NCBI GenBank assembly: GCA_036002485.1 | Contig: DASYTI010000175.1 | Coordinates: 1 to 61,438, forward strand | DNA length: 61,438 bases | Origin: Candidatus Methylomirabilota bacterium | GTDB lineage: Bacteria; Methylomirabilota; Methylomirabilia; Rokubacteriales; CSP1-6 | Direction of reading: 5' to 3' | Shown: positions 1 through 61,438 of the stretch, piece by piece | Numbering within the stretch: the stretch's first letter is position 1 | Layout of the letters: each line of letters begins with the position of its first letter | Program-made: the position numbers and the translations under genes | Notes under the pieces: model-generated | The model's input: only the letters and a program-made list of their open reading frames with translations | Databases searched by the model: none | Told to the model about the DNA's origin: nothing

Positions 1-1
1 C

Positions 2-210
2 AAGGAGGACGGCTACACCGCCAAGTGGGGCGTGGACGCCACCGCGAAGCCCTCCCTCTCGGCCTACACGCCCCGCCACCGCGTCCCTCCGGAAGTCTGG
101 CACCGAATCAACCTCAAGGACTTCGGCCTCTCGTGCGCCGAAGAGGCCAACAAGCGCAGGGCGGGTGGGGCTGGCAAGGGTGCCCTCGGGAGCGAATCCG
201 ACGAGCCGTA
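2..210 (+). CDS. C-terminal fragment of an unidentified protein
   Basis: An open frame enters from the left edge and runs 69 codons to TAG. Its start lies outside the window. I do not recognise the family from this tail (residues include AKWGVDATAKPSLSAYTP). The last 18 or so codons lie inside palindromic repeat A1, so the extreme C-terminus (GAGKGALGSESDEP) is repeat-encoded and the stop codon sits in the conserved left arm of the repeat. The native protein probably ended slightly earlier before the element arrived. The frame choice rests on typical codon use (G/C third positions) and on the absence of a better frame. Confidence 0.5.
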
Positions 211-383
211 GCGCGCCCCGAAGCGCAGGGCGCCTCCGCCGCGCGAGCCGTCCTGCGTAGCAGGGCGGCGAGCGCAACCCCCGTCTCGGGGGATGGGGGG
301 CAGGCGGAGGCGCCCGAGCGAGGTGGCGCGCGAGGCGAGGAGGTTTGAGCGGACGAGGGCATGCCGGTCACCGCACCCGCCCT
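158..383 (+). repeat. Palindromic repeat family A, copy A1
   Basis: The ends are inverted repeats starting AGGGCGGGTG on both arms (158-188 against 353-383), imperfectly paired in this copy. Inside is a 13-bp pair GGGCGCCTCCGCC/GGCGGAGGCGCCC, then central hairpins, one of them CCCCCGTCTCGGGGG-like. About 58 nt of the left half, beginning CCCTCGGGAGCGAATCC, are identical in copies A2 and A3. It overlaps the 3' end of the upstream gene. No coding potential is evident. It occupies most of the 319-nt gap before the next gene; the remainder (384-513) holds two similar CCCGCCCTYCCCGCGG stretches and nothing else I can name. Confidence 0.85.
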
Positions 384-529
384 CCCCGCGGAGATGTTGA
401 CCGCCAAACCCGCCCTTCCCGCGGGGCACGGAGTCGCGTTAGGCCGGCTTGCGGTGACTTCTCGACGGTGGTACACGGACACCAATAGGCAGGACCCGCG
501 GCCCCACTCAATGGAGAGGAGGGTTCTCA

Positions 530-1483
530 ATGGACTCCCGATCCAGTTATCTGCGTGATGGGATCATCGCCGGTCTCATCGGGGCGGCCATCGTCGCCGT
601 CTGGTTCCTCATCTACGACGCCGCCCACGGCTATCCTTTCCGCACGCCGGCCCTGCTGGGGGCCGCCGCCCTTCAGGGGATGCGCGATCCGAGCGCGGTG
701 ACGGTCTCTCCGGGCCTGGTGGTCCAGTACACCGTGCTCCACGGCGTGGTCTTCGCCATAGTCGGCGTGCTCATCGCCTTCCTCATCGTCTCGGCGCAGA
801 GCCAGCCCAGCCGTCTCTTGATGGTGGTCATCGCGCTTCTCTGCTTCGAGGTGGCCATCCTTGCCGTGCTGACGTGGTGGGTGCATCCGGTGATGACCAC
901 CGTGCGCTGGTGGGCCATCCTGATCGGCAATGCCCTCGCCGCTGTGAGCATGCTCCTCTACTTCTTCGTCGGCTATCGCCCGCTCGGGCGCCACCTGTTC
1001 GGACCGTGGACACGCATCGTGCGCGAAGGGTTCGTCTCGGGATTGCTCGGGGCGGCGGTGGTGGCCGTGTGGTTCCTCATCTACGATACGGTGGCCGGCG
1101 TGCCTCTGCGCACCCCGGCCCTTCTCGGGGCCGCCCTCTTTCATGGTCTGCGCGATCCCGCGGCCCTCGTCATCACCGTGCCCCTGGTTCTCGAGTACAC
1201 GTTCTTTCACGGCCTCGTCTTCATCCTCTTCGGCTGGGTGGCCGCCGGCCTGCTCGCCCTGGCCGATCGCGAGCCCCGCCTTTTCTTCGGCTTCATCATG
1301 CTGTTCTGCTGCTTCGAGGTCTTCGTCTTCGCCATGATCGCCACGCTGGCCTACTGGCTGCTCGAGACCATCGCGTGGTGGACCATCCTGGTGGGCAACC
1401 TCCTGGCCGCCGGCGTGATGCTCGGGTATCTCCTGAGCTGGCACCGCGTGACGTGGCGGGAGTTCCTCCACGCCCATCAGTGA
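530..1483 (+). CDS. Internally duplicated polytopic membrane protein
   Basis: 317 aa, function unknown. The protein is two tandem copies of a module with about four membrane segments: residues ~8-155 and ~163-310. Matching stretches are IAGLIGAAIVAVWFLIYD and VSGLLGAAVVAVWFLIYD, FRTPALLGAA and LRTPALLGAA, and VQYTVLHGVVF and LEYTFFHGLVF. Each module ends in a WW-x-ILIGN/ILVGN helix. The N-terminus is short and cytoplasmic-looking with no cleavable signal. The ATG has a strong Shine-Dalgarno, AGGAGG at 517-522, seven nucleotides upstream. The next gene follows after 66 nt on the same strand, so co-transcription is possible. It could be a transporter or a membrane scaffold; no family is assigned. 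Confidence 0.8.
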   Translation: MDSRSSYLRDGIIAGLIGAAIVAVWFLIYDAAHGYPFRTPALLGAAALQGMRDPSAVTVSPGLVVQYTVLHGVVFAIVGVLIAFLIVSAQSQPSRLLMVVIALLCFEVAILAVLTWWVHPVMTTVRWWAILIGNALAAVSMLLYFFVGYRPLGRHLFGPWTRIVREGFVSGLLGAAVVAVWFLIYDTVAGVPLRTPALLGAALFHGLRDPAALVITVPLVLEYTFFHGLVFILFGWVAAGLLALADREPRLFFGFIMLFCCFEVFVFAMIATLAYWLLETIAWWTILVGNLLAAGVMLGYLLSWHRVTWREFLHAHQ

Positions 1484-1549
1484 GGGCGGGGGTCGCTGTG
1501 GTACGCTCACCGTGGGCATGGCGGCGAGGTCATTCCCAGGGAGACGAGC

Positions 1550-2338
1550 GTGGCCACCGAGACCTATGACTGGGACGCGATCATCAATGGGCTGAACCAG
1601 TACCTCCGTCTCCGGAGCATCCCCATCGGCATGAAGCTCTTCGAGACCGTCGAGGAGATGGAGGCCATCCCGAAGATCCGCCGGCCGAAGAGCAAGCACA
1701 CCACGGACCAGATCGTGGCCCAGGCCCGCCAGCTCGGCTGGACGGTGGGCATCACCATGGACGACCTGATCGGCGCCCAGTGCGGCGCGGTGATCGGGCT
1801 CCATCCCCAGGACGAGGAATGGCTCTCCGGCCATCGCATGGCCGGGGTGTGGTTCAAGACGCCGGAGGACGCGAGCCTCCACCAGCATGCCATGGACTGC
1901 GTTCCCTATGGCCGCTACCGCGCCATGGCCGTGGCGCCGCTCGCCTCCAACCGGCTCGATCCCCCGGATATCTGCCTGCTCTACGGCACGCCGGGGCAGA
2001 TGATCTTCATGATCAACGGCCTGCAGTGGGTGGGCTACAGAAAGATGGCCTTCACCTCGGTCGGCGAATCGGCCTGCGCGGATTCATGGGGCAAGGCGCT
2101 CAAGACCGGCGAGCCGGCCCTGACCATCCCGTGCTATGCGGAGCGGCGCTATGGCGGGGTCGCCGACGACGAGATGCTCATGGCCACGCCGCCCTGCTAC
2201 CTGCCCAAGATGCTCGACGGCCTGGCCGCCCTGTCGAAGAACGGTCTGCGCTACCCTGTGCCGCCCTACGGCATCCAGAGCGACGCGGGCGCGGGCCTCT
2301 CCGTCTCCTACTCCGAGAAGGAAAAGAAGAAGGTCTGA
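1550..2338 (+). CDS. DUF169 family protein
   Basis: 262 aa, starting at GTG with AGGGAG about 8 nt upstream. It matches the DUF169 (ArCR-like) pattern: an N-terminal helix with LRLRSIPIGMKLF, a cysteine-containing middle (DDLIGAQCGAVIGL), and conserved ESACADSW and IPCYAERRYGG segments, which give a spaced set of Cys residues. DUF169 proteins have no established biochemical role; in uncultured bacteria and archaea they are often near redox or cofactor genes. The C-terminus is Lys-rich. The gene ends before a strong hairpin and faces the convergent MOSC gene. Confidence 0.85.
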   Translation: MATETYDWDAIINGLNQYLRLRSIPIGMKLFETVEEMEAIPKIRRPKSKHTTDQIVAQARQLGWTVGITMDDLIGAQCGAVIGLHPQDEEWLSGHRMAGVWFKTPEDASLHQHAMDCVPYGRYRAMAVAPLASNRLDPPDICLLYGTPGQMIFMINGLQWVGYRKMAFTSVGESACADSWGKALKTGEPALTIPCYAERRYGGVADDEMLMATPPCYLPKMLDGLAALSKNGLRYPVPPYGIQSDAGAGLSVSYSEKEKKKV

Positions 2339-2365
2339 CAGGTTCTCGTCTGCCCCCTCACCCTG

Positions 2366-2390
2366 CCCTCTCCCCCGATGGGGGAGAGGG
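2366..2390 (+). terminator. Perfect 11-bp hairpin between convergent genes
   Basis: CCCTCTCCCCC, loop GAT, GGGGGAGAGGG, with a weaker outer pair CCCTGC/GCAGGG. It lies between the stop codons of the DUF169 gene (+) and the MOSC gene (-). There is no T-run, so it is not a classical intrinsic terminator. It resembles the CCCTCTCCCCC...GGGGGAGAGGG intergenic palindromes common in GC-rich genomes and may act as a bidirectional roadblock or a 3'-end stabiliser. Confidence 0.5.
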
Positions 2391-2471
2391 ATGCTCGGCA
2401 GGGACGGGTTTCTGAGGAGATCCCGCCTGCTAGAACTGGAGCTTGTCGCCGGGGCGGTCTCCTCCCGGATG

Positions 2472-2939
2472 TCAGGCGGGCTTGACGGTGTCGCCGGGGC
2501 GGATGACCCCGTCGTTGAGGATCTGCGCGCGCAACCCGGCGCGGTGGATGAGCGTGGCCATGACGCCGGTCTGGGTCAGGCCGTCGAGGTAGCGGCAGGG
2601 CTCGCAGAGCCGCGTGCCGCGCATACGCACGTCGCCCACCCAGAACTCGCGACCCACCAGGTGGTTGAGGGGCACGCCGGCCGTCGCGATGTTGCGGCGG
2701 CTCTCCGAGGCTGAGATCTTGATGGGCCCCTCGGCGGGCAAGGCCTCGAGCGTTTCCGTCTCGATGAGCGTCACCTCGCGTCCGCCCGCGCCGGGCCTGT
2801 CCGAGTAGTAGCCGGTCCCGAGGAAGTATCGGTCGCCTTCGAGGCCGCGACCCGTCACGGCGTGGACCTGGGGCACCGTCTCCATGGGCTGGCCGGCCGA
2901 CCGCGTGATGTGGATCGAGACCACCGAGCCCTGCCACAT
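2472..2939 (-). CDS. MOSC domain protein
   Basis: 155 aa. This is a MOSC-type beta-barrel, related to the C-terminal domain of molybdenum cofactor sulfurase and to YiiM-like proteins. Typical stretches are GRGLEGDRYFLG near residue 30, SESRRNIATAGVPLNHLVGREF in the middle, and GTRLCEPCRYLD, whose Cys pair corresponds to the persulfide-handling cysteine of the family. It probably binds or transfers sulfur or Mo cofactor. I chose ATG 2939 because a TAGCAT -10 box (2952-2947) ends 7 nt upstream, which implies a leaderless message; ATG 2948 would sit inside that box. The SDR gene diverges from it. Confidence 0.8.
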   Translation of the reverse strand: MWQGSVVSIHITRSAGQPMETVPQVHAVTGRGLEGDRYFLGTGYYSDRPGAGGREVTLIETETLEALPAEGPIKISASESRRNIATAGVPLNHLVGREFWVGDVRMRGTRLCEPCRYLDGLTQTGVMATLIHRAGLRAQILNDGVIRPGDTVKPA

Positions 2940-2946
2940 GGAAGCC

Positions 2947-2952
2947 ATGCTA
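2947..2952 (-). promoter_or_regulatory. -10 box for MOSC gene, leaderless start
   Basis: TAGCAT on the minus strand, 7 nt before ATG 2939. Transcription would begin at or next to the A of the start codon. No Shine-Dalgarno is visible. Confidence 0.45.
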
Positions 2953-3041
2953 GGCGAGGTGCCGCCGTGAATCAAGCAAATGTCGGGTACACTGCCCCTC
3001 ACCTGAATCACGAACGCCAAGCGAAGAGGAGGCCCCACGTC

Positions 3042-3806
3042 GTGGGCGCATTCGACCTGAAGGGCAGGGTGGCGGTGGTCACGGGCGGCAATGGGGGCAT
3101 CGGGTTGGGCATGGCGCGCGGGCTCGCGGAGGCCGGGGCGGCGCTCGTGGTGGCGGCGCGCAACCGCGAGAAGAGCGCGCGGGCCGTGGCCGAGCTCAAG
3201 GGGCTCGGCGCGGATGCCGAGGCGATTGCCGTGGATGTCGCGCAGGAAGCCTCGGTGGAGGCCCTGGTCAAGGAGACGGTGGCGCGCTTTGGCCGCCTCG
3301 ACATCCTCGTCAACAATGCGGGTATCAACATCCGGAAAGCGCCGCACGAGCTTTCCCTCGACGAGTGGCGCCAGGTCCTCGACACCAATCTCACCAGCGC
3401 CTTCCTGGCCAGCCACGCCGTCCATCCGATCATGAAGCGGCAGGGCGGCGGCAAGATCATCAATATCGGGTCGATGATGTCGATTTTCGGCGCCTCTTTC
3501 GCGCCCGCCTATGGGGCCTCCAAGGGTGGGATCGTGCAGTTCACGAAGGCCTGTGCCTCCGCTTGGGCGCTCGACAATATCCAGGTCAATGCCGTGCTCC
3601 CGGGCTGGATAGATACCGAGCTGACCCAGCGGGCCCGGCAGCAAGTCGAAGGCCTCCACGACAGCGTCCTGCGCAGGACACCTGCCAAGCGCTGGGGCAC
3701 GGGGGCCGACATGGCGGGAGTGGCCGTCTTCCTCGCGAGCCCGGCCTCCGACTTCGTGACGGGGTCGGCCATTCCTGTGGACGGCGGCTATTCCATACAG
3801 GGCTGA
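3042..3806 (+). CDS. Short-chain dehydrogenase/reductase (gluconate/sugar-acid type)
   Basis: 254 aa classical SDR. The Rossmann motif TGGNGGIG is near residue 15, NNAG near 90, and the catalytic set is Ser (INIGSMMS), Tyr-x3-Lys (AYGASKGG) near 155-160. It ends in the usual PVDGGYSIQG. The sequence is closest in style to gluconate 5-dehydrogenase/2-deoxygluconate dehydrogenase-type SDRs, so the likely reaction is NAD(P)-dependent oxidoreduction of a polyol or keto acid; substrate unknown. The GTG start has GAGGAGG at 3026-3032, nine nucleotides upstream. Longer frames upstream are unlikely because they cross the divergent MOSC promoter. It could in principle serve the ketosynthase cluster 0.9 kb downstream as a ketoreductase, but nothing proves this. 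Confidence 0.85.
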   Translation: MGAFDLKGRVAVVTGGNGGIGLGMARGLAEAGAALVVAARNREKSARAVAELKGLGADAEAIAVDVAQEASVEALVKETVARFGRLDILVNNAGINIRKAPHELSLDEWRQVLDTNLTSAFLASHAVHPIMKRQGGGKIINIGSMMSIFGASFAPAYGASKGGIVQFTKACASAWALDNIQVNAVLPGWIDTELTQRARQQVEGLHDSVLRRTPAKRWGTGADMAGVAVFLASPASDFVTGSAIPVDGGYSIQG

Positions 3807-3813
3807 GTGACGC

Positions 3814-3819
3814 TAGAAT
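3814..3819 (+). promoter_or_regulatory. -10 box for lipoprotein gene
   Basis: TAGAAT ending 11 nt before ATG 3831. It supports the ATG rather than the upstream in-frame GTG 3807, and suggests a leaderless or near-leaderless transcript. Confidence 0.4.
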
Positions 3820-3830
3820 CGAAGAACGCG

Positions 3831-4613
3831 ATGCGTCGACCTGCTCGACATTCCCTTCTGCTATGTCTCGCCCTTGCCCTCCCCGGGTGCGCCACGGTGG
3901 GATATCTCGAGCCCGCGATCGGGCGTTCGGCGCCTGCCCCTGTCCTTCGCTTCGGTGTCGACACCTTCGCCTTTGCCAATGAGAGCCGGTCAAAGAATGT
4001 CGGCAAGCCCGACCTCTACGCCAACTACTGCTTCGTGATGGCCCGCGCCATCACGCAGTTCCACCACTTCGCGCGCTTCGCGCCGGATGCGTCACGGCTC
4101 ACCCCCGCCGAGTATACCGAGCGGGTGCGCCAGGTGACGTCGCGGGCGCCATGGCATGATCCGCTGCCGCTCGAGGAGCGGGTGGTCATCCCGGGCTTCG
4201 CTTCGCTCTATGAGCTGTCGGCGGCCGAGGAGCAGGCCGTCAAGGCGGGATTGCCTGGCCGCTTATGGGGGTGGGTGCACTGGACCAACTGGCGCGTCAC
4301 CTTTCCCGTGACGGGAGCCGGGCAGGAGCGTGTCGTCGTCGAGACCCTGGCCGAGATCGAGGCGGGACGGCCGGTGCAGCTCCTCGTGACGAACCTGCCC
4401 ACCGTCGAGCTCAACCACACCGTGGTCGCCTACGATTACCGGGTCTACGAAGGGCGCTTTCTCGAGCTCCGGGTCTATGATCCCAACGATCCCGCCAAGC
4501 CCGGCTATATCGCCTTCGACCGCGCCGAGCGGCGCTTCTTCGCCTCGGATGTCTTCGACACCAATCCGGGCGACATACGCGCGTTCCGGATGTACTACTC
4601 CCCCCTCCTTTAG
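3831..4613 (+). CDS. Lipoprotein with C39/BtrH-like cysteine-peptidase-fold features
   Basis: 260 aa. An N-terminal signal with a lipobox (LALPGC) puts the lipidated Cys at about residue 20, so the mature protein should be anchored to a membrane facing the periplasm. The body has Cys-containing YANYCFVMARAITQFHHF, then NHTVVAYDYRVYEG and LRVYDPNDPAKPGY. The order Cys, then His in an 'H-x-V-x-A-Y' strand, then Asn/Asp in 'YDPN' is how papain-like C39_2/BtrH-type domains present their triad. The assignment is from motif layout only, and enzymatic activity is uncertain. It lies directly upstream of the ketosynthase cluster, separated only by a palindromic repeat. Confidence 0.7.
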   Translation: MRRPARHSLLLCLALALPGCATVGYLEPAIGRSAPAPVLRFGVDTFAFANESRSKNVGKPDLYANYCFVMARAITQFHHFARFAPDASRLTPAEYTERVRQVTSRAPWHDPLPLEERVVIPGFASLYELSAAEEQAVKAGLPGRLWGWVHWTNWRVTFPVTGAGQERVVVETLAEIEAGRPVQLLVTNLPTVELNHTVVAYDYRVYEGRFLELRVYDPNDPAKPGYIAFDRAERRFFASDVFDTNPGDIRAFRMYYSPLL

Positions 4614-4737
4614 GCCGATGCCAACTTGCTTCGCCATACTTCGTTCTCGGTCGGCCCCGACCCTCAACGTACAAACGCGTACGCCTCGGGTCGGGGCCTC
4701 CCTCGGGCCTCGTCTGGCTCGCAATTTGGCATCGGCC
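4613..4737 (+). repeat. Palindromic element, family B/C, copy C
   Basis: Outer inverted repeat GGCCGATGCCAA/TTGGCATCGGCC (4613-4624 with 4726-4737). Inner perfect 11-bp stem GGCCCCGACCC/GGGTCGGGGCC (4653-4663 with 4688-4698). The apical part is the conserved CTCAACGTAC...GTACGCCTC motif (4663-4687), itself able to pair CGTAC/GTACG. It fills the gap between the lipoprotein stop and the first ketosynthase, whose ATG is 11 nt beyond the repeat. Confidence 0.85.
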
Positions 4738-4748
4738 ATCATTTAACT

Positions 4749-5969
4749 ATGGGCGCTCTCCAGGAGGGGCCGGGAACACCGTCGGGAGGGCGCCCGACTC
4801 CGAGGCCCGAACGTATCGCCATTCTTGCCGGCGGTGTGTGCACCCCGATCGGTCAAGACCTCGATGCCTTCTGGTCCGGCCTGCTCACGGGCGCCGACGG
4901 CATCTCACGCATCGAGCGCTTTGCCGTCGACGATCTCCGCGTGGGGAGCGGCGGCGAGATCAAGAAGCTCACCCGTGCCGTCGAGTGGCCCCGCGTGCCC
5001 GATTGCCGGGCGAGCCGTCTGCTCGTCTCCGCCGCGGATGATCTCCTGAGTCAGGCGGGCGCGCGGCCTCTCGCCGTGGCGCCGGAGCGTCTGGCCGTCG
5101 TGGTCGGCACGGCGCTGGGCGGCGTCGAAGAGGGCGAGCGGGCGCTGGCCGGCGAGGTGGCGCGCCTGCCGCGCGCGCTCTATGACGCGCCCGCGCATGC
5201 GCTCAAGCGCTGGCTGGGGGCCCGCGGGCCGGCCATCACGGTCGCCACCGCGTGTGCTTCGGGGGCGAGCGCCATGGGCATGGGCGCCGAGCTTCTGCGA
5301 CGAGACGAGGCCGATATGGTCGTGGCGGGCGGCTACGATGGGCTCTGCCGCTTCGTCCTGCGCGGCTTCAACGGCCTCCGGTCGCTCACGCGAGACAAGG
5401 TCCGCCCCTTCGACCGGAGACGGAGCGGATTGCTGCTGGGCGAGGCCGCGGGCCTGGTCTTGCTGTGCCGCGAGCGTGATGCCGGGACGACCCGTCTGGG
5501 CACGCTCCTGGGCTATGGCAGCGCGAGCGATGCCTCGCACATCGCCGCGCCCGATCCGGACGGTCGCGGGATAGAGCGGGCCATGCGCCGCGCCCTCGCT
5601 CAAGCCGGCATCGACGCGGATGACGTGGATTTCGTCAGCGCCCACGGTACCGCCACCACGCTCAACGATGCCAGTGAGGCCAAGGCGCTGCGACGCGTGC
5701 TGGGCGCGCGGCCCGTTCCCGTCAATTCGATCAAGGGAGCGATCGGCCACACCATGGGCGCCGCGGCGGCGCTGGAAGCCATCCTCTGCCTGCTCGCGGG
5801 GCGACATGGGCAAGTCCCGGCCACCCTCGGTCTGGAGGAGCTCGACCCCGACTGCGACCTCGACCTGATCCAGGGAGGGCCCCGGGAGCTCCGCCCTCGC
5901 GTATCGCTCAGCACCTCGCTGGGCTTTGGTGGGTGCAATGCCGCGCTCGTGCTGGAGGGTGCGGCGTGA
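4749..5969 (+). CDS. Beta-ketoacyl synthase (KAS II/FabF type), complete active site
   Basis: 406 aa. It should catalyse decarboxylative condensation of an acyl thioester with malonyl-ACP in the cytoplasm. The Cys-His-His triad is present: Cys ~169 in TACASGASA, His ~299 in SAHGTATTLND, His ~334 in AIGHTMGAA. The C-terminus has LSTSLGFGGCNAALVLEG. The ATG at 4749 is used because everything upstream in frame is the palindromic repeat. It overlaps the next gene by one base (TGATG). It is the first of four KS-fold genes arranged around a single ACP, which points to a dedicated type II pathway rather than housekeeping fatty acid synthesis. Confidence 0.92.
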   Translation: MGALQEGPGTPSGGRPTPRPERIAILAGGVCTPIGQDLDAFWSGLLTGADGISRIERFAVDDLRVGSGGEIKKLTRAVEWPRVPDCRASRLLVSAADDLLSQAGARPLAVAPERLAVVVGTALGGVEEGERALAGEVARLPRALYDAPAHALKRWLGARGPAITVATACASGASAMGMGAELLRRDEADMVVAGGYDGLCRFVLRGFNGLRSLTRDKVRPFDRRRSGLLLGEAAGLVLLCRERDAGTTRLGTLLGYGSASDASHIAAPDPDGRGIERAMRRALAQAGIDADDVDFVSAHGTATTLNDASEAKALRRVLGARPVPVNSIKGAIGHTMGAAAALEAILCLLAGRHGQVPATLGLEELDPDCDLDLIQGGPRELRPRVSLSTSLGFGGCNAALVLEGAA

Positions 5970-6781
5970 TGCGAGGGCCCGCCATCCGCGCCATCGGGCT
6001 CCTGACGGGCTGGGGCATGGGGGCCGCAGCCGTGCCGCCGGATGCCGCGGCCGCCGCGAAGGGCCGTGACGTGCTCGGCCTCGACCGGCCCGCCCTCGAC
6101 CCCGAGCGCTTCCGGCGCTCGCCTCGCGAATGCGTGCTGGGAGTTGCGGCGGTGGCCGCGATGCTCGAAGATGCGGGAGAGGGGCGCGAGGCCATTTCGG
6201 GCGAGGACACCGGGTTGGTGTTCGTGACGGCCGCGGCCTATGCGGCATCGAACCGGCAGCACATCGATCCCCGCGGCGCGAACGTGTACTTCCCGTATAC
6301 CGCGCCGGCCGCCATGTCCGGGGAAGTCGCCATCGAGTACGGGATCACCGGGCCCTACGGCATCCTGATCGGTGGGCCGACGGCCGGCGTGGATGCCATC
6401 GCGCATGCCGCCGGAATGCTCGACGAGGAGACGTGCCGCCGGGTGCTCGTGCTCGGCGTCGAGATCTTCGAGGAATGTGCCGACCTCTATGACCGGGCGG
6501 GCGGACTCCGCGGGCCCCTCGTCGAGGCCGCCTGCTCTCTCTGGCTCGAGCCGGGCGAGGGCGCCCTGACCCTCGTGCGGGGTCGGGGCGGGCGCGGAGG
6601 CTCCGGCGGCGCGCGGCGGCGGCTGGGAGAGATGCTCGCCTGCGAGCCGCTGGCCACCCTCGCGCTCGACCGGGAGTCGCACGGACGGGGACCACTCGAG
6701 ATCCACGCGGGCTGGCGCGGGGAGACCACGAGCTTGCGGTGGAGCCATGCACCATACCGGGCGCGCCGACGCGCGGCCTGA
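5969..6781 (+). CDS. Short ketosynthase-like protein lacking the catalytic Cys
   Basis: 270 aa, against about 410 for a full KS. It follows the KS N-terminal fold: GLLTGWGMG at the start, then an IGGPTAGVDAIAHAAG segment where an active KS has A-C-A-S-G-A-S-A. The catalytic Cys position is Pro here, and no AHGT or GHT-type His motifs follow. The C-terminal third is a Gly/Arg-rich tail. It probably pairs with the neighbouring KS as a structural or chain-length partner, or it may be a degenerate enzyme. It is translationally coupled to KS1 through TGATG and lies 15 nt before the ACP gene, so production with them is likely. Confidence 0.75.
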   Translation: MRGPAIRAIGLLTGWGMGAAAVPPDAAAAAKGRDVLGLDRPALDPERFRRSPRECVLGVAAVAAMLEDAGEGREAISGEDTGLVFVTAAAYAASNRQHIDPRGANVYFPYTAPAAMSGEVAIEYGITGPYGILIGGPTAGVDAIAHAAGMLDEETCRRVLVLGVEIFEECADLYDRAGGLRGPLVEAACSLWLEPGEGALTLVRGRGGRGGSGGARRRLGEMLACEPLATLALDRESHGRGPLEIHAGWRGETTSLRWSHAPYRARRRAA

Positions 6782-6796
6782 TCGGAGGCGGACTGG

Positions 6797-7066
6797 ATGA
6801 CGCAGAAGGAAATCCTGGACGAGCTGAAGGCCATTATCGTGGAGCGACTGAAGTTCGATCCGCGGCGCGCGGCCGAGATGACGGCCGACACCACCCTGCC
6901 CAAGGGCATCGAAGGCTCGCTCGGGCTCGACTCGCTGGACTTCATCGAGCTCTCCGTGGCCATGGAGGAGCGCTTCGGCATCGTCATCGACGAGGGCCAG
7001 GATCTGGCCGACGAGTTCCGCTCCCTCGACAGCCTCTCGCGCTGGATCCTCTCCAAGACCGCATGA
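6797..7066 (+). CDS. Acyl carrier protein
   Basis: 89 aa acidic protein. The phosphopantetheine attachment Ser is residue 46 in LGLDSLDFIEL, and the flanking helices (ILDELKAIIVERL and SLDSLSRWILSKTA) are typical of ACPs. It carries the growing chain as a thioester for the surrounding ketosynthases. The ATG is preceded by GGAGG at 6784-6788 (CGGAGGCGG). The stop overlaps the next start (ATGA). It is the only carrier protein seen in the cluster, and no AcpS or malonyl-CoA:ACP transacylase is present in the window, so those functions must come from elsewhere in the genome. Confidence 0.93.
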   Translation: MTQKEILDELKAIIVERLKFDPRRAAEMTADTTLPKGIEGSLGLDSLDFIELSVAMEERFGIVIDEGQDLADEFRSLDSLSRWILSKTA

Positions 7067-8250
7067 CCCGCGTGGTGGTCAGCGGGCTGGGCGTGGTCAG
7101 CCCTTACGGGACTGGCGCCAAGACCTTCTGGACCGGGCTTGCGCATGGAACCTGCGCGATCCGTCCCCTGACCGCGATAGACACCGCCGGCTTCCGCTCC
7201 CGGATAGGCGCCGAGGTGCCTGCCGAGGTGCTCGCCTCGCTCGGCCCCTCGCGGCGGCGCGCCCGCGCCGACCGCCTGGCCCTGGCCGCGGCGCGCGAGG
7301 CGCTGGCCGATGCCGACATCTCCCCGGGCGATCGCGCCTGCGCGGGGCTCTTCATCGGCGCCGTGGGCGGCGGGATGCTCGAGGCCGAGGAGTGGTACTG
7401 GGAAGAGTCGCGCACGGGCCGCCCCTCGCCCAGGATAGGCGCGCTCCGCTCCGTCCTCCCGTCGACTCATGCCGAGACTCTGGGCTTCCGCCTCGGCCTC
7501 CGAGGTCCCAAGGAGACCGTGGTCATGGCCTGCGCCTCCGGCGCGGCCTCGCTCGCGCTCGGACTCGATCTGATCCGCTCCGGCGCCACCCCGCTCGCCG
7601 TCTGCGGTGGCGTGGATGCCCTCACGCGCGTCTGCTTCATGGGCTTCAATGCCCTTCGCCTCCTCGACCTCGAGCCGTGCCGTCCCTTCGACCGCGACCG
7701 GAAGGGCATGTCCATCGGCGAAGCCGCCGCCTTCGTCGTGCTCGAAGATCTCGACCACTGCCGCGACCGCGGCGGGCGCGTCTATGCGGAGCTCCTGGGG
7801 GCGGGCATGACCACCGATGCGCATCATGTCACCTCGCCCGAGCCCGCGGGGGAGGGGATGGTCCGCGCCATCGAGGAAGCGCTGACCGCGGCCGGGCGTG
7901 CGCCCGAGGATATCGGCTACGTCAACGCTCACGGGACGGGCACTCCGCAGAACGACCGGGTCGAGGCGCTGGCCCTGGCGCGAGTCTTCGGCCCGGGCCG
8001 CGTGCTCGTGAGCTCGACCAAGTCGCTGGTGGGGCACACCATGGCGGCCGCGGGCAGCGTGGAGGCGGTGGCAAGCGTGCTCGCGCTTCAGCACGGTCTG
8101 GTCCCTCCTACCGCCAACCTGCGCGCGACGGATCCGGACGTGCCCTTCGATTGTGTGCCGGAGACGGCGCGAATCGTCGAGCTCGACGCGGTCCTGTCCA
8201 ATTCCTTCGGCTTCGGCGGCCAGAACGTGACCCTGGTCTTCGGCCGATGA
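7063..8250 (+). CDS. Beta-ketoacyl synthase (KAS II type), complete active site
   Basis: 395 aa. It starts MTRVVVSGLGVVSPYG, a canonical FabF N-terminus. Triad: Cys ~157 in VMACASGAAS, His ~290 in NAHGTGTPQND, His ~325 in LVGHTMAAAG. It ends LSNSFGFGGQNVTLVFGR. It overlaps both neighbours by 4 nt (ATGA), which strongly indicates an operon. The pairing of this active KS with the following Cys-less KS-like protein mirrors the KS-alpha/KS-beta (chain length factor) arrangement of type II polyketide synthases and aryl-polyene systems. Substrate and chain length cannot be read from the sequence. Confidence 0.93.
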   Translation: MTRVVVSGLGVVSPYGTGAKTFWTGLAHGTCAIRPLTAIDTAGFRSRIGAEVPAEVLASLGPSRRRARADRLALAAAREALADADISPGDRACAGLFIGAVGGGMLEAEEWYWEESRTGRPSPRIGALRSVLPSTHAETLGFRLGLRGPKETVVMACASGAASLALGLDLIRSGATPLAVCGGVDALTRVCFMGFNALRLLDLEPCRPFDRDRKGMSIGEAAAFVVLEDLDHCRDRGGRVYAELLGAGMTTDAHHVTSPEPAGEGMVRAIEEALTAAGRAPEDIGYVNAHGTGTPQNDRVEALALARVFGPGRVLVSSTKSLVGHTMAAAGSVEAVASVLALQHGLVPPTANLRATDPDVPFDCVPETARIVELDAVLSNSFGFGGQNVTLVFGR

Positions 8251-9395
8251 GCGCGCCCCGCCGCGTCGTCATCACCGGGATGGGCTCGGTCAGCGCCGGC
8301 GGCATTGGCGGCACCGCCTCCGTGGCCCGGATCCTGGCCGAGACCTCGGCGACCTCCATCGGTCCCGTACGCGCCTTCGACACCACGGGCTGGCCGAGCC
8401 GGCTCGGGGCCGAGGTGGACGACGCCGCGCTCGAGGCTCTCCTCGATCCCGCCGCCGCGCGCCGGCTGTCGCGGATCTGCCGTCTGACCGTGGCGGCCTG
8501 TCGTCTCGCCGTCGAGGACTCCGGGGTGGCGCGGGGTCCCGCCCTCGGCCTGGTCGTCGGCACGGAGCATGGAGATTTCCGCTCGAGCGAGGAGTTCGTC
8601 ACCGGCTACCTCAAGCGCGGGCCGTCGGGGCTTTCCCCGATGATCTTTCCCAATACGGTCATGAACAGCATGGCCGCCGTGGCCGCCATCGAGATCGGCG
8701 CCCGGGGGCCATCGGTCACGGTCAACCAGGCCACGGTGGCGGGAGATCTGGCCGTGGCGCGGGCGGCCGCCCTCGTGAGAGATGGACGCGCGGTCGCGGT
8801 GGTGGCGGGAGGCGTCGACGAGCTCCTCGCCCACGTCTACCGGCGGTTGAGCGAGATGGGCATGCTCTCGCCCGGGGCCGGCCGCGGCACGGAAGGCTGC
8901 CGACCGTATGAGCCGGACCACAATGGAGCGGTGCTCGGCGAAGGAGCGACCTTTCTCGTCCTGGAGGATCTGGAATCCGCGCGCGCGCGCGGAGCGGTCG
9001 TCTACGCCGAGATCCGGTCGGCCGCGTCCGGGAATCTGCCCGTGGCTCCCCACACCGCCCCCCGCGGCCGGCGCGATCCCCACTCGCCGGCCCTCCGGGC
9101 TCTGGCCTCGACGGGAGCGGCGCCGTCGGCCGTCACCGCGTGCTACGGCTCCGGCAATGGCGATCCCGCCCTCGACGACTGGGAGCTTGGCCTCTTGGCC
9201 GCCGACCGCTTCCCCGCTCCCATATCGCTGGCCCCTCGCTTCGGACAGCACGGTGGGCTCGGCGCGCTCCGGGTCGCGGCCGCGGCCCTCCATGACGGGG
9301 GCAGCATGCCCACCCCCGCCCGTGAGCTCGTCATGGTCCACGGGCTCGCCCGTGGCGGCTGCCGCACCGCGCTTCTCATCGACCGCGCGGCATGA
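8247..9395 (+). CDS. KS-beta/chain-length-factor-like protein
   Basis: 382 aa with full KS length but no catalytic residues. The nucleophile position reads VNQATVAGDLA, with Ala in place of Cys. The first His motif is replaced by CYGSGNGDP and the second by RFGQHGGLGA. The N-terminus RRVVITGMGSVSAGG keeps the KS fold signature. KS-beta subunits dimerise with an active KS and set chain length. Coupling by ATGA on both sides places it between KS2 and the glycosyltransferase/halogenase-like fusion. Unlike actinobacterial CLFs, the Cys is not replaced by Gln, although a Gln lies just before it. Confidence 0.85.
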   Translation: MSAPRRVVITGMGSVSAGGIGGTASVARILAETSATSIGPVRAFDTTGWPSRLGAEVDDAALEALLDPAAARRLSRICRLTVAACRLAVEDSGVARGPALGLVVGTEHGDFRSSEEFVTGYLKRGPSGLSPMIFPNTVMNSMAAVAAIEIGARGPSVTVNQATVAGDLAVARAAALVRDGRAVAVVAGGVDELLAHVYRRLSEMGMLSPGAGRGTEGCRPYEPDHNGAVLGEGATFLVLEDLESARARGAVVYAEIRSAASGNLPVAPHTAPRGRRDPHSPALRALASTGAAPSAVTACYGSGNGDPALDDWELGLLAADRFPAPISLAPRFGQHGGLGALRVAAAALHDGGSMPTPARELVMVHGLARGGCRTALLIDRAA

Positions 9396-11728
9396 GCGAT
9401 CACGTCACCGTCATTCCCGTCTTCAACGAGGCGGCCACGATTGGCGGCCTCGTCGCGCGCGCCGCCCTCCATGGCCCGGTCATCGTGGTGGACGACGGCT
9501 CGTGGGACGGGAGCGACGAGGCGGCGGCGGCGGCCGGAGCCGTCATCCTCCGGACGGGCGGGCGGTCGGGCAAGGGCGCGGCCCTCCGCCTTGGCTTCGC
9601 GGGCGCCCTCGCTCGCGCGGCCGAGCGGGTGGTCACTCTCGACGGCGACGGCCAGCACGACCCCGATGATATCCCGCGCCTCCTCGCGGCTTCCGAGCCC
9701 GAGCCCCGGGCCCTCGTGGTCGGAGGCCGGCTGGGCGGCGGCGGGTTCATGGAGCCGGCTAGACTGCACGCGCTGCGAGTGTCGGGATTCTTCATCAACT
9801 GGCTCACCGGTCAGCCGATCGGCGACACGCAGTCGGGCTTCCGCGTCTATCCGTGCGACCTTCTCGAGCGCGTGGCCCCCCGCCGAGGCGGCTTCGTGTT
9901 CGAGACAGAGGTGCTCGTGCGCTCCGCGGCCGCCGGGTATGCCATCCAGGAAGTTCCCATCAGCGCGCTTCGCACCGCGAGCCGGCCCAGCCGCTTCCGC
10001 CCGCTCCGCGACGGCGCCGCCGTCACGAGCTACCTCGCGGGGCAGGGGCTGCGTCGCTGGGCCCGCGATGCCGGCATGGTGGCCCGCGCCCTCGTTCGTC
10101 CCTTCACGGGGGCGCGGCGGCGGCCTCGCCACGCTGAGCTCGCGCGGTTCACCGCGCCGTACCGCCACAACCCGGGCGCCTTCGCCTCCGCGCTCGGCGT
10201 CTTCACGCTCCACCAGATCACCGAGACATGGCGGGTTTGGTGGAGCGATCCGCGCGCACGCGTGATGCGGCGGGCCGCCCTCGCCACCGCCATGCTGCCG
10301 GCCCTGGGCCTGGCCGCGACCGTCCAGTGGGCGCTGGGTCTCCGTCGGCTCGGCATCGATCTCGTCGCTCCGCTCGTGCGCTCGGCCTACGGCCAGGAGC
10401 GCCTCGCCCGCGCCGCGACGGGGCCGGCTTCTGCGCGCGGGGCGAGAGCCCAGGCGCGGGCGGACTACGACGTGCTGGTGGTGGGGGGCGGCCCGGGCGG
10501 ATCCACGGTAGCGACCTTCCTGGCGCGCGGCGGGCTTCGCGTGGCGGTGGCCGAGCGTGAGGTCTTCCCGCGATTCCATATCGGCGAGTCGCTCCTGCCC
10601 GCCAACCTTCCCGTTCTCGACCGTCTCGGGGTGCGCGAGCGCATCGAGAAGCGCGGCTTCATCCTGAAGTACGGCGCGGCCTTTCACGACCAGGAGTCCG
10701 ATCTCGAGTACCGCTTCTATTTCCAGGAGGGCAAACCCTGGCCGAATCACGCCTATGAAGTGCCGCGGGCCGAGTTCGACCAGGTCCTCCTCGAGCACGC
10801 CGGCGCGGAGTCCGGGGTCTCCCTGCTCCAGCCCGCCACCGTGGAGAGCGTGGAGTTCGACGCCGAGGGGATGACGGCCGAGATACGCGAGGGCGATGCG
10901 CGCCGGGTCGTCCGCGCTCGCTTCCTCGTCGACGCCAGTGGACGCGACGGATTTCTCGCCTCTCGCCGGCAGCACCGCCGCACGGCCATTCCCGGGCTCG
11001 GCAAGGTCTCGCTCTTCGCCCACTTCGAGGGCGCGGCGCGCTGGACGGGGCGGGAAGAGGGCATGATCCGGATCTTCGTCTTCGAGGACGGGTGGTTCTG
11101 GTGGATCCCGTTGGCGGGGACGGTGACCAGCGTGGGCTGCGTGCTCCATGCCCGGACGGCCCGCGACCGCCCGGGCTCTCTCGAGGCGCTGTTCGACGAG
11201 ATGATTCGCCGCTGCCGCCGCGTGGCGGAGGGCTTGCGGGAAGCGCGCCGCATCACGCCGGTCATGTCCGCGGCCAACTTCTCCTACCGCGCCGACCCCG
11301 TGGTGGGCAACCGCTTTCTCTGTGTGGGCGATGCCCTGGCCTTCGTCGACCCGATCTTCTCCTCGGGCGTGTACGTGGCCATGCAGACGGCGGAGATCGC
11401 CTCGGGCGAGATCCTCCGCGCCTTCGCGGCGGACCACTTCGAGGCGGATCGCTTTCGCGCCTACCAGCGGCGATTCCAGCGAGGCATCGGCCCCTTCGTG
11501 CGCTTCATCCGTCAGTACTACGAGCCAGCCTTCCTCGAGATCTTTCTCAGGCCCCGCAAGAACTTCGCCATGCTCGACAGCGTCACCGGCGTGCTGGCGG
11601 GCGGCGCCTTTCTCCGCATGCGCTGGCGCATGCGCCTGTCCCTCGTGCTCTTCTTCGCCATCGTCCGCTTCAATCGATGGGGGCGTCGACGCCGAAACCT
11701 GCCCGTCGAGTCCCGGCTCGAGTGGTGA
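9392..11728 (+). CDS. GT2 glycosyltransferase fused to flavin-dependent halogenase-like oxidoreductase
   Basis: 778 aa bifunctional-looking protein. Residues 1-220 are a DPM1-like family 2 glycosyltransferase with VVDDGSWDGS (~32-41) and LDGDGQHDPDD (~83-93). Residues 220-350 are a linker with one or two hydrophobic stretches. Residues ~355-778 form a halogenase/geranylgeranyl-reductase-type flavoprotein: FAD motif VVGGGPGGS near 362, FPRFHIGESLLP, a Lys in FILKYGAAF near 424 at the place of the halogenase catalytic Lys, and WFWWIP near 568, which fits the WxWxIP halogenase signature. The distal DALAFVDPIFSSGV is typical of the fold. Either halogenation or a reductive or oxidative step is possible. 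The start overlaps the KS-beta stop (ATGA). I see no frameshift that would explain the fusion. Confidence 0.85.
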   Translation: MSDHVTVIPVFNEAATIGGLVARAALHGPVIVVDDGSWDGSDEAAAAAGAVILRTGGRSGKGAALRLGFAGALARAAERVVTLDGDGQHDPDDIPRLLAASEPEPRALVVGGRLGGGGFMEPARLHALRVSGFFINWLTGQPIGDTQSGFRVYPCDLLERVAPRRGGFVFETEVLVRSAAAGYAIQEVPISALRTASRPSRFRPLRDGAAVTSYLAGQGLRRWARDAGMVARALVRPFTGARRRPRHAELARFTAPYRHNPGAFASALGVFTLHQITETWRVWWSDPRARVMRRAALATAMLPALGLAATVQWALGLRRLGIDLVAPLVRSAYGQERLARAATGPASARGARAQARADYDVLVVGGGPGGSTVATFLARGGLRVAVAEREVFPRFHIGESLLPANLPVLDRLGVRERIEKRGFILKYGAAFHDQESDLEYRFYFQEGKPWPNHAYEVPRAEFDQVLLEHAGAESGVSLLQPATVESVEFDAEGMTAEIREGDARRVVRARFLVDASGRDGFLASRRQHRRTAIPGLGKVSLFAHFEGAARWTGREEGMIRIFVFEDGWFWWIPLAGTVTSVGCVLHARTARDRPGSLEALFDEMIRRCRRVAEGLREARRITPVMSAANFSYRADPVVGNRFLCVGDALAFVDPIFSSGVYVAMQTAEIASGEILRAFAADHFEADRFRAYQRRFQRGIGPFVRFIRQYYEPAFLEIFLRPRKNFAMLDSVTGVLAGGAFLRMRWRMRLSLVLFFAIVRFNRWGRRRRNLPVESRLEW

Positions 11729-11738
11729 GCGGGAGACG

Positions 11739-12941
11739 ATGGCGTCGCCGGTGGGCGTGAGGCTTCGCGAGCTTCTCCCCCGCGGGTACACCTTCACGAT
11801 CGTGGGCATCGCGGTCGGCGTGGCGGGCCTCGTCGCCCTCGGGGCCATGGCCGAGCGGATCACGCGCTTCATCGAGGGCGGCGATCGCTTCGTGCTCGGG
11901 CAGATCTCGGTCGCGGGCGAAGGGATGGGCATGGGCACCGGCTTCACCGCGGGCGGGCTGCTCTCCGCCGCCAAGATCGCCGAGATCGCCGCGGTGCCGG
12001 GCGTCTCGGGTGTCCAGGCCCAGGTCATGATGCCGCTCAATACGAGCACCTCGCAGTTCTTGACCCTCACCCAGGAGCTGGTCTTCGGGATGGACCTGAG
12101 CGTGCCCATTCCCAATCGTCACTATCGGGAGCTGCCGGTGCGGGCGGGCCGCCCTCTTCGCGCAGCAGACCGGCGCGTGACCGTGCTGGGCGCCGATTTC
12201 GCGATCTCGCGGAAGCTCGGGGTGGGCAACTCCGTCGCCCTCGGCGGGCAGGACTTCGCGGTGGTGGGCGTTCTCGACAAGACCTTCACGGCTCCGGATC
12301 GCTTCGCCCTCGTCTCGATCGACGACGCGCGCGATCTGTGGCTGCGCCGCGACCCCCTCCTCGTCCAGGCTTTCGGGGCGGGCAGCTTGAGACGGAATGA
12401 CCTCAACACGGGAGCGGCGGTGGGCTGGAAGGACGGCGAGGACCCCGACGCGCTCGCCCGACGCATCCAGGCCACCGTGCCCAAGGTCAATGTCACCATC
12501 CCCGGCGAGATCAGCCGGCTCCTGCGTCAGTCGACCGCGTTCTTCTCGGCGCTCCTCCTGGGTATCGCGGTCCTGGGGCTTCTCATCGGCGGCCTGTCCC
12601 TGTCCAACACGGTGACCGCGGCCATCTTCGAGCGCATTCGCGACTTCGGGGTCAAGCGCGCCCTGGGCGCCACCGATCTCCACCTCCTCCGCGAAGTCCT
12701 GGGCGAGGCGCTCGGCGTCAGCCTCTCGGGCGGGGTGGCGGGCGTGCTGCTGGCCCTCTGCGTCGGCACCGCCGTCGACACGCGGGCCATACGCGAAGGA
12801 CAGCAGCTCTTTCTTTTCTCGCCTCGCCTCCTGGCCTTCGCGGTCGTGTTCTCGGTCGTGCTGGGCGGGCTCGCGGCCGCCTATGCCACCCTCCGCATTG
12901 CGCGCCTCTCTCCCGCCGAAGCCATCCGGCGGGGAAGCTGA
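11739..12941 (+). CDS. ABC transporter permease (FtsX/MacB type)
   Basis: 400 aa. An N-terminal membrane segment (FTIVGIAVGVAGLVALGAM) is followed by a periplasmic MacB-like core domain to about residue 260, then three C-terminal helices (ALLLGIAVLGLLIGGLSL, LGVSLSGGVAGVLLALCV, LLAFAVVFSVVLGGLAAA) with the FtsX box IRDFGVKRALGAT. It ends IARLSPAEAIRRGS, the usual MacB/LolC-type tail. The family drives mechanotransmission or lipid/lipoprotein extraction rather than classical transport. GGGAG sits 4 nt before ATG 11739, 10 nt after the fusion gene. Its partner ATPase is the next gene, separated by a box-rich repeat. Confidence 0.88.
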   Translation: MASPVGVRLRELLPRGYTFTIVGIAVGVAGLVALGAMAERITRFIEGGDRFVLGQISVAGEGMGMGTGFTAGGLLSAAKIAEIAAVPGVSGVQAQVMMPLNTSTSQFLTLTQELVFGMDLSVPIPNRHYRELPVRAGRPLRAADRRVTVLGADFAISRKLGVGNSVALGGQDFAVVGVLDKTFTAPDRFALVSIDDARDLWLRRDPLLVQAFGAGSLRRNDLNTGAAVGWKDGEDPDALARRIQATVPKVNVTIPGEISRLLRQSTAFFSALLLGIAVLGLLIGGLSLSNTVTAAIFERIRDFGVKRALGATDLHLLREVLGEALGVSLSGGVAGVLLALCVGTAVDTRAIREGQQLFLFSPRLLAFAVVFSVVLGGLAAAYATLRIARLSPAEAIRRGS

Positions 12942-12947
12942 GATGCA

Positions 12948-13170
12948 TTTTCTCAGCCCTCGCCTCGCCGCTGATCCACTCAGCTCTCGTCTCGTGGCTT
13001 CGCCACTCAACTCGAACTGCCACGCCTCCGGGAGCCATTCAGCCCTCGCCTCGGGACGGCCGGCGGCCGCCGCTCAGCTCGAACAGCGGGCCCCGTCTCA
13101 GCTCGATTTTCTCGGCCCTCGCCTCGCCGGGCTCCTCGCCTCCGGCTCGTCGGCCCCGTCTCAGCTCGAA
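12948..13170 (+). repeat. Cluster of D-module repeats between permease and ATPase genes
   Basis: The 234-nt gap contains three degenerate repeats of the box pair CTCAGCCCTCGCCTCG ... CTCAGCTCGAAC. Between the boxes lie variable hairpins, for example GTGGC-TTC-GCCAC and a GCCGG...CCGGC pair. The final box ends at the ATPase start codon (13176), so its leader consists of repeat. No other function is evident. Confidence 0.75.
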
Positions 13171-13175
13171 CATCT

Positions 13176-13850
13176 ATGCTCCTGAGGGCGAGGGGACTCA
13201 GCAAGACTTTCACGGGCCCCGGCGGCACGCCCGTTCCCGTGCTCCATGGTATTGACCTCGAGGTCAAGGGCGGCGAGCTGGTCGCCGTCTCCGGCGTCTC
13301 GGGCTCCGGGAAGTCCACCCTGCTCAACCTGATCGGGCTGCTGGAGCCGCTCGACGCGGGAGAGATCTGGCTTGGTGAAGAGCGCGTGAGTCACCTGGGG
13401 CGTCAGGCCCAGTGTCGCGTCCGCGGCGCCTCCATCGGCTATGTGTTCCAGTCCTTCCTGCTCCTCGCGGGCCTGACGGCCCTCGACAATGTGATGCTGG
13501 CCGCTCGCTACGTCGGCCGCGATCGCGCCGACGCCCGCCGGGAAGCCCTCGGGCTCATGGAGCGTCTGGGTGTCGCCCACCGGGCCACGCATCATCCGGC
13601 GCAGCTCTCGGGCGGCGAGCAGCAGCGCGTCGCCTTCTGTCGCGCCGTGCTGAACCGTCCACCCCTCGTGCTCGCGGACGAGCCGACGGGCAACCTCGAC
13701 GACGAGCATGCCCGGGTCATCCTGGACGAGCTCCACGCGCTGGCCGCCGACCGCGGCACGGGCGTGATGCTCGTCACGCACCGGACCGAGGCCAGCGCCC
13801 GGGCCGATCGCGTGCTGCGTCTCGATCAGGGACGGCTCGCGACTCGATGA
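13176..13850 (+). CDS. ABC transporter ATPase (LolD/MacB-like)
   Basis: 224 aa. Walker [10 protein letters not shown] near 42, Q-loop in VFQSFLLL, signature LSGGEQQR, Walker [12 protein letters not shown] and the His switch VTHR are all intact. Length and motifs fit the LolD/FtsE/MacB class that pairs with FtsX-type permeases, so it should form a transporter with the product of 11739-12941. Its position after the KS, ACP and GT2-flavoprotein genes suggests that the complex moves the lipid-like product across or out of the inner membrane. The start directly follows a repeat box, so no distinct ribosome binding site is visible. Confidence 0.92.
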
Positions 13851-13884
13851 GGACAGAACTCGCCCGGCATTTTCCGCCCGCCGC

Positions 13885-15738
13885 GTGAGTATTCTCCGCT
13901 CGCCCTGGGCGGTCGCGGGCCTTCTTGCGCTGCTCACGCTGGCCCTCCTGTTGCCGTGGCTGGGCGCGGTCCCCTTCGACGATCCTGGCGAGGGACAGCA
14001 CGCGGAGATCGCGCGTGAGATCGTCCTCTCGGGTGACTGGCTCACCCTCCGCCTGACGGGCATCCGCTACTTCGACAAGCCCCCGCTGCTCTACTGGCTG
14101 ATCGCCGCGGGGTTCAAGGCCATGGGTATCTCGGAATGGGTGGCGCGCCTGCCTGCCGCCCTGGGGGCCGCCGCCGCGGTGGGAGGGACGACGCTTCTCG
14201 GCGCCCGCCTTCTGGGCCCCGGAGCTGGCGCCCTGGCCGGCGCGGGACTGCTCTCGTGCGCTCTCTTCGCCGCCTTCGGCCGCTATGTGCGACCCGAGAC
14301 CCTCTTCGTCGCCGCGATCCAGTGGGGATTCACCGGCCTCCTTCTCGCGCTCGCACCTTATTGGTTCCGGGGGGGAGCGGCGCCGGTTTTCTTGGGGGTT
14401 GGCTCGGCTCGCGTTCGGCTGCGCCTCACACGGCCACCCCAGACCCGGCCACCGGATGATGAAGGGCCGCGCGCCAGGTGGTGGGCCGTGGTTGGCTGCG
14501 CCGCGCTCGGCGTGGCGGCGCTGAGCAAGGATGTCTTCGGGCTCGTGGGACCGCTCGGCGCCGTCGCCTTGGCGCTGGTCCTGGGCGGGCGGCTTTATCC
14601 CATGGGGCGCTGGCTGCCCCCTCTCGGCCTGGCCGTGCTTCTCATTCTGGGCCTGGGCTGGTATGCGCTCACCACGATGCGCAATCCCGGCTTTCTCTGG
14701 TACACCGTCGTGGACAATCACCTTCTCAACGCGCTCCAGCTACGCCAGTTCCCGGACGAAGACGTGCCGCTCTCCTCGCTCGAGTTCCTCCTCGTGGCCG
14801 GACTCGGCGCCTTTCCCTGGATCCTTCCGGCCGCGCTCGAGGTCGGGCAGCTCGCGAGACGCCGAGCCTGGAGATTCGCCGAGGACATCCCGTGGGTGGC
14901 CCTGGCCCTGTGGGCCGTCGGCATCTTTCTCGTCTTCACGCTTTCGGCCTTCAAGCTGCCGCACTATGGTCTGCCCGCCTATCCGGCCATCGCGCTGCTT
15001 GCCGCGCGTTGGTGGTCGCGGCGAGAGCCGCCGGACCGGCGACCCGCCCTCTGGCATCTGGCCGTATTCGGGCTGCTCGCCGCGATCCTCGGAGCCGCCG
15101 CCCTCACGGATGGGCGCGGCTTCATGGACACGATCTTCTCGGCCACCGATGTCTACTCACGCAAAGAAGCGCTCGCGACGCAGATCGCGCCGCTCCCCGC
15201 GTGGTCGGCCTTGCGCCCGCTCGTCTGGCACACCGCGCTCGTCTTTGCCCTGGCCGCCGCCCTGCTCGCCGCGGCCGCCGTGTGGCGGGCGGGACGGCTC
15301 GCCGCCTGCACCGTCGCCGTCACCATGCTGGCCATCGTGCCGAGCATAGGCCAGGCTCTGGGGCTCGTCTCCACGGCCCGCGCCGTCTCCGCCATGGCGG
15401 CAGAGATACGGCTCGGCTGGTCGCCTGACGGCGTGCTCATCCATGAGGGTCCAATCGAGAACTCAGGGGCCCTCGAGCTCTATGCGGGCGTGCGGCCCGT
15501 GCTGGTGGAGGCGAGGCGCAGCGTGCTCGGCATCGGGTCGACCTTTCCCGAGGCCGCCGATACCTTCTGGGATGCGGACCGGTTCACGCGCGTGTGGCTA
15601 TCGAACCGTCGCGCCTTGCTCGTGACCACGCGCGATCCCGCGCGAAGCCTCGTCGCGAAAATGCCGCGTGACCGCGTGCATCTCCTGGCCTCTCGGCAGG
15701 GCCGCTGGCTCTGGAGCAATACTCCGCCCCGAGCCTAG
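13885..15738 (+). CDS. ArnT-like membrane glycosyltransferase (GT83/PMT fold)
   Basis: 617 aa, about 12 membrane helices, GTG start 35 nt after the ATPase. The first periplasmic loop carries FDDPGEGQHAEIARE and FDKPPLLYWL, the acidic and 'DKPP' motifs of ArnT/GT83 enzymes, which move sugars from polyprenyl-phosphate carriers to lipid acceptors in the periplasm. A C-terminal soluble domain follows residue ~480. About 35 residues near 160-195 (rich in Gly, Arg, Pro; nt ~14365-14470) look like an insertion in a loop. A DPM1-like GT2 domain two genes upstream could make the polyprenyl-phosphate sugar donor, a classic GT2-GT83 pairing. Confidence 0.87.
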   Translation: MSILRSPWAVAGLLALLTLALLLPWLGAVPFDDPGEGQHAEIAREIVLSGDWLTLRLTGIRYFDKPPLLYWLIAAGFKAMGISEWVARLPAALGAAAAVGGTTLLGARLLGPGAGALAGAGLLSCALFAAFGRYVRPETLFVAAIQWGFTGLLLALAPYWFRGGAAPVFLGVGSARVRLRLTRPPQTRPPDDEGPRARWWAVVGCAALGVAALSKDVFGLVGPLGAVALALVLGGRLYPMGRWLPPLGLAVLLILGLGWYALTTMRNPGFLWYTVVDNHLLNALQLRQFPDEDVPLSSLEFLLVAGLGAFPWILPAALEVGQLARRRAWRFAEDIPWVALALWAVGIFLVFTLSAFKLPHYGLPAYPAIALLAARWWSRREPPDRRPALWHLAVFGLLAAILGAAALTDGRGFMDTIFSATDVYSRKEALATQIAPLPAWSALRPLVWHTALVFALAAALLAAAAVWRAGRLAACTVAVTMLAIVPSIGQALGLVSTARAVSAMAAEIRLGWSPDGVLIHEGPIENSGALELYAGVRPVLVEARRSVLGIGSTFPEAADTFWDADRFTRVWLSNRRALLVTTRDPARSLVAKMPRDRVHLLASRQGRWLWSNTPPRA

Positions 15739-15760
15739 AGACGAGTGCTCAAGAACTCGC

Positions 15761-16045
15761 AGGCGGTTCAAAAAGGTCCAGATGCGAGGCGGCGCCCCGC
15801 CGTTCGAGTTACGCTCCGGCCATCGGCCGACGGGAGACGAGGGCTGAGTCGATCCGCAGGTGAGGCGTTGTTCTCACTCAGCCCTCGCCTCGTGGCTACG
15901 CCCCTCAGCTCGAAATGCCACGTACATTGAACCTGCGGCCGAGGGCGCCGTCACATGGTTGCGTAGATGAGAATGACCCTGGTTCAGCGCCTGGGTCTCT
16001 TCGCGCAAGCGCTCATCGCCGCAGATGGGCCTTTTTCAGCCGCCT
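15761..16045 (+). repeat. Palindromic element, family B/C, copy B1 with nested D modules
   Basis: Outer arms AGGCGGTTCAAAAAGG and CCTTTTTCAGCCGCCT close the element, with CAGATGCG/CGCAGATG-like segments next inside. It contains one inverted D module (~15801-15848) and one direct D module (15870-15919) inserted where the CGTAC...GTACG apex lies in other copies; CACGTACATTGAACCTGCGG remains to the right. It fills the 313-nt gap between the convergent ArnT-like and CopD genes, and the T-rich right arm could also help termination. Confidence 0.8.
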
Positions 16046-16051
16046 GTCCCC

Positions 16052-17635
16052 TCAGATTTCCCGATAGAAGAGCAGGAGGAGCCCGACGAGAGCCAGGCCG
16101 GGCGCCCAGATCCGCCCCGCGATGGCGCCTTCTCGTTCCGGAAGCCTGAGCTCGAGCCATCGGGACCAGCCCACGACGATGGCCACCACGGCCAGGGGCA
16201 GGTGAGTCACCTCCATCAAGTACGCCTCCTTGATGTTCTGCAGCGTGTGGGCGTGCGCCAAGAGCAGCGCCCCGCTGATCGCGCAGACAAAGGGAAACAC
16301 GAGGGCGAGCCGCTCGTCGCGCAGTCGCCCCGTCCGCACCAGCCACTCGAAGACGCCGAAGATCACGGGGAGGACGCCGAGGAGACGGTGCTGCAGCACC
16401 TCCGGATCCCCCAAGCTTTGCCAGAAGCCCTGCGGTCCCAGCGGCCAGGCTTCGGGATCGCTTCGAAAGAGCAGGAAGGCCCCCAGCCCCACCAAGAGAA
16501 GCGGCCAGTTGCGCGCCCACGGCGCCCGTCCCGTGCGCTCGAGAACGGCGAGGAGGCCCATGGCCAGGACGAAGAGCCCGGAGACATTGTGGTTGTACTC
16601 GGACCAGAGGCTGTCCTGGATCGTGCGGGGCGCCTCCTTGTCCGTGAGGTCCGATGCCTGCGCCAGCTCGGTGAAGGACGGCGTGGAGAGCGTCGGCCAC
16701 CTCGGCGTGAAGCGGAACGCGACCTCCGCGAGAGTCGCGCGATCGGCCATCTGGTCCACGGCGGGCGGCACGGAGCCGAGGGCCGCGGCCAGGAAGAGCA
16801 CGGTCACGGCCGCGCCAACTTCCACCTCGACGAGCCGGCGGAGCGTGAGGGACGGCACGTGCGCGTCTCCGCGGAGGCGACGCGCCGCGAGGAAATTGAG
16901 CGCTCCCAGGCCGAGGAGACCGAGAAAGAGCACGCTCTTGGTCAAGGTCATGGCGCCATACGCCGTGCCCAGAGCGGCGCCGGGCCCGCCCACATAGAGA
17001 AGCCAGAGCCCGACGGCCGCGGCGGCCAGCATCAGCACGGCCCCCTGAGCCATCAGAGAGAATCGGCGGAGCGTCTCGGCCGGCCAGGGCCGCGAGGCGC
17101 GACGCCATGCCAACACAAGGAGATGGACGAGTGAACCCACCCACACACCCGCGGCGAGCTGATGGGCGGCATCGAGAGCGAGAAAGAGTGCGCCCCGGTC
17201 TAGCCGGCCCACCGCGTGGCTCATCCATGCCGCGCTCGCCGTGGCGGCCGCGGCCAGGGCGACCAGCGCGAGCCAGCGGGCCAGCGAGCATGGGCTCCCG
17301 CGCACGAGGGCGCAAGTGGCCATCACGGCGCCGAAGAGCAGCACGCGCGCGAGGGCGGCGAAGAAGAGAGGTGTCCCAAGCGCCTGGGTCACGGGCCAGC
17401 CGTCCGGGCCGGCCGTGGAGGCCAGCACCACGAGGAAGGATCCGACCTGGCAGGTCGCGGCAAGCCCGGCCCCCGTGGCAGCGATTCCGAGCGCGCGTCC
17501 GATGTCCCGCTCGACATCGCGCTCGCGCAAGAGCCAGCGGCGTAGCACGAGGAAGCCGAGCACCGCGCCGCCTATGGCCACGGACTGTCCCACCAGGCCG
17601 AGCGCCCTCAGGTAGACCTGGACGAGAGCAATCAT
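16052..17635 (-). CDS. copD: CopD-like copper resistance/transport membrane protein
   Basis: 527 aa, roughly 13 helices. The first ~300 residues match CopD: SHAVGRLDRGALFLALDAAHQLAAGVWVG has the conserved His residues of the copper export domain. The C-terminal ~200 residues add four or five helices with EYNHNVSGLFVLAMG and LLAHAHTLQNIKEAYLME, again His-rich, which may bind metal or heme. Likely role: copper movement across the inner membrane. CopC, its usual partner, is 33 kb away at 50898. The gene is downstream of the glycosyltransferase gene by 10 nt on the same strand. It ends at the repeat, where its stop is 6 nt from the repeat edge. Confidence 0.85.
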   Translation of the reverse strand: MIALVQVYLRALGLVGQSVAIGGAVLGFLVLRRWLLRERDVERDIGRALGIAATGAGLAATCQVGSFLVVLASTAGPDGWPVTQALGTPLFFAALARVLLFGAVMATCALVRGSPCSLARWLALVALAAAATASAAWMSHAVGRLDRGALFLALDAAHQLAAGVWVGSLVHLLVLAWRRASRPWPAETLRRFSLMAQGAVLMLAAAAVGLWLLYVGGPGAALGTAYGAMTLTKSVLFLGLLGLGALNFLAARRLRGDAHVPSLTLRRLVEVEVGAAVTVLFLAAALGSVPPAVDQMADRATLAEVAFRFTPRWPTLSTPSFTELAQASDLTDKEAPRTIQDSLWSEYNHNVSGLFVLAMGLLAVLERTGRAPWARNWPLLLVGLGAFLLFRSDPEAWPLGPQGFWQSLGDPEVLQHRLLGVLPVIFGVFEWLVRTGRLRDERLALVFPFVCAISGALLLAHAHTLQNIKEAYLMEVTHLPLAVVAIVVGWSRWLELRLPEREGAIAGRIWAPGLALVGLLLLFYREI

Positions 17636-17645
17636 GGCCTGCGGC

Positions 17646-18794
17646 TCAGGGGCGAGCGACGGGGGAGCCGGCCAGACGCTCGAGCAAGGCGAGGGTGATG
17701 ACGCGGGCCGCGCCGGGGCGCCGGATCTCCCGCATGCGCTTGGCGAGATCGGTCAAGAGACCCGGCTCGGTCAATGTCCGGCGCACTACGGCACCCAGCT
17801 CCGCGGCCGACCGGGCGCGGAGGGCGGCGCCCGCCTCCACGATGAAGCGCTCATTGCGCCGCTCGTGGCCCGGGAGAGACCCGAAGCAGACCACGGGCAG
17901 ATCGCAGGCGATGGCTTCGGCCAGGGACACGCCGCCCGCCTTGGTGACGAGGAGGTCGGCGGCCGCCATGAGCTGGCGCATCTCGTCCGTGTAGCCGAGC
18001 ACGCGGACGCGGCGGCCGGCGCCCCGGATGGATTCCTGGAGCCGCGCGCGGAGGGCGCCGTCGTGACCCGCGACGATCAGGGCCTGGAGCGGCACGGGCA
18101 GATCGCGAAGCACGCCGGTCGCCGCGGGCAGGTCGCCCGTCCATCCGAAGGCGCCCGCCATGGCGAGCACGACCGGGCGCTCGAGATCGAGACCGAGGGC
18201 CCGGCGCGCGGAGGTGGGGTCGGCCGGCTGCTCGAACTCGGCGCGCACGGGCAGGCCGCTGGCGAGCACGCGATCGGGCGCGATGCCGTGGGCGATGAGA
18301 TCGGCGCGGACGCTCTCCGCGGGAACGCAGTGGAGATCCACCAGGGGCGGAATCCATTGGCGGTGAACGGCGAAGTCGCTATACACGAGGGCGTGGGGAA
18401 TGCGCGTGACGCCGCGGCGGCGCAGGTCCGACAACGCGCCCGCCGGCGTCGGGTGCGTGGAGACGACGAGATCGGGCCGCTCGCGCTCGAGCAGGCTCAG
18501 GAGCCGCGGCGTGCCCAGCGACCCCATGCCGAAGACGAGCCCCGAGGACGGGCTCAACCGGTCGCCCACCCAGTAGCCGAAGCCCCAGAGAGCGGGAGCC
18601 CGGCGCAGGATCGCCCCGTAGAGACGGCGGCTCCACCGGTCGAAGGCGGGATGCACGAGATCGCGGAAGTGATCGACGATGCGCGTCTCCGCGCCGGCCG
18701 CCTGCAGAGACGCGTCGAGGGCGCGGGCAACCGCATTGTGTCCGGAGCCGTAGCTGGCCGACAGGATGAGGACTCGCGGAGCGGCCGTACCCAC
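17646..18794 (-). CDS. MGDG synthase/MurG-like glycosyltransferase
   Basis: 382 aa. The N-terminus VLILSASYGSGHNAVARAL is the signature of the monogalactosyldiacylglycerol synthase/UgtP group (GT28), which transfers a sugar from a UDP-sugar to a lipid on the cytoplasmic membrane face. The C-terminal nucleotide-binding part has AAADLLVTKAGGVSLAEA and VCFGSLPGHERRN. Likely product: a glycolipid such as a glycosyl-diacylglycerol; the acceptor is uncertain. The start is GTG 18794, the first in-frame start after a possible TACCAT -10 box. It forms an operon with copD and is divergent from hpnJ. Confidence 0.85.
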   Translation of the reverse strand: MGTAAPRVLILSASYGSGHNAVARALDASLQAAGAETRIVDHFRDLVHPAFDRWSRRLYGAILRRAPALWGFGYWVGDRLSPSSGLVFGMGSLGTPRLLSLLERERPDLVVSTHPTPAGALSDLRRRGVTRIPHALVYSDFAVHRQWIPPLVDLHCVPAESVRADLIAHGIAPDRVLASGLPVRAEFEQPADPTSARRALGLDLERPVVLAMAGAFGWTGDLPAATGVLRDLPVPLQALIVAGHDGALRARLQESIRGAGRRVRVLGYTDEMRQLMAAADLLVTKAGGVSLAEAIACDLPVVCFGSLPGHERRNERFIVEAGAALRARSAAELGAVVRRTLTEPGLLTDLAKRMREIRRPGAARVITLALLERLAGSPVARP

Positions 18795-18900
18795 AGCGGC
18801 AAAATGGTAGCATGAGCATCATGCCCGCGTTCGTGAAGTAGCTCGCCACGCGACAGATTGGGTGGTGGGGCCGCACCGCTTTTGCTAAGGTGGCGGGGAC

Positions 18901-20343
18901 ATGATGGCTGACTATCTCCGCACGCTCTTTCTGCACCCGCCGTCTCCGGACGGCTTCGACGGCGGCGCCGGCTCTCGTTACCAGGCCAAGCGAGAGATTC
19001 GCTCCTTCTGGTACCCCACCTGGCTTGCCCAGCCGGCGGCCCTCGTCCCGGGCTCCCGGCTGATCGATGCGCCGCCCGACGGGCTCACCCTGGACGATGT
19101 CCGGCCGCTCGCGCGACAGTACGACCTCTGCGTCATGCACACGAGCACGCCGTCCTTCCCGGGAGACGTGCGGGTGGCCGAAGCCCTCAAGGCCGAGAAC
19201 CCGCGACTGCTCATCGGCATGGTAGGCGCGGCGGTGGCCGTGGCCCGCGAGGCGTCGCTTGACGCGAGCCCGGCCCTGGACTTCGTGGCGGGGAGCGAGT
19301 TCGACTTCACCATCCAGGAAGTGGCCCAGGGGCGCCCGCTCGTCGACGTGGCGGGACTGTCCTGTCGGGTCAACGGCCGGCTCGAGCACACGCCGGAGCG
19401 ACCGATCCTCGAGAACATGGATCTTCTTCCGTTCGTCACGCCGATCTACAAGCGCGACCTGACGGTGGAGCACTACGCGATCGGCTATCTCCACCACCCG
19501 TACGTCTCGCTCTACACGGGCCGCGGATGCCGCTCCAAGTGCACGTTCTGTCTCTGGCCCCAGACGGTGGGCGGCCAGCGCTACCGGACACGGAGCGTGG
19601 GGCACGTGGCGGAGGAGATGGCCCTGGCCCAGCGGCTCTTCCCGCAGGTGAAGGAGTTCTTCTTCGACGACGACACGTTCACCGACGACCTGCCGCGGGC
19701 CGAGGCCATCGCGAGGGAGCTGGGCAAGCTCGGCATCACCTGGTCGGTCAATGCCAAGGCGAATGTGCCCTACGCGACGCTCAAGGTCCTCAAGGACAAC
19801 GGCCTGCGCCTCCTGCTCGTGGGGTACGAGTCCGGCAACCAGCAGATCCTGAACAATATCAAGAAGGGCGTCCGCCTCGACCTCGCCCGGCGCTTCACGC
19901 GCGACTGCAAGGCGCTCGGCATCGCGATTCACGGCACCTTCATCCTGGGCCTGCCCGGGGAGACGCGCGAGACCATCCAGGAGACCATCCGGTTCGCCTG
20001 CGAGATCGACCCGACGACCATCCAGGTCTCTCTCGCCGCGCCGTATCCGGGCACGGCGCTCTTTGCCGAGGCCCAGCGCAATGGCTGGATGGAGGCCGAG
20101 GCGCTCGTGGACGAGGCGGGGGTGCAGGCGAGCGCCATCGGGTATCCGCACCTCTCGCGGACGGAGATCTTCCAGTCCGTGGACCTCGTGTACCGGCGCT
20201 TCTACTTCCGCCCGCGAAAGATGATCTCGCTGGGCGCGGAGATGCTGCGCGACCGCGAGGTGATGCGCCGCCGGCTCCACGAGGGGCGCGACTTCCTCCG
20301 CTTCCTCCGCCAGCACCGCGCTGCAGTTCCCGCGATCAACTAG
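18901..20343 (+). CDS. hpnJ: HpnJ-like B12-binding-domain radical SAM enzyme (hopanoid biosynthesis)
   Basis: 480 aa. The N-terminal segment with DGFDGGAGSRYQAKREI and FWYPTWLAQPAALVPGSRLIDAPP is characteristic of HpnJ. The radical SAM cluster motif CxxxCxxC is at 210-217 (GCRSKCTFC), followed by the SAM-binding FFFDDDTFTDD strand. HpnJ acts late in bacteriohopanepolyol maturation, on the side-chain sugar that becomes the cyclitol ether. No other hpn gene or squalene-hopene cyclase is in the window. ATG ATG at 18901/18904 are equivalent starts; a TAAGGT -10-like box ends 9 nt upstream. Confidence 0.85.
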   Translation: MMADYLRTLFLHPPSPDGFDGGAGSRYQAKREIRSFWYPTWLAQPAALVPGSRLIDAPPDGLTLDDVRPLARQYDLCVMHTSTPSFPGDVRVAEALKAENPRLLIGMVGAAVAVAREASLDASPALDFVAGSEFDFTIQEVAQGRPLVDVAGLSCRVNGRLEHTPERPILENMDLLPFVTPIYKRDLTVEHYAIGYLHHPYVSLYTGRGCRSKCTFCLWPQTVGGQRYRTRSVGHVAEEMALAQRLFPQVKEFFFDDDTFTDDLPRAEAIARELGKLGITWSVNAKANVPYATLKVLKDNGLRLLLVGYESGNQQILNNIKKGVRLDLARRFTRDCKALGIAIHGTFILGLPGETRETIQETIRFACEIDPTTIQVSLAAPYPGTALFAEAQRNGWMEAEALVDEAGVQASAIGYPHLSRTEIFQSVDLVYRRFYFRPRKMISLGAEMLRDREVMRRRLHEGRDFLRFLRQHRAAVPAIN

Positions 20344-20454
20344 TACCCCATCGCTTCGTCGTCGCGCGGTGGCGGGCGGGTGGCGCCGGCGTGACTTCCT
20401 GCACTTTCAGTGACGGGCACTCCAGACAGCGCGAGTTGTCCTCTCCTCTCCGGG

Positions 20455-20678
20455 AGGGCGGGTGGCGGGCAGGCATTCCCTCGGGAGCGAATCCGACGAG
20501 CCGTAGCGCGCCCCGAAGCGCAGGGCGCCTCCGCCGCGCGAACCGTCCCTGCGAAGCAGGGCGGCGAGCGCAACCCCCGTCTCGGGGGATGGGGGGCAGG
20601 CGGAGGCGCCCGAGCGAGGTGGCGCGCGAGGCGAGGAGGTTGAGCGCACGAGGGAATGCCTGCCCGCCGCCCGCCCGC
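20455..20678 (+). repeat. Palindromic repeat family A, copy A2
   Basis: The terminal arms pair almost perfectly: AGGGCGGGTGGCGGGCAGGC then ATTCCCTCG on the left (20455-20483), with the complementary sequence at 20650-20678. The internal GGGCGCCTCCGCC/GGCGGAGGCGCCC pair and the CCCCGTCTCGGGG central hairpin are as in A1. It takes up most of the 379-nt gap between hpnJ and serA; the rest (20344-20454, 20679-20710) shows nothing recognisable. Confidence 0.88.
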
Positions 20679-20710
20679 GCTCGCACGCGGGTCCCGAACG
20701 CCTCGCGTGA

Positions 20711-20716
20711 TAGCAT
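20711..20716 (+). promoter_or_regulatory. -10 box for serA, leaderless start
   Basis: TAGCAT ending 6 nt before ATG 20723, with no Shine-Dalgarno. The upstream -35 region would lie at the edge of repeat A2. Confidence 0.45.
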
Positions 20717-20722
20717 AGCAAC

Positions 20723-22315
20723 ATGCGTGTATTGGTCATCGACGCCATCGCTCCCGAAGGCATCGCGTACCTCGAGGAGCGCGGCTTTCAGGTCGACCAG
20801 GTGTCGTCGAAGATGCCGCGGGCCGAGCTTCTCGCGACCATTGCGGGCTACGAGGCCATCGTCACGCGCTCGTCCACCACCGTGAACGCGGAGTTCCTCG
20901 GTCACGCCCGGCGCCTCCGCTTCCTCGGCCGGGCCGGGGTGGGCGTGGACAATATCGACGTCGAGGCTTGCTCGCGCCAGGGGGTGGTTGTGGCCAATGC
21001 GCCCTACGGCAATGTGGTCTCGGCGGCCGAGCACACCATTGGCATGCTCCTCGGCCTCGTGCGGAAGATCCCGGTGGCCCACGAAGCCCTCAAGCGCCTC
21101 GAATGGGACCGCGGCATCTCCGGCTCCGAGCTCTTCCGCAAGACGGCGGGCGTGATCGGCCTCGGCAAGGTTGGCTCGCGCGTGGCCGCGCGGCTGCGCG
21201 CCTTCGACATGGAAGTCCTGGTTTACGATCCGTATATTCCCGAGGGCCGCGCCCGCGATCTGGGCGTCCGACTCACCGACCTCCAGACGCTCCTCACCCA
21301 GGCCGACATCGTCACCGTCCACGTCCCCCTCTCCGACGACACGGAGAACATGCTGGCCGCCCGTGAGCTCGCTCTCATGAAGCCCGGCGTGCGCATCGTC
21401 AACTGCGCCCGCGGCGGCATCGTCAACGAGGGCGATCTGCTCGCCGCCCTCGAGTCGGGCCACGTGGCGGGCGCCGCCGTGGACGTGTGGACCGAGGAGC
21501 CGCCCGTCTCGCCCCTCGTCCGCCGGCTCGTGCAGCATCCCCGGGTGGTGGTGACCCCACACCTCGGCGCCAATACGCAGGAGGCGCAGGTCAACGTCGC
21601 CGTCGACGTCGCCCGACAGCTCGTCGCCTTCCGCGACGGCGAGCTCGTCGAGCATGCCGTCAACGTGCCCGTGGGCGACCGGGAGGCCATGGCCGAGCAG
21701 AGGCCCTTCGTGGCCCTGGCCGAGATCCTCGGGCGCTGCTGCCTGCAGCTCGAGAAAGACAATGTCGAGCGCGTGGAGGTCGAGGTGGCGGGACAGGTGG
21801 CGAAGCGCGATCCCGAGCTGATCGGCCGCGCCGTGCTCAAGGGCCTCCTCGACGGCGTCACCGCGGAGGCCGTAAATCTCGTCAACGCGCGCCTGGTGGC
21901 TCGGGAGCGCGGGCTCGAGGTGGTGATCAGCACCGACGAGGCCGCGCCCTCCGGCTATACCAACCTCGTCACCGTCACCACCCAGGCGGGCTCGGGACGG
22001 AAGATCATCGCGGGCACCGTCTTCGACGGGGCGCCGCGCATCGTGCGCCTCAGGGATCTCCACATCGAGTTCATCCCCGAGGGGCACATCCTCGTCCTCT
22101 CCTACGAGGACCGCCCCGGCATGGTCGGCAAGATCGGCTCCATCCTCGGGCGCCACAACGTCAATATCGCCTCCATGCACGTGGGGCGCCGCACCAAGCG
22201 CGGACGGGCCATCGTCGTGCTTCTTCTCGACGAGGACGTGTCGGCCGAGGTCATCGAAGAGGTCTCCAAAGCCGTGGAGGCCGATTTCGCCCGCCTCGTT
22301 CGCCTGGGCGCATGA
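20723..22315 (+). CDS. serA: D-3-phosphoglycerate dehydrogenase
   Basis: 530 aa, the long form of SerA: substrate and NAD domains (1-310), intervening ASB domain (~315-450), and a C-terminal ACT domain (VLSYEDRPGMVGKIGSILG). The NAD motif GLGKVGSRVA, Arg in NCARGGI, Glu in WTEEPP and His in TPHLGANT supply the dinucleotide site and catalytic triad. It oxidises 3-phosphoglycerate to 3-phosphohydroxypyruvate, the first step of serine synthesis, and the ACT domain suggests serine feedback control. It overlaps the cupin gene (ATGA). Confidence 0.96.
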   Translation: MRVLVIDAIAPEGIAYLEERGFQVDQVSSKMPRAELLATIAGYEAIVTRSSTTVNAEFLGHARRLRFLGRAGVGVDNIDVEACSRQGVVVANAPYGNVVSAAEHTIGMLLGLVRKIPVAHEALKRLEWDRGISGSELFRKTAGVIGLGKVGSRVAARLRAFDMEVLVYDPYIPEGRARDLGVRLTDLQTLLTQADIVTVHVPLSDDTENMLAARELALMKPGVRIVNCARGGIVNEGDLLAALESGHVAGAAVDVWTEEPPVSPLVRRLVQHPRVVVTPHLGANTQEAQVNVAVDVARQLVAFRDGELVEHAVNVPVGDREAMAEQRPFVALAEILGRCCLQLEKDNVERVEVEVAGQVAKRDPELIGRAVLKGLLDGVTAEAVNLVNARLVARERGLEVVISTDEAAPSGYTNLVTVTTQAGSGRKIIAGTVFDGAPRIVRLRDLHIEFIPEGHILVLSYEDRPGMVGKIGSILGRHNVNIASMHVGRRTKRGRAIVVLLLDEDVSAEVIEEVSKAVEADFARLVRLGA

Positions 22316-22725
22316 TGCCGGCCGCCGCCGCGAAAAAGCGCCGGGCCTCGCGGAAGCCGAGGGTCTTCGAGCGGCGGCCCTGGGGCGGCTTCGAGAACGT
22401 CGTGGAAGGTCCGGGCTACAAGGTCAAGCGCCTCGTGGTCATGCCCGGCCATCGCATCAGCCTCCAGCGTCATCGCTTCCGCGCGGAGCAGTGGGTAGTG
22501 GTGGCGGGGACGCCGCGGGTCGTGATCGGAACCCGGGCCCGCCGCGTCTCGCTGCGCGAAACGGTACTCGTCCCGCGCGGGGCCTGGCATCGGATCGAAA
22601 ATCCCGGCCGACGCCCGGTCGTCATCATCGAGGTGCAGCACGGGCCGTATCTCGGCGAGGACGACATCATCCGACGCGACGACGACTACGGCCGCGCCGC
22701 CGCCCCCTCCCGCCGAGGCGGCTGA
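22312..22725 (+). CDS. Mannose-6-phosphate isomerase-type cupin
   Basis: 137 aa single-domain cupin related to the C-terminal isomerase domain of mannose-1-phosphate guanylyltransferase (type II PMI). Key stretches: RPWGGFENV, VMPGHRISLQRHRFRAEQWVVV with metal-binding His/Gln/His, VPRGAWHRIENP, and EVQHGPYLGEDDIIR. It could isomerise mannose-6-phosphate and fructose-6-phosphate or bind a related sugar phosphate. It begins inside the serA stop (ATGA). The last codons (RRGG) and the stop lie in palindromic repeat B2, so the C-terminus may have been altered by the repeat. Confidence 0.83.
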   Translation: MMPAAAAKKRRASRKPRVFERRPWGGFENVVEGPGYKVKRLVVMPGHRISLQRHRFRAEQWVVVAGTPRVVIGTRARRVSLRETVLVPRGAWHRIENPGRRPVVIIEVQHGPYLGEDDIIRRDDDYGRAAAPSRRGG

Positions 22726-22886
22726 AAAAGGCCCATCTGCGTCGTTGCCGAGGGCGGCGGCACCCGCTCAACGTAGGTGGCAGTTCGAGCTGAGAGGCGC
22801 AGGCACGAGGCGAGGGCCGGGTGAGAACTACGCCTCGGGGTGCCGCCGCCCTCGCCGCCTCGCATCTGGACCTTTTTGAGCCGCCT
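22716..22886 (+). repeat. Palindromic element, family B/C, copy B2 with nested D module
   Basis: Arms AGGCGGCTGAAAAAGGCCCA and its near-complement ending TTTTTGAGCCGCCT, then CATCTGCG/CGCATCTG. The inner stem is GCCGAGGGCGGCGGCACCC against GGGGTGCCGCCGCCCTCGCC. The apex CTCAACGTA...TACGCCTCG is split by an inverted D module (22777-22829). It overlaps the stop codon of the cupin gene and lies 15 nt from the stop of ydcF-like on the other strand. Confidence 0.86.
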
Positions 22887-22901
22887 GCCATGAGCCGCCT
22901 G

Positions 22902-23552
22902 CTATCTGAAGTAGCGGGAGATTCCTAGGTACAGGGCCGCCAGGCCCAGATACTCGTGCAAGACCGCCTCGGCCGCGCGGCGCTTGCGCCACCAGCCGTC
23001 AACCTGGAAGCCGTCCTCCGGCGCCAGGGCCACGAGCCCCTCGATGCCCGCCGGCGCCTCACGTCCCCAGACGAGCCTGACCCGTCGTGAATGGTGCGGC
23101 GAGGTGACGAGGATGACGCGGCGCCAGCCCTGTTCCTGCGCGGCCAGCCCCACGCGCCGGAGCTCGGTCTCCGTGATCTGGACGGGCTCTCGCAGGAGGA
23201 CCAGGGCCCCGGGCGGTACGCCGTGGCGCTCGAGCACCAGCCGCGATTCGCCCTGGAAATCGTGCGCGCGTATGCCCATCCGGATGAGCTCGTTCACGCG
23301 CGAGGGCGTGTGGTGATTGGAGACCACGACGCGAGGCGCCAGCCCTTGGCGGTACAGCGCGGCGGCCGCCGCCTCGTGGGAGGGAATGCCCCCGGCGAGG
23401 ACGACGATGGCGTCGGCCCCCTCGAGGGCGTCCTGCACCACGAGGGCTCCGGCGAGCCAGCGGAAGGCGGGAGCATGACCCAGGAGGACCGCGATGGCGA
23501 GGGCGGCCAGGACGGCCGTCCATCGGAGACCACGCCGCGCGCGGGGCGTCAT
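22902..23552 (-). CDS. YdcF-like DUF218 membrane protein
   Basis: 216 aa. One N-terminal membrane segment (WTAVLAALAIAVLLGHAP) then a DUF218 domain: ADAIVVLAGGIPSHEAAAAALYRQGLAPRVVVSN, ESRLVLERHGVP, and VILVTSPHHSRRVRLVW. DUF218 proteins (YdcF, ElyC/SanA relatives) are linked to envelope or vancomycin-related phenotypes, and some bind S-adenosylmethionine. The C-terminal EAVLHEYLGLAALYLG is usual for the SanA/YdcF group. It is downstream of the M48 gene, overlapping it by 4 nt (ATGA), so the two are co-translated. Confidence 0.85.
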   Translation of the reverse strand: MTPRARRGLRWTAVLAALAIAVLLGHAPAFRWLAGALVVQDALEGADAIVVLAGGIPSHEAAAAALYRQGLAPRVVVSNHHTPSRVNELIRMGIRAHDFQGESRLVLERHGVPPGALVLLREPVQITETELRRVGLAAQEQGWRRVILVTSPHHSRRVRLVWGREAPAGIEGLVALAPEDGFQVDGWWRKRRAAEAVLHEYLGLAALYLGISRYFR

Positions 23553-24868
23553 CGCTCCAGCTCGACCAGGTATTCCTTGATCCGGCGGGCATCGGGCGCG
23601 TCGGGCTTGAGGCCGAGGTAGGCCCGGAACGCGGCCTTGGCCTTCTCGGGATCCTTGCTCTGGTAGTAGAGCAGGCCCAGCTGGCGGAAAGGATCGGGAA
23701 AGGTCGAGTCGAGCTGGGCCGCGCGCTCATAGGCCTCACGAGCCTGGCTCAGCAGGAGCGGCTTGTCCGCCGGATTCTTGGCGCGCTGGGCCTGCAGGCG
23801 GTAGAGGTCGCCGAAGTAGAGGTGCGTGGTCGGATCCTTGGGCGCCAGGGGCAGCACCCGGTCGAGCTGCGCCTTGGCGAGCCCGAAGCGCCCGGCCCGG
23901 ATGTCGAGGGCCGCGTTCTCGCGTACCACCGTGCGGGTGCGGAGCGTGAAATCCTCGGCACTCAACGCGAGGGCGCTCGTTGTTCCGGCCGGGGCCGGCA
24001 GGGTCTTGAGGAGCTCGCGGGTACTGGTGATGCGCTCGTCGAGCCGCGGGTGATTGCCGAAGAAGAAATTCTCGAGTCGGCGGCCGTCGCCGTGGTCGTT
24101 CTTGAGGAGCTCGAAGACCCGCGGCGCCTCCCGCGGATCGTAGCCCGCCGCCACCATGCGCTCCAGCCCCTCGCGATCGGCCTCGCGCTCGAGGTCACGC
24201 CCGTACCCGTTGACGGCGGCGATGAAGGCGAGCTGGAGCCCCAGCCCCAGGAAGACGTTGGAGGAGGCTCGCAAGACTTCGGGCGACACGTAGTTGCCCT
24301 GGCCCTGCTGCTGACCGGGGGCCACGGCCACGCCCAGGGCGGCGGCGATCCCCGCCATGGTGAAGAAGATCTGCTTGTTTCGCGCGTCACGGTTGAACCT
24401 GAGGGCGTGCCGGTTCGTCACGTGGGTCAGCTCGTGGCCGAGGATCATGGCCAGCTGAGATTCGTTCTCGAGCCGGCTGAGCAGCCCCGTATGGAGGTAC
24501 ACCTTGCCGTTGGGCATGGCGAAGGCATTGAGCGTCGGGTCGCGCACCACGGCGATCCGCACGGCGGGGGCGCCCGCCTGCCTGGCCTCCTCCGGCACCA
24601 GCTTGGCCGCCACCCCCGAGAGATACTCCTCGAGCAGCGGGTCATCCCAGACCTTGCCGAGCTTGGCGAGCTTTTCCTCCTCTTTCTCGGCGTCGCTCCA
24701 GAGCTGCTTCTCGTCAGGCTCCGGCCGGTACGGTTTGCCCTGGTAGCCCATGGGCGGCACCTGGCTCGAGGCGCATCCGGCGAGCAGAGAAATGACGAGA
24801 AGCCAGGCCAAAAACTTGGCGGGCCACCCCCGGCGGCTATACCATGACGCGCAGGAGGTACTAGCCAT
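23549..24868 (-). CDS. M48 metalloprotease with TPR tail (BepA-like), lipoprotein
   Basis: 439 aa from ATG 24868. The signal ends in a lipobox (LLAGC, Cys near residue 31). The Zn site HELTH is near 142 in GHELTHVTNRHA, with the third ligand in EREADREG near 228. TPR-like repeats fill residues ~310-430 (LYFGDLYRLQAQR; AYERAAQLDSTFPDPFRQLGLLYYQ). This matches BepA/YfgC proteases that degrade or help assemble outer-membrane proteins such as LptD. The ATG overlaps the start codon of the divergent lipoprotein gene, so translation may begin at TTG 24811 (codon 20), which still gives a complete signal peptide (AWLLVISLLAGC). Confidence 0.9.
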   Translation of the reverse strand: MASTSCASWYSRRGWPAKFLAWLLVISLLAGCASSQVPPMGYQGKPYRPEPDEKQLWSDAEKEEEKLAKLGKVWDDPLLEEYLSGVAAKLVPEEARQAGAPAVRIAVVRDPTLNAFAMPNGKVYLHTGLLSRLENESQLAMILGHELTHVTNRHALRFNRDARNKQIFFTMAGIAAALGVAVAPGQQQGQGNYVSPEVLRASSNVFLGLGLQLAFIAAVNGYGRDLEREADREGLERMVAAGYDPREAPRVFELLKNDHGDGRRLENFFFGNHPRLDERITSTRELLKTLPAPAGTTSALALSAEDFTLRTRTVVRENAALDIRAGRFGLAKAQLDRVLPLAPKDPTTHLYFGDLYRLQAQRAKNPADKPLLLSQAREAYERAAQLDSTFPDPFRQLGLLYYQSKDPEKAKAAFRAYLGLKPDAPDARRIKEYLVELER

Positions 24869-25301
24869 GCGCCGTGTCCTTGCTCTCTCGCTCTGTCTTC
24901 TGGCCGCGACGGCCTGCGCGTCCAACCCGCCGCGCGTGCAGCGCAGCGAGTTCGAAGACATCCCGGTTCCCAAGGGGCTGACGGTGGACATCAACCGGTC
25001 CACGGTGATCGAATCCCCCGCTGTCAAGGCCGCCCGGATCTTCTACAAGGGCCGCCTCGAGGTGGACAGCCTCGCCGTCGCGCTCCGGACCACGCTCGAG
25101 GCGAACGGCTGGCGTCACCTGTCCTCGACGACGTCGTCGGACAAGGGGATCACCCAGGTCTATGACAAGGCCGGGAGCTCGCTGCAGGTGACCGTCTACG
25201 AGGGCTGGTACTACACCTGGGTCGAAATGGCCGCGACACGGGTGATGAGCCCGGCGGGGACGGCCAGCACTCCGCCGACGGCGACCCCGACCAAGCAGTA
25301 G
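24867..25301 (+). CDS. Small lipoprotein of unknown function
   Basis: 144 aa. Lipobox around Cys 17 (LLAATAC), then a ~100-residue domain with EDIPVPKGLTVDINRS, GRLEVDSLAVALRTTLEANGW and LQVTVYEGWYYTWVEM, and a Thr/Pro-rich tail. This pattern of short envelope lipoproteins recurs in several GC-rich phyla, but I cannot name a family. The ATG has an ideal AGGAGG at 24853-24858, eight nucleotides upstream, and a TATACC -10-like box at 24838-24843. These elements lie inside the 5' end of the divergent M48 frame. Confidence 0.8.
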   Translation: MRRVLALSLCLLAATACASNPPRVQRSEFEDIPVPKGLTVDINRSTVIESPAVKAARIFYKGRLEVDSLAVALRTTLEANGWRHLSSTTSSDKGITQVYDKAGSSLQVTVYEGWYYTWVEMAATRVMSPAGTASTPPTATPTKQ

Positions 25302-25365
25302 CCCGTCCGGGCGCGCGGAGCTGTCTCCAGGCTCGTTCATCCCGCTGCGCGCGGCGCGGCGGCGG

Positions 25366-27714
25366 TCATCTTTTCTTCAGAAGCTTCTGGACGACCTGGA
25401 CGAGTTGCTCGACGCCGTGCGTCTGCTTGCCCGTGAGGTGCACGCGCACGACGCGCCGTCCGGCTTCTCGCAAAGCCTGAAGATCGCCCAGGGCCTGCGC
25501 GGCCTTGAACGTCGAGAAGCCATAGCCAGACCCGGGAATGGCCATGTCCTCCTTGTCCTCGCCCGTGATCTGGATGAAGAGCCCATTGGCCCGCCCGCCC
25601 TTGTGGAGCTGGCCGGTCGAGTGCAGGTACCGCGGCCCGAAGGACACGGTGGTGGCGATCTTGAGGCGGTCCCGCAGGAGCGTCCGGAGCTCCTGCAGCC
25701 GGCTCCACGTGTCGGCGGTGGGGGCCAGGTAGGCCTGAATCGCGAGATAGTCGCCGGGCTGGGCCTGCGCGAAATGGGCGCTCAGCCCTGCGGCGAAGCC
25801 CGCCACCGTCTTGCCTGACTTCGAATTCGTCATGAGCAGGAGGCCGTTCTCCTCCGCGTCCGCCGGCCACTCGGGAAGCTTCTTGTTCTTCTTCCAGGCG
25901 GCGAGGAGGGCGGTGGTGTTCTCCTTGGCTCGCGTGACGTCAGGCTCGTCGAAGGGGTTGACGCCGAGGGCCACGCCGGCGGCCGCGGTGGCCAGCTCCC
26001 AGCGGAAGAACTCCGCGCCGATCTCGAGAGGATCCTTGACGGGAATGCGGATGACGGGATGCCCGGCGTCCTCGAGGGCGGTGAGGTACACCTCGTGGGT
26101 GCTGTCACCCTCGAGGGTGATGGCCACGAAGACGCGATCTGAGCCATACACGATGGGTGACCCTAGCGGCTCGTCGTCCACGGGAACCAGACCCTTGCCG
26201 TCCTTGCCGAGGGACTCCGCGAGGAGCTGCTCGATCCAGGGACCCAGACTCCGCAGCTTGCGCGACAGCACGAGCGTGACCTTGTCGCGTCCGCTCTTGG
26301 CGAGCCCGGCCAGGGCGGCCCCGAGGCGCACCGCGGCATTGTCGCGGGGGCCCAGGGCATTGCCGCACGTCTCGACCATGGCATGGGCGCGGTCGATGAG
26401 CATGGTGATGTCGATGCCGATGAGGGCGGCGGGCACGAGGCCGAAGAAGGAGAGGGCCGAGTAGCGTCCCCCGATGGAGGAGGGATTGAGAAAGGTGCGT
26501 CGGAAGCCGGACTCGGTGGCGAGCTTGTCGAGGGGCCGGCCCGGATCCGTGATGGCCACGAAGTGGATTCCCGCCCGCGGCACCGAGGAGGACTCGACCT
26601 GGCCGCGGAAGAACTGGTAGAAGGCGAGGGTCTCGGCGGTGGCCCCGGACTTGCTCGACACGATGAAGAGGGTGCGCGTCAGGTTGAGGTGGTCGAGCGT
26701 GCGCTTCACCGCTTCCGGATCCGTGGAGTCGAGCACGAGGAGGTCGGGGAAGCCCATCTTGGAGCCGAAGGTCAGATTGAAGACCTCGGGGGCGAGCGAG
26801 GAGCCGCCCATACCCACGAGCACGACGTGGGTGAACTGCAGCCGCCGGATCTCGTCGGCGAAGCTCTTGATGTCATCGGAGTGCCCGCGCATGATCGTCG
26901 GCGAGGTCAGCCATCCAAGCCGGTTGCGAATGGCCGTCGTCTCACCCTTCCAGAGCGAGGCGTCCTTGACCCAGAGCCGGTCGAGGAAATCCTGCCTCTC
27001 GAGAAGATCCATGGTCTCCTGCACCGCCGGGAGCTTGAAGACCTCGTCCACGGGCTGGGCGGCGCCGGTTGGGACGACCGGCGCCCCCGTGGCCAGGCTG
27101 CTCGCGGCATGCTCCGGCGCCCGATCCGGCTCGGCCGCGCTCTCCTCGTAGGCTTCGGCGATGGCATCCGGAGGCTCGGCCCAGGCCTCGCGCGCGCCGG
27201 CCGCGACCGGCCTCGCGTCTAGCCGCGGGGGGACGGCGCCCGGACGAGGCGGGGCCTTGTCGATCACCGACGGGCTGGCCTCGAGCAGGGCCACCTTGGA
27301 GACCTTCCGCACGAAGCGCTCGTCGCTCTTGAAGGCGGAGGCGAGCCAGGCGGTGCTGATCTCGACGGCGCGCGCCGCGTCCACTTCCCGCGCGCCCAGG
27401 CAGAGGACATTGGCGTCGTCCTCCTCGCGGGACAGGCGGGCCGCCTGCGCGTCGTGGCAGAGGGCGGCCCGGATGCCGCGGAGCTTGTTGGCCGAGATCG
27501 AGGCGCTGGTGCCGCTGCCGCACATGAGGATGCCCGCGTCCACGAAGCCCCGCAGCACGGCCTGCCCGACCGCGCGAGCATAGTCCGGGTAGTCCACCGG
27601 ATCAGTCGAGAAGGTGCCGAGGTCGAGGAGATCGTGGCCTGCCGTCTCGAGGGCTGCGGTTACGTACTCCTTCAGCGGAAAGCCAGTGTCGTCACAGCCG
27701 ATGGCGATTCGCAT
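25366..27714 (-). CDS. RpiB-family / glucose-6-phosphate isomerase fusion
   Basis: 782 aa. Residues 1-150 are an RpiB/LacAB-type sugar-phosphate isomerase: MCGSGTSASISANKLRGIRAALCHDAQ keeps the catalytic Cys ~66. Residues 150-215 are an Ala/Pro linker. Residues 215-782 are a Pgi-type double SIS domain: VGMGGSSLAPEVF, SSKSGATAETLAF, and FLNPSSIGGRYSALS. The expected reactions are ribose-5-P/ribulose-5-P and glucose-6-P/fructose-6-P isomerisation. In the RpiB part the usual D-H-A-G is DDTG and the usual H-N-D-A-N is EDDAN, so both conserved His residues are missing and that activity is doubtful. The start ATG 27714 has AAGGGG upstream. It follows the FGGY kinase gene. Confidence 0.88.
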   Translation of the reverse strand: MRIAIGCDDTGFPLKEYVTAALETAGHDLLDLGTFSTDPVDYPDYARAVGQAVLRGFVDAGILMCGSGTSASISANKLRGIRAALCHDAQAARLSREEDDANVLCLGAREVDAARAVEISTAWLASAFKSDERFVRKVSKVALLEASPSVIDKAPPRPGAVPPRLDARPVAAGAREAWAEPPDAIAEAYEESAAEPDRAPEHAASSLATGAPVVPTGAAQPVDEVFKLPAVQETMDLLERQDFLDRLWVKDASLWKGETTAIRNRLGWLTSPTIMRGHSDDIKSFADEIRRLQFTHVVLVGMGGSSLAPEVFNLTFGSKMGFPDLLVLDSTDPEAVKRTLDHLNLTRTLFIVSSKSGATAETLAFYQFFRGQVESSSVPRAGIHFVAITDPGRPLDKLATESGFRRTFLNPSSIGGRYSALSFFGLVPAALIGIDITMLIDRAHAMVETCGNALGPRDNAAVRLGAALAGLAKSGRDKVTLVLSRKLRSLGPWIEQLLAESLGKDGKGLVPVDDEPLGSPIVYGSDRVFVAITLEGDSTHEVYLTALEDAGHPVIRIPVKDPLEIGAEFFRWELATAAAGVALGVNPFDEPDVTRAKENTTALLAAWKKNKKLPEWPADAEENGLLLMTNSKSGKTVAGFAAGLSAHFAQAQPGDYLAIQAYLAPTADTWSRLQELRTLLRDRLKIATTVSFGPRYLHSTGQLHKGGRANGLFIQITGEDKEDMAIPGSGYGFSTFKAAQALGDLQALREAGRRVVRVHLTGKQTHGVEQLVQVVQKLLKKR

Positions 27715-27730
27715 GGGGCCCCTTATTCTC

Positions 27731-29179
27731 TCAGGAGAGGCGTGGCCCCACAATGATGTCATACAGGTGTCGCTGGCGCCTCATGGCGGCGTCGTACACG
27801 GCGTGGCGGCGCGCATCGGGCACGACCAGGCGGCCGGGCGGCAATGCGGGCGGCGCGGGCGCCCCGAGGGCCTCGATGGCCAGGAGCGCGGCTCCACGGC
27901 TCGAGGCCTCCGCCAGCGAGGAGATCTCCAGTGGCCGGCCCAGGACATCGGCCACGATGCGGGCCCAGGCCGGCGAGCGCGCGAGGGCGCCCCCGGTGGC
28001 GACGACGGTGTGGTCGGGTGAGGCCAAGGGGGCCAGGAGCTCGTAGACCGCACCCAGACGATAGGCCACGGCTTCGAGGAGGGCGCGGAGCAAGTCCGTC
28101 GCCGTGGTGGCGAGACCGAGCCCAGAGAGCGCGGCGCGCGCGTCCTCGTTCCAGCCCGGGCTCCTCTCGCCCGCGAGGAAGGGCAGCGCCGTGAGGCCGT
28201 GCTCATCAGGGGCGGCCGCGGTGAGAGCCTCCTCGACGGCTCCGTCACGCTCCGGCAAGGCAAGCACGCGACGCGCCCAGGCCCAGACATTGCCGCCTTC
28301 CGACGTCGCGCCGCCGACCAGGTGCCGGCGAGCGTCGATGCGATAGTGCCAGAGCCCCCCCGGCACGCGTGGCGCGGTGGGCGTCACGAGTCGGAGCGCG
28401 GCGGAGGTTCCGACATTGAGCGCGATGCGGTCGGGCCCCGTGCACCCCGAGCCGAGATTCGAGCAGGCGCCGTCTCCGGCAGCGGGCAGCCAGAGCGTCT
28501 TGTCGAGGGCCGGCCATCGGCGCCGCCATTCAGGCCGAAGGCCGCAGGCCGGCGCGTCGTCGATGGGCGGCCGCTGACGGGCCGTGACGCCCGAGGCCTC
28601 GAGCATGGCCTCATCCCAGACCGCGCCCGACTGATCGAGGAGTCCTGTGCCCGAGGCCATGGACAGGCTCGAGGCCAGCCGCCCCGTTATCCGCATCAGG
28701 AGATACTCGGCGAATCCGCAGACGGTGGCCGCGCGCGCGAGCAGCGCGGGATCTCTCTCGCGGAGCCAGGTCAGCTTGGCCGGGAAGAAGGTGGCGTGGA
28801 GCGGCGCCCCCGTGCGTGCGTGAATCGAGGCTTCGTCGAGTCGGGCGCGAAGCGTTCTGGCCGCCGCCGCGCTTCGGGTATCGGCCCAGGTGAATACAGG
28901 CGTGAGCGGAGCGCCTGCCCCGTCGAGGAGCAGGAGGCCGTGCCAGAAGATGGAAGCGCCAATGGCGGCGGGCGGCTCGCGGGCGGCGGCCAGGCATCGA
29001 TCGATGGTGTCGACCACCGCCTCCAGCAGGCGATCGGCGTCGAGCTCGGCCCCGCCCTCGGCGGTGAAGACCGGCTCATAGGCCACACTCGCGTCGAGGC
29101 CGGCCACCGGGCGGGCCGTCGCATCGTAACCGACGGCACGCGCGGAGCTCGTGCCCACATCCAGCGCCAGAACCCACAT
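27731..29179 (-). CDS. FGGY-family carbohydrate kinase, gluconokinase-like
   Basis: 482 aa. N-terminal phosphate-binding DVGTSSARAVGYD, IFWHGLLLLDGAGAPLTPVFTWADTR as in FGGY gluconokinases, and ATP-binding LNVGTSAALRLV and VATGGALARSPAWARIVADVLG. It should phosphorylate a sugar or sugar acid (gluconate or xylulose) with ATP. Its position 16 nt before the RpiB-Pgi fusion links it to pentose phosphate or hexose interconversion. ATG 29179 is chosen because a TATACC -10 box ends 6 nt upstream; longer frames would run through the divergent promoter region. Confidence 0.88.
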   Translation of the reverse strand: MWVLALDVGTSSARAVGYDATARPVAGLDASVAYEPVFTAEGGAELDADRLLEAVVDTIDRCLAAAREPPAAIGASIFWHGLLLLDGAGAPLTPVFTWADTRSAAAARTLRARLDEASIHARTGAPLHATFFPAKLTWLRERDPALLARAATVCGFAEYLLMRITGRLASSLSMASGTGLLDQSGAVWDEAMLEASGVTARQRPPIDDAPACGLRPEWRRRWPALDKTLWLPAAGDGACSNLGSGCTGPDRIALNVGTSAALRLVTPTAPRVPGGLWHYRIDARRHLVGGATSEGGNVWAWARRVLALPERDGAVEEALTAAAPDEHGLTALPFLAGERSPGWNEDARAALSGLGLATTATDLLRALLEAVAYRLGAVYELLAPLASPDHTVVATGGALARSPAWARIVADVLGRPLEISSLAEASSRGAALLAIEALGAPAPPALPPGRLVVPDARRHAVYDAAMRRQRHLYDIIVGPRLS

Positions 29180-29185
29180 GGGTGC

Positions 29186-29191
29186 GGTATA
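29186..29191 (-). promoter_or_regulatory. -10 box for the FGGY kinase operon, leaderless start
   Basis: TATACC on the minus strand, 6 nt before ATG 29179; no ribosome binding site is present. Confidence 0.45.
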
Positions 29192-29261
29192 TTCTGGGCT
29201 ACGCGGCGCGCGAGTGCGGCACGGATTTTTGCCGGCGCGCGAAGGAAAGAGAGGATCCCGG

Positions 29262-29474
29262 ATGGCGGAGCCCGAGTGGGAGCTGTTGACGGTGCAGGGG
29301 CTGTCCATGACCGACGAGACGGCTGCCGAGTTCGTCGGCACCTTCGTCATCCACCGGGCCGGCCACGCGGAGCCGGTCGAGCAGGTGCGGCTGCGCGTCA
29401 AGCGGAGCGTTCTCGAGGAGGTGTCGCGCACCCTGCAGCGTCTCCTCACGCGCTCCACACGGTTTTCCCGCTAG
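29262..29474 (+). CDS. Small conserved-looking hypothetical protein
   Basis: 70 aa, starting at ATG with GAGAGG about 8 nt upstream. Acidic N-terminal half (MAEPEWELLTVQGLSMTDE) and a basic C-terminal helix (LRLRVKR..., EEVSRTLQRLLTRS-like). No membrane segment or metal motif. It ends 19 nt before the selenoprotein start, so the two probably share a transcript. I do not recognise the family. The reverse-strand frame is the FGGY upstream shadow and is not favoured. Confidence 0.6.
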   Translation: MAEPEWELLTVQGLSMTDETAAEFVGTFVIHRAGHAEPVEQVRLRVKRSVLEEVSRTLQRLLTRSTRFSR

Positions 29475-29493
29475 TACCTATCGAGGAGCTTCC

Positions 29494-30024
29494 ATGGCCA
29501 TCATCACCGTGCTGAGCCCCGTGGGGGAGCTGAGGCAGGCGACCTTCGCGGTGCCGCCCCTGCCCGCGGACCTCCGTGGCCTTACCGTCGGCTTCGTGGA
29601 CAACACCAAGCACAACTTTGATCTTCTCGTCGAGGGTATGGCCGCCCTCCTGAAGGAGCGCTTCGGCGTCAAGGCCGTCATACACCGGAAGAAGGCCAAT
29701 GCCTCGACGCCCGCGGCCGACGAGATCATCGAGGGACTGGCCAAGGATTGCGATGTCGTCTTCGCCGGCTCGGGTGACTGAGGCTCCTGCACGTCGTGGA
29801 GTCTCCACGACTCGCTGGAGCTGGCCAAGCGCGGCACCCCCTCGGGGCTCATTGCCACCACCGTTTTCCAGGGGCTCGCCACGAGCGAGATGGCGGCCCT
29901 GGGCGCCACCGCCCTGCCGCTTCTGGTGGTGCAGCACCCGCTCGGCGGTGAGAAGCCTGAGGCCGTGAGCCGCCGCGCCCTGCAGGCCATCGAGCAGCTG
30001 GCGAGCCTGCTCGGCTCGGCGTGA
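29494..30024 (+). CDS. UGSC-motif selenoprotein (in-frame UGA = Sec)
   Basis: 176 aa if TGA 29779-29781 is read as selenocysteine (residue 96). The sequence across it is FAGSGDUGSCTSWSLHDS, the defining U-G-S-C motif of the UGSC (seleno)protein family. The frame continues with normal codon use for 80 residues to TGA 30022, ending with TTVFQGLATSEMAALG and VVQHPLGGEKPEA, both usual for the family. A hairpin with a 5-nt AGTCT loop begins 12 nt after the TGA. The U-x-x-C arrangement implies thiol/selenol redox chemistry; the substrate is unknown. No sel genes are in the window. A plain nonsense mutation would not explain the downstream family conservation. Confidence 0.92.
29793..29811 (+). promoter_or_regulatory. 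Bacterial SECIS-like hairpin for UGA decoding
   Basis: GTCGTGG, loop AGTCT, CCACGAC. The stem starts 12 nt after the UGA and the apical loop is about 19 nt from it, inside the 16-37 nt range accepted for bSECIS elements. The loop has G at position 2 followed by U, as in the SelB-binding loop of E. coli fdhF. It lies in codons for CTSWSLHDS. Confidence 0.85.
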
Positions 30025-30039
30025 GGCGACCGGGCGCCG

Positions 30040-30106
30040 TTTTCACTCAGCCCTCGCCTCGCCGCTCTCCTCGCCTGCGGCTCGTCGGCAGCGTCTCAGC
30101 TCGAAG
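30040..30106 (+). repeat. Solo D-module repeat
   Basis: TTTTCACTCAGCCCTCGCCT, then a variable hairpin (GCCG...CGGC with CTCCTCGCCTGCGG), closing with CTCAGCTCGAA. The same layout as the last unit of the 12948-13170 cluster. It stands between the selenoprotein and the MFS/spermidine synthase gene. Confidence 0.75.
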
Positions 30107-30142
30107 ATCAACTCCTCCCCGCTTCAGGCTGCTTCGGGTCTG

Positions 30143-32899
30143 ATGCGGCTCTCGCTCCTCGTCGTCTCGGCCGCTCTCTTCTTCTCGGGAGCGGCCGGGC
30201 TCGTCTATCAGGTCGTCTGGCTCCGCATGCTCGGGCTCGTCTTCGGCCACGCCGTGGACGCGCTCACTGCCGTGCTGGTCGCCTTCATGGCGGGGCTCGC
30301 CCTCGGCAGCGCGGTGGGCGGCCGGCTCTCTTCCCGCCTGCGCGCGCCGCTCGCGGCCTATGCCTGGCTCGAAGTGGGCATCGCGGTCTATGCCCTCGGT
30401 CTGCCCGCCGGGCTTCCCGCCCTCACCCGTGTCTCGCTGAGCGTTCGCGGCGCCCTCGGCCTCTCGTATGAAGGCTGGAGCCTGCTGCAGGTGGCGCTCG
30501 CCTTCCTCGTGCTGCTGCCTCCCACCGCGCTCATGGGGGCCACGCTGCCGCTGGTGTCCCAGGCCCTCGCCTCGGGCGGCGAGGCGCCCGGCCGTCGGGT
30601 GGGCGCCCTCTACGCGGTCAATACGTGGGGCGCGGTGACCGGGGCGCTCGCCGCCGGATACTTCTTGCTCCCCGCCATGGGCAATCGGGCAACCGTGTGG
30701 ATCGCTGCCGGCGCCAACATGGTGGCGGCGGCGCTTGCCTTCATCATCTCGCGCCGTCTCGAGCCGCGCTCTCCGCGTGAATCCGCCGTTGCTCCCTCCG
30801 CGGGCGAGACGTTCGGAGTGCGCCGCGGGCTGATTCCGGCGGCCATGGCGGTCTCGGGCGCGGCGGCCATGGTCTTCGAAGTCGCGTGGACGCGCGCGCT
30901 CTCGCTCCTCCTGGGAAGCTCGACGTACGCCTTCGCGGCCATGCTCCTCGCCGTGCTCGTGGGCCTGGCCACGGGCAGCGCGGTCTATGCATGGCGCTGG
31001 GGGAATCGGCTGGTCGGCCCGGCCGCCCTGGGCGTGATCCAGATAGGCGTGGGTGTCTCGGCCGCGGTCGTCCTGGCAAGCTTCGAGCGCTTCCCAGATG
31101 TGATTCTGGCCGCGCTCCGCATGTCCACGTCGCCCAGCTGGGTGGATCTCGTCGAGATTCTCGTGAGCGTCGCCGCTCTCACCATGGCGACGATTTGGAT
31201 GGGAGCGGCCTTTCCGTGCGCCATTGCCGCGGCGTCCGGAGGAGCTCGCGCCGGAATCAGGATAGGGCAGGGGGTGGGCCGCCTCTACGCCGCCAATACG
31301 GCCGGCGCCATTGTCGGCGTTCTCCTGGGCGGTCTCGTTCTCGTTCCCACGTGGGGGATTCACGGCGCGCTCAAGGTCGCCATCGTCGCCACCCTGGCTC
31401 TCGGCGGAGCGCTCCTCGCCGCCGGCCGGGGCTCGACCCTCCGGCGCGGGGTCGGGGCCGCCGCCGCGCTCTTGCTGGCCATGGGCGCCGCCTTCCTGCC
31501 GAGCTGGGATGCGCGCCTGATGTCGAGCGCTCCCGCCGTCTACGCTCGCAGCTATCTCGAAGCCGGGACCACCCGCCCCCTGCGAGAGCTCGTGGGAGGG
31601 CAGGAGGTCCTCTTCTATCGTGACGGACGCAGCGGCACGGTGGCGGTGACCCGACAGGGGGGCCACACACTCCTGCGCATCAACGGCAAGATCGATGCAG
31701 GCACCGTGGTGGACATGCCGACCCAGGTCATGGCCGCGCATCTCCCGCTGCTCGCGCATCCGGCCCCCAAGACGGTGTTCATCCTGGGCCTGGGCTCGGG
31801 CATGACGGCGGGGGCCACCGCGCGCCATCCCGTCGAGCGCGTGGATGTTCTCGAGATCGAGCCCGCCGTCATCGAGGCATCGCGCTTCTTCCGTGATTTC
31901 CACGGCGACGTCCTCCGCGATCCGCGTGTTCGCGCCATGGTCGGAGACGGGCGGAATTTCCTGCAAGCCTCGCCCGCGCGCTACGACGTGATCATCTCGG
32001 AGCCGTCGAATCCCTGGATGAGCGGGCTGGCCGCGCTCTTCTCGCGCGAGTTCTTCCGGCTCGCTCGCGAGCGCCTGCGGCCGGGCGGGGTGATGCTGCA
32101 GTGGGTGCAGAGCTACAACCTGGCCCCCGACGACCTCAAGATGGTGGTGGCCACCTTCCGGGAGACCTTCCCGGCCACGAGCATCTGGGAGCCGAGACCC
32201 GGCGACTTTCTGCTCCTGGGCCGGGTCGAGAAGGTGCCGCTGGACGCGCGCCGGCTGCGCGAGCGGTGGGAGACGGAGCCGCGAGTGCGCGCCGACCTCG
32301 AGCGGCTGGGGATAGGCAGCTGGGCGGGCGTGCTCGGCCTCTTCGTCCTGGGGGAAGAGGACACGGCTCGGCTGGCCGCGGGCGCGGGCGTCAACACCGA
32401 CGATCGATTGCCTCTCGAATTCGGCGCCCCCCGCGCGCTCTATCTCGAGACCTCGATCCCGAATCGCGCGATGGTCGCGTTTTTCCGGAGCGCCGACCTG
32501 CCCGCCTTGACCCCGGAGAGCGCGCCGTTGATGGAGCAGACAGAGAACCGGTACTGGACGGGCGTGGGCTGTCTCCGGCGCGCGGATCCCGCCTCGGCGC
32601 TCGCGCACTTCGAGCGGGTGCTCCAGCTCGATCCGACCCATGCCCCCGCAGCCATCGCGGCGGCTACCGCCGCGCTGCAGCTCGGTCATCCGGCCCCTGC
32701 GCTCGAGTTCGCGCGGCGGGCCCTCGCTCGGCAGCCTCCGCCGCCCGCGGCGCTCTTTCTCGCGGGTGTGGCGGCCTGGTGGCTCGGCCGCGTCCAGGAG
32801 GCGGGCGCGTATCTCGAGCGCGCCACCGCCCTCGAGCCGGGCAACGCGGAGTTCCGGGAGACGCTCCGGCGCTTCAAGAGCGGTACACTATCTCGCTGA
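30143..32899 (+). CDS. Fused MFS-like / spermidine synthase-like protein with TPR tail
   Basis: 918 aa. Residues 1-430 hold about 11-12 membrane helices in two halves, each starting with a related SGAAGLVYQVVWLRMLGLVFG / SGAAAMVFEVAWTRALSLLLG segment. Residues ~470-770 are a spermine/spermidine synthase-type Rossmann domain: FILGLGSGMTAGA, DVLEIEPAVIEASRFF, VGDGRNFL, IISEPSNPWMSG. Residues ~790-910 are TPR-like. Such fusions are widespread, and most are not proven polyamine synthases. Acceptor and product unknown; it may aminopropylate or methylate a membrane or secreted substrate. The next gene is 28 nt away on the same strand. Confidence 0.85.
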   Translation: MRLSLLVVSAALFFSGAAGLVYQVVWLRMLGLVFGHAVDALTAVLVAFMAGLALGSAVGGRLSSRLRAPLAAYAWLEVGIAVYALGLPAGLPALTRVSLSVRGALGLSYEGWSLLQVALAFLVLLPPTALMGATLPLVSQALASGGEAPGRRVGALYAVNTWGAVTGALAAGYFLLPAMGNRATVWIAAGANMVAAALAFIISRRLEPRSPRESAVAPSAGETFGVRRGLIPAAMAVSGAAAMVFEVAWTRALSLLLGSSTYAFAAMLLAVLVGLATGSAVYAWRWGNRLVGPAALGVIQIGVGVSAAVVLASFERFPDVILAALRMSTSPSWVDLVEILVSVAALTMATIWMGAAFPCAIAAASGGARAGIRIGQGVGRLYAANTAGAIVGVLLGGLVLVPTWGIHGALKVAIVATLALGGALLAAGRGSTLRRGVGAAAALLLAMGAAFLPSWDARLMSSAPAVYARSYLEAGTTRPLRELVGGQEVLFYRDGRSGTVAVTRQGGHTLLRINGKIDAGTVVDMPTQVMAAHLPLLAHPAPKTVFILGLGSGMTAGATARHPVERVDVLEIEPAVIEASRFFRDFHGDVLRDPRVRAMVGDGRNFLQASPARYDVIISEPSNPWMSGLAALFSREFFRLARERLRPGGVMLQWVQSYNLAPDDLKMVVATFRETFPATSIWEPRPGDFLLLGRVEKVPLDARRLRERWETEPRVRADLERLGIGSWAGVLGLFVLGEEDTARLAAGAGVNTDDRLPLEFGAPRALYLETSIPNRAMVAFFRSADLPALTPESAPLMEQTENRYWTGVGCLRRADPASALAHFERVLQLDPTHAPAAIAAATAALQLGHPAPALEFARRALARQPPPPAALFLAGVAAWWLGRVQEAGAYLERATALEPGNAEFRETLRRFKSGTLSR

Positions 32900-32927
32900 G
32901 CGGTCATCTTTCGAGGGAGGAGTGCCC

Positions 32928-33977
32928 GTGTCCGATCCCGCGGCTGCCCTTGACCATCTCCAGGTCCCCGAAGACGAGGTCTACGCGGAGTTCGTCAAGC
33001 GCGACTGGTGCGACGGGCTGCCTATCGTGCCTCCCACCCAGGAGCGCGTGGCCGCCATGCTCGGAGGAGCCGATGCCTCCCGCGTGCTGGGTGTCATGCC
33101 TCCCCTCTGGCGCGAGGTGAGCGTGGGGAAGCTCGCCGTCAATGCCGTCATGGCCGGCTGCGAGCCCGCGTACTTTCCGGTGATCGTGGCGGCCGTGCGC
33201 GCCCTGCTCGAGCCGGCCTTCAACCTCTACGGCGTGCAGGCGACGACCCATCCCGTGGCGCCGCTCCTGATCGTCAGCGGGCCCGTCGCGCGGGCCATCG
33301 GCATGCATGCGGGATCCGGACTCTTTGGCCCCGGCTTTCGGGCCAATGCGACGATCGGGCGCGCCATCCGGCTCATCCTGATGAACGTGGGCGGGGGCTG
33401 GCCGGGGCGCCACGACATGGCCACCCAGGGCAGCCCGGCCAAGTTCTCCTTCGCCATCGCGGAGCGTGAGGACGTCTCGCCGTGGCTGCCCCTCCACGCG
33501 CGGCTGGGCTTCACGGCCGAGCAGAGCGTGGTCACCGTCTTCGGCGGCGAGGCGCCGCACAACGTCAATGATCACGTGGCCACCACCGCGGCGGGCATCC
33601 TCAACAATGTGGCCGACGTCGCGGCGACGCTGGGCTCGAATGTCGGCTGGTACATGGCCCAGAGCCAGCTCCTCGTCGTGCTGGGCCCCGAGCACGCGGC
33701 CACCGTGGCCGCCGACGGCTTCAGCGCCGCGGACGTGCAGCGCTTCGTGTTCGAGCATGCGCGCATCCCCCTCGGCCGGCTCAAGCTCGGCGGCATGTGG
33801 GGCATGCACGACTGGCCCCTCTGGATGCAGAAGGTCACGGACGAGGCCGCGCTTCTGCCCATGGTGCCCGCGCCCGAGGACGTATACCTGCTGGTCGGCG
33901 GCGGATCGGGCAAGCACTCCTGCGTCGTGCCCAACTGCTGCTTCAGCCGGGCCGTGAGCAAGGTCATAGAAGCATAG
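32928..33977 (+). CDS. Conserved protein of unknown function (DWCDGLPIVPPT family)
   Basis: 349 aa, GTG start with GGGAGGAG 5 nt upstream. N-terminal VKRDWCDGLPIVPPTQERV, glycine-rich GSGLFGPGFRANATIGRAI, GEAPHNVNDH, and a Cys-rich C-terminus CVVPNCCFSR. I do not know a function. I have the impression that related frames accompany UGSC selenoproteins in other genomes, and here it is 2.9 kb downstream of one on the same strand. Cysteines in WCDG and VPNCC would suit a redox partner role. The stop falls at the first base of the 68-bp tandem repeats. The link to the selenoprotein is inference. Confidence 0.7.
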   Translation: MSDPAAALDHLQVPEDEVYAEFVKRDWCDGLPIVPPTQERVAAMLGGADASRVLGVMPPLWREVSVGKLAVNAVMAGCEPAYFPVIVAAVRALLEPAFNLYGVQATTHPVAPLLIVSGPVARAIGMHAGSGLFGPGFRANATIGRAIRLILMNVGGGWPGRHDMATQGSPAKFSFAIAEREDVSPWLPLHARLGFTAEQSVVTVFGGEAPHNVNDHVATTAAGILNNVADVAATLGSNVGWYMAQSQLLVVLGPEHAATVAADGFSAADVQRFVFEHARIPLGRLKLGGMWGMHDWPLWMQKVTDEAALLPMVPAPEDVYLLVGGGSGKHSCVVPNCCFSRAVSKVIEA

Positions 33978-34160
33978 GGTAATCAGCCCGACCCTCGGGC
34001 GCCGGAGGCTCTGCGAAGGCGCCTCCGGCAAGAACCGAAGTAGAGGGTGATTCGCCCGACCCTCGGGCGCCGGAGGCTCTGCGAAGGCGCCTCCGGCAAG
34101 AACCGAAGTAGAGAGTGATTCGCCCGACCCTCGGGCGCCGGAGGCTCTGCGAAGGCGCCT
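33977..34160 (+). repeat. 68-bp tandem repeat, 2.7 units, each with a hairpin
   Basis: Units begin at 33977, 34045 and 34113 with almost identical sequence; the third stops after GAAGGCGCCT. Each full unit contains GCCGGAGGC...GCCTCCGGC (for example 34001-34009 with 34021-34029) and CCCGACCCTCGGG. The array lies between the stop of the preceding gene and the start of the cyclase gene, so it forms that gene's upstream region. It is not a CRISPR: there are no unique spacers. Confidence 0.9.
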
Positions 34161-34164
34161 CGAG

Positions 34165-36597
34165 GTGCGAAACTTAAAGAGGATTGCATTGAAAGAGAAG
34201 GCGCTCTGGTGGCTGGTGCTGGCCATCTGTCTGTCCTTGGCGGGCTGGACCACGCTCGATGCCTGGCATCGTGTGGGGGCGCCCCAGCCCGGCTTCGGCG
34301 TCCTGCGCGTCCTCCTCGTCGGCATCGGTGGCCCCGAGACGAGCGCGCTTGAGCCCTTCGACCTGGTCCGCGTCATGAACGGACAGGTGCTCACGGCCGG
34401 CCGGGAAGTCCAGGACGAGGTTCGCCGTCACCCGCCGGGCACGGTCTTCCACTACATCGTCAGCCGACGCGGCCAGCTCGTCGAGGAGGACATCCCGAGC
34501 CGCCTCCAGACCATCCAGGGCTTCAAGCGCTTCGTGATGGACGCGGTCCTGCCCGGACTCCTCTACCTGGCCCTTGGCGCCGCCGTCCTCATCCTCAAGC
34601 CGGGAGTGCCCCAGACGCGCGTCTTCCTCGCCGCCTGCCTGACGTGGTTCGCGGGCAGCGCCCTGTACGCCGACGCGGTCTCCGAGTACCGCTTCGACTG
34701 GATCTTCCTCACGGCCTGGGCCTTCTCGCCCGCCGTGTACCTGCATCTGGCCCGGATATTTCCCGAGCCCCATCGCGTGGCCACGCGCTATCCGCGGCTC
34801 ATCGTGGCCGCGTATGTGCTCTCGGCGGTGGACTCCCTGTTGCTGGTGCTTCCGCCGCCGAGCGTTCCCCGGGCGGCGATCTTCTGGCTTCCCCTCGTCA
34901 GCGCCATCTACTGGGGCGCGGCCATGCTCGTGCTCGTGCTCTCGCTCGCCAAGACGGCCGTGGGCGGGGCCACGGCCATAGGGCGGCAGCGGGGACGGGT
35001 GCTTCTGGGCGGGCTCGCCATCGGGCAGCTCGTGCCGGTGCTCGCCACCGCGTGGGAGATGGTGTCGGGCGCCCGCGTGCCGTTCCTCTTTGCCCTGTGG
35101 CGCCTCAATATCCTCTTTCCCATCGCCGTCGCCTATGCGATGGCTCGCTACGACCTCTTCGATTTCCGCGGCATTCTCCGCCTGGGCACGATCTACGGCG
35201 TCGTCACCGGCGTGGTCGTCGCGGTTTATGCGGGCGCCATTGCCGGCCTCAATGTGCTGTTCGGCCGGCTCGAGGACGCCGTCAATCCCCTCGTCCCCGC
35301 GGCGGTGGTCGCTCTCGCCGTGGTGCTCTTCCTGAATCCCGTGTACTCGCGCACGCAGGCGCTGGTCGACCGGCTCTTCTTTCGCCAGCGCCTCGACGTC
35401 CGCCGATCGATCGAGCAGCTCGCCGATACCATGACCTCGGCCCTCGACCTCGATCGCATCGCGGCCTCCATCAGCCGCGTGGTGGACGAGGCTTTCCATC
35501 CCGTCCGGCAGACCCTGGCCATCTTCGACGAGCCGCGCGGCGGCTTCCGCGTCCTCTCCGGAAGCGCCGGGCCCATGGGCGCGGGCGGGTTCATCTCCGC
35601 CGAATCATCCCTGGCCCTTCACCTGGCCGAAGAGCGGTCGCCCCTCACGCGCGCCCGGCACGAGGAAGATCCCGAGCTCGCGTCGTGCCGGGAGAGCTGT
35701 GTGGCCCAGATGTCGGCCCTCGGCATCGATCTCGTGCTGCCCGTCCTCTTTCGCGAGCGGCTGACCGGGCTCCTCGGCCTGGGCGAGAAGCGCTCGGGCG
35801 CGGCATACTCGACGAGCGACCTGCGGCTGCTCCGCACGCTCGTCAATCAGAGCGCCGTCGCCCTCGAGAACGCCCGGGCCTACGCCGACCTCCAGGACGC
35901 CAACCGCGAGCTCGGCCGGGCCCTCCGTCGCGTGGAGATGCTGGAATCCATCCGGGCTAATCTGTCGAAGTTCGTGCCGCGCACGGTGCGCGAGCTGATC
36001 GAGCAGGCGCCGGAGGCGCCCGAGCTCGCCAAGCGCGAGATGGACGTGACGGTGCTCTTCGTGGACATCGCCGGCTACACGCGGCTGGCCGAGCGCCACG
36101 ATGCCGATCGCCTCAACGAGGCGGTCGAGCGGTACTTCGGGGCCTTCCTCGACGAGATCATCGGGCACGGCGGCGACATCAACGAGACGGCGGGCGACGG
36201 CCTCATGGTCATCTTCCAGGATGAGGACCCGGAGAGCCACGCGCGGGCCGCCGTGGAGACGGCCCTCGGCATCGTCCGACGCGCGCGCGAGATCAACCTG
36301 GAGGTCAAAGACCTGCCCGAGCCCATCCAGCTCCATGTCGGCGTCAACTCGGGCTCCGCGCAGGTGGGCGCGACGAAACTGGAGGCCGCCGCGGGCACGC
36401 GCTGGACGTATACCGCCTCGGGTCCGGTCACCAACGTGGCGGCGCGACTGGCGGCGCTCGGGATCGGCGACGAGGTCTTCATTGGCCCGGAGACGGCGCG
36501 GCGCCTCGACGGCAGCTTCACCTTCGAAGACCTGGGCGAGCAGCCGCTTCGCAACGTGGAAGATCCGGTCCACATCTACCGCCTCGCCGCCGCCTAG
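34165..36597 (+). CDS. Class III adenylate/guanylate cyclase with membrane and GAF domains
   Basis: 810 aa. N-terminal helix (~15-30), a PDZ-like periplasmic loop (RVLLVGIGGPETSALEPFDLV, ~50-120), about seven more helices to ~390, a GAF domain (~410-570), a short coiled coil (~575-600), and a cyclase domain from ~620. Metal Asp is in LFVDIAGYT near 632, and the transition-state Asn and Arg are in VTNVAARL. The base-selecting residue before the GD turn is Glu 674 (INETAGDG) where adenylate cyclases have Lys; Glu is typical of guanylate cyclases. Start: GTG 34165 at the edge of the tandem repeat, or TTG 34189, which has AAGAGGA 5 nt upstream and may be the real one. Confidence 0.87.
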   Translation: MRNLKRIALKEKALWWLVLAICLSLAGWTTLDAWHRVGAPQPGFGVLRVLLVGIGGPETSALEPFDLVRVMNGQVLTAGREVQDEVRRHPPGTVFHYIVSRRGQLVEEDIPSRLQTIQGFKRFVMDAVLPGLLYLALGAAVLILKPGVPQTRVFLAACLTWFAGSALYADAVSEYRFDWIFLTAWAFSPAVYLHLARIFPEPHRVATRYPRLIVAAYVLSAVDSLLLVLPPPSVPRAAIFWLPLVSAIYWGAAMLVLVLSLAKTAVGGATAIGRQRGRVLLGGLAIGQLVPVLATAWEMVSGARVPFLFALWRLNILFPIAVAYAMARYDLFDFRGILRLGTIYGVVTGVVVAVYAGAIAGLNVLFGRLEDAVNPLVPAAVVALAVVLFLNPVYSRTQALVDRLFFRQRLDVRRSIEQLADTMTSALDLDRIAASISRVVDEAFHPVRQTLAIFDEPRGGFRVLSGSAGPMGAGGFISAESSLALHLAEERSPLTRARHEEDPELASCRESCVAQMSALGIDLVLPVLFRERLTGLLGLGEKRSGAAYSTSDLRLLRTLVNQSAVALENARAYADLQDANRELGRALRRVEMLESIRANLSKFVPRTVRELIEQAPEAPELAKREMDVTVLFVDIAGYTRLAERHDADRLNEAVERYFGAFLDEIIGHGGDINETAGDGLMVIFQDEDPESHARAAVETALGIVRRAREINLEVKDLPEPIQLHVGVNSGSAQVGATKLEAAAGTRWTYTASGPVTNVAARLAALGIGDEVFIGPETARRLDGSFTFEDLGEQPLRNVEDPVHIYRLAAA

Positions 36598-36637
36598 CAC
36601 GCTCTCGCGTCGCTAGGATGCGTGCCCGCCAGGTCAC

Positions 36638-36830
36638 GGGCGGGGCTGGACCGGGCATTCCCTCGTTCGCTCAACCTCCTCGCCTCGCGCGCCTCCTCGC
36701 TCGGGCGCCTCCGCCGCGCGAGTCGTCCTGCGCAGCAGGGCGGCTCGCGCGGCGGAGGCGCCCTGCGCTTCGGGGCGCGCTACGGCTCGTCGGATTCGCT
36801 CCCGAGGGAATGCCCGGTCCAGCCCCGCCC
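36638..36830 (-). repeat. Palindromic repeat family A, copy A3 (inverted)
   Basis: Terminal arms GGGCGGGGCTGGACCGGGCA + TTCCCTCG pair perfectly (36638-36665 with 36803-36830). The 58-nt conserved half of A1/A2 is on the right here, in reverse orientation. The centre is shorter than in A1/A2: it lacks the CCCCC...GGGGG side hairpin and forms a near-perfect palindrome through GCGCGAGTCG...CGGCTCGCGC. It fills the 260-nt gap between the convergent cyclase and EamA genes. Confidence 0.88.
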
Positions 36831-36857
36831 TCCGCGCTGGGTCGGTCGGCTACTCAC

Positions 36858-37790
36858 TCATGAAGCTCGTGTGGTTGTCTTGCCTACTGCTCCAGTCGCC
36901 GCGTTGTCGGCGCGCTCGCGCGCGAGAAGGACCAAGGCGATCGCGAGGAGGGCGGCGCCGAGCCAGCCCCAGGTGCCCAGGTGCTCACCGAAGGCGAGCA
37001 CTCCGAGGATCGAGGCGGTGAGCGGCTCGAGCAGCGTCGCGATGCCCGCGGCCGTTGCCGGCACGCGCTTGAGCCCCGCGCTGAAGAGGAGGTAGGCGAC
37101 CGCGGTGGGGACGAGGCCGAGGTAGAGCAGGAGAGGCCAGCCTGCGGTGAGCTGACCGACGATGTCGCGCTCGAGGAGCAGGATCGGCGTCAGCAATACC
37201 GCGGCCAGCGTGAAGGTGGCCGCCGCGAGGGGCAGCGGCGCCGCGCGCGCCAGAAGGCCCTTGGCGGTCAGCGCGTAGACGGCGTAAGATAGCCCCGCGC
37301 CGAGCGCGGAAAGGGAGCCCAGGACAAAGCCATCGGGCAGGCGATCGAGGCTGCGCGGCCCCGCCAGGAGCAGAGCGGTGCCCACCACGGCGAGGAGAAG
37401 CGCCACCCGCGCGGGAGCGCTCAGTCGCTCGCCAAGGAAGAGCGCGGCGCCGAGAGCGATGATGAGGGGCGCCGAGCAGATGGCGAGCAATGCGGTGAGC
37501 GCGACGCCCGTGCGTGGCACCGCCCAGAAATAGCAGACCTGGTACGCCGCCATGGCGCCGCCGAGAACGGCGGTGAGCGCGGTGTCCCGAAATCCCCATG
37601 GTCCGGCCACGGGCGCCTTTGGCCGGAGGATGGCGGTAGCGAGGAGGAGACAGGGCGCCGCGCCCGCCATGCGCGCCCAGCCTACGACAAGCGGGCTCGA
37701 GGTGCCCTCGCGCGCCAGGAGCGTCATCGCCGCGCCGGTCGTGCCCCAAGAGCACGCGGCCAGACCGACGAGGACGAGTCCCAGCAGCAT
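36858..37790 (-). CDS. EamA/DMT superfamily transporter
   Basis: 310 aa, ten predicted helices in two EamA repeats. The first starts LVLVGLAACSWGTTGAAMTL, the second near residue 155 (GFVLGSLSALGAGLSYAVYALTAKGLL), with the conserved TALLAICSAPLIIALGAALFLGERL and LLEPLTASILGVLAFGEHL segments. The family exports metabolites such as amino acids or nucleobases; substrate unknown. ATG 37790 is preceded by a TATACT -10 box that ends 9 nt upstream and shows no Shine-Dalgarno. It is monocistronic, with the minus-strand message ending at repeat A3. Confidence 0.88.
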   Translation of the reverse strand: MLLGLVLVGLAACSWGTTGAAMTLLAREGTSSPLVVGWARMAGAAPCLLLATAILRPKAPVAGPWGFRDTALTAVLGGAMAAYQVCYFWAVPRTGVALTALLAICSAPLIIALGAALFLGERLSAPARVALLLAVVGTALLLAGPRSLDRLPDGFVLGSLSALGAGLSYAVYALTAKGLLARAAPLPLAAATFTLAAVLLTPILLLERDIVGQLTAGWPLLLYLGLVPTAVAYLLFSAGLKRVPATAAGIATLLEPLTASILGVLAFGEHLGTWGWLGAALLAIALVLLARERADNAATGAVGKTTTRAS

Positions 37791-37799
37791 CTCGCGGGT

Positions 37800-37805
37800 A
37801 GTATA
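37800..37805 (-). promoter_or_regulatory. -10 box for the EamA gene
   Basis: TATACT, a perfect match to the spacing class seen elsewhere in the window, 9 nt before ATG 37790. Confidence 0.45.
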
Positions 37806-37958
37806 GGCGGAGGCCAGAGCAAGGACGGCGTCGAACTCGGAGCGCTTCCGGAGGGTACTAGCGTAGGCGGAGTGATTCCGCGCTTTGTGGGGCCGTGGGG
37901 AGATTTGGGGGAGGAGCGGGGCGCGCTTCCCCCCAGAACCTAAAGGAGACCATTCAGC

Positions 37959-38864
37959 ATGACGCGCATTGGCTTCATCGGCGTGGGCACCATGGGGTTG
38001 CCCATGGCCAGGAACCTCGTCAAGAAGGGTTTTGCCGTCACCGCGTACGATCTCAACCCGGAAGCCGTCCGCGCGGCCGCGGCGGGCGGCATGACGGCCG
38101 CCGCCTCGGCGGCCGAGGCGGTGGCCGGCGTGGATCTCGTCATCACCATGCTGCCCTCATCGCCCCATGTCGAGTCGGCCTACACGGGTGATGGCGGCGT
38201 GCTGGCCGCGGCACGGAAAGGAACACTCTGCGTGGACATGTCCACCATCGATCCCGCGGCCTCGCGGCGCGTGGCGGCCGCGGCCGGCGAGCGCGGCATC
38301 CGCTTCATGGACGCGCCAGTTTCCGGCGGGACCCCGCGCGCCACCGACGGGACGCTCGCCATCATGGTCGGCGCCACCCCCGAGGATTTCCAGTCCGCCC
38401 TGCCCGCGCTCCAGGCCATGGGCGCCAACGTGATTCATGTCGGGCCCGTGGGGAGCGGCGAGGTCGCCAAGCTCTGCAACAACCTCATCGCCGGCGTGGC
38501 CGCCGTGGCCGTGAGCGAGGCTTTCCGGATCGCCGAGGGCTTCGGAGTCGACCTCAAGGTCGTCACCGACGTCATCTCCAAGTCCTCGGGCAATACCTGG
38601 CTGATGGAGCAGATGCATCCCGTGCCCGGGCTGGTGGCCCGCGCCGCTTCGAGCAATGGTTACGCTCCCGGCTTCATGACCGACCTCATGTGCAAGGACG
38701 TGGGGCTCGCCGTGGATGCCGCGCGCGCCTTGCGGATCCCCCTCTTCGTGGCCCCGGCGGCCCAGCAGGTGTACCGGCTGGCCTCCTCGCACGGACTGGG
38801 GCGCAAGGACTTCACGAGCGTCTTCACGTTTCTCAAGCCGTCCTCGGACCAGGCGCCCGTCTAG
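37959..38864 (+). CDS. mmsB: 3-hydroxyisobutyrate dehydrogenase family protein
   Basis: 301 aa beta-hydroxyacid dehydrogenase. NAD motif GFIGVGTMGLPMARNL, substrate motif FMDAPVSGGTPRA, and catalytic Lys in GEVAKLCNNLI near residue 170. It oxidises 3-hydroxyisobutyrate to methylmalonate semialdehyde in valine breakdown, or reduces a related semialdehyde. The ATG has AAAGGAG 11 nt upstream. The DUF748 gene follows after 9 nt but is functionally unrelated. The paralogue at 48978 is closer to tartronate semialdehyde reductases. The MmsB symbol rests on family resemblance; exact substrate unproven. Confidence 0.85.
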   Translation: MTRIGFIGVGTMGLPMARNLVKKGFAVTAYDLNPEAVRAAAAGGMTAAASAAEAVAGVDLVITMLPSSPHVESAYTGDGGVLAAARKGTLCVDMSTIDPAASRRVAAAAGERGIRFMDAPVSGGTPRATDGTLAIMVGATPEDFQSALPALQAMGANVIHVGPVGSGEVAKLCNNLIAGVAAVAVSEAFRIAEGFGVDLKVVTDVISKSSGNTWLMEQMHPVPGLVARAASSNGYAPGFMTDLMCKDVGLAVDAARALRIPLFVAPAAQQVYRLASSHGLGRKDFTSVFTFLKPSSDQAPV

Positions 38865-38873
38865 GAGCGGCCG

Positions 38874-41801
38874 GTGACCCGACGCCGAAAGATCTGGATA
38901 GCCGTCCTCGTGGTGGTGCTGCTCCTGGGCGGGGCCTTCGTGTGGGCGCTGCCCGAGCTGATTCGACGCCAGGCGGTCACTCGGGTTCCCAAGATCACCG
39001 GTCGCGCCTTCAGCATCGGGGACATCGACCTCAATCTGTTCACGGGCCGGCTCGTCGTCAAGAATCTCCGGCTGGCCGAGCGCGACCCGCGCCAGGCCTT
39101 CGTGGAGTTCGAGCGTCTCGAAGCCCGCTGGTCGTGGCCATCGCTCCTTGGAGCCCACATCCGCCTCAAGGACGTGAGGCTGGTGTCGCCCACTGTGCAG
39201 CTTGCCCGGACGGGTCCGACGGAGTTCAACTTCTCCGACCTGCTCGACCTGATCCCGCCCGCCGACCCCAAGGCCAAGCCCTCGCGCTGGAAGTTCACCA
39301 TGGAGCGGCTTGGTCTGGTGCTGGGCAACATCATCATTCGAGACGACGCGGTCTCGCCACCGACCAAGCTGCGCATACAGGGGCTGACCATCGAGGCGGG
39401 CGATCTCACGACGCGAGCCGGGCAGCGCGCGGGTCGCCTGGCCATCCAGTCCAAGGTCGGCGAGTCGCCGTTCGAGCTTCGCTCGGACGAGATCCGCCTG
39501 GCCCCCGGCGCGGTCTCGCTGGGTCTGTCGTTCAAGGACTTCGACCTGACCCAGGTCTTGCCTTACGTGCCCGCTACGGTGCCGGCGGGACCCTATGCGG
39601 GGCGGCTCAGCTTCAATGTCCGGATCGCCTTCGAGCGCGGGACGGAAGGCGTCACCCGAGCCGTGGCCACGGGCGAAGTGAGCCTCGATGACCTGAAGCT
39701 CATCCTCCGCGATGGCCCGGCGCCGTTCATGACCGTCCCGCGCCTGAGCGTGCGGGTGAAAGAGGCTGATCTCCTCTCGCGCATCGTGGTGGTCTCCAAT
39801 GTGGAGATCGAGGGCCTGAACATACAGGCCCTGAAAGACAAGAAGGGCAACATCGATCTGCTTCGAATGGCCGCGGCCCCACCGGCCACCCCAGAGAAAC
39901 CTGCGGCGCCCACGAAGGCCCCGGTCAAGCCACCCGTCACCGAGGCCCAGCCGGGGCCCGCCTTCAAGTTCCTCCTTGAACGCCTGGCCCTCACCAAGGG
40001 GACGGCCAGCTTCGTGGATGAGTCCGTGTCGCCGCGGACGACGCTCACGCTGGCCGACCTGAGCCTGACCCTCGAGAGTCTGGCCTGGCCGGCCGTCGGA
40101 CCCGCGCGGGTCACCGCGGGGATGAAGCTGCCCGGCGGGGGCCGTCTGGAGATCACCAACGGCTCGCTCATTCCCCAGCCGCTCGACTTCACCTGGACCA
40201 TGAAGATGCGCGATGCGCCGATCGAGCCCTACCAGGCGTATATCCCGGTCCCGGGTCGCTTCTCCGGACGCTATAACGGCGACAGCAAGAACCGCGTCGC
40301 GTTCAAGGATGGGAAGACCATCCTCACGTCCACGGGCACGAGCTGGGCGGAGAAGTTCGAAGCGCGCTTGCCGGACGCCCCGCGGCCCTCCTTGAGTATC
40401 GAGCGCATGGAGCTGGTCGGCATCGATCTCGACTGGCCGAAGCGCGCGGCCGTCGCCAAGGCGGGCTTTAAAAAGCTGGCGGCGGAAATCGAGCGCGGTA
40501 AGGACGGCAGCCTCGACATCTCGAAGGTCTTCGGCGGTCCTGCTCAGCCGGCCGGGGATGCCGCGGCGCCGCCGCCCCCTCCGGCATCCACGCCCCCTCC
40601 GACACCCACGCCGCCTCCCGCGGGAGCGAGCAAGCCCAAGGGGCTGCTCGAGACCATGAGCCTGCAGATCGGCGAAGTCCGCCTCGAGGAAGGCTCCATC
40701 CGCTTCCTCGACCGGACGACCGAGCCTGCCTTCTCCGAGGATCTCTCGAAGATGGATCTCCTCGTCACCGGGCTCGGGAACAAGCCGGACCAGCGCGCCA
40801 AGCTCGTCTTCACGAGCCTGATCGGAGGGGAAGGTGCGATCGACATCCGGGGCGATATCGGCGCGGTGGGGGCGCCCCTGTATCTCGATCTCGTGGGCGA
40901 GATCCGTGATGTCAAGCTGCCCGTGGCCAACCCGTACTCAGATCAGATGACAGCCTGGCTCATCCAGCGCGGCAACCTCAAGTACAAGTTCAATCTCAAG
41001 GTCGAGAACGATCAGGTCGTGGCCATGAACGAGGTGCTCGTCGAGAAGCTGCGGGTGGCCAAGTCCAGCCGGCCGGACGACGAGGCCAAGAAGCGCCTCG
41101 GGCTGCCCCTCGGCCTCATCGTTGCCCTCATCAAGGACGGCAACGGAAACATCGTGGTCAACGTTCCCGTCGCGGGCTCGCTCAAGGATCCCAAGTTCGA
41201 CTGGTCCGAGACCATCTGGTCCGCCGTCAGGAACGTTCTGAAGAACATCCTCGCCTCGCCGTTCCGGCTCATCGGGAGCCTCTTCTCGAGCGAGGAGAAG
41301 ATGGAAGAGCCCAAGGTCAACCCCGTGACCTTCGCGGCGGGCAGCGCGGTGCTCGCCCCGGCCGCGGGGCAGCAGCTTCTCCGCGTGGCCGACTTCATGC
41401 GGCAGACGCCCTACGTGTCCCTGACCCTCAATCCCGTGGTCGCTCCCGCCGACCTCGACACGCTCAAGGCCGAGGCCGTCGCGGCCAAGGTCCAGCAATT
41501 CGCCAAGGAGCGGGGCATCAGCGAGCAGGTCATGGCCATCCGCGGATACTTCGCCGTGCGGCTGCCCGGCGAGAAGCTCCCCCCGACCCCTGACGATCAG
41601 CTCAAGCTCCTGCGCGACCGCGAGCCCGTGCCCGAGCCAAAGGTCAAGGAGCTCGTGGAGGCGCGGCTGGCCGTCACCAGGGAACGGATGGTGAAAACCG
41701 AGGGGATTCAAGAGAAGCGCTTGCCCGTCGGCGAGACGAAACGGGCCACCGCGGGCGAGGGCAGCATCGAGTTCGCCATCGGTGAGCACGACTCCGACTA
41801 G
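38874..41801 (+). CDS. DUF748/AsmA-like envelope protein
   Basis: 975 aa. One N-terminal membrane anchor (IWIAVLVVVLLLGGAFVWAL) and a long periplasmic part built of repeated beta-rich blocks, as in AsmA/DUF748 proteins: TGRAFSIGDIDLNLFTGRL, VRLVSPTVQLARTGPTEFNFSDLLD, and PLYLDLVGEIRD. A Pro-rich spacer (PPPPASTPPPTPTPPPAG) lies near residue 565-585. The C-terminus has an OmpA-like flavour (VTFAAGSAVLAPAAGQQLLRVADFM). AsmA-like proteins are thought to bridge phospholipid transport between membranes. GTG start 9 nt after mmsB. Confidence 0.85.
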   Translation: MTRRRKIWIAVLVVVLLLGGAFVWALPELIRRQAVTRVPKITGRAFSIGDIDLNLFTGRLVVKNLRLAERDPRQAFVEFERLEARWSWPSLLGAHIRLKDVRLVSPTVQLARTGPTEFNFSDLLDLIPPADPKAKPSRWKFTMERLGLVLGNIIIRDDAVSPPTKLRIQGLTIEAGDLTTRAGQRAGRLAIQSKVGESPFELRSDEIRLAPGAVSLGLSFKDFDLTQVLPYVPATVPAGPYAGRLSFNVRIAFERGTEGVTRAVATGEVSLDDLKLILRDGPAPFMTVPRLSVRVKEADLLSRIVVVSNVEIEGLNIQALKDKKGNIDLLRMAAAPPATPEKPAAPTKAPVKPPVTEAQPGPAFKFLLERLALTKGTASFVDESVSPRTTLTLADLSLTLESLAWPAVGPARVTAGMKLPGGGRLEITNGSLIPQPLDFTWTMKMRDAPIEPYQAYIPVPGRFSGRYNGDSKNRVAFKDGKTILTSTGTSWAEKFEARLPDAPRPSLSIERMELVGIDLDWPKRAAVAKAGFKKLAAEIERGKDGSLDISKVFGGPAQPAGDAAAPPPPPASTPPPTPTPPPAGASKPKGLLETMSLQIGEVRLEEGSIRFLDRTTEPAFSEDLSKMDLLVTGLGNKPDQRAKLVFTSLIGGEGAIDIRGDIGAVGAPLYLDLVGEIRDVKLPVANPYSDQMTAWLIQRGNLKYKFNLKVENDQVVAMNEVLVEKLRVAKSSRPDDEAKKRLGLPLGLIVALIKDGNGNIVVNVPVAGSLKDPKFDWSETIWSAVRNVLKNILASPFRLIGSLFSSEEKMEEPKVNPVTFAAGSAVLAPAAGQQLLRVADFMRQTPYVSLTLNPVVAPADLDTLKAEAVAAKVQQFAKERGISEQVMAIRGYFAVRLPGEKLPPTPDDQLKLLRDREPVPEPKVKELVEARLAVTRERMVKTEGIQEKRLPVGETKRATAGEGSIEFAIGEHDSD

Positions 41802-41829
41802 CTGTCTGCCAAGAGTAGCGGACGCTTCC

Positions 41830-41952
41830 AGGCGGCTCAAAAGGGTCCAGATGCGAGGCGGCGCCCGAAGGCAGCAGGTGAGGCGTACTCTCTGTACGTT
41901 GAACCTGCTGCCGAGGGCGCCAACGAAGCAGATGGGCCCTTTTCAGCCGCCT
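41830..41952 (+). repeat. Palindromic element, family B/C, copy B3 (minimal form)
   Basis: Outer arms AGGCGGCTCAAAAGGGTCC and GGGCCCTTTTCAGCCGCCT; then GGCGCCC/GGGCGCC (41860-41866 with 41915-41921); then a 10-bp stem GGCAGCAGGT/ACCTGCTGCC (41870-41879 with 41903-41912). The apex is GAGGCGTACTCTCTGTACGT, the reverse form of the shared motif. It lacks the D module. It lies 14 nt before the AOR operon's promoter. Confidence 0.9.
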
Positions 41953-41966
41953 GTGCGCCGCTCTGT

Positions 41967-41972
41967 TATACT
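41967..41972 (+). promoter_or_regulatory. -10 box for the AOR operon, leaderless start
   Basis: TATACT, 8 nt before ATG 41981, with no Shine-Dalgarno. The -35 region would fall at the right end of repeat B3, so the repeat may affect this promoter. Confidence 0.5.
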
Positions 41973-41980
41973 CCCGCCCC

Positions 41981-42454
41981 ATGAGAGTCCTCGCGCTCCA
42001 CCCCGACAGGTGCACCGGCTGCCTCCGGTGCGAGCTGGCCTGCTCCTACATGCAGACGGGCACATACCAGCCGTCCAAGTCCGTCATCCGCGTGTCACCC
42101 TTCGAGGGCTATACGTCCTATGCGCCCTACACGTGCACGCAGTGCGCGGAGGGGTGGTGCATGACGGCCTGTCCGGTGGGGGCGATCACCATCAATGCGG
42201 CGGGCGCCAAGGACGTGCTGGACGACAAGTGCGTGGGCTGCAAGCTCTGCACCATCGCCTGTCCCTTCGGCACCATGTTCTATGACGCGGACACCACCAA
42301 GGCCTACAAGTGCAATCTCTGCGACGGGGCCCCGGCCTGCGCGGAGGCCTGCCCCACCCAGGCCATCACGTTCATCGAAGGCGAGACGGCCGACTGGATC
42401 GGCGACTTCGCGGCGGCGCGCACGAGCCGCATCCTGGCCCGGGAGCATGCCTGA
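41981..42454 (+). CDS. aorA: Polyferredoxin-like electron-transfer subunit of AOR (AorA type)
   Basis: 157 aa with sixteen Cys positions arranged for four [4Fe-4S] clusters: CTGCLRCELAC, CTQCAEGWCMTACP, CVGCKLCTIACP and CNLCDGAPACAEACP. The layout matches HycB/DmsB-type subunits and the AorA subunit of the Aromatoleum-type tungsten aldehyde oxidoreductase (AorABC). It should shuttle electrons between the AOR catalytic subunit and the FAD subunit. The stop overlaps the next start by one base (TGATG), and all four genes to 46033 form one operon from the TATACT promoter upstream. Confidence 0.88.
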   Translation: MRVLALHPDRCTGCLRCELACSYMQTGTYQPSKSVIRVSPFEGYTSYAPYTCTQCAEGWCMTACPVGAITINAAGAKDVLDDKCVGCKLCTIACPFGTMFYDADTTKAYKCNLCDGAPACAEACPTQAITFIEGETADWIGDFAAARTSRILAREHA

Positions 42455-43794
42455 TGGCAACCCGGCACCTGATCATCGGCGGCGGTACCGCGGGGCTCAA
42501 TGCCATCAGGACCCTCCGGGAAGAAGACAGCACCTCGGAGATCACCCTGGTCTCTCGGGAGCGCCCGTACTCGCGCATGGTCCTGCCGTACTACCTGGGC
42601 GCGACCATCTCGGAGTCCCACGTCTATACCGCGACGCCGGCCTCGCTGGCCGCCTGGGCCGTCAAGACCATGCTCGGACGTCGGGCCGCCTCGCTCGATC
42701 CCGCCGAGCACCGGCTGTCCCTCGATGACGGCGCCACGGTCGCCTACGACGATTGCCTCATCGCCACGGGCTCGCGCGCCGCGCGGCCGCCCATCCCTGG
42801 CGCGGAGGGACCGGGCGTCCACTCCTTCTGGACGCTCGAGGAGGCACGGGCCGTGATCGCGGAGGTGCAGCCCGGCACCAAGGTGGTCATGGTGGGGGCG
42901 GGCTTCATCTCCTTCACCATCCTCAACGCCATCCTCTCGCGCGGCGCCGCCCTCACCATCGTGGAGGTGGCCCCGCGCATCCTGCCGCGCATGGTGGACG
43001 AGGCCTGCGCGGCCATCGTGGCCCGCTGGCTCGAGCGCCATGGGGTCACCATCCGCGCGGGAGCGACCCTGACCAAGATCGAGGAGGGGAAGGGCAAGCG
43101 GAAGCTCACCTTCAAGAAGGGCGCGCCCATCTTCGCCGACGTCGTGATCATGGCCACGGGCATCCGCACCAACCTCGAGTGGCTCGACGGCTCCGGCATC
43201 GAGGTCTCGGCCGAGCCGGGCGGCGGCATCCTCGTCGACGATCATCTGCGCTCGAGCGTGAAGACCGTGTACGCGGCGGGCGATGTCGCCCGCGGCCCCA
43301 ACCTGCTCACGGGGACACTCGAGGTCCACGCCATCGAGCCCACCGCGCAGGAGCACGGGCGCGTGGTCGGCGCCAACATGGCCGGTCGGGATCTCGCCTA
43401 CCGCGGCAGCCTCATCATGAACATCGTCGAGGTCTGCCATCTGGACATCGCCTCCTTCGGCCAGTGGGACGACGCCAAGGCGGAGGTCTTCACGGCGACG
43501 CGCGCCGATCGCTCGCAGTACCGCAAGCTTCTCTTCCGCGGCGGCAAGCTCACGGGCGCCATGATCTGCGGCCCCGCCGAAGACATCTGGACGACGAACG
43601 ACGTCGGCATGCTCAAGGGCCTCGTCTATTCGGGCGCGGATCTCTCGGCCTGGAAGACGCATTTGAAGGGCAATCCCTTCGACGTCAAGCCCGCCTACCT
43701 GGCCACGCACACGGCCGGCAAGCTCCTGCCCCAGACTATCCTGGGACGGGCATCCCATTCACCCCAGCTGCCCCAATCGGTGATGGTCCAATGA
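42454..43794 (+). CDS. aorC: FAD/NAD(P)-dependent oxidoreductase subunit (AorC type)
   Basis: 446 aa pyridine nucleotide-disulfide reductase fold. FAD motif LIIGGGTAGLNAIRTL at the N-terminus, NAD motif VVMVGAGFISFTILNAIL near 150, and second FAD motif VYAAGDVARGPN near 275. No redox-active CxxxxC pair is present, so it is of the NADH-oxidase/rubredoxin-reductase type. In AorABC systems this subunit passes electrons between AOR and NAD+. It overlaps both neighbours (TGATG upstream, ATGA downstream). A C-terminal PQLPQSVMVQ extension ends at the AOR start. Confidence 0.88.
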   Translation: MATRHLIIGGGTAGLNAIRTLREEDSTSEITLVSRERPYSRMVLPYYLGATISESHVYTATPASLAAWAVKTMLGRRAASLDPAEHRLSLDDGATVAYDDCLIATGSRAARPPIPGAEGPGVHSFWTLEEARAVIAEVQPGTKVVMVGAGFISFTILNAILSRGAALTIVEVAPRILPRMVDEACAAIVARWLERHGVTIRAGATLTKIEEGKGKRKLTFKKGAPIFADVVIMATGIRTNLEWLDGSGIEVSAEPGGGILVDDHLRSSVKTVYAAGDVARGPNLLTGTLEVHAIEPTAQEHGRVVGANMAGRDLAYRGSLIMNIVEVCHLDIASFGQWDDAKAEVFTATRADRSQYRKLLFRGGKLTGAMICGPAEDIWTTNDVGMLKGLVYSGADLSAWKTHLKGNPFDVKPAYLATHTAGKLLPQTILGRASHSPQLPQSVMVQ

Positions 43795-45701
43795 GCCCGA
43801 CCGCGACCGCCTCGCGCCCCACGACGAAGGCCTCCGCCGCTTCCGCCACCGTGCCCGGCTACGCCGGCAAGCTCCTGCGCGTGAATCTCTCCACGGGGAA
43901 GATCTGGACTCAGCCCTGGGCCGAGCACATGCGCGAGTATCTGGGCGGCGTCGGCCTGGGCGCCAAGATCCTCTACGAGGAGGTAGGGCCCAAGGTCAAC
44001 TGGGACCATCCCGATAACCGGCTCATCCTGGCCACAGGTCCGCTGGCCGGCCTGCCTGTCTGGGGCACGGGCGGCCTCAGCGTCATCACGCGCGGCGCGC
44101 AGACCAACGGCGCCACCTCGACCCAGGCCAATGGCTTCTTCGGGGCGGCCCTCAAGTACTCGGGCTATGACGCCATCATTGTCCAGGGCCAGGCCAAGAA
44201 GCTCTCGTACCTCTACATCAACGATGACGTGGTGGAGATCCGCGACGCCTCGCACCTCAAGGGCAAGGACACCTGGGAAACCCAGGAAGCGCTCGAGGTC
44301 GAGCACGGGCTCTCCGGGCATCGCCTGTCCGTGTATTCCATCGGGCCCGCGGGAGAGAACCTGGTCCGCTTCGCCGCCATCCAGGGCGACTACGGCCACG
44401 TCGCCTCGAAGAACGGCTGCGGCGCGGTGATGGGCAAGAAGAAGCTGAAGGCCGTCTGCATCGTCCGCGGCACCAAGGCCCTCACCCCTCATGATGCGCG
44501 GGGGCTCGTCCAGGCCGCCGACGATATCGCCCACGATCTCAAGACCGACCCCGCGGCCTCCACGCTTTATCGCTGGGGCACGCTGCCCGGCGTCACCAAC
44601 CTTTACAAGCTCGGCGCCTTGCCCATCAAGAACTACACGACGAACCTGACCACGGTCGACATGACGACGTGGGAGCCGGCCAAGCTTCGCAACGGATTCG
44701 ACCACCGGGGTCATCAGTGCAGTGCCTGCGGCATGCACCATTGCCATATCCAGGTCATACGGAAGGGACCCAAAGCCGGCGAGCTCGTCGACGAGCCCGA
44801 GTACGAAGGCTGGTCGGGCGCAGGCTGGACGATCGGAGCCACGGACCAGGAAGGGATCAGCTGGCTCAACACACGCCTCGACCGGGCCTGCGTGGACGTC
44901 AACGAGTTCGGCTGGGTCTGCGGCTGGGTCATGGAATGCATGGAGAAGGGCTATCTCACGGAGAAGCAGGTCGGCTTCAAGCTCTCGTGGGGCGACATCG
45001 ACGGCGCGTACCGTCTGCTCCAGATGATCAGCCACCGGCAGGGCTTCGGGGATCTCCTGGCCGAGGGCGTCAAGCGCGCGTCCGAGAAGATCGGCGGCGA
45101 GGCCGCCAAGTGCGCGGTGTACACCATGAAGGGCGCCTCGCCGCGCGGCCACGACCATCGCGGCCGGTGGGAGGAGATGCTCGATACCTGCACGTCGTCG
45201 AACGGCACCATGGAGAGCGCCAACCCGACGCACCAGACGGAGTTCGGGCAGCCCGGCCGCATCAATCCCTTCAACGGCGAAGAGGTGGCGAAGCTCGTGG
45301 GGGGCATCCTGGGGCGGAAGCACTTCGAGGATTCGCTGGGCGGCTGCATCTTCACCTTCCGCTCGCGGATCGAGATGCTGGCCCGCGCTCTCTCCGCCGC
45401 CACGGGCTGGAACTACACGATGCCGGAGGCTCTCCGCCTGGGCCGGCGGACGGCGGCCATCCTGCGTGCCTTCAATCTCCGGTGCGGCATCGGCACCGAC
45501 CTCGAGTACCCCTCGGCGCGCTACGGGTCGAGGCCCGTGGACGGGCCGGCGAAGGATCACAACATCATGGACCAGTGGGAGCACATGGTGGACGTGTGGT
45601 ACGAGACGGTGGGCTATGACCGCAAGACGGGCAAGCCCACCCGCGAGACCCTGAAGAAGCTCGGCCTGGACTGGCTCACGCGAGACCTGTGGCGCAAATA
45701 G
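43791..45701 (+). CDS. aorB: Aldehyde:ferredoxin oxidoreductase, tungstopterin catalytic subunit
   Basis: 636 aa. AOR N-domain GKLLRVNLSTGKIW, ATGPLAGLPVWGTGGLSVITRG and SIGPAGENLVRFAAIQGDYGH, then the AOR cluster and pterin domains. Likely reaction: aldehyde to carboxylate (or the reverse) at a bis-pyranopterin W or Mo site. The [4Fe-4S] ligands are Cys 310, 313, 318 and 519 (QCSACGMHHC; GGCIFTF). The spacing is CX2CX4C, one residue longer than the CX2CX3C of archaeal AORs. A 22-residue Ser/Thr/Ala-rich N-terminal extension precedes the conserved start. Coupled by ATGA to aorC and followed by an overlapping MoaD-like gene. Confidence 0.92.
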   Translation: MSPTATASRPTTKASAASATVPGYAGKLLRVNLSTGKIWTQPWAEHMREYLGGVGLGAKILYEEVGPKVNWDHPDNRLILATGPLAGLPVWGTGGLSVITRGAQTNGATSTQANGFFGAALKYSGYDAIIVQGQAKKLSYLYINDDVVEIRDASHLKGKDTWETQEALEVEHGLSGHRLSVYSIGPAGENLVRFAAIQGDYGHVASKNGCGAVMGKKKLKAVCIVRGTKALTPHDARGLVQAADDIAHDLKTDPAASTLYRWGTLPGVTNLYKLGALPIKNYTTNLTTVDMTTWEPAKLRNGFDHRGHQCSACGMHHCHIQVIRKGPKAGELVDEPEYEGWSGAGWTIGATDQEGISWLNTRLDRACVDVNEFGWVCGWVMECMEKGYLTEKQVGFKLSWGDIDGAYRLLQMISHRQGFGDLLAEGVKRASEKIGGEAAKCAVYTMKGASPRGHDHRGRWEEMLDTCTSSNGTMESANPTHQTEFGQPGRINPFNGEEVAKLVGGILGRKHFEDSLGGCIFTFRSRIEMLARALSAATGWNYTMPEALRLGRRTAAILRAFNLRCGIGTDLEYPSARYGSRPVDGPAKDHNIMDQWEHMVDVWYETVGYDRKTGKPTRETLKKLGLDWLTRDLWRK

Positions 45702-46033
45702 CCCGCGATTCCCTCACGGCGCAGATCGAGGTGACCACGTGGGTCACCAAGCACGTGGGGGGCGACGGCTCGGGCAGCAAGCTCTTCACGGAGCCCTTCG
45801 CCCTCGGCGAGACGGTGCGCCAGGTGCTGCGGCGCTTCACGGCGCGACACCCGGAGCTGGATGCGGCGCTGTGGAGCCCCGATCACGCGGAGCTGGGCGA
45901 GCACATCGAGGTCATCGTCAACGACGCCGTCCTCGGCGTCACCCACGAGCTCGATTCGCCGCTCAAAGATGGTGACCGGATCACCCTGCTGGGTCAGTTC
46001 ATGGGCGGGTCGTGCCTGATCATGAGCCGGTAA
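45689..46033 (+). CDS. MoaD/ThiS-like beta-grasp protein with non-terminal Gly-Gly
   Basis: 114 aa, GTG start overlapping the AOR gene by 13 nt. Ubiquitin-like features: ETVRQVLRRFTARHP and the terminal VIVNDAVLGVTHELDSPLKDGDRITLLGQFMGG. In AOR operons such proteins supply sulfur for the dithiolene of the pterin cofactor. Functional MoaD proteins end in Gly-Gly. Here GG (106-107) is followed by SCLIMSR, so the tail must be trimmed or the protein works otherwise. It overlaps the next gene by 22 nt. A frameshift that adds the tail cannot be excluded. Confidence 0.8.
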   Translation: MAQIARDSLTAQIEVTTWVTKHVGGDGSGSKLFTEPFALGETVRQVLRRFTARHPELDAALWSPDHAELGEHIEVIVNDAVLGVTHELDSPLKDGDRITLLGQFMGGSCLIMSR

Positions 46034-46617
46034 GGGAAGACGCCCCGCGACCGCTGCCGCCGCCCCGACGATCGCGTCGCTGGCTCGGGATCGCTGTCCT
46101 GGCCGTCGCGCTCCTCTCCGGCTGGTTCTACGTTGTCGGCACGCCCTCCTACTCCCTCTATCGCTTCGCCCACGCCCTTCACTCCCGCGATCCCGCGGGC
46201 GCCCTCGCCTACGTCGACGTGGACCGTGTGGCCGAGGCGGCGGCCGACGTGCTGGTTGCCGATGCTTTTGCCCGTCAGCGCCCGCCGAGGAATGTCTTCG
46301 AGGCCATGGGGCAGGGGATCGCGCGATCCGCCGCGCAGCAGAACGTCAAGCTCCAGGCGGCCGCGCGACTGCGCGCCGAGGTGGAGCGGATGGCGGACGC
46401 GGCGGGTCAAGGCAGCGTCTTGCCCCTCGGCCTCCTCGCCGTCATCCAGGGTGCGGACATGGTCCGGCAGGGAGACGAGGTGTGGGTGACCTATACCGAG
46501 CCGGGCCAAGGAGTCACGCAGTTCAAGATGAGCCGGCAGCCGGACCGCTCCTGGAAGATCACGGCCTTCGACAAGGACTGGGTCCGCCGCCAGGTGCGTC
46601 AGCGTCCCCCGCGCTAG
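46012..46617 (+). CDS. DUF2939 family membrane-anchored protein
   Basis: 201 aa. One N-terminal membrane segment (WLGIAVLAVALLSGWFYVVG) followed by GTPSYSLYRFAHALHSRDPAGALAYVDVDRVA, the recognisable DUF2939 opening. The rest is a mostly helical periplasmic domain ending in WKITAFDKDWVRRQV. Function unknown. The GTG start at 46012 lies inside the MoaD-like gene, so translation is coupled to the AOR operon, but a functional link to AOR is not obvious. An alternative start further in (MS near 46484) would lose the anchor and is not favoured. Confidence 0.8.
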   Translation: MPDHEPVREDAPRPLPPPRRSRRWLGIAVLAVALLSGWFYVVGTPSYSLYRFAHALHSRDPAGALAYVDVDRVAEAAADVLVADAFARQRPPRNVFEAMGQGIARSAAQQNVKLQAAARLRAEVERMADAAGQGSVLPLGLLAVIQGADMVRQGDEVWVTYTEPGQGVTQFKMSRQPDRSWKITAFDKDWVRRQVRQRPPR

Positions 46618-46744
46618 CTGATCCTCCACGCCAGGGCGCGCCGACGGAGTCCCCTGTGGCACAGTAGGGGCGGGAGGACAATGCCATGACGAGACGGTCA
46701 CGCTACTCGCGCATCCGCACCGCAGCTCGGGCCGGAGCGCCGAC

Positions 46745-47308
46745 ATGATCAGCGACATGCCGTCCTATCTGCGATTCTTCGACAGCGTGCGGCGGCGCAC
46801 GGAGCGAGACGTGGCGGCCCTGCCCTCCGCGGCGGCGGCGTGGCGGCCGCCCGCCATCGGCGGGGAGACGGGCTGGAGCATCGGCCAGATCGTCCTCCAC
46901 ATCGGCGGCTCGCGGCTCTACTTCGCCAGCGCCTACCGCGACGAGGGGTGGATCTGGACGAAGGCGGAGGCGGATCCCGATGACCAGCAGACATGGCTGC
47001 CCTGGCTGCAGGCCTCGGCGGAGCGCTTCGCGGCGCTGGTGAGGGAGACGCCGGCTGACTGGCTCACGCGCCGCATCGAGATGATCGATACCCCCGGCCA
47101 GTCGCTGGCCGGCTGGCGCCTTCTCATGATGATGCTCGAGCACGAGGTGCACCATCGCTCGCAGATCGATGCCTATGCCGGATTGCAGGGCTGGCCCGTG
47201 CCCGACATCTTTGGTCGCTCGGCGGAGTCCATCGACGCCCTCCAGGAGGCCGAGCGCGCCAAGCACGCACGCGGAGCCCTCCCGCTCGCTGAAGGAGAAC
47301 CGGCATGA
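46745..47308 (+). CDS. DinB-like four-helix metal-binding protein
   Basis: 187 aa. DinB/YfiT fold with metal His residues in IGQIVLHIGGSRLYF (~45) and MMMLEHEVHHRSQIDAYAG (~130), and the closing VPDIFGRS. Such proteins include thiol-dependent transferases (bacillithiol or mycothiol type) and many of unknown role. GGAG lies about 7 nt before ATG 46745. The stop overlaps the acyl-CoA synthetase start (ATGA). A 20-codon Arg-rich frame (46686-46748) ends on the start codon and could couple translation, but it is weak. Confidence 0.83.
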   Translation: MISDMPSYLRFFDSVRRRTERDVAALPSAAAAWRPPAIGGETGWSIGQIVLHIGGSRLYFASAYRDEGWIWTKAEADPDDQQTWLPWLQASAERFAALVRETPADWLTRRIEMIDTPGQSLAGWRLLMMMLEHEVHHRSQIDAYAGLQGWPVPDIFGRSAESIDALQEAERAKHARGALPLAEGEPA

Positions 47309-48849
47309 TTGTCCCCCTCACCTTGGGAGACTTCCTGGAGCGCGCCGAGCTCGTGTATGGCCACCGGGAGGCGGTGGCCGACGAACCCAATCCGCCGGGC
47401 GGAGGACTTGGCCGTTTCACCTATTCGCAGTTCGGCGACATGGCGCGAAGCCTCGCCGGGGCCCTGGACGAGCTCGGGGTCGCCGAGCACGAACGCGTGG
47501 CCATCGTCTCCCCCAACGCGGCCCGCTTCCTGGTCAGCCTGTTCGGGGTCAGCGTGTTCGGACGCATCCTCGTGCCCGTCAACTTCCGGCTGAATGCCGA
47601 GGAGATCCGCTACATCGTCGAGCACTCCGGCTCCTCGGTGCTGCTCGTCGATCCCGAGCTCGACGAGTCCCTGCGGCACATCCCGGTGAAGCATCGCTTC
47701 GTGCTCGGCGCCGGCACCGATCCTCAGCTCTTCCTTCGCCAGGGGGTGGCCCCGCGGCTCCAGGTCAGCGACGAGAACGCCACCGTGTCCATCAACTACA
47801 CCTCGGGGACGACGGCGCGCCCGAAGGGCGTGCAGCTCACCCATCGCAACTTCTGGCTCAATGCCGTCACCTTTGGCTGGCACCTGGCCATGACCGATCG
47901 GGACGTGTACCTGCACACGCTGCCCACCTTCCACTGCAATGGTTGGGGCATGCCGTACGCGGTCACCGGCATGGGGGTGCGTCAGGTCATCATCCGCAAG
48001 ATCGACGGTGAGGAGATCCTGCATCGGGTGGAGGCCGAGGGCGTCACCCTGTTCAATTGCGCGCCCGCGGTGATCGCTGCCGTGCTCGACGCCGCGGCCG
48101 TCCGCCGCCAGACGGGCGTGGCCGTGCCGGGCCGCGGGCGGGTGCGCGTGGTCGTGGCCGGAGCGCCGCCGCCGTCGAAGACCATCGAGCGCGTCGAGAC
48201 CGAGCTGGGCTGGGAGTTCATCCAGATCTACGGGCTCACGGAGACCGCGCCCTTGCTGACCTTCAACCGCGCGCCCGCGGAATGGGACGGCCTCGACGCG
48301 GCGGAGCGGTCACGCCGGCTCTCCCGGGCGGGCGTCCCCGCGGTGGGCGTGCGCATGCGGGTGGACGAGGAGGGCGAGTTGCTGGCGCGCTCCAACCACG
48401 TGTTCGAGGGCTACTGGAACCAGCCCGAGGAGACGGCCAAGGCGATCGCCGACGGCTGGTTCCATACGGGCGACGGGGGCGTCCGCGACGGGGCCTACAT
48501 CGCCATCACCGACCGCAAGAAGGACGTGATTATCAGCGGCGGCGAGAATGTCTCGTCCATCGAGGTGGAGGACTGCCTTTTCCAGCACCCCGCGGTGGCC
48601 GAAGTCGCGGTGATCGGCGTGCCCGACGAGAAGTGGGGCGAGACCATCAAGGCCCTCGTCGTCCTGCGCCCGGGCTCCGCCTGCGCCGAACGGGAGCTCA
48701 TCGAGCACTGTCGGTCCCGGATGGCGCACTACAAGTGCCCGACGTCGATCGAGATTCGGGATGCTCTCGTCCGCACCGCGACGGGCAAGCTCCAGAAGTT
48801 CAAGCTGCGCGAGCCGTACTGGGTGGGTCGTGAGCGTCGGGTGAACTGA
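47305..48849 (+). CDS. Acyl-CoA synthetase (AMP-forming)
   Basis: 514 aa ANL-superfamily ligase. A3 motif YTSGTTARPKG near 165, A5 YGLTETAP near 310, A7 TGDGGVRDGAYIAITDRKKDVIISGGENV near 395-420, and the catalytic Lys in TATGKLQKFKLRE near 498. It activates a carboxylic acid with ATP and CoA. The short length and HRNFWLNAVTFGWHL region resemble medium- or branched-chain fatty acid ligases. The substrate is unknown; in this neighbourhood of aldehyde and hydroxyacid enzymes, a branched or aromatic acid fits. Translationally coupled to the DinB-like gene. Confidence 0.9.
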   Translation: MIVPLTLGDFLERAELVYGHREAVADEPNPPGGGLGRFTYSQFGDMARSLAGALDELGVAEHERVAIVSPNAARFLVSLFGVSVFGRILVPVNFRLNAEEIRYIVEHSGSSVLLVDPELDESLRHIPVKHRFVLGAGTDPQLFLRQGVAPRLQVSDENATVSINYTSGTTARPKGVQLTHRNFWLNAVTFGWHLAMTDRDVYLHTLPTFHCNGWGMPYAVTGMGVRQVIIRKIDGEEILHRVEAEGVTLFNCAPAVIAAVLDAAAVRRQTGVAVPGRGRVRVVVAGAPPPSKTIERVETELGWEFIQIYGLTETAPLLTFNRAPAEWDGLDAAERSRRLSRAGVPAVGVRMRVDEEGELLARSNHVFEGYWNQPEETAKAIADGWFHTGDGGVRDGAYIAITDRKKDVIISGGENVSSIEVEDCLFQHPAVAEVAVIGVPDEKWGETIKALVVLRPGSACAERELIEHCRSRMAHYKCPTSIEIRDALVRTATGKLQKFKLREPYWVGRERRVN

Positions 48850-48891
48850 GGCTGTAGGGCCGCGTTTTCGCGGGTTTCTGCGAGTTCTGGC

Positions 48892-48919
48892 TTGACTCGT
48901 CGCGGCGGCATGTGTTACT
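48892..48919 (+). promoter_or_regulatory. Sigma-70-like promoter upstream of garR
   Basis: TTGACT (48892-48897), 16-nt spacer, TG-extended GTTACT (48914-48919). It is the clearest -35/-10 pair I found. The start would fall near 48926, leaving a leader of about 50 nt before ATG 48978. Confidence 0.55.
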
Positions 48920-48977
48920 TCACGCCTTGCGGGCTCACGTCGTCCCCCCAAATTTTTCAGTCCCCCGCGAGGTCGTC

Positions 48978-49868
48978 ATGGCGCAAACCATTGGATTTAT
49001 TGGGCTCGGGATCATGGGTCGACCCATGGCCAAGAATCTTCTGAAGGCCGGTTACCCGCTGGTGGTCCATAGCCGGAGCCAGGGCCCGGTAGACGAGCTG
49101 GTCGGCGCCGGCGCCAAGCGCGCCTCGAGCGCCAAGGAAGTGGCCGGGCAGGTGGATGTCCTCATCACCATGCTGCCAAATTCACCTGAAGTGGAGCTGG
49201 TCGCGCTCGGGCCCGACGGCATTGTCGAGGGCGCGAAGAAGGGCCTGCTCTATCTCGACATGTCCACCATCTCGCCGCTCGTATCTCAGAAGGTCGGCAA
49301 GGCGCTGGCCGCCAAGAGCGTGAGGATGCTGGACGCGCCGGTCTCGGGAGGCGAGAAGGGCGCCATCGAGGCCGCGCTCAGCATCATGGTCGGCGGCGAG
49401 AAGGCCGATTTCGACGCGGCCCTGCCCGTCTTTCAAGCGCTCGGCAAGACGATCACGCACCTGGGGCCGCTGGGGGCCGGCGGCTTCACCAAGCTCGCCA
49501 ACCAGATCATCGTGGCGGTCAACCTGACCGCTCTCGGCGAGGCGCTCACCCTCGCGCGCAAAGCGGGCCTCGATCGCGCCCTGACCCTCAAGGCGCTCGC
49601 GGGCGGGCTGGCCGGCTCGAAATGCCTCGAGCAGAAGACGCCCAACTATGTCGCGGGCACGTACAACCCCGGCTTCAAGATCGATCTCCACTTCAAGGAT
49701 CTGGGGCTCATCATGGAGTCCTCGCGCGCCCTGGGTGTCCCCCTGCCGTGCACGGCCGTGGTCCAGGAGCTCTTCAACGCGCTCCGGGTCAAAGGCAAGG
49801 GCGGGCTCGATCATTCCGGGGTGATCACGCTGCTGGAGGAGCTGGCAGGAATGCCAAACCCGACATGA
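48978..49868 (+). CDS. garR: 2-hydroxy-3-oxopropionate (tartronate semialdehyde) reductase family
   Basis: 296 aa beta-hydroxyacid dehydrogenase. NAD motif GFIGLGIMGRPMAKNLL, MLDAPVSGGEKGAIE, catalytic Lys in GGFTKLANQIIVAVN near 170, and KIDLHFKDLGLIMESSRALGVPLP, which is typical for GarR/GlxR. Likely reaction: NADH-dependent reduction of tartronate semialdehyde to glycerate, feeding glyoxylate carbon into central metabolism, which fits a malate synthase in the same window. Start: ATG 48978 with GCGAGG about 8 nt upstream. The stop overlaps the GNAT gene (ATGA). Confidence 0.87.
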   Translation: MAQTIGFIGLGIMGRPMAKNLLKAGYPLVVHSRSQGPVDELVGAGAKRASSAKEVAGQVDVLITMLPNSPEVELVALGPDGIVEGAKKGLLYLDMSTISPLVSQKVGKALAAKSVRMLDAPVSGGEKGAIEAALSIMVGGEKADFDAALPVFQALGKTITHLGPLGAGGFTKLANQIIVAVNLTALGEALTLARKAGLDRALTLKALAGGLAGSKCLEQKTPNYVAGTYNPGFKIDLHFKDLGLIMESSRALGVPLPCTAVVQELFNALRVKGKGGLDHSGVITLLEELAGMPNPT

Positions 49869-50893
49869 GGGCCACCGTGGACCGGCCGGGACTGGACAAT
49901 CAGGGCCGCACCCCCTTGATCAAGATCCGGCGCGTCCGCAAGGGCGATCTCAGCAAGGTGCGGGATGTGCTCGAGCAGGCCTTTGGCGACTTCTTCGAGC
50001 GCCAGATGGGCACGCGCCCGCGCCAGGTCTTCAACGGCGCGCAGTACGTGCACCACCGCTGGCTCATGGAGCCGTGGGGATGCTTCGTCGCCGAGGAAGG
50101 CGACGGCAAGATCGTGGGCGCCGCCCTCGCCGTCATGTGGGGGACGGTCGGGCTGGTGGGCCCGGTGGCCGTCCTCACGAACTATCAGAACCAGGACATC
50201 GGGCAGCAGCTCTTGACCGCCTGCCAGGGGTTCTTCGACGAGAACAAGGCGACGCTGCAGGGCGTGGCGACGTATCCGTACAGTCCCAAGCATCTCGGCT
50301 TGTATCAGAGGTTCGGCTACCGGCCCAAGGGGCTCGTGGTGGTGACGGGCAAGCCCATGGATCGGCGCGAGATCGTGCAGGCCACGCGCCCCGCCAAGCC
50401 CGGTCTTGGCGTCCGCCGGTACTCCTCGCTGGAGGAGGTGAAGAAGAAGTCCGCCATGCAGCGGGTGCGGCGCATCACCAATTCGCTGTACCGGGGCATG
50501 GATCTCGGCAAGGAGGTCGAGATCGTGGACGGTCTCGCCCTCGGCGACACCCTGCTGCTCGAGAAGGGGCGCGACGTGATCGGCTTCGCCATCGTGCACA
50601 TGCCGGGCGTGAGCGAGGCGCCCCACGGCAGCGTCTACATCAAGTTCCTTGCCATAGAGCCGCACCACCGGAAGCCCGAGCATCTCCACGCCTTGCTGGC
50701 CGCCGTCGAGGAGATGGCGCATGCCGCGCAGCTCCAGCGCGTGGTGGCGCCCGTGTACACGTACTACTGGGCCGCCTACCAGAGTCTGCTCGAGCGCGGA
50801 TACCATCCGGACTTCACCATGGTGCGCATGAAGAAAGGTAAGCAGGACGACGACGAGCGCCCGGACGACCTGGTGCTCGACGACTGGCGCTGA
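49865..50893 (+). CDS. GNAT family N-acetyltransferase, two-domain
   Basis: 342 aa. The first GNAT domain (residues 20-165) includes VLTNYQNQDIGQQLLTACQGFFDENKATLQG and YQRFGYRPKGLVVVTGKP. The second half (~190-330) has VYIKFLAIEPHHRKPEHLHALLAAVEEMA and SLLERGYHPDFTMVRM, a second GNAT-like fold. The acetyl acceptor is unknown. The C-terminal tail is acidic (KKGKQDDDERPDD). It starts inside the garR stop codon (ATGA) and ends 4 nt before copC. Confidence 0.82.
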   Translation: MRATVDRPGLDNQGRTPLIKIRRVRKGDLSKVRDVLEQAFGDFFERQMGTRPRQVFNGAQYVHHRWLMEPWGCFVAEEGDGKIVGAALAVMWGTVGLVGPVAVLTNYQNQDIGQQLLTACQGFFDENKATLQGVATYPYSPKHLGLYQRFGYRPKGLVVVTGKPMDRREIVQATRPAKPGLGVRRYSSLEEVKKKSAMQRVRRITNSLYRGMDLGKEVEIVDGLALGDTLLLEKGRDVIGFAIVHMPGVSEAPHGSVYIKFLAIEPHHRKPEHLHALLAAVEEMAHAAQLQRVVAPVYTYYWAAYQSLLERGYHPDFTMVRMKKGKQDDDERPDDLVLDDWR

Positions 50894-50897
50894 GGCC

Positions 50898-51284
50898 ATG
50901 CGCGCCCGGCTTCTCCGCGGCGCCGCGGCCGCCCCCATCGCCCTCTGGGGCTTCCTCGCCGTTCCCGCCGGCGCCCCCGCCCACGCCATCATCCTCGAGT
51001 CCGAGCCGGCCCGTGACGCCAGGCTCGCGGGGCCGCCCGCCCGCATCTATCTTCGCTTCAACAGCAAGATCGAGAAGCGGCTGACGCGGGTCAGCATCAC
51101 GGCCTCCGACGGCCGCGCCGTTCCCCTCCCCGTCGTCGCGGACGGCCGTCAGGCCCCGGATCGCCTCTCGTTCCCTCTCGGTCCCCTCCGTCCCGGCGCC
51201 TACATCGTCCGCTACAAAGTCCTGGCGGCCGACGGGCATATCACGGAAGGCGCCCTCCGCTTCTCCGTCCTGGAGGCCAAGTAG
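50898..51284 (+). CDS. copC: CopC-like periplasmic copper-binding protein
   Basis: 128 aa. The cleavable signal ends near ...APA|HAII, which leaves the N-terminal His that is a copper ligand in CopC. Then SEPARDARLAGPPARIYLRFNSKIE, LGPLRPGAYIVRYKVLAADGHITEG with the second His ligand, and RFSVLEAK. It binds Cu(II) in the periplasm and usually delivers it to CopD. CopD is distant here (16052-17635). A 37-codon hydrophobic frame follows, which might be the remnant of a fused or adjacent membrane partner. Confidence 0.9.
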   Translation: MRARLLRGAAAAPIALWGFLAVPAGAPAHAIILESEPARDARLAGPPARIYLRFNSKIEKRLTRVSITASDGRAVPLPVVADGRQAPDRLSFPLGPLRPGAYIVRYKVLAADGHITEGALRFSVLEAK

Positions 51285-51288
51285 CCGC

Positions 51289-51402
51289 GTGACCCTGTTC
51301 GGAGGGTTTCTGGGCGTCGGCCTCCTGGGCGTCGGCCTGGTCGCGCGGTCGGCCCTCGTGGATGGTGTCGACTGTGTCCTGCTCGTCTACCGGGAGACCT
51401 GA
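51289..51402 (+). CDS. Possible 37-aa hydrophobic peptide
   Basis: GTG frame between the copC stop (4-nt gap) and the aldo/keto reductase GTG, which follows its TGA immediately. The first 19 residues form one hydrophobic segment (LFGGFLGVGLLGVGLVA), then ALVDGVDCVLLVYRET. It could be a small membrane protein, a CopD fragment or chance. No Shine-Dalgarno is visible. Confidence 0.3.
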   Translation: MTLFGGFLGVGLLGVGLVARSALVDGVDCVLLVYRET

Positions 51403-52473
51403 GTGCTTCGAGGCAAGGCGACCTCATCCGGCACCCAATCCTATCGCGCGGCTCTCGGATCGACCGTCCCCGCCGATCATTTCCGCTCGTGGCAAGGGCT
51501 CGCGGTGTCCTCCATCGGCCTCGGCACGTATCTCGGCCCTGAGGACGAGGCCACCGATCGCGCCTACCAGGCTGCCATCGAGCGGGCGGTGGCGGGCGGC
51601 CTCAATGTCGTGGACTCGGCCATCAACTACCGACGACAGCGAAGCGAGCGCGCGGTGGGGAGCGCCCTCACCGCGCTCCACGAGTCGGGCCGGGTCAAGC
51701 GCGAGAGCATCGTGGTGTCGACGAAGGGCGGCTTCCTCCCGTTCGACGGGCCCGCCCCGCGGGGACTCCTCGACCCCGGCGATCTCGTCGCGGGCAGCCA
51801 CTGCATGAGCCCGCGCTATCTGCAAGACCAGCTCGAGCGCAGCCTCACCAATCTCGGGCTCGAGCGAGTCGACATCTACTATGTCCACAACCCGGAGACC
51901 CAGCTCGCCGAGCTGCCCCGCGCGGCCGTCCTCGATCGGCTGAGCGCGGCCTTCGAGTTTCTCGAGGGCGCCGCGCGGTCGGGTACCATCGGCGTCTACG
52001 GGACGGCGACCTGGACGGCCTACCGCCAGCCGTCCGACGCGCAGGACGCGCTCTCCCTCGCCGAGGTGGTGAAGACGGCGAAAGCGGTGGGGGGGACCGG
52101 GCATCATTTCCGCGTGGTCCAGCTCCCGTACAACCTCGCCATGACGGAGGCGTTCACGGCGCCCACCCAGTCGCGTGGCCGGGCGAGCGTGACGGCGCTC
52201 GAGCTCGCGCAGGCCCTCGGCATCTACGTGATGACCTCGGCTTCGATCTATCAGGGACAGCTCGCCCGCAACCTGCCGCCCGTGATCGGACAGTTTCTGC
52301 CCGGGCTCTCGACCGACGCGCAACGGGCGCTACAGTTCGTGCGCTCGACGCCCGGCGTGGGCACCGCGCTCTGCGGCATGAAGACGATTCCCCACGTGGA
52401 CGAGGCGCTCGGCCTGGCCGCGGTGGCGCCGGTGCCGTGGGCGGAGTTTCAGAAGCTCTTCTCGCCCGCCTGA
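51403..52473 (+). CDS. Aldo/keto reductase
   Basis: 356 aa. The AKR tetrad is complete: Asp in VVDSAINYR, Tyr in the same motif, Lys in VVSTKGGF and His in IYYVHNPE. The C-terminal cofactor region has TSASIYQGQLARNLPP and STPGVGTALCGMKTIPHVDEAL. It reduces a carbonyl with NADPH; substrate unknown. The GTG start directly abuts the preceding short frame, and no strong ribosome binding site is seen. A later start near the TKGG motif would remove the barrel's first strands, so the long form is kept. Confidence 0.86.
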   Translation: MLRGKATSSGTQSYRAALGSTVPADHFRSWQGLAVSSIGLGTYLGPEDEATDRAYQAAIERAVAGGLNVVDSAINYRRQRSERAVGSALTALHESGRVKRESIVVSTKGGFLPFDGPAPRGLLDPGDLVAGSHCMSPRYLQDQLERSLTNLGLERVDIYYVHNPETQLAELPRAAVLDRLSAAFEFLEGAARSGTIGVYGTATWTAYRQPSDAQDALSLAEVVKTAKAVGGTGHHFRVVQLPYNLAMTEAFTAPTQSRGRASVTALELAQALGIYVMTSASIYQGQLARNLPPVIGQFLPGLSTDAQRALQFVRSTPGVGTALCGMKTIPHVDEALGLAAVAPVPWAEFQKLFSPA

Positions 52474-52581
52474 GCCGGCGCGGAGGGGCGAAAGGGCTTG
52501 AATTTCCATGAGGGCTCGGCTACGGTGTTACGTCGTCATTGAGACGCCATCCTCCGACGGCCGGATCGGGTGACTTAAAGC

Positions 52582-53343
52582 ATGGTCAAGAAGATCCACC
52601 ACGTCGGCATCGTGGTCGAGAGCCTCGCGCGGGCGTATCGCTTCTGGCGCGACGCGCTCGGGCTGCCCCTCCTGCGCGAGGCGGAGATCGCGGACCAGGG
52701 CGTGCGCGCGGCGCTGCTGGCGGCCGGCGACAGTGAGATCGAGCTGCTCGAGCCCACGGGCACGGAGGGCGGAGTGGCCCGCTTCCTCGCCAAGCGCGGC
52801 GAAGGGCTCCATCACCTGTGCTTCGAGACGGCCAATGTCGAGGGTGATCTCGCGGCCCTCAAGGCGGGGGGGGTCCCCCTGATCGACGAGACGCCGCGCC
52901 AGGGGCTGGCCGGGCGCATCGCCTTTCTCCATCCAACCGCGTGCGCGGGCGTTCTCGTGGAGCTGGCCACCCCGCCTCCGACCGCCGAGCATCCCGACTC
53001 GCCCGTGCGCTTCAAGCGGCTCGTCATCGGCTGTCGCGACCCGCAGGAGACCGCCAAGTCGTATCAGCAGCTCTTCGGCTTGCCCGAGGTCGCCGTCAAC
53101 GACGGGCCCCGGAGCATGCTCGGCTGGACGGGGGGAGGGACGCTGCTCATGGTCCCGGCCAGCGAGGTGGGGGGCACGCTCGGCATGGCCGCTCTGTCCA
53201 TGGTCGCCCCGGAGATGGTGACGCTCGTGCAGCGCCTCTCCAAGATCGACGCCATGATGTTCTTCGGCGCAAGCGAGATCACCCTCAAGCCGGAAGCGGG
53301 CAACAACGTCCATCTGCACATCTCGCGCTATCATTTCCCCTGA
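52582..53343 (+). CDS. Methylmalonyl-CoA epimerase-like VOC protein with second VOC domain
   Basis: 253 aa. Residues 1-130 match methylmalonyl-CoA epimerase: metal ligands His in IHHVGIVV, His in GEGLHHLCFE and Glu in GVLVELATP. Residues 135-253 are a second VOC-like domain (FKRLVIGCRDPQETAKSYQQLFGLPEV) that lacks the metal His pattern. Epimerase proteins are usually ~135 aa, so this is nearly double. Likely role: interconversion of methylmalonyl-CoA epimers in branched amino-acid or propionate use; the extra domain's role is unknown. ATG 52582; a TACGGT -10-like element lies near 52520. Confidence 0.82.
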   Translation: MVKKIHHVGIVVESLARAYRFWRDALGLPLLREAEIADQGVRAALLAAGDSEIELLEPTGTEGGVARFLAKRGEGLHHLCFETANVEGDLAALKAGGVPLIDETPRQGLAGRIAFLHPTACAGVLVELATPPPTAEHPDSPVRFKRLVIGCRDPQETAKSYQQLFGLPEVAVNDGPRSMLGWTGGGTLLMVPASEVGGTLGMAALSMVAPEMVTLVQRLSKIDAMMFFGASEITLKPEAGNNVHLHISRYHFP

Positions 53344-53507
53344 TCGCGTCCCTCAGGGCGGGTATCGTCGGTGACCCGCGCCCCCTCTCGCTCGTGACGC
53401 GTCCCGACCCAGAGGTCAAGTAAACGGACAGGGGGCGGCAGGGGCGGGTTGTCGGCGACACGCTCTGGCTGGTCGGCCTGTGCGCGGCCCGGGCCGCGGG
53501 CTCGACG

Positions 53508-54692
53508 ATGGCCATGGCGTACCCCGCCGTCCTCTCCGTGGTCCAGGCGGAATGGCATCTGTCCTCGACGGCCGCCGGCTCCATCTCCTCCGCCTACCAG
53601 CTCGGCACCGCCGTGGCCCTCGTCTTCGTCTCGGCGCTCGCCGACTATCTCAACCCGCGTCTGGTCTTCCGCGTATCGGCCGGGTTGACGGCGGTCGTGT
53701 CGCTGCTCATCCCCGTGCTTGCCCAGGGCCATCTCTCGGCCCTGCTGCTCTTCGGCGCCGCCGCCGTGGCGGTGGCCGGCATCTATACGCCGGGGATCAT
53801 GCTGCTCGCCGAGCGCTTCGAGCCGGCGCGCCGGGGACGCGCCGTCGGCTGGTTCCTTGCCGCGTCTTCCCTGGGTTATGTTCTGGCCCTCTTGATCGGG
53901 GGCGCCGTGGTGGCGCGCGCCGGTTGGCGGAGCGCGCTCTTCGTGCTGGCCCTGGGGCCGCTCCTCTGCTTCCTGCTCTCGCTCGTGCTCTTTCACCGCG
54001 AGCCCTCGAGACGCCCGGCCTCCGCCGCGCCGCGACGGTTGAGCTTCGATGCCGATCTGTCGGGCAATCGACCGGCTCAGCTGATGATCTGGGGCTACGT
54101 GTTTCATTCCTGGGAGCTCCTCGGGATGTGGGCGTGGACGCCCGCCTTCGTGGCGGCCGCGCTTGCCGCGCGCGGCACGTCTGCCACGGAGGCGGCGGGT
54201 CTCGGCGCCTCCCTCGCGGCCCTCTTCCACATCATGGGCATCGTCGCCTCGGCCGTCGGGGGCACGCTCTCGGATCGCTGGGGCCGGACCGCCGTCATCG
54301 CCGGGATGATGCTGGTGAGCTCGGCCTGTTCTTTCACATTCGGGTGGATGCTCACGGCGCCCCTCCTGCTCATCGTGCTGGTGGGCAGCGTCTATGGCTT
54401 CTCCGCCCTCGGCGATTCGTCGGTATACTCGACGGGAATCACGGAGACGGTGAGGCCCGAGCGCCTCGGCACGGCCCTGGCCATACGCTCGCTCCTGGGC
54501 TTCGGCGCGGGCGCGGTGTCGCCTCTGGTATTCGGGAGTGTGCTCGACATCTACGGCGCACCGAGCGCGCAGTCCGCCGGCTGGGGGTGGGCCTTTACCG
54601 TGCTGGGGGTGGGCGGGGTGCTCGGACTGCTGTCGATGCTGTGGCTGCGCACGCTGCCGGAGTCGCGGCGGCTGGCCGGCGGCAAGCGTTGA
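53508..54692 (+). CDS. MFS transporter
   Basis: At least 394 aa. Twelve-helix MFS layout, with VFVSALADYLNPRLVFR as the loop 2-3 motif and GGTLSDRWGRTAVIAGM as the second-half equivalent. Substrate unknown. Helix 1 appears to begin upstream of ATG 53508: the in-frame codons from 53448 read VVGDTLWLVGLCAARAAGST, hydrophobic and continuous with the helix, but no ATG/GTG/TTG exists between the in-frame TAA 53421 and 53508. Either a CTG start (53469 or 53478) is used, or there is a sequence error. The C-terminus ends before a short frame and the TfoX-like gene. Confidence 0.83.
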   Translation: MAMAYPAVLSVVQAEWHLSSTAAGSISSAYQLGTAVALVFVSALADYLNPRLVFRVSAGLTAVVSLLIPVLAQGHLSALLLFGAAAVAVAGIYTPGIMLLAERFEPARRGRAVGWFLAASSLGYVLALLIGGAVVARAGWRSALFVLALGPLLCFLLSLVLFHREPSRRPASAAPRRLSFDADLSGNRPAQLMIWGYVFHSWELLGMWAWTPAFVAAALAARGTSATEAAGLGASLAALFHIMGIVASAVGGTLSDRWGRTAVIAGMMLVSSACSFTFGWMLTAPLLLIVLVGSVYGFSALGDSSVYSTGITETVRPERLGTALAIRSLLGFGAGAVSPLVFGSVLDIYGAPSAQSAGWGWAFTVLGVGGVLGLLSMLWLRTLPESRRLAGGKR

Positions 54693-54711
54693 CTCGAAAC
54701 CTGGAGGCGGC

Positions 54712-54768
54712 ATGGCCACGGTGCTGTTCATCGTCGAGGCGACCATCCCGAGGAAGGTCTGGCCATAG
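54712..54768 (+). other. 18-codon frame with strong ribosome binding site
   Basis: ATG with GGAGG 6 nt upstream, encoding MATVLFIVEATIPRKVWP, then TAG. It could be the surviving 5' end of a lost gene or a leader peptide for the TfoX-like gene 15 nt downstream. Nothing else supports it. Confidence 0.3.
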
Positions 54769-54782
54769 CCGCTCCCAGACGC

Positions 54783-55172
54783 GTGCGCGGCCTCGGGGCG
54801 GGACGCCGGACACGCCGGACGCTGGCCCAGGGCGGATCCGGAATCGCGGCCGAGCTCAACCAGCGTCTGAGCGCCTGGCCCGCGGTCAAGATCACCCCCA
54901 TGTTCGGGCGGTGGGGGTATTTCGTAGGGCCGCGACTCTTCGCCTGCTTTCCGCTGCGCGTGAAGGACACGGACCTCTGGATCCGGCTCTCGCGTGAGGA
55001 CCAGCGGCGTGCCATCGACTCGGGCGTGGTGACGCCCCACCGGCGCATGAGCGCAAGCGGCTGGGTCGAGACCCGCGTGGAAAATCTGAGCCAGGCGACG
55101 CGGGTGCTGGGCTGGCTCAAGCGAAGCTACGAGACGGCCAAGCACATCGTGGAACAGGAGGAGAGGCGATGA
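54783..55172 (+). CDS. TfoX N-terminal domain-like protein
   Basis: 129 aa. TfoX_N pattern: ITPMFGRWGYFVGPRLFACFPLRVKDTDLWIRL and VLGWLKRSYETAKHIVEQ. The full-length competence regulator TfoX has a second domain that is missing, as in many stand-alone TfoX_N proteins of unknown function. The GTG start has no good ribosome binding site; a start at the Met of ITPMFG would be too short for the fold. The stop overlaps the pcp start (ATGA). Confidence 0.75.
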   Translation: MRGLGAGRRTRRTLAQGGSGIAAELNQRLSAWPAVKITPMFGRWGYFVGPRLFACFPLRVKDTDLWIRLSREDQRRAIDSGVVTPHRRMSASGWVETRVENLSQATRVLGWLKRSYETAKHIVEQEERR

Positions 55173-55798
55173 TCCTCGTCACGGGTTTCGAGCCCTTCGG
55201 AGGCCATCCGTCCAACCCGTCCGAGGAGATCGCCAAGGCCGTGAACGGCAGGATCGTGGGAGGACTGGCCGTGCGCGCCGTCATCTTGCCCGTGCACCAC
55301 CTCGAAGCCGCGCGGGAAGCCGCGCGCCTGCTCGTCGAGCACGATCCGCTGGGCGTGGTCCACGTAGGTCTGGCCGCGGGTCGCGCGCGGATCGCTCTCG
55401 AGCGGGTCGCCGTGAACGTCATGGACTACGAGCTTGCCGACAATTCTGGCTATCTGGCGCGCGGCGAGCCGTGTGTGCCGGGCGGGCCCGCGGCGTATTT
55501 CGCCACGCTCCCTCTCCCCGAGATCCTGGACGCCCTGGCGCGCGAAGGTGTCCCCGCCTATCTCTCCAACTCGGCGGGCACCTATCTCTGCAACCAGACG
55601 CTCTATGCCACCCTTCACGGCGTGGCACGGGACGGACGGCGCGCCCAGGTCGGATTCATGCACGTTCCTCTCTCTCCCCCCATGGTCGCGCTCTCCGGCC
55701 TCGAGCAGCCGAGCATGGACACGGGCCTCGGCGTGCGCGCGCTCGAGGTGGCGTTGCGCGTGATCGCCGAGCAACTCGCCGCGCCGCCGCGCCCTTAG
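55169..55798 (+). CDS. pcp: Pyroglutamyl-peptidase I
   Basis: 209 aa, the usual length. It removes N-terminal pyroglutamate from peptides in the cytoplasm. VTGFEPFGGHPSNPS opens the protein. The catalytic triad is Glu ~77 (RIALERVAVN), Cys ~141 (GTYLCNQTLY) and His ~165 (GFMHVPLSP). It is translationally coupled to the TfoX-like gene and ends overlapping the stop of the convergent membrane protein by 3-4 nt. Confidence 0.93.
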   Translation: MILVTGFEPFGGHPSNPSEEIAKAVNGRIVGGLAVRAVILPVHHLEAAREAARLLVEHDPLGVVHVGLAAGRARIALERVAVNVMDYELADNSGYLARGEPCVPGGPAAYFATLPLPEILDALAREGVPAYLSNSAGTYLCNQTLYATLHGVARDGRRAQVGFMHVPLSPPMVALSGLEQPSMDTGLGVRALEVALRVIAEQLAAPPRP

Positions 55799-56769
55799 CT
55801 CGACCCGGCCGTTGGAGGAGCCTGGGCCTTCAACGGCGCCAGGGCCAGAAATCCCAATCCCGTCCACGCCGCCTCACGCACGCGGCGTATCAAGGTGAAG
55901 GACAGCCCCGCCGGCGCTCCGAGTCCCAGCGCCGCGAAGATCGCGACATGCCCCGCCTCGAGCGCGCCTACATAACCCGGCACCAGGAACGCCGCGAAGC
56001 GGATGCTCGTGCTGAAGGCTTCGATGGCCGTGGCCTGGGCGAGGGAAACCGGCAATCCTATCCAGCGCAGGATGAGCCAGGGCTCGAGGGCGCCGATCAG
56101 CCACGCCGCGAAGTGAAAGAGGATGGATAGGGCCAGCCGGCCGGGCTCGCGCCGGTAGAAATGAGCCAGCTCGTCATTGACCTGGACCAGCGTCTGCCCG
56201 GGGTTGCCCGAAAGCCAGCCGAGCTTCTGGAGCCATCGCGTGCCCCCGCCCAGAGCTCCACCCGCCTGCGCGGCGACGAAGGCGCCCACGGCCAGTACCT
56301 GGATGACGAGAAGCCACTGCATCGCGCGCACCACGAGCGAGTCAGAAGGAAGGGCCGCATGGGCGGCCACGAGGCCCACGACAAGGAAGAGCGCCTGGCC
56401 GATGATGATGGTGGTCTTGGCCACGATGACGGAGGGCAGGCCTTCACTGAGCGGCGCCCAGGGTCTCACGAGCCAGGCCTTGACGGGCTCGCCCCCCACG
56501 GCCGCGGTCGGCGTCGTGAGGTTGAAGGCCTCGCCGGCGAGCCGGGCCGCCAGGAGCGCCCGGAACGGGGCGCGGTCCCGCCTGAAGGCGAAGCGCCAGC
56601 CCAAGGTGTCAAGCAGCGTGGTGACTCCGAAGGGGAAGACGAGGATGACGAGCAGCCGCCACGAGAGATCCGCGAACGCCTGCGCGACGGCGCCGGGGCC
56701 GATGTGGACGAGGAGCCCGAGAAAGAGCGCGGTGCCACAGAGCAGCAGGCCGAGCCGCACCCACCGCAT
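55795..56769 (-). CDS. Lysylphosphatidylglycerol synthase TM-domain/UPF0104-like flippase
   Basis: 324 aa, about eight helices. ARLAGEAFNLTTPTAAVGGEPVKAWLV is the hallmark 'N-P-...-GGEP' segment of the YbhN/MprF/AglD-type membrane domain, and TSIRFAAFLVPGYVGALEAGHVAIFAALGL is the second conserved block. These domains flip or bind lipids; the soluble aminoacyl transferase of MprF is absent. Substrate unknown, perhaps glycolipid or hopanoid. It starts inside the stop of the MFS gene (TGATG on the minus strand). Confidence 0.85.
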   Translation of the reverse strand: MRWVRLGLLLCGTALFLGLLVHIGPGAVAQAFADLSWRLLVILVFPFGVTTLLDTLGWRFAFRRDRAPFRALLAARLAGEAFNLTTPTAAVGGEPVKAWLVRPWAPLSEGLPSVIVAKTTIIIGQALFLVVGLVAAHAALPSDSLVVRAMQWLLVIQVLAVGAFVAAQAGGALGGGTRWLQKLGWLSGNPGQTLVQVNDELAHFYRREPGRLALSILFHFAAWLIGALEPWLILRWIGLPVSLAQATAIEAFSTSIRFAAFLVPGYVGALEAGHVAIFAALGLGAPAGLSFTLIRRVREAAWTGLGFLALAPLKAQAPPTAGSS

Positions 56770-58019
56770 CAGGGGGCGGGCGCCTCGGCGCGCCGGGCTT
56801 TCTCTTCGATCCGCTCGATCTTCACGAGGGGGACGAGCAGCCAGGTTGCCGCCGTCATGGCCGTTGAGATCAGGACGAGCGGGACAAAGCCGAAGTGGTC
56901 GTACAGCCGGCCCCCCACGTTTTGCGAAGCCTGGGTCCCGGCATTGAAGATCGACATCAGCAAGGCAAAGAAGGTCGCCTCCACGTGGCGTGGACAGGAC
57001 TTGGCAGCCAGATCGAGGAAGGCGAGCTGGGTGATCATGCCGATGCCGCCGAACACGATGTCGATGGCGAGAGCCGACCACATGTCCCGATACAGGAGAT
57101 AGGCCAGCGTGCCCGCCACCGCGATGCCGATCGAGAAGTTGATCAGCCGGCGCAGCGGCACCCGCCGCGAGAGCGGAGCGTAGATGAAGGCCCCGCCGAT
57201 GCCCGCCACCGCGGCGAGCGCGCTCAGGTGACCGATGAACTGCTGCGAGAAGTGGAGCACGTCGGTCTGGTAGAAGAGCAGCGCGGGGCCGAAGGAGGGG
57301 CTGAAGGTGTAGAAGAAGAGGAAGCCTCCCACCACCCACACGTCGCGCTCGCCCAGGGCGGCCCGGATGGACACCCAGGTCGTCCAGAACTCTCGGCGGG
57401 CGCCCCGGGCAGGCGACTCGCGAATGACGAAGGTGGCCATCAGCATCGAGATCATCGGGAAGCATGCCGCCAGGAAGAACGCCCGCGGCAGGAGGCGATG
57501 CTCGGCCAGATAGCCGCCGAGGATACCCACGATAACGGAGGCCGTCGTGATGGCGGCCCACTGGACGGACTGGAAGGCGCCCGTGAGCCCGAGGGGCTTA
57601 CCGTTTTCCACCATGAGGGCGTCGACGAGCACATCGGTGAAGGCAAGGCCCACGGCCATGACCGTGAAGAAGTAGGCCATGCGCCAGTAGGAGTGGTCGG
57701 CGATGAGGCCGAGGGCGAGACCCGCCAGCGCCGCCGTGCCCGAGGTCAGGAGCAAGTAGCTCTTCCGCCGGTACCCGAACAGGGGAAGGAAATCCGAGAG
57801 TAGTCCATACACGGGCTTGATCAGCCACGGGATGATGGTGATGGCGAAGAAGTCGGCCACCTGTCCCGCGGAGAGCCCGCGGTCTTTCAGGACGATGGTG
57901 ATGGTCTGGATGGGCAGATACCACATGCCTTGCGAGAAATACACGATGGCGAAAAGCACGGCGAGGCGCTGCGCTTCCGGCGTCTGAAAAGGGTGCAGGC
58001 CCTTGAGCCGCGCGAGCAT
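56769..58019 (-). CDS. MFS transporter, folate-biopterin (BT1)-like
   Basis: 416 aa with 12 predicted helices. QGMWYLPIQTITIVLKDRGLSAGQVADFFAI and IIPWLIKPVYGLLSDFLPLFGYRRKSYLLL are typical of the BT1/FBT folate-biopterin transporter group, and LAFTDVLVDALMVE follows as in that group. The substrate is uncertain. ATG 58019 is preceded by a TATAGT -10 box ending 6 nt upstream, a leaderless arrangement, and a divergent promoter for the molybdopterin enzyme lies back-to-back with it. Confidence 0.84.
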   Translation of the reverse strand: MLARLKGLHPFQTPEAQRLAVLFAIVYFSQGMWYLPIQTITIVLKDRGLSAGQVADFFAITIIPWLIKPVYGLLSDFLPLFGYRRKSYLLLTSGTAALAGLALGLIADHSYWRMAYFFTVMAVGLAFTDVLVDALMVENGKPLGLTGAFQSVQWAAITTASVIVGILGGYLAEHRLLPRAFFLAACFPMISMLMATFVIRESPARGARREFWTTWVSIRAALGERDVWVVGGFLFFYTFSPSFGPALLFYQTDVLHFSQQFIGHLSALAAVAGIGGAFIYAPLSRRVPLRRLINFSIGIAVAGTLAYLLYRDMWSALAIDIVFGGIGMITQLAFLDLAAKSCPRHVEATFFALLMSIFNAGTQASQNVGGRLYDHFGFVPLVLISTAMTAATWLLVPLVKIERIEEKARRAEAPAP

Positions 58020-58025
58020 TTGAGC

Positions 58026-58031
58026 ACTATA
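58026..58031 (-). promoter_or_regulatory. -10 box for BT1-like MFS gene
   Basis: TATAGT on the minus strand, 6 nt from ATG 58019. Only 37 nt separate the two divergent start codons, so the two promoters must overlap. Confidence 0.5.
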
Positions 58032-58041
58032 CAACGTGTGC

Positions 58042-58047
58042 TACGCT
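58042..58047 (+). promoter_or_regulatory. -10 box for the molybdopterin oxidoreductase gene
   Basis: TACGCT, 9 nt before ATG 58057. Same leaderless spacing class. Confidence 0.35.
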
Positions 58048-58056
58048 ACTGCCTCC

Positions 58057-60108
58057 ATGCGTGAGACGCGCCGCTCCGTCTGTCCGCACGATTGCCCGTC
58101 GCAATGCGCTCTGTCCGTCACCATCGAGGACGGGCGCGTGGCCGACGTCGCGGGCGACCCGACGCATCCCTTCACCCGGGGCGTGATCTGCGGCAAAGTG
58201 CACGACTACGCCGAGCGCCTCTACGCCCCCACGCGGGTGCTCACGCCGCTCCGGCGCGTGGGGGCCAAGAGCGAGGGGCGCTTCGAGCCCATCTCGTGGG
58301 AGACCGCCCTCGAGGAGATCGCCGGCCAGTGGCGGCGCGTCATCGGACAGTGGGGCGGCGAGGCCATCCTGCCGTACTCGTATGGCGGCACCCTCGGCCT
58401 CATCCAGTACTGGGCGGGCCATCCGCTCTTCCACACGCTCGGCGCCTCCCAGCTCGATCGCAGCATCTGCATCGCCACCGCCTATGCCGGCTGGGTGGCC
58501 ACCCTGGGCACGGTGGCGGGCAACGATGCCGAGCAGCTGGTGGATTCGGACCTCGTCGTGCTGTGGGGCATCAACGCGAGCTACACGCACATCAACCTGA
58601 TGACGCTGGTCAAGCGCGCGCGCAAGCGCGGCGCCTTCGTGGTGTGCATCGACCCCTACCGGACGGCCACGGCCAGGAGCGCTGATCTGTACCTGCGGCC
58701 GCGCCCGGGCACCGATGGCGCGCTGGCCCTGGGCATCATGCACGTGCTCATCGCCGAGGGACTCATCGATCGCGACTACATCGAGCGGGCCACCCTCGGC
58801 TACGGACCGCTCGCGGAATCAGTCAGGGCGTACGATCCCACGCGCGTCTCCGCCATCACGGGCCTGAGCGCCGAGGAGATCGTGAGCCTGGCCCGCCGCT
58901 ATGGCGCGACCAAGGCCTCGTTCCTGCGCGTGGGCATCGGCCTCTCGCGTCACGACAACGGCGGTGCGACCTGCCGCGCCATCGCGTGCCTGCCCGCGCT
59001 GACCGGCGCCTACGCGCATCCCGCGGGCGGCGCGCTCCTCTCCTCGAGCCGCACCTTTGGCCTCGACCTGGGCGCCCTCGAGCGCCGGGATCTCATGCCC
59101 GCGACCGTTCCGCGAACCATCAACATGACCAGGCTCGGGCGAGCCCTCACGGAGTCCGAGATGAGCCCGCCCGTCAAGGCCTTGTACGTCTACAACTCGA
59201 ACCCGGCCTCCATCGCGCCCAACCAGGAGCTGGTGCTGCGCGGGCTCGCGCGCGAGGATCTCTTCGTGGTCGTGCACGAGCAGCACCTGACCGACACCAC
59301 GGACTACGCCGACATCGTGCTGCCCGCCACCACGTCCATGGAGCACGTGGACCTCTACAAGTCGTTCGGCCACCTCTACGTCCAGCTCGCGGAGCCCGTG
59401 GTCGAGCCCGTGGGCGAGGCTCGCTCCAACTGGCATACCGTACGTCTGCTCGCCCGCGCCCTGGGCCTGCGCGATCCTCACTTCGCCAAAGACGAGCCGA
59501 CCTTGATCCGCGAGGTGCTGGCCTCGGGCGACCCGTCCGTCCGGGGCATCACGTACGAGCGTCTCCGCGCGGAGGGGTCGGTGCGCTTGAATGTCGAGCG
59601 GCCCTACCTCCCGTTCGCTCAGGGGGCGCCCACGCCGTCGGGCAAGGTCGAGTTCGTGTCGGAGAGCCTGGCCAGAGAGGGCCAGCCCTTCCTGCCGGGC
59701 TACGTACCCCTCATCGAGGGGCCGAACAACGCGGAGCTCGCGCGGCGCTTTCCTCTGCAATGCATCGTGCCGCCGAACCGGTTCTTCCTGAACTCGTCCT
59801 TCAGTCAGTCGGATCTCCTGCGTCGCCGCCAGAAGGGGCCGTCGGTCTTTCTCAGCCCCGCCGATGCCGAGGCCCGCGGAATCCAGGACGGCGAGGCCGT
59901 GCTTGTCCGGAGCGCGCGGGGGGGCGCCCGCTTCGCCGCCCTCATCACGGAAGACACGCGACCCGGGGTCGCGGTGATCGAGGGCATCTGGTGGTCCAAG
60001 CACCAGGCGGGGGGCCGCGGCGTCAATGTCATCACCGACGACCGCGTGGCCGACCTGGGCGGCGGTCCCGCCCTGCACTCCAACCTCGTGGAAGTCAGCA
60101 AGCTGTGA
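58057..60108 (+). CDS. Molybdopterin oxidoreductase (DMSO reductase superfamily)
   Basis: 683 aa. N-terminal [4Fe-4S] motif CPHDCPSQC...VICGK, then bis-MGD binding regions: ISWETALEEIAGQW, VVLWGINASYTHINLM, VVCIDPYRTATARSADL and a C-terminal MopB_CT domain with LSPADAEARGIQDGEAVLVRSARG. No Tat signal, so it is cytoplasmic. No iron-sulfur or membrane subunit accompanies it, as in stand-alone assimilatory or formate-dehydrogenase-like members. Substrate unknown. I did not fix the metal ligand residue with confidence. Start ATG 58057; the stop overlaps the malate synthase GTG (GTGA). Confidence 0.9.
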   Translation: MRETRRSVCPHDCPSQCALSVTIEDGRVADVAGDPTHPFTRGVICGKVHDYAERLYAPTRVLTPLRRVGAKSEGRFEPISWETALEEIAGQWRRVIGQWGGEAILPYSYGGTLGLIQYWAGHPLFHTLGASQLDRSICIATAYAGWVATLGTVAGNDAEQLVDSDLVVLWGINASYTHINLMTLVKRARKRGAFVVCIDPYRTATARSADLYLRPRPGTDGALALGIMHVLIAEGLIDRDYIERATLGYGPLAESVRAYDPTRVSAITGLSAEEIVSLARRYGATKASFLRVGIGLSRHDNGGATCRAIACLPALTGAYAHPAGGALLSSSRTFGLDLGALERRDLMPATVPRTINMTRLGRALTESEMSPPVKALYVYNSNPASIAPNQELVLRGLAREDLFVVVHEQHLTDTTDYADIVLPATTSMEHVDLYKSFGHLYVQLAEPVVEPVGEARSNWHTVRLLARALGLRDPHFAKDEPTLIREVLASGDPSVRGITYERLRAEGSVRLNVERPYLPFAQGAPTPSGKVEFVSESLAREGQPFLPGYVPLIEGPNNAELARRFPLQCIVPPNRFFLNSSFSQSDLLRRRQKGPSVFLSPADAEARGIQDGEAVLVRSARGGARFAALITEDTRPGVAVIEGIWWSKHQAGGRGVNVITDDRVADLGGGPALHSNLVEVSKL

Positions 60109-61438
60109 ATCGGGTGCGCTTCGCCCCGGTGGAAGGGGCCGCCCAGATCTTCACGCCGGAGTTCTGCGCCTATCTCTCGGCGTTGCACGATGACTTCACG
60201 CCTCGGGTGCAGGCCCTGCGGCGACAGCGGGACGCCGTGCTGCGCCGCGCCGTCGAGCATGGCCTCTTGCCGGGGCCGCCACCTCCGAGCGCGGCCACCA
60301 CGGGCGACTGGAAGGTGCCGCCCGTGCCCGAGGACCTGCGCCGTCCCGGGATCGAGATCTCTGGACCCTGCTCCATCACCAGCATGTTCATCAACGCCCT
60401 CAACCCGGGGCCTGAAGGCGAGCGCGCGGAGGGCGACCTGGACGACGACGAGGACTCGGCCGGTCATCGGCTCGTGGACACCGTGAAGGCCGCGCAGAAC
60501 CGGCTGGCCGCGGTGAACCGCGAGCTCGCCGTCACCGACACGTCGCGGGGCCGCGACTACCGCATCGCGCCCGGGGAGCTGCCCTTCTTCATGCACCGCG
60601 AGCGCGGGCTTCACCTGGACGAGGCTGACGTGACCGTAGAGGGCCGGCCCGTCCCCGCCGCCATCCTCGGCACGGCCATGACGCTCTTCTTTGCCGGCCG
60701 CGCCCAGGCGGGGCGTGGGCAGGGCATTTACTTCTACCTGCCCAAGGTCGAGAGCGTCGAGGAGGTCGCCTGGTATCGCGACTTGTTCGACGCGAGCCGG
60801 CGGCATTTGCCGTTTCTCGCCGACGCGACGATGCGGGCCATCCCCCTCGTCGAGTCGCTGCCCGCCGTCTATCTCATGGAGGAGATGCTGTATGCCCTGG
60901 GACCGTATGCCGCGGGGCTCAATGCCGCGCGCTGGGACCTCAAGGCCTCCATCTTCGAGTTCGTGATGGCCGACCCCAAGTCGGTCTGGCCCGATCGCTT
61001 CGGGGTGGACATCAAGACCACGCCCTTTCTCGCGGACATCTTCCGCCGGCTGGTGGCGATCTGTCTCAAACGCGGCGCCGTGCCCATCGGCGGCATGGCC
61101 ACGGCCTTGCCGAGCAACGACCCGGAGGTCAATCGCGTGGCCGGCGAGGCCATCCGTGCCGACAAGGAGTGGGAGGCCCAGCAGGGCTTCATCCGCGGTT
61201 GGGTCGCGCACATCTTTCACATGAAGACGGCGGGAGACCCGTTCAAGAGCCTCCTCGCCTCCGGCTGGAAGCCGACGGCCGCCATGGCCGATCCGGATAG
61301 CTATCCGGTCAGGATCGAAGTCCCCGCCGGCCCCGTCACGGCCGGGGGAACGCGGCGCAATGCGCGCATGGTCATCGAGTACGTGGAGGGCTGGCTCGGC
61401 GGGCGGGGCGCCAAGGGCATAGACAGTCTGGCGGGCAA
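60105..61438 (+). CDS. aceB: Malate synthase, 3'-truncated by the window
   Basis: At least 444 aa, GTG start inside the preceding stop. It condenses glyoxylate and acetyl-CoA to malate. Hallmarks: MHRERGLHLDEADVTVEGRPVPA, GQGIYFYLPKVESVEEVAWYRDLF with the acidic metal ligand, AIPLVESLPAVYLMEEMLY, GLNAARWDLKASIFEF and VPIGGMATALPS, followed by ADKEWEAQQGFIRGW. The frame is open to the right edge; the C-terminal catalytic Asp region is outside. Isoform A is favoured by length before the barrel. Together with GarR it suggests glyoxylate use. Confidence 0.88.
   Translation, partial: MNRVRFAPVEGAAQIFTPEFCAYLSALHDDFTPRVQALRRQRDAVLRRAVEHGLLPGPPPPSAATTGDWKVPPVPEDLRRPGIEISGPCSITSMFINALNPGPEGERAEGDLDDDEDSAGHRLVDTVKAAQNRLAAVNRELAVTDTSRGRDYRIAPGELPFFMHRERGLHLDEADVTVEGRPVPAAILGTAMTLFFAGRAQAGRGQGIYFYLPKVESVEEVAWYRDLFDASRRHLPFLADATMRAIPLVESLPAVYLMEEMLYALGPYAAGLNAARWDLKASIFEFVMADPKSVWPDRFGVDIKTTPFLADIFRRLVAICLKRGAVPIGGMATALPSNDPEVNRVAGEAIRADKEWEAQQGFIRGWVAHIFHMKTAGDPFKSLLASGWKPTAAMADPDSYPVRIEVPAGPVTAGGTRRNARMVIEYVEGWLGGRGAKGIDSLAG

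Follow-up and report, generated by a model that had tools for sequence, protein, structure and literature searches.

Does a TGA in the middle of a bacterial reading frame end a short protein, or is it read as selenocysteine (Sec)? The question is raised by a gene in the window, the whole stretch of 61,438 nucleotides analysed here (contig DASYTI010000175.1 of the Candidatus Methylomirabilota assembly GCA_036002485.1, from a rokubacterium). The frame starts with an ATG at 29494, preceded by a ribosome-binding-like GAGGAG at 29483-29488, ends with a TGA at 30022-30024, and is broken by a single internal TGA, exactly where the UGSC family of selenoproteins has its U-G-S-C motif (GSGDUGSCTSW in the read-through product). 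Translation table 11 yields a 95-aa ORF, as the original prediction had said an annotator would call it. The literature has included UGSC selenoproteins since 2008 (Zhang & Gladyshev, PMC2398784), and with 63 selenoprotein genes predicted in a Methylomirabilota MAG (PMC13188914), a UGSC selenoprotein is to be expected in this lineage. The features of the locus are collected in Table 1.

Table 1. Features of the UGSC locus, in window coordinates
Feature	Position	Strand	Description and basis
UGSC-family gene, putative selenoprotein	29494..30024	+	176 aa, Sec is residue 96; sequence read directly, and family scores
In-frame UGA, Sec96 of the U-G-S-C motif	29779..29781	+	codon comparison, 131 homologous genes
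Bacterial SECIS hairpin	29793..29811	+	8-bp stem (29793-29800/29804-29811), loop GUC (29801-29803)
Membrane/spermidine-synthase-domain/TPR protein	30143..32899	+	918 aa; between UGSC and partner in the window
Partner gene	32928..33977	+	~348 aa, GTG start; homologue accompanies nearly every UGSC gene

The read-through product scored 159.9 bits with the Pfam model PF24696 (residues 6-174; cut-off 25 bits) and 126.3 bits with the NCBIfam model NF041046 (cut-off 125 bits), exceeding both curated cut-offs over its full length, while the 95-aa truncation by itself scored 72.8 and 44.7 bits, respectively. Because the truncated form scores so much lower, the approximately 80 residues past the UGA are family sequence and carry about half of the signal. 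The original prediction had given the single TGA at the U-G-S-C motif and the family-like sequence beyond it, and was exact in its coordinates. Immediately upstream of the UGSC gene is a 107-aa ORF (29151-29474) with no Pfam or NCBIfam match.

We compared the codon at the Sec column in 131 distinct UGSC genes, obtained from six-frame searches of relatives and from 80 loci fetched with a profile of the partner gene. The codon was TGA in 123 genes, a Cys codon (TGC or TGT) in seven, and another codon in one very divergent gene. Among the matches listed, each UGSC gene had a single internal stop, which was always TGA. The Cys-containing homologues that the original prediction proposed to align thus exist, and the contrary outcome it had named, homologues that all stop at residue 95, did not appear. 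The source genome itself holds six UGSC copies (contigs C73, C239, C251, C14, C175 and C206) with one UGA each; the five paralogues besides the window copy were absent from the earlier account. Substitutions 3' of the UGA were 15 synonymous to 1 non-synonymous against the close orthologue L102, and 19 to 8 and 20 to 8 against those of two congeners (L188 and L189). Judged from the aligned genes, protein-level purifying selection persists downstream of the UGA.

Some members of the alignment are unusual. Three variants (L140, L142 and L151; Nitrospinota, with L142 and L151 titled Betaproteobacteria or Bordetella) have the motif GHUGSS, in which Sec is retained and the resolving Cys is replaced with Ser; L142 has also lost most of the usual SECIS pairing. 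Two loci titled 'Bordetella parapertussis' (L121 and L151) are metagenome bins with a UGA-containing UGSC gene, and the species label looks doubtful. The haloarchaeon Natrialba asiatica (L114) has a Cys-form UGSC gene adjoined by the partner on the same strand, with SelB not over the cut-off.

The hairpin downstream of the UGA was compared with the published rules for a bacterial SECIS (bSECIS), which are a loop of 3-9 nt, a stem of 4-16 bp, a G in the first two loop positions, a distance of 16-37 nt from the UGA and a minimum free energy (MFE) of -7.5 or lower (PMC13188914). The window hairpin satisfies these rules with a 3-nt loop, an 8-bp stem, G first and a loop 19 nt 3' of the UGA; the 48-nt stretch from the UGA onward folds with an MFE of -25.7 kcal/mol (z = -3.3, with 1 of 200 shuffles equally stable). 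The location and the bSECIS fit were as originally predicted, but the predicted 5-nt loop with G at position 2 was not: the loop-closing A29800-U29804 also pairs, which leaves GUC. An Rfam scan of the whole window gave no match.

The hairpin is also a property of the family. Scored against synonymous-codon shuffles, 123 Sec genes had a mean z of +2.1, whereas seven control offsets in the same genes gave z of about 0, and the loop begins at exactly +19 in 106 of the 123. The seven Cys-form genes had no consistent hairpin under the same scoring. In 52 non-redundant sequences, 88% of cells were paired, against 19-50% when the partner strand was slid, and 27 cells were compensated on both sides versus 9.0±2.3 after shuffling, a count over related sequences and not a strict probability; the slid control points in the same direction. 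Given this covariation and the excess over synonymous shuffles, the window hairpin is not a chance structure.

The UGSC gene does not stand by itself. In the window a second gene, which the original prediction did not mention, starts 2.9 kb downstream, and in Rokubacteria 35 of 36 UGSC genes have a homologue of this partner as a neighbour. When partner genes of Rokubacteria, Chloroflexota, Acidimicrobiia, Proteobacteria, Nitrospinota, Binatia and one haloarchaeon were taken as the starting point instead, 74 of 80 had a UGSC gene at the locus; the six loci without it include two (L107 and L115) where the contig ends close to the partner. This near-obligate pairing is apparently new. In the paralogue on contig C14 of the source genome (L099), UGSC and partner are joined in a single open frame even when TGA counts as a stop. 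A search that read through stops flagged 31 such 'fusions', most of which may be no more than TGA terminators between genes; the check with TGA as a stop covers L099. The two genes are directly adjacent in most orthologues (L103, L105, L188 and L191-L195). The 918-aa protein lies between them in the window and also in L102; since it is missing from this position in most relatives, it is probably an insertion outside the UGSC/partner module.

The partner (~350 residues) had no Pfam, NCBIfam or PDB sequence match, and a Foldseek search with its model found no confident relative. The alpha subunit of a two-subunit class I fumarase was considered as a relative of the partner and rejected: this best Foldseek match, 7xky_A, had an E-value of 5e-4, but TM was 0.29-0.34, with an rmsd of 10.6 Å and 13% identity, too weak for homology. 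For the GOS selenoproteome, PMC2398784 (Fig. S1) records a UGSC/Unknown_1 fusion, a UGSC domain joined to a conserved uncharacterised domain, and Unknown_1 may correspond to our partner; the available text makes no mention of a pairing that holds almost everywhere.

A neighbour census of 114 ORFs counted TctC receptors 10 times and CoA-transferase III 6 times; these raw counts are suggestive of organic-acid catabolism, but TctC proteins abound in Betaproteobacteria. Near the Cys-form UGSC genes of Cupriavidus pauculus and Candidimonas nitroreducens, a CaiB-type CoA-transferase follows, and a thioredoxin reductase is found two genes downstream; a thioredoxin reductase neighbour occurs in just these two of the loci scanned.

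What kind of protein, then, is UGSC? One proposal is that it is a generic thioredoxin-like thiol:disulfide oxidoreductase with a U-x-x-C active site, the partner being either the protein it acts on or an enzyme with a loose connection to it. The UxxC motif and the thioredoxin reductase neighbours in two genera speak for it, as does the available text of PMC2398784, which gives the fold as 'likely Trx-like' along with the UGSC/Unknown_1 fusion. However, the AlphaFold2 model of UGSC (pLDDT 95.4) has alternating strands and helices in Rossmann/flavodoxin-like order, with Sec96 predicted to cap the N-terminus of the helix that follows strand 3. No thioredoxin was among the PDB matches listed by Foldseek; those listed were generic alpha/beta folds at TM of about 0.5, with no confident relative, and a PDB sequence search gave chance-level matches only. 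The predicted fold is not visibly thioredoxin, which argues against the 2008 suggestion. The profile match, too, is to a different protein, GrdB, and we regard the thioredoxin-like proposal as unlikely.

The UGSC profile aligned with the Sec domain of GrdB (protein B of glycine reductase) at a probability of 94.8% (hhalign, P 5e-8), with Sec on Sec, and still at 79.6% with nine motif columns masked, in one-to-one comparisons not corrected for a database search. Controls (the partner, GrdE, racemase and Sec-less GRDB) gave 0.2-3%, and the short PrdB-type GRDB relatives alone gave 10%. UGSC shares with GrdB and PrdB (glycine/sarcosine/betaine reductase B and D-proline reductase) a strand, the motif U-G-[ST]-[CS], a helix, 'E..GIPT' and '...HP.G', and the GRDB-family genes of relatives read through TGA ('...VILTST-UGTSTRCGA...' and '...VLLVAT-UGTCNRCGA...') in a resembling layout. 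On these profile comparisons, UGSC appears to be distantly related to the Sec domain found in protein B of glycine reductase, and this relation is apparently new.

The likeness is confined to that domain. GrdB and PrdB consist of PF07355 (GRDB) followed by the Sec domain, whereas UGSC is a single 176-aa domain: it had no PF07355 match, and comparison with the profile of the N-terminal half of GrdB gave 0.2%. A GrdE-type pyruvoyl neighbour was not found either: compared with GrdE (PF09338) members, the partner gave 0.03%. In the GrdB-like loci of relatives (L208-L213), PF07355 matches end just before the Sec codon, and in L208, L211 and L212 the frame stays open beyond the TGA and takes in the Sec domain, so that an annotator would cut these GrdB-like selenoproteins short as well.

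Decoding of UGA as Sec calls for the corresponding machinery in the source genome, and here the evidence is divided. In the draft assembly (4.45 Mb, 253 contigs, 95.7% complete), selA, selB and selC (tRNA-Sec) were not found on any contig. Candidate tRNA-Sec matches were rejected as ordinary tRNAs (Leu, Trp, Ser, Arg, Gly and others), and SelB-like matches as being under the cut-off, the best one lying within an IF-2-like protein. On the other hand, selD is present, is itself of the Sec type (CAGUASK) and has its own hairpin. A second SelD-like gene on contig C54 (L017, 310-2547) is fused to a pyridine nucleotide-disulfide oxidoreductase (TIGR03169 + SelD). Both SelB and tRNA-Sec score over the cut-off in three of the four congeners (G001, G002 and G004), with SelA confirmed beside SelB in G001, while the fourth (G003, 78% complete) has neither over the cut-off. 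Across the genome set, tRNA-Sec was found in 35 of 40 and SelB over the cut-off in 37 of 40; SelB was present in 17/17 Sec-form genomes versus 2/7 Cys-form genomes tested (Fisher p ~5e-4).

Alignment of the G001 sel region showed that contig C193 of the source genome begins, at base 84, in DNA that lies about 2.3 kb from tRNA-Sec in G001; this is the single flank of the cluster that was located, and C84, considered as the second flank of the gap, was rejected because it runs on into a different gene. An assembly gap is the simplest account of the missing selA, selB and selC, as C193 breaks where the cluster should lie. The original prediction held that this organism decodes Sec and named a genome devoid of sel genes as the result that would count against it: three of the four genes are not in the assembly and selD is, so that the prediction is supported by the congeners and by the organism's own Sec-type selD, and not by the machinery of the assembly itself.

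A true loss of selA, selB and selC, with the UGSC genes as decaying relics or read through by a near-cognate tRNA, would accord with selD being the only sel gene in an assembly of such completeness. Against this stand the six intact UGSC copies and the intact selD in the same assembly, the sel genes of the congeners and the contig end at the located flank, and we consider such a loss very improbable. That the gene encodes merely a 95-residue protein, is a nonsense pseudogene, or owes its TGA to a sequencing error of TGC or TGG would suit the table 11 ORF and the missing sel cluster, but is scarcely credible for a UGA found at the same codon in 123 distinct homologues and in all six source copies, followed by sequence under purifying selection and by a covarying SECIS. 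An Asp/Glu-racemase-like enzyme with Sec as acid/base, whose only likeness, a superficial one, is that a Cys follows a strand within an alpha/beta fold, can be dismissed at 0.2% in profile comparison with PF01177 members.

Taken together, the family scores, the codon alternation and the hairpin tests support the original prediction of a UGSC selenoprotein with a bSECIS. We propose, at a probability of about 0.88 and from sequence comparison, that the gene encodes a genuine UGSC selenoprotein whose UGA would be decoded via SelB, tRNA-Sec and the bSECIS, and which would act with the partner, since the pair stays together almost everywhere and is fused in L099.

It is also possible, at somewhat less than even odds, that UGSC is a one-domain relative of the GrdB/PrdB Sec domain with a reductive selenolate mechanism, by analogy with the glycine and proline reductases, in which the Sec of the GrdB-type domain has a part in the reductive cleavage of a C-N bond, dithiols being the reductant (PMC10298544). 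In such a mechanism, the selenolate at the helix N-cap would attack a small organic substrate, carboxylic or CoA-linked, that the partner holds, and reductively cleave a bond in it; Sec would be left as a selenenylsulfide with Cys99, which thioredoxin and thioredoxin reductase would recycle. The thioredoxin reductase and CoA-transferase near Cys forms and the organic-acid genes near others are hints of a reductive enzyme, while the Ser in place of Cys99 in L140, L142 and L151 counts against the mechanism. GrdB-type pyruvoyl chemistry is unsupported for UGSC, as the partner resembles neither GrdE nor any solved structure.

The UGSC gene is a new member of a known selenoprotein family in a lineage already reported to be rich in selenoproteins. 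It shares with the family the full-length match, the U-G-S-C motif, the bSECIS and the Cys homologues, and differs in nothing essential, although the window copy has a 2.8 kb gene inserted before the partner. What is added is the near-obligate unannotated partner, the relation to GrdB and the multi-copy expansion. More tentatively still, UGSC and its partner may form, as its two subunits, a selenol-dependent reductive enzyme that is widespread and undescribed, with a GrdB-derived catalytic domain and a new substrate-binding protein; on the same tentative reading, it would be present in at least six substrate-specific copies in one rokubacterium and range from Chloroflexota to haloarchaea. The Cys-form operons of cultured organisms (Cupriavidus pauculus, Candidimonas nitroreducens and Natrialba asiatica) make the ideas about the partner and GrdB testable without Sec chemistry.
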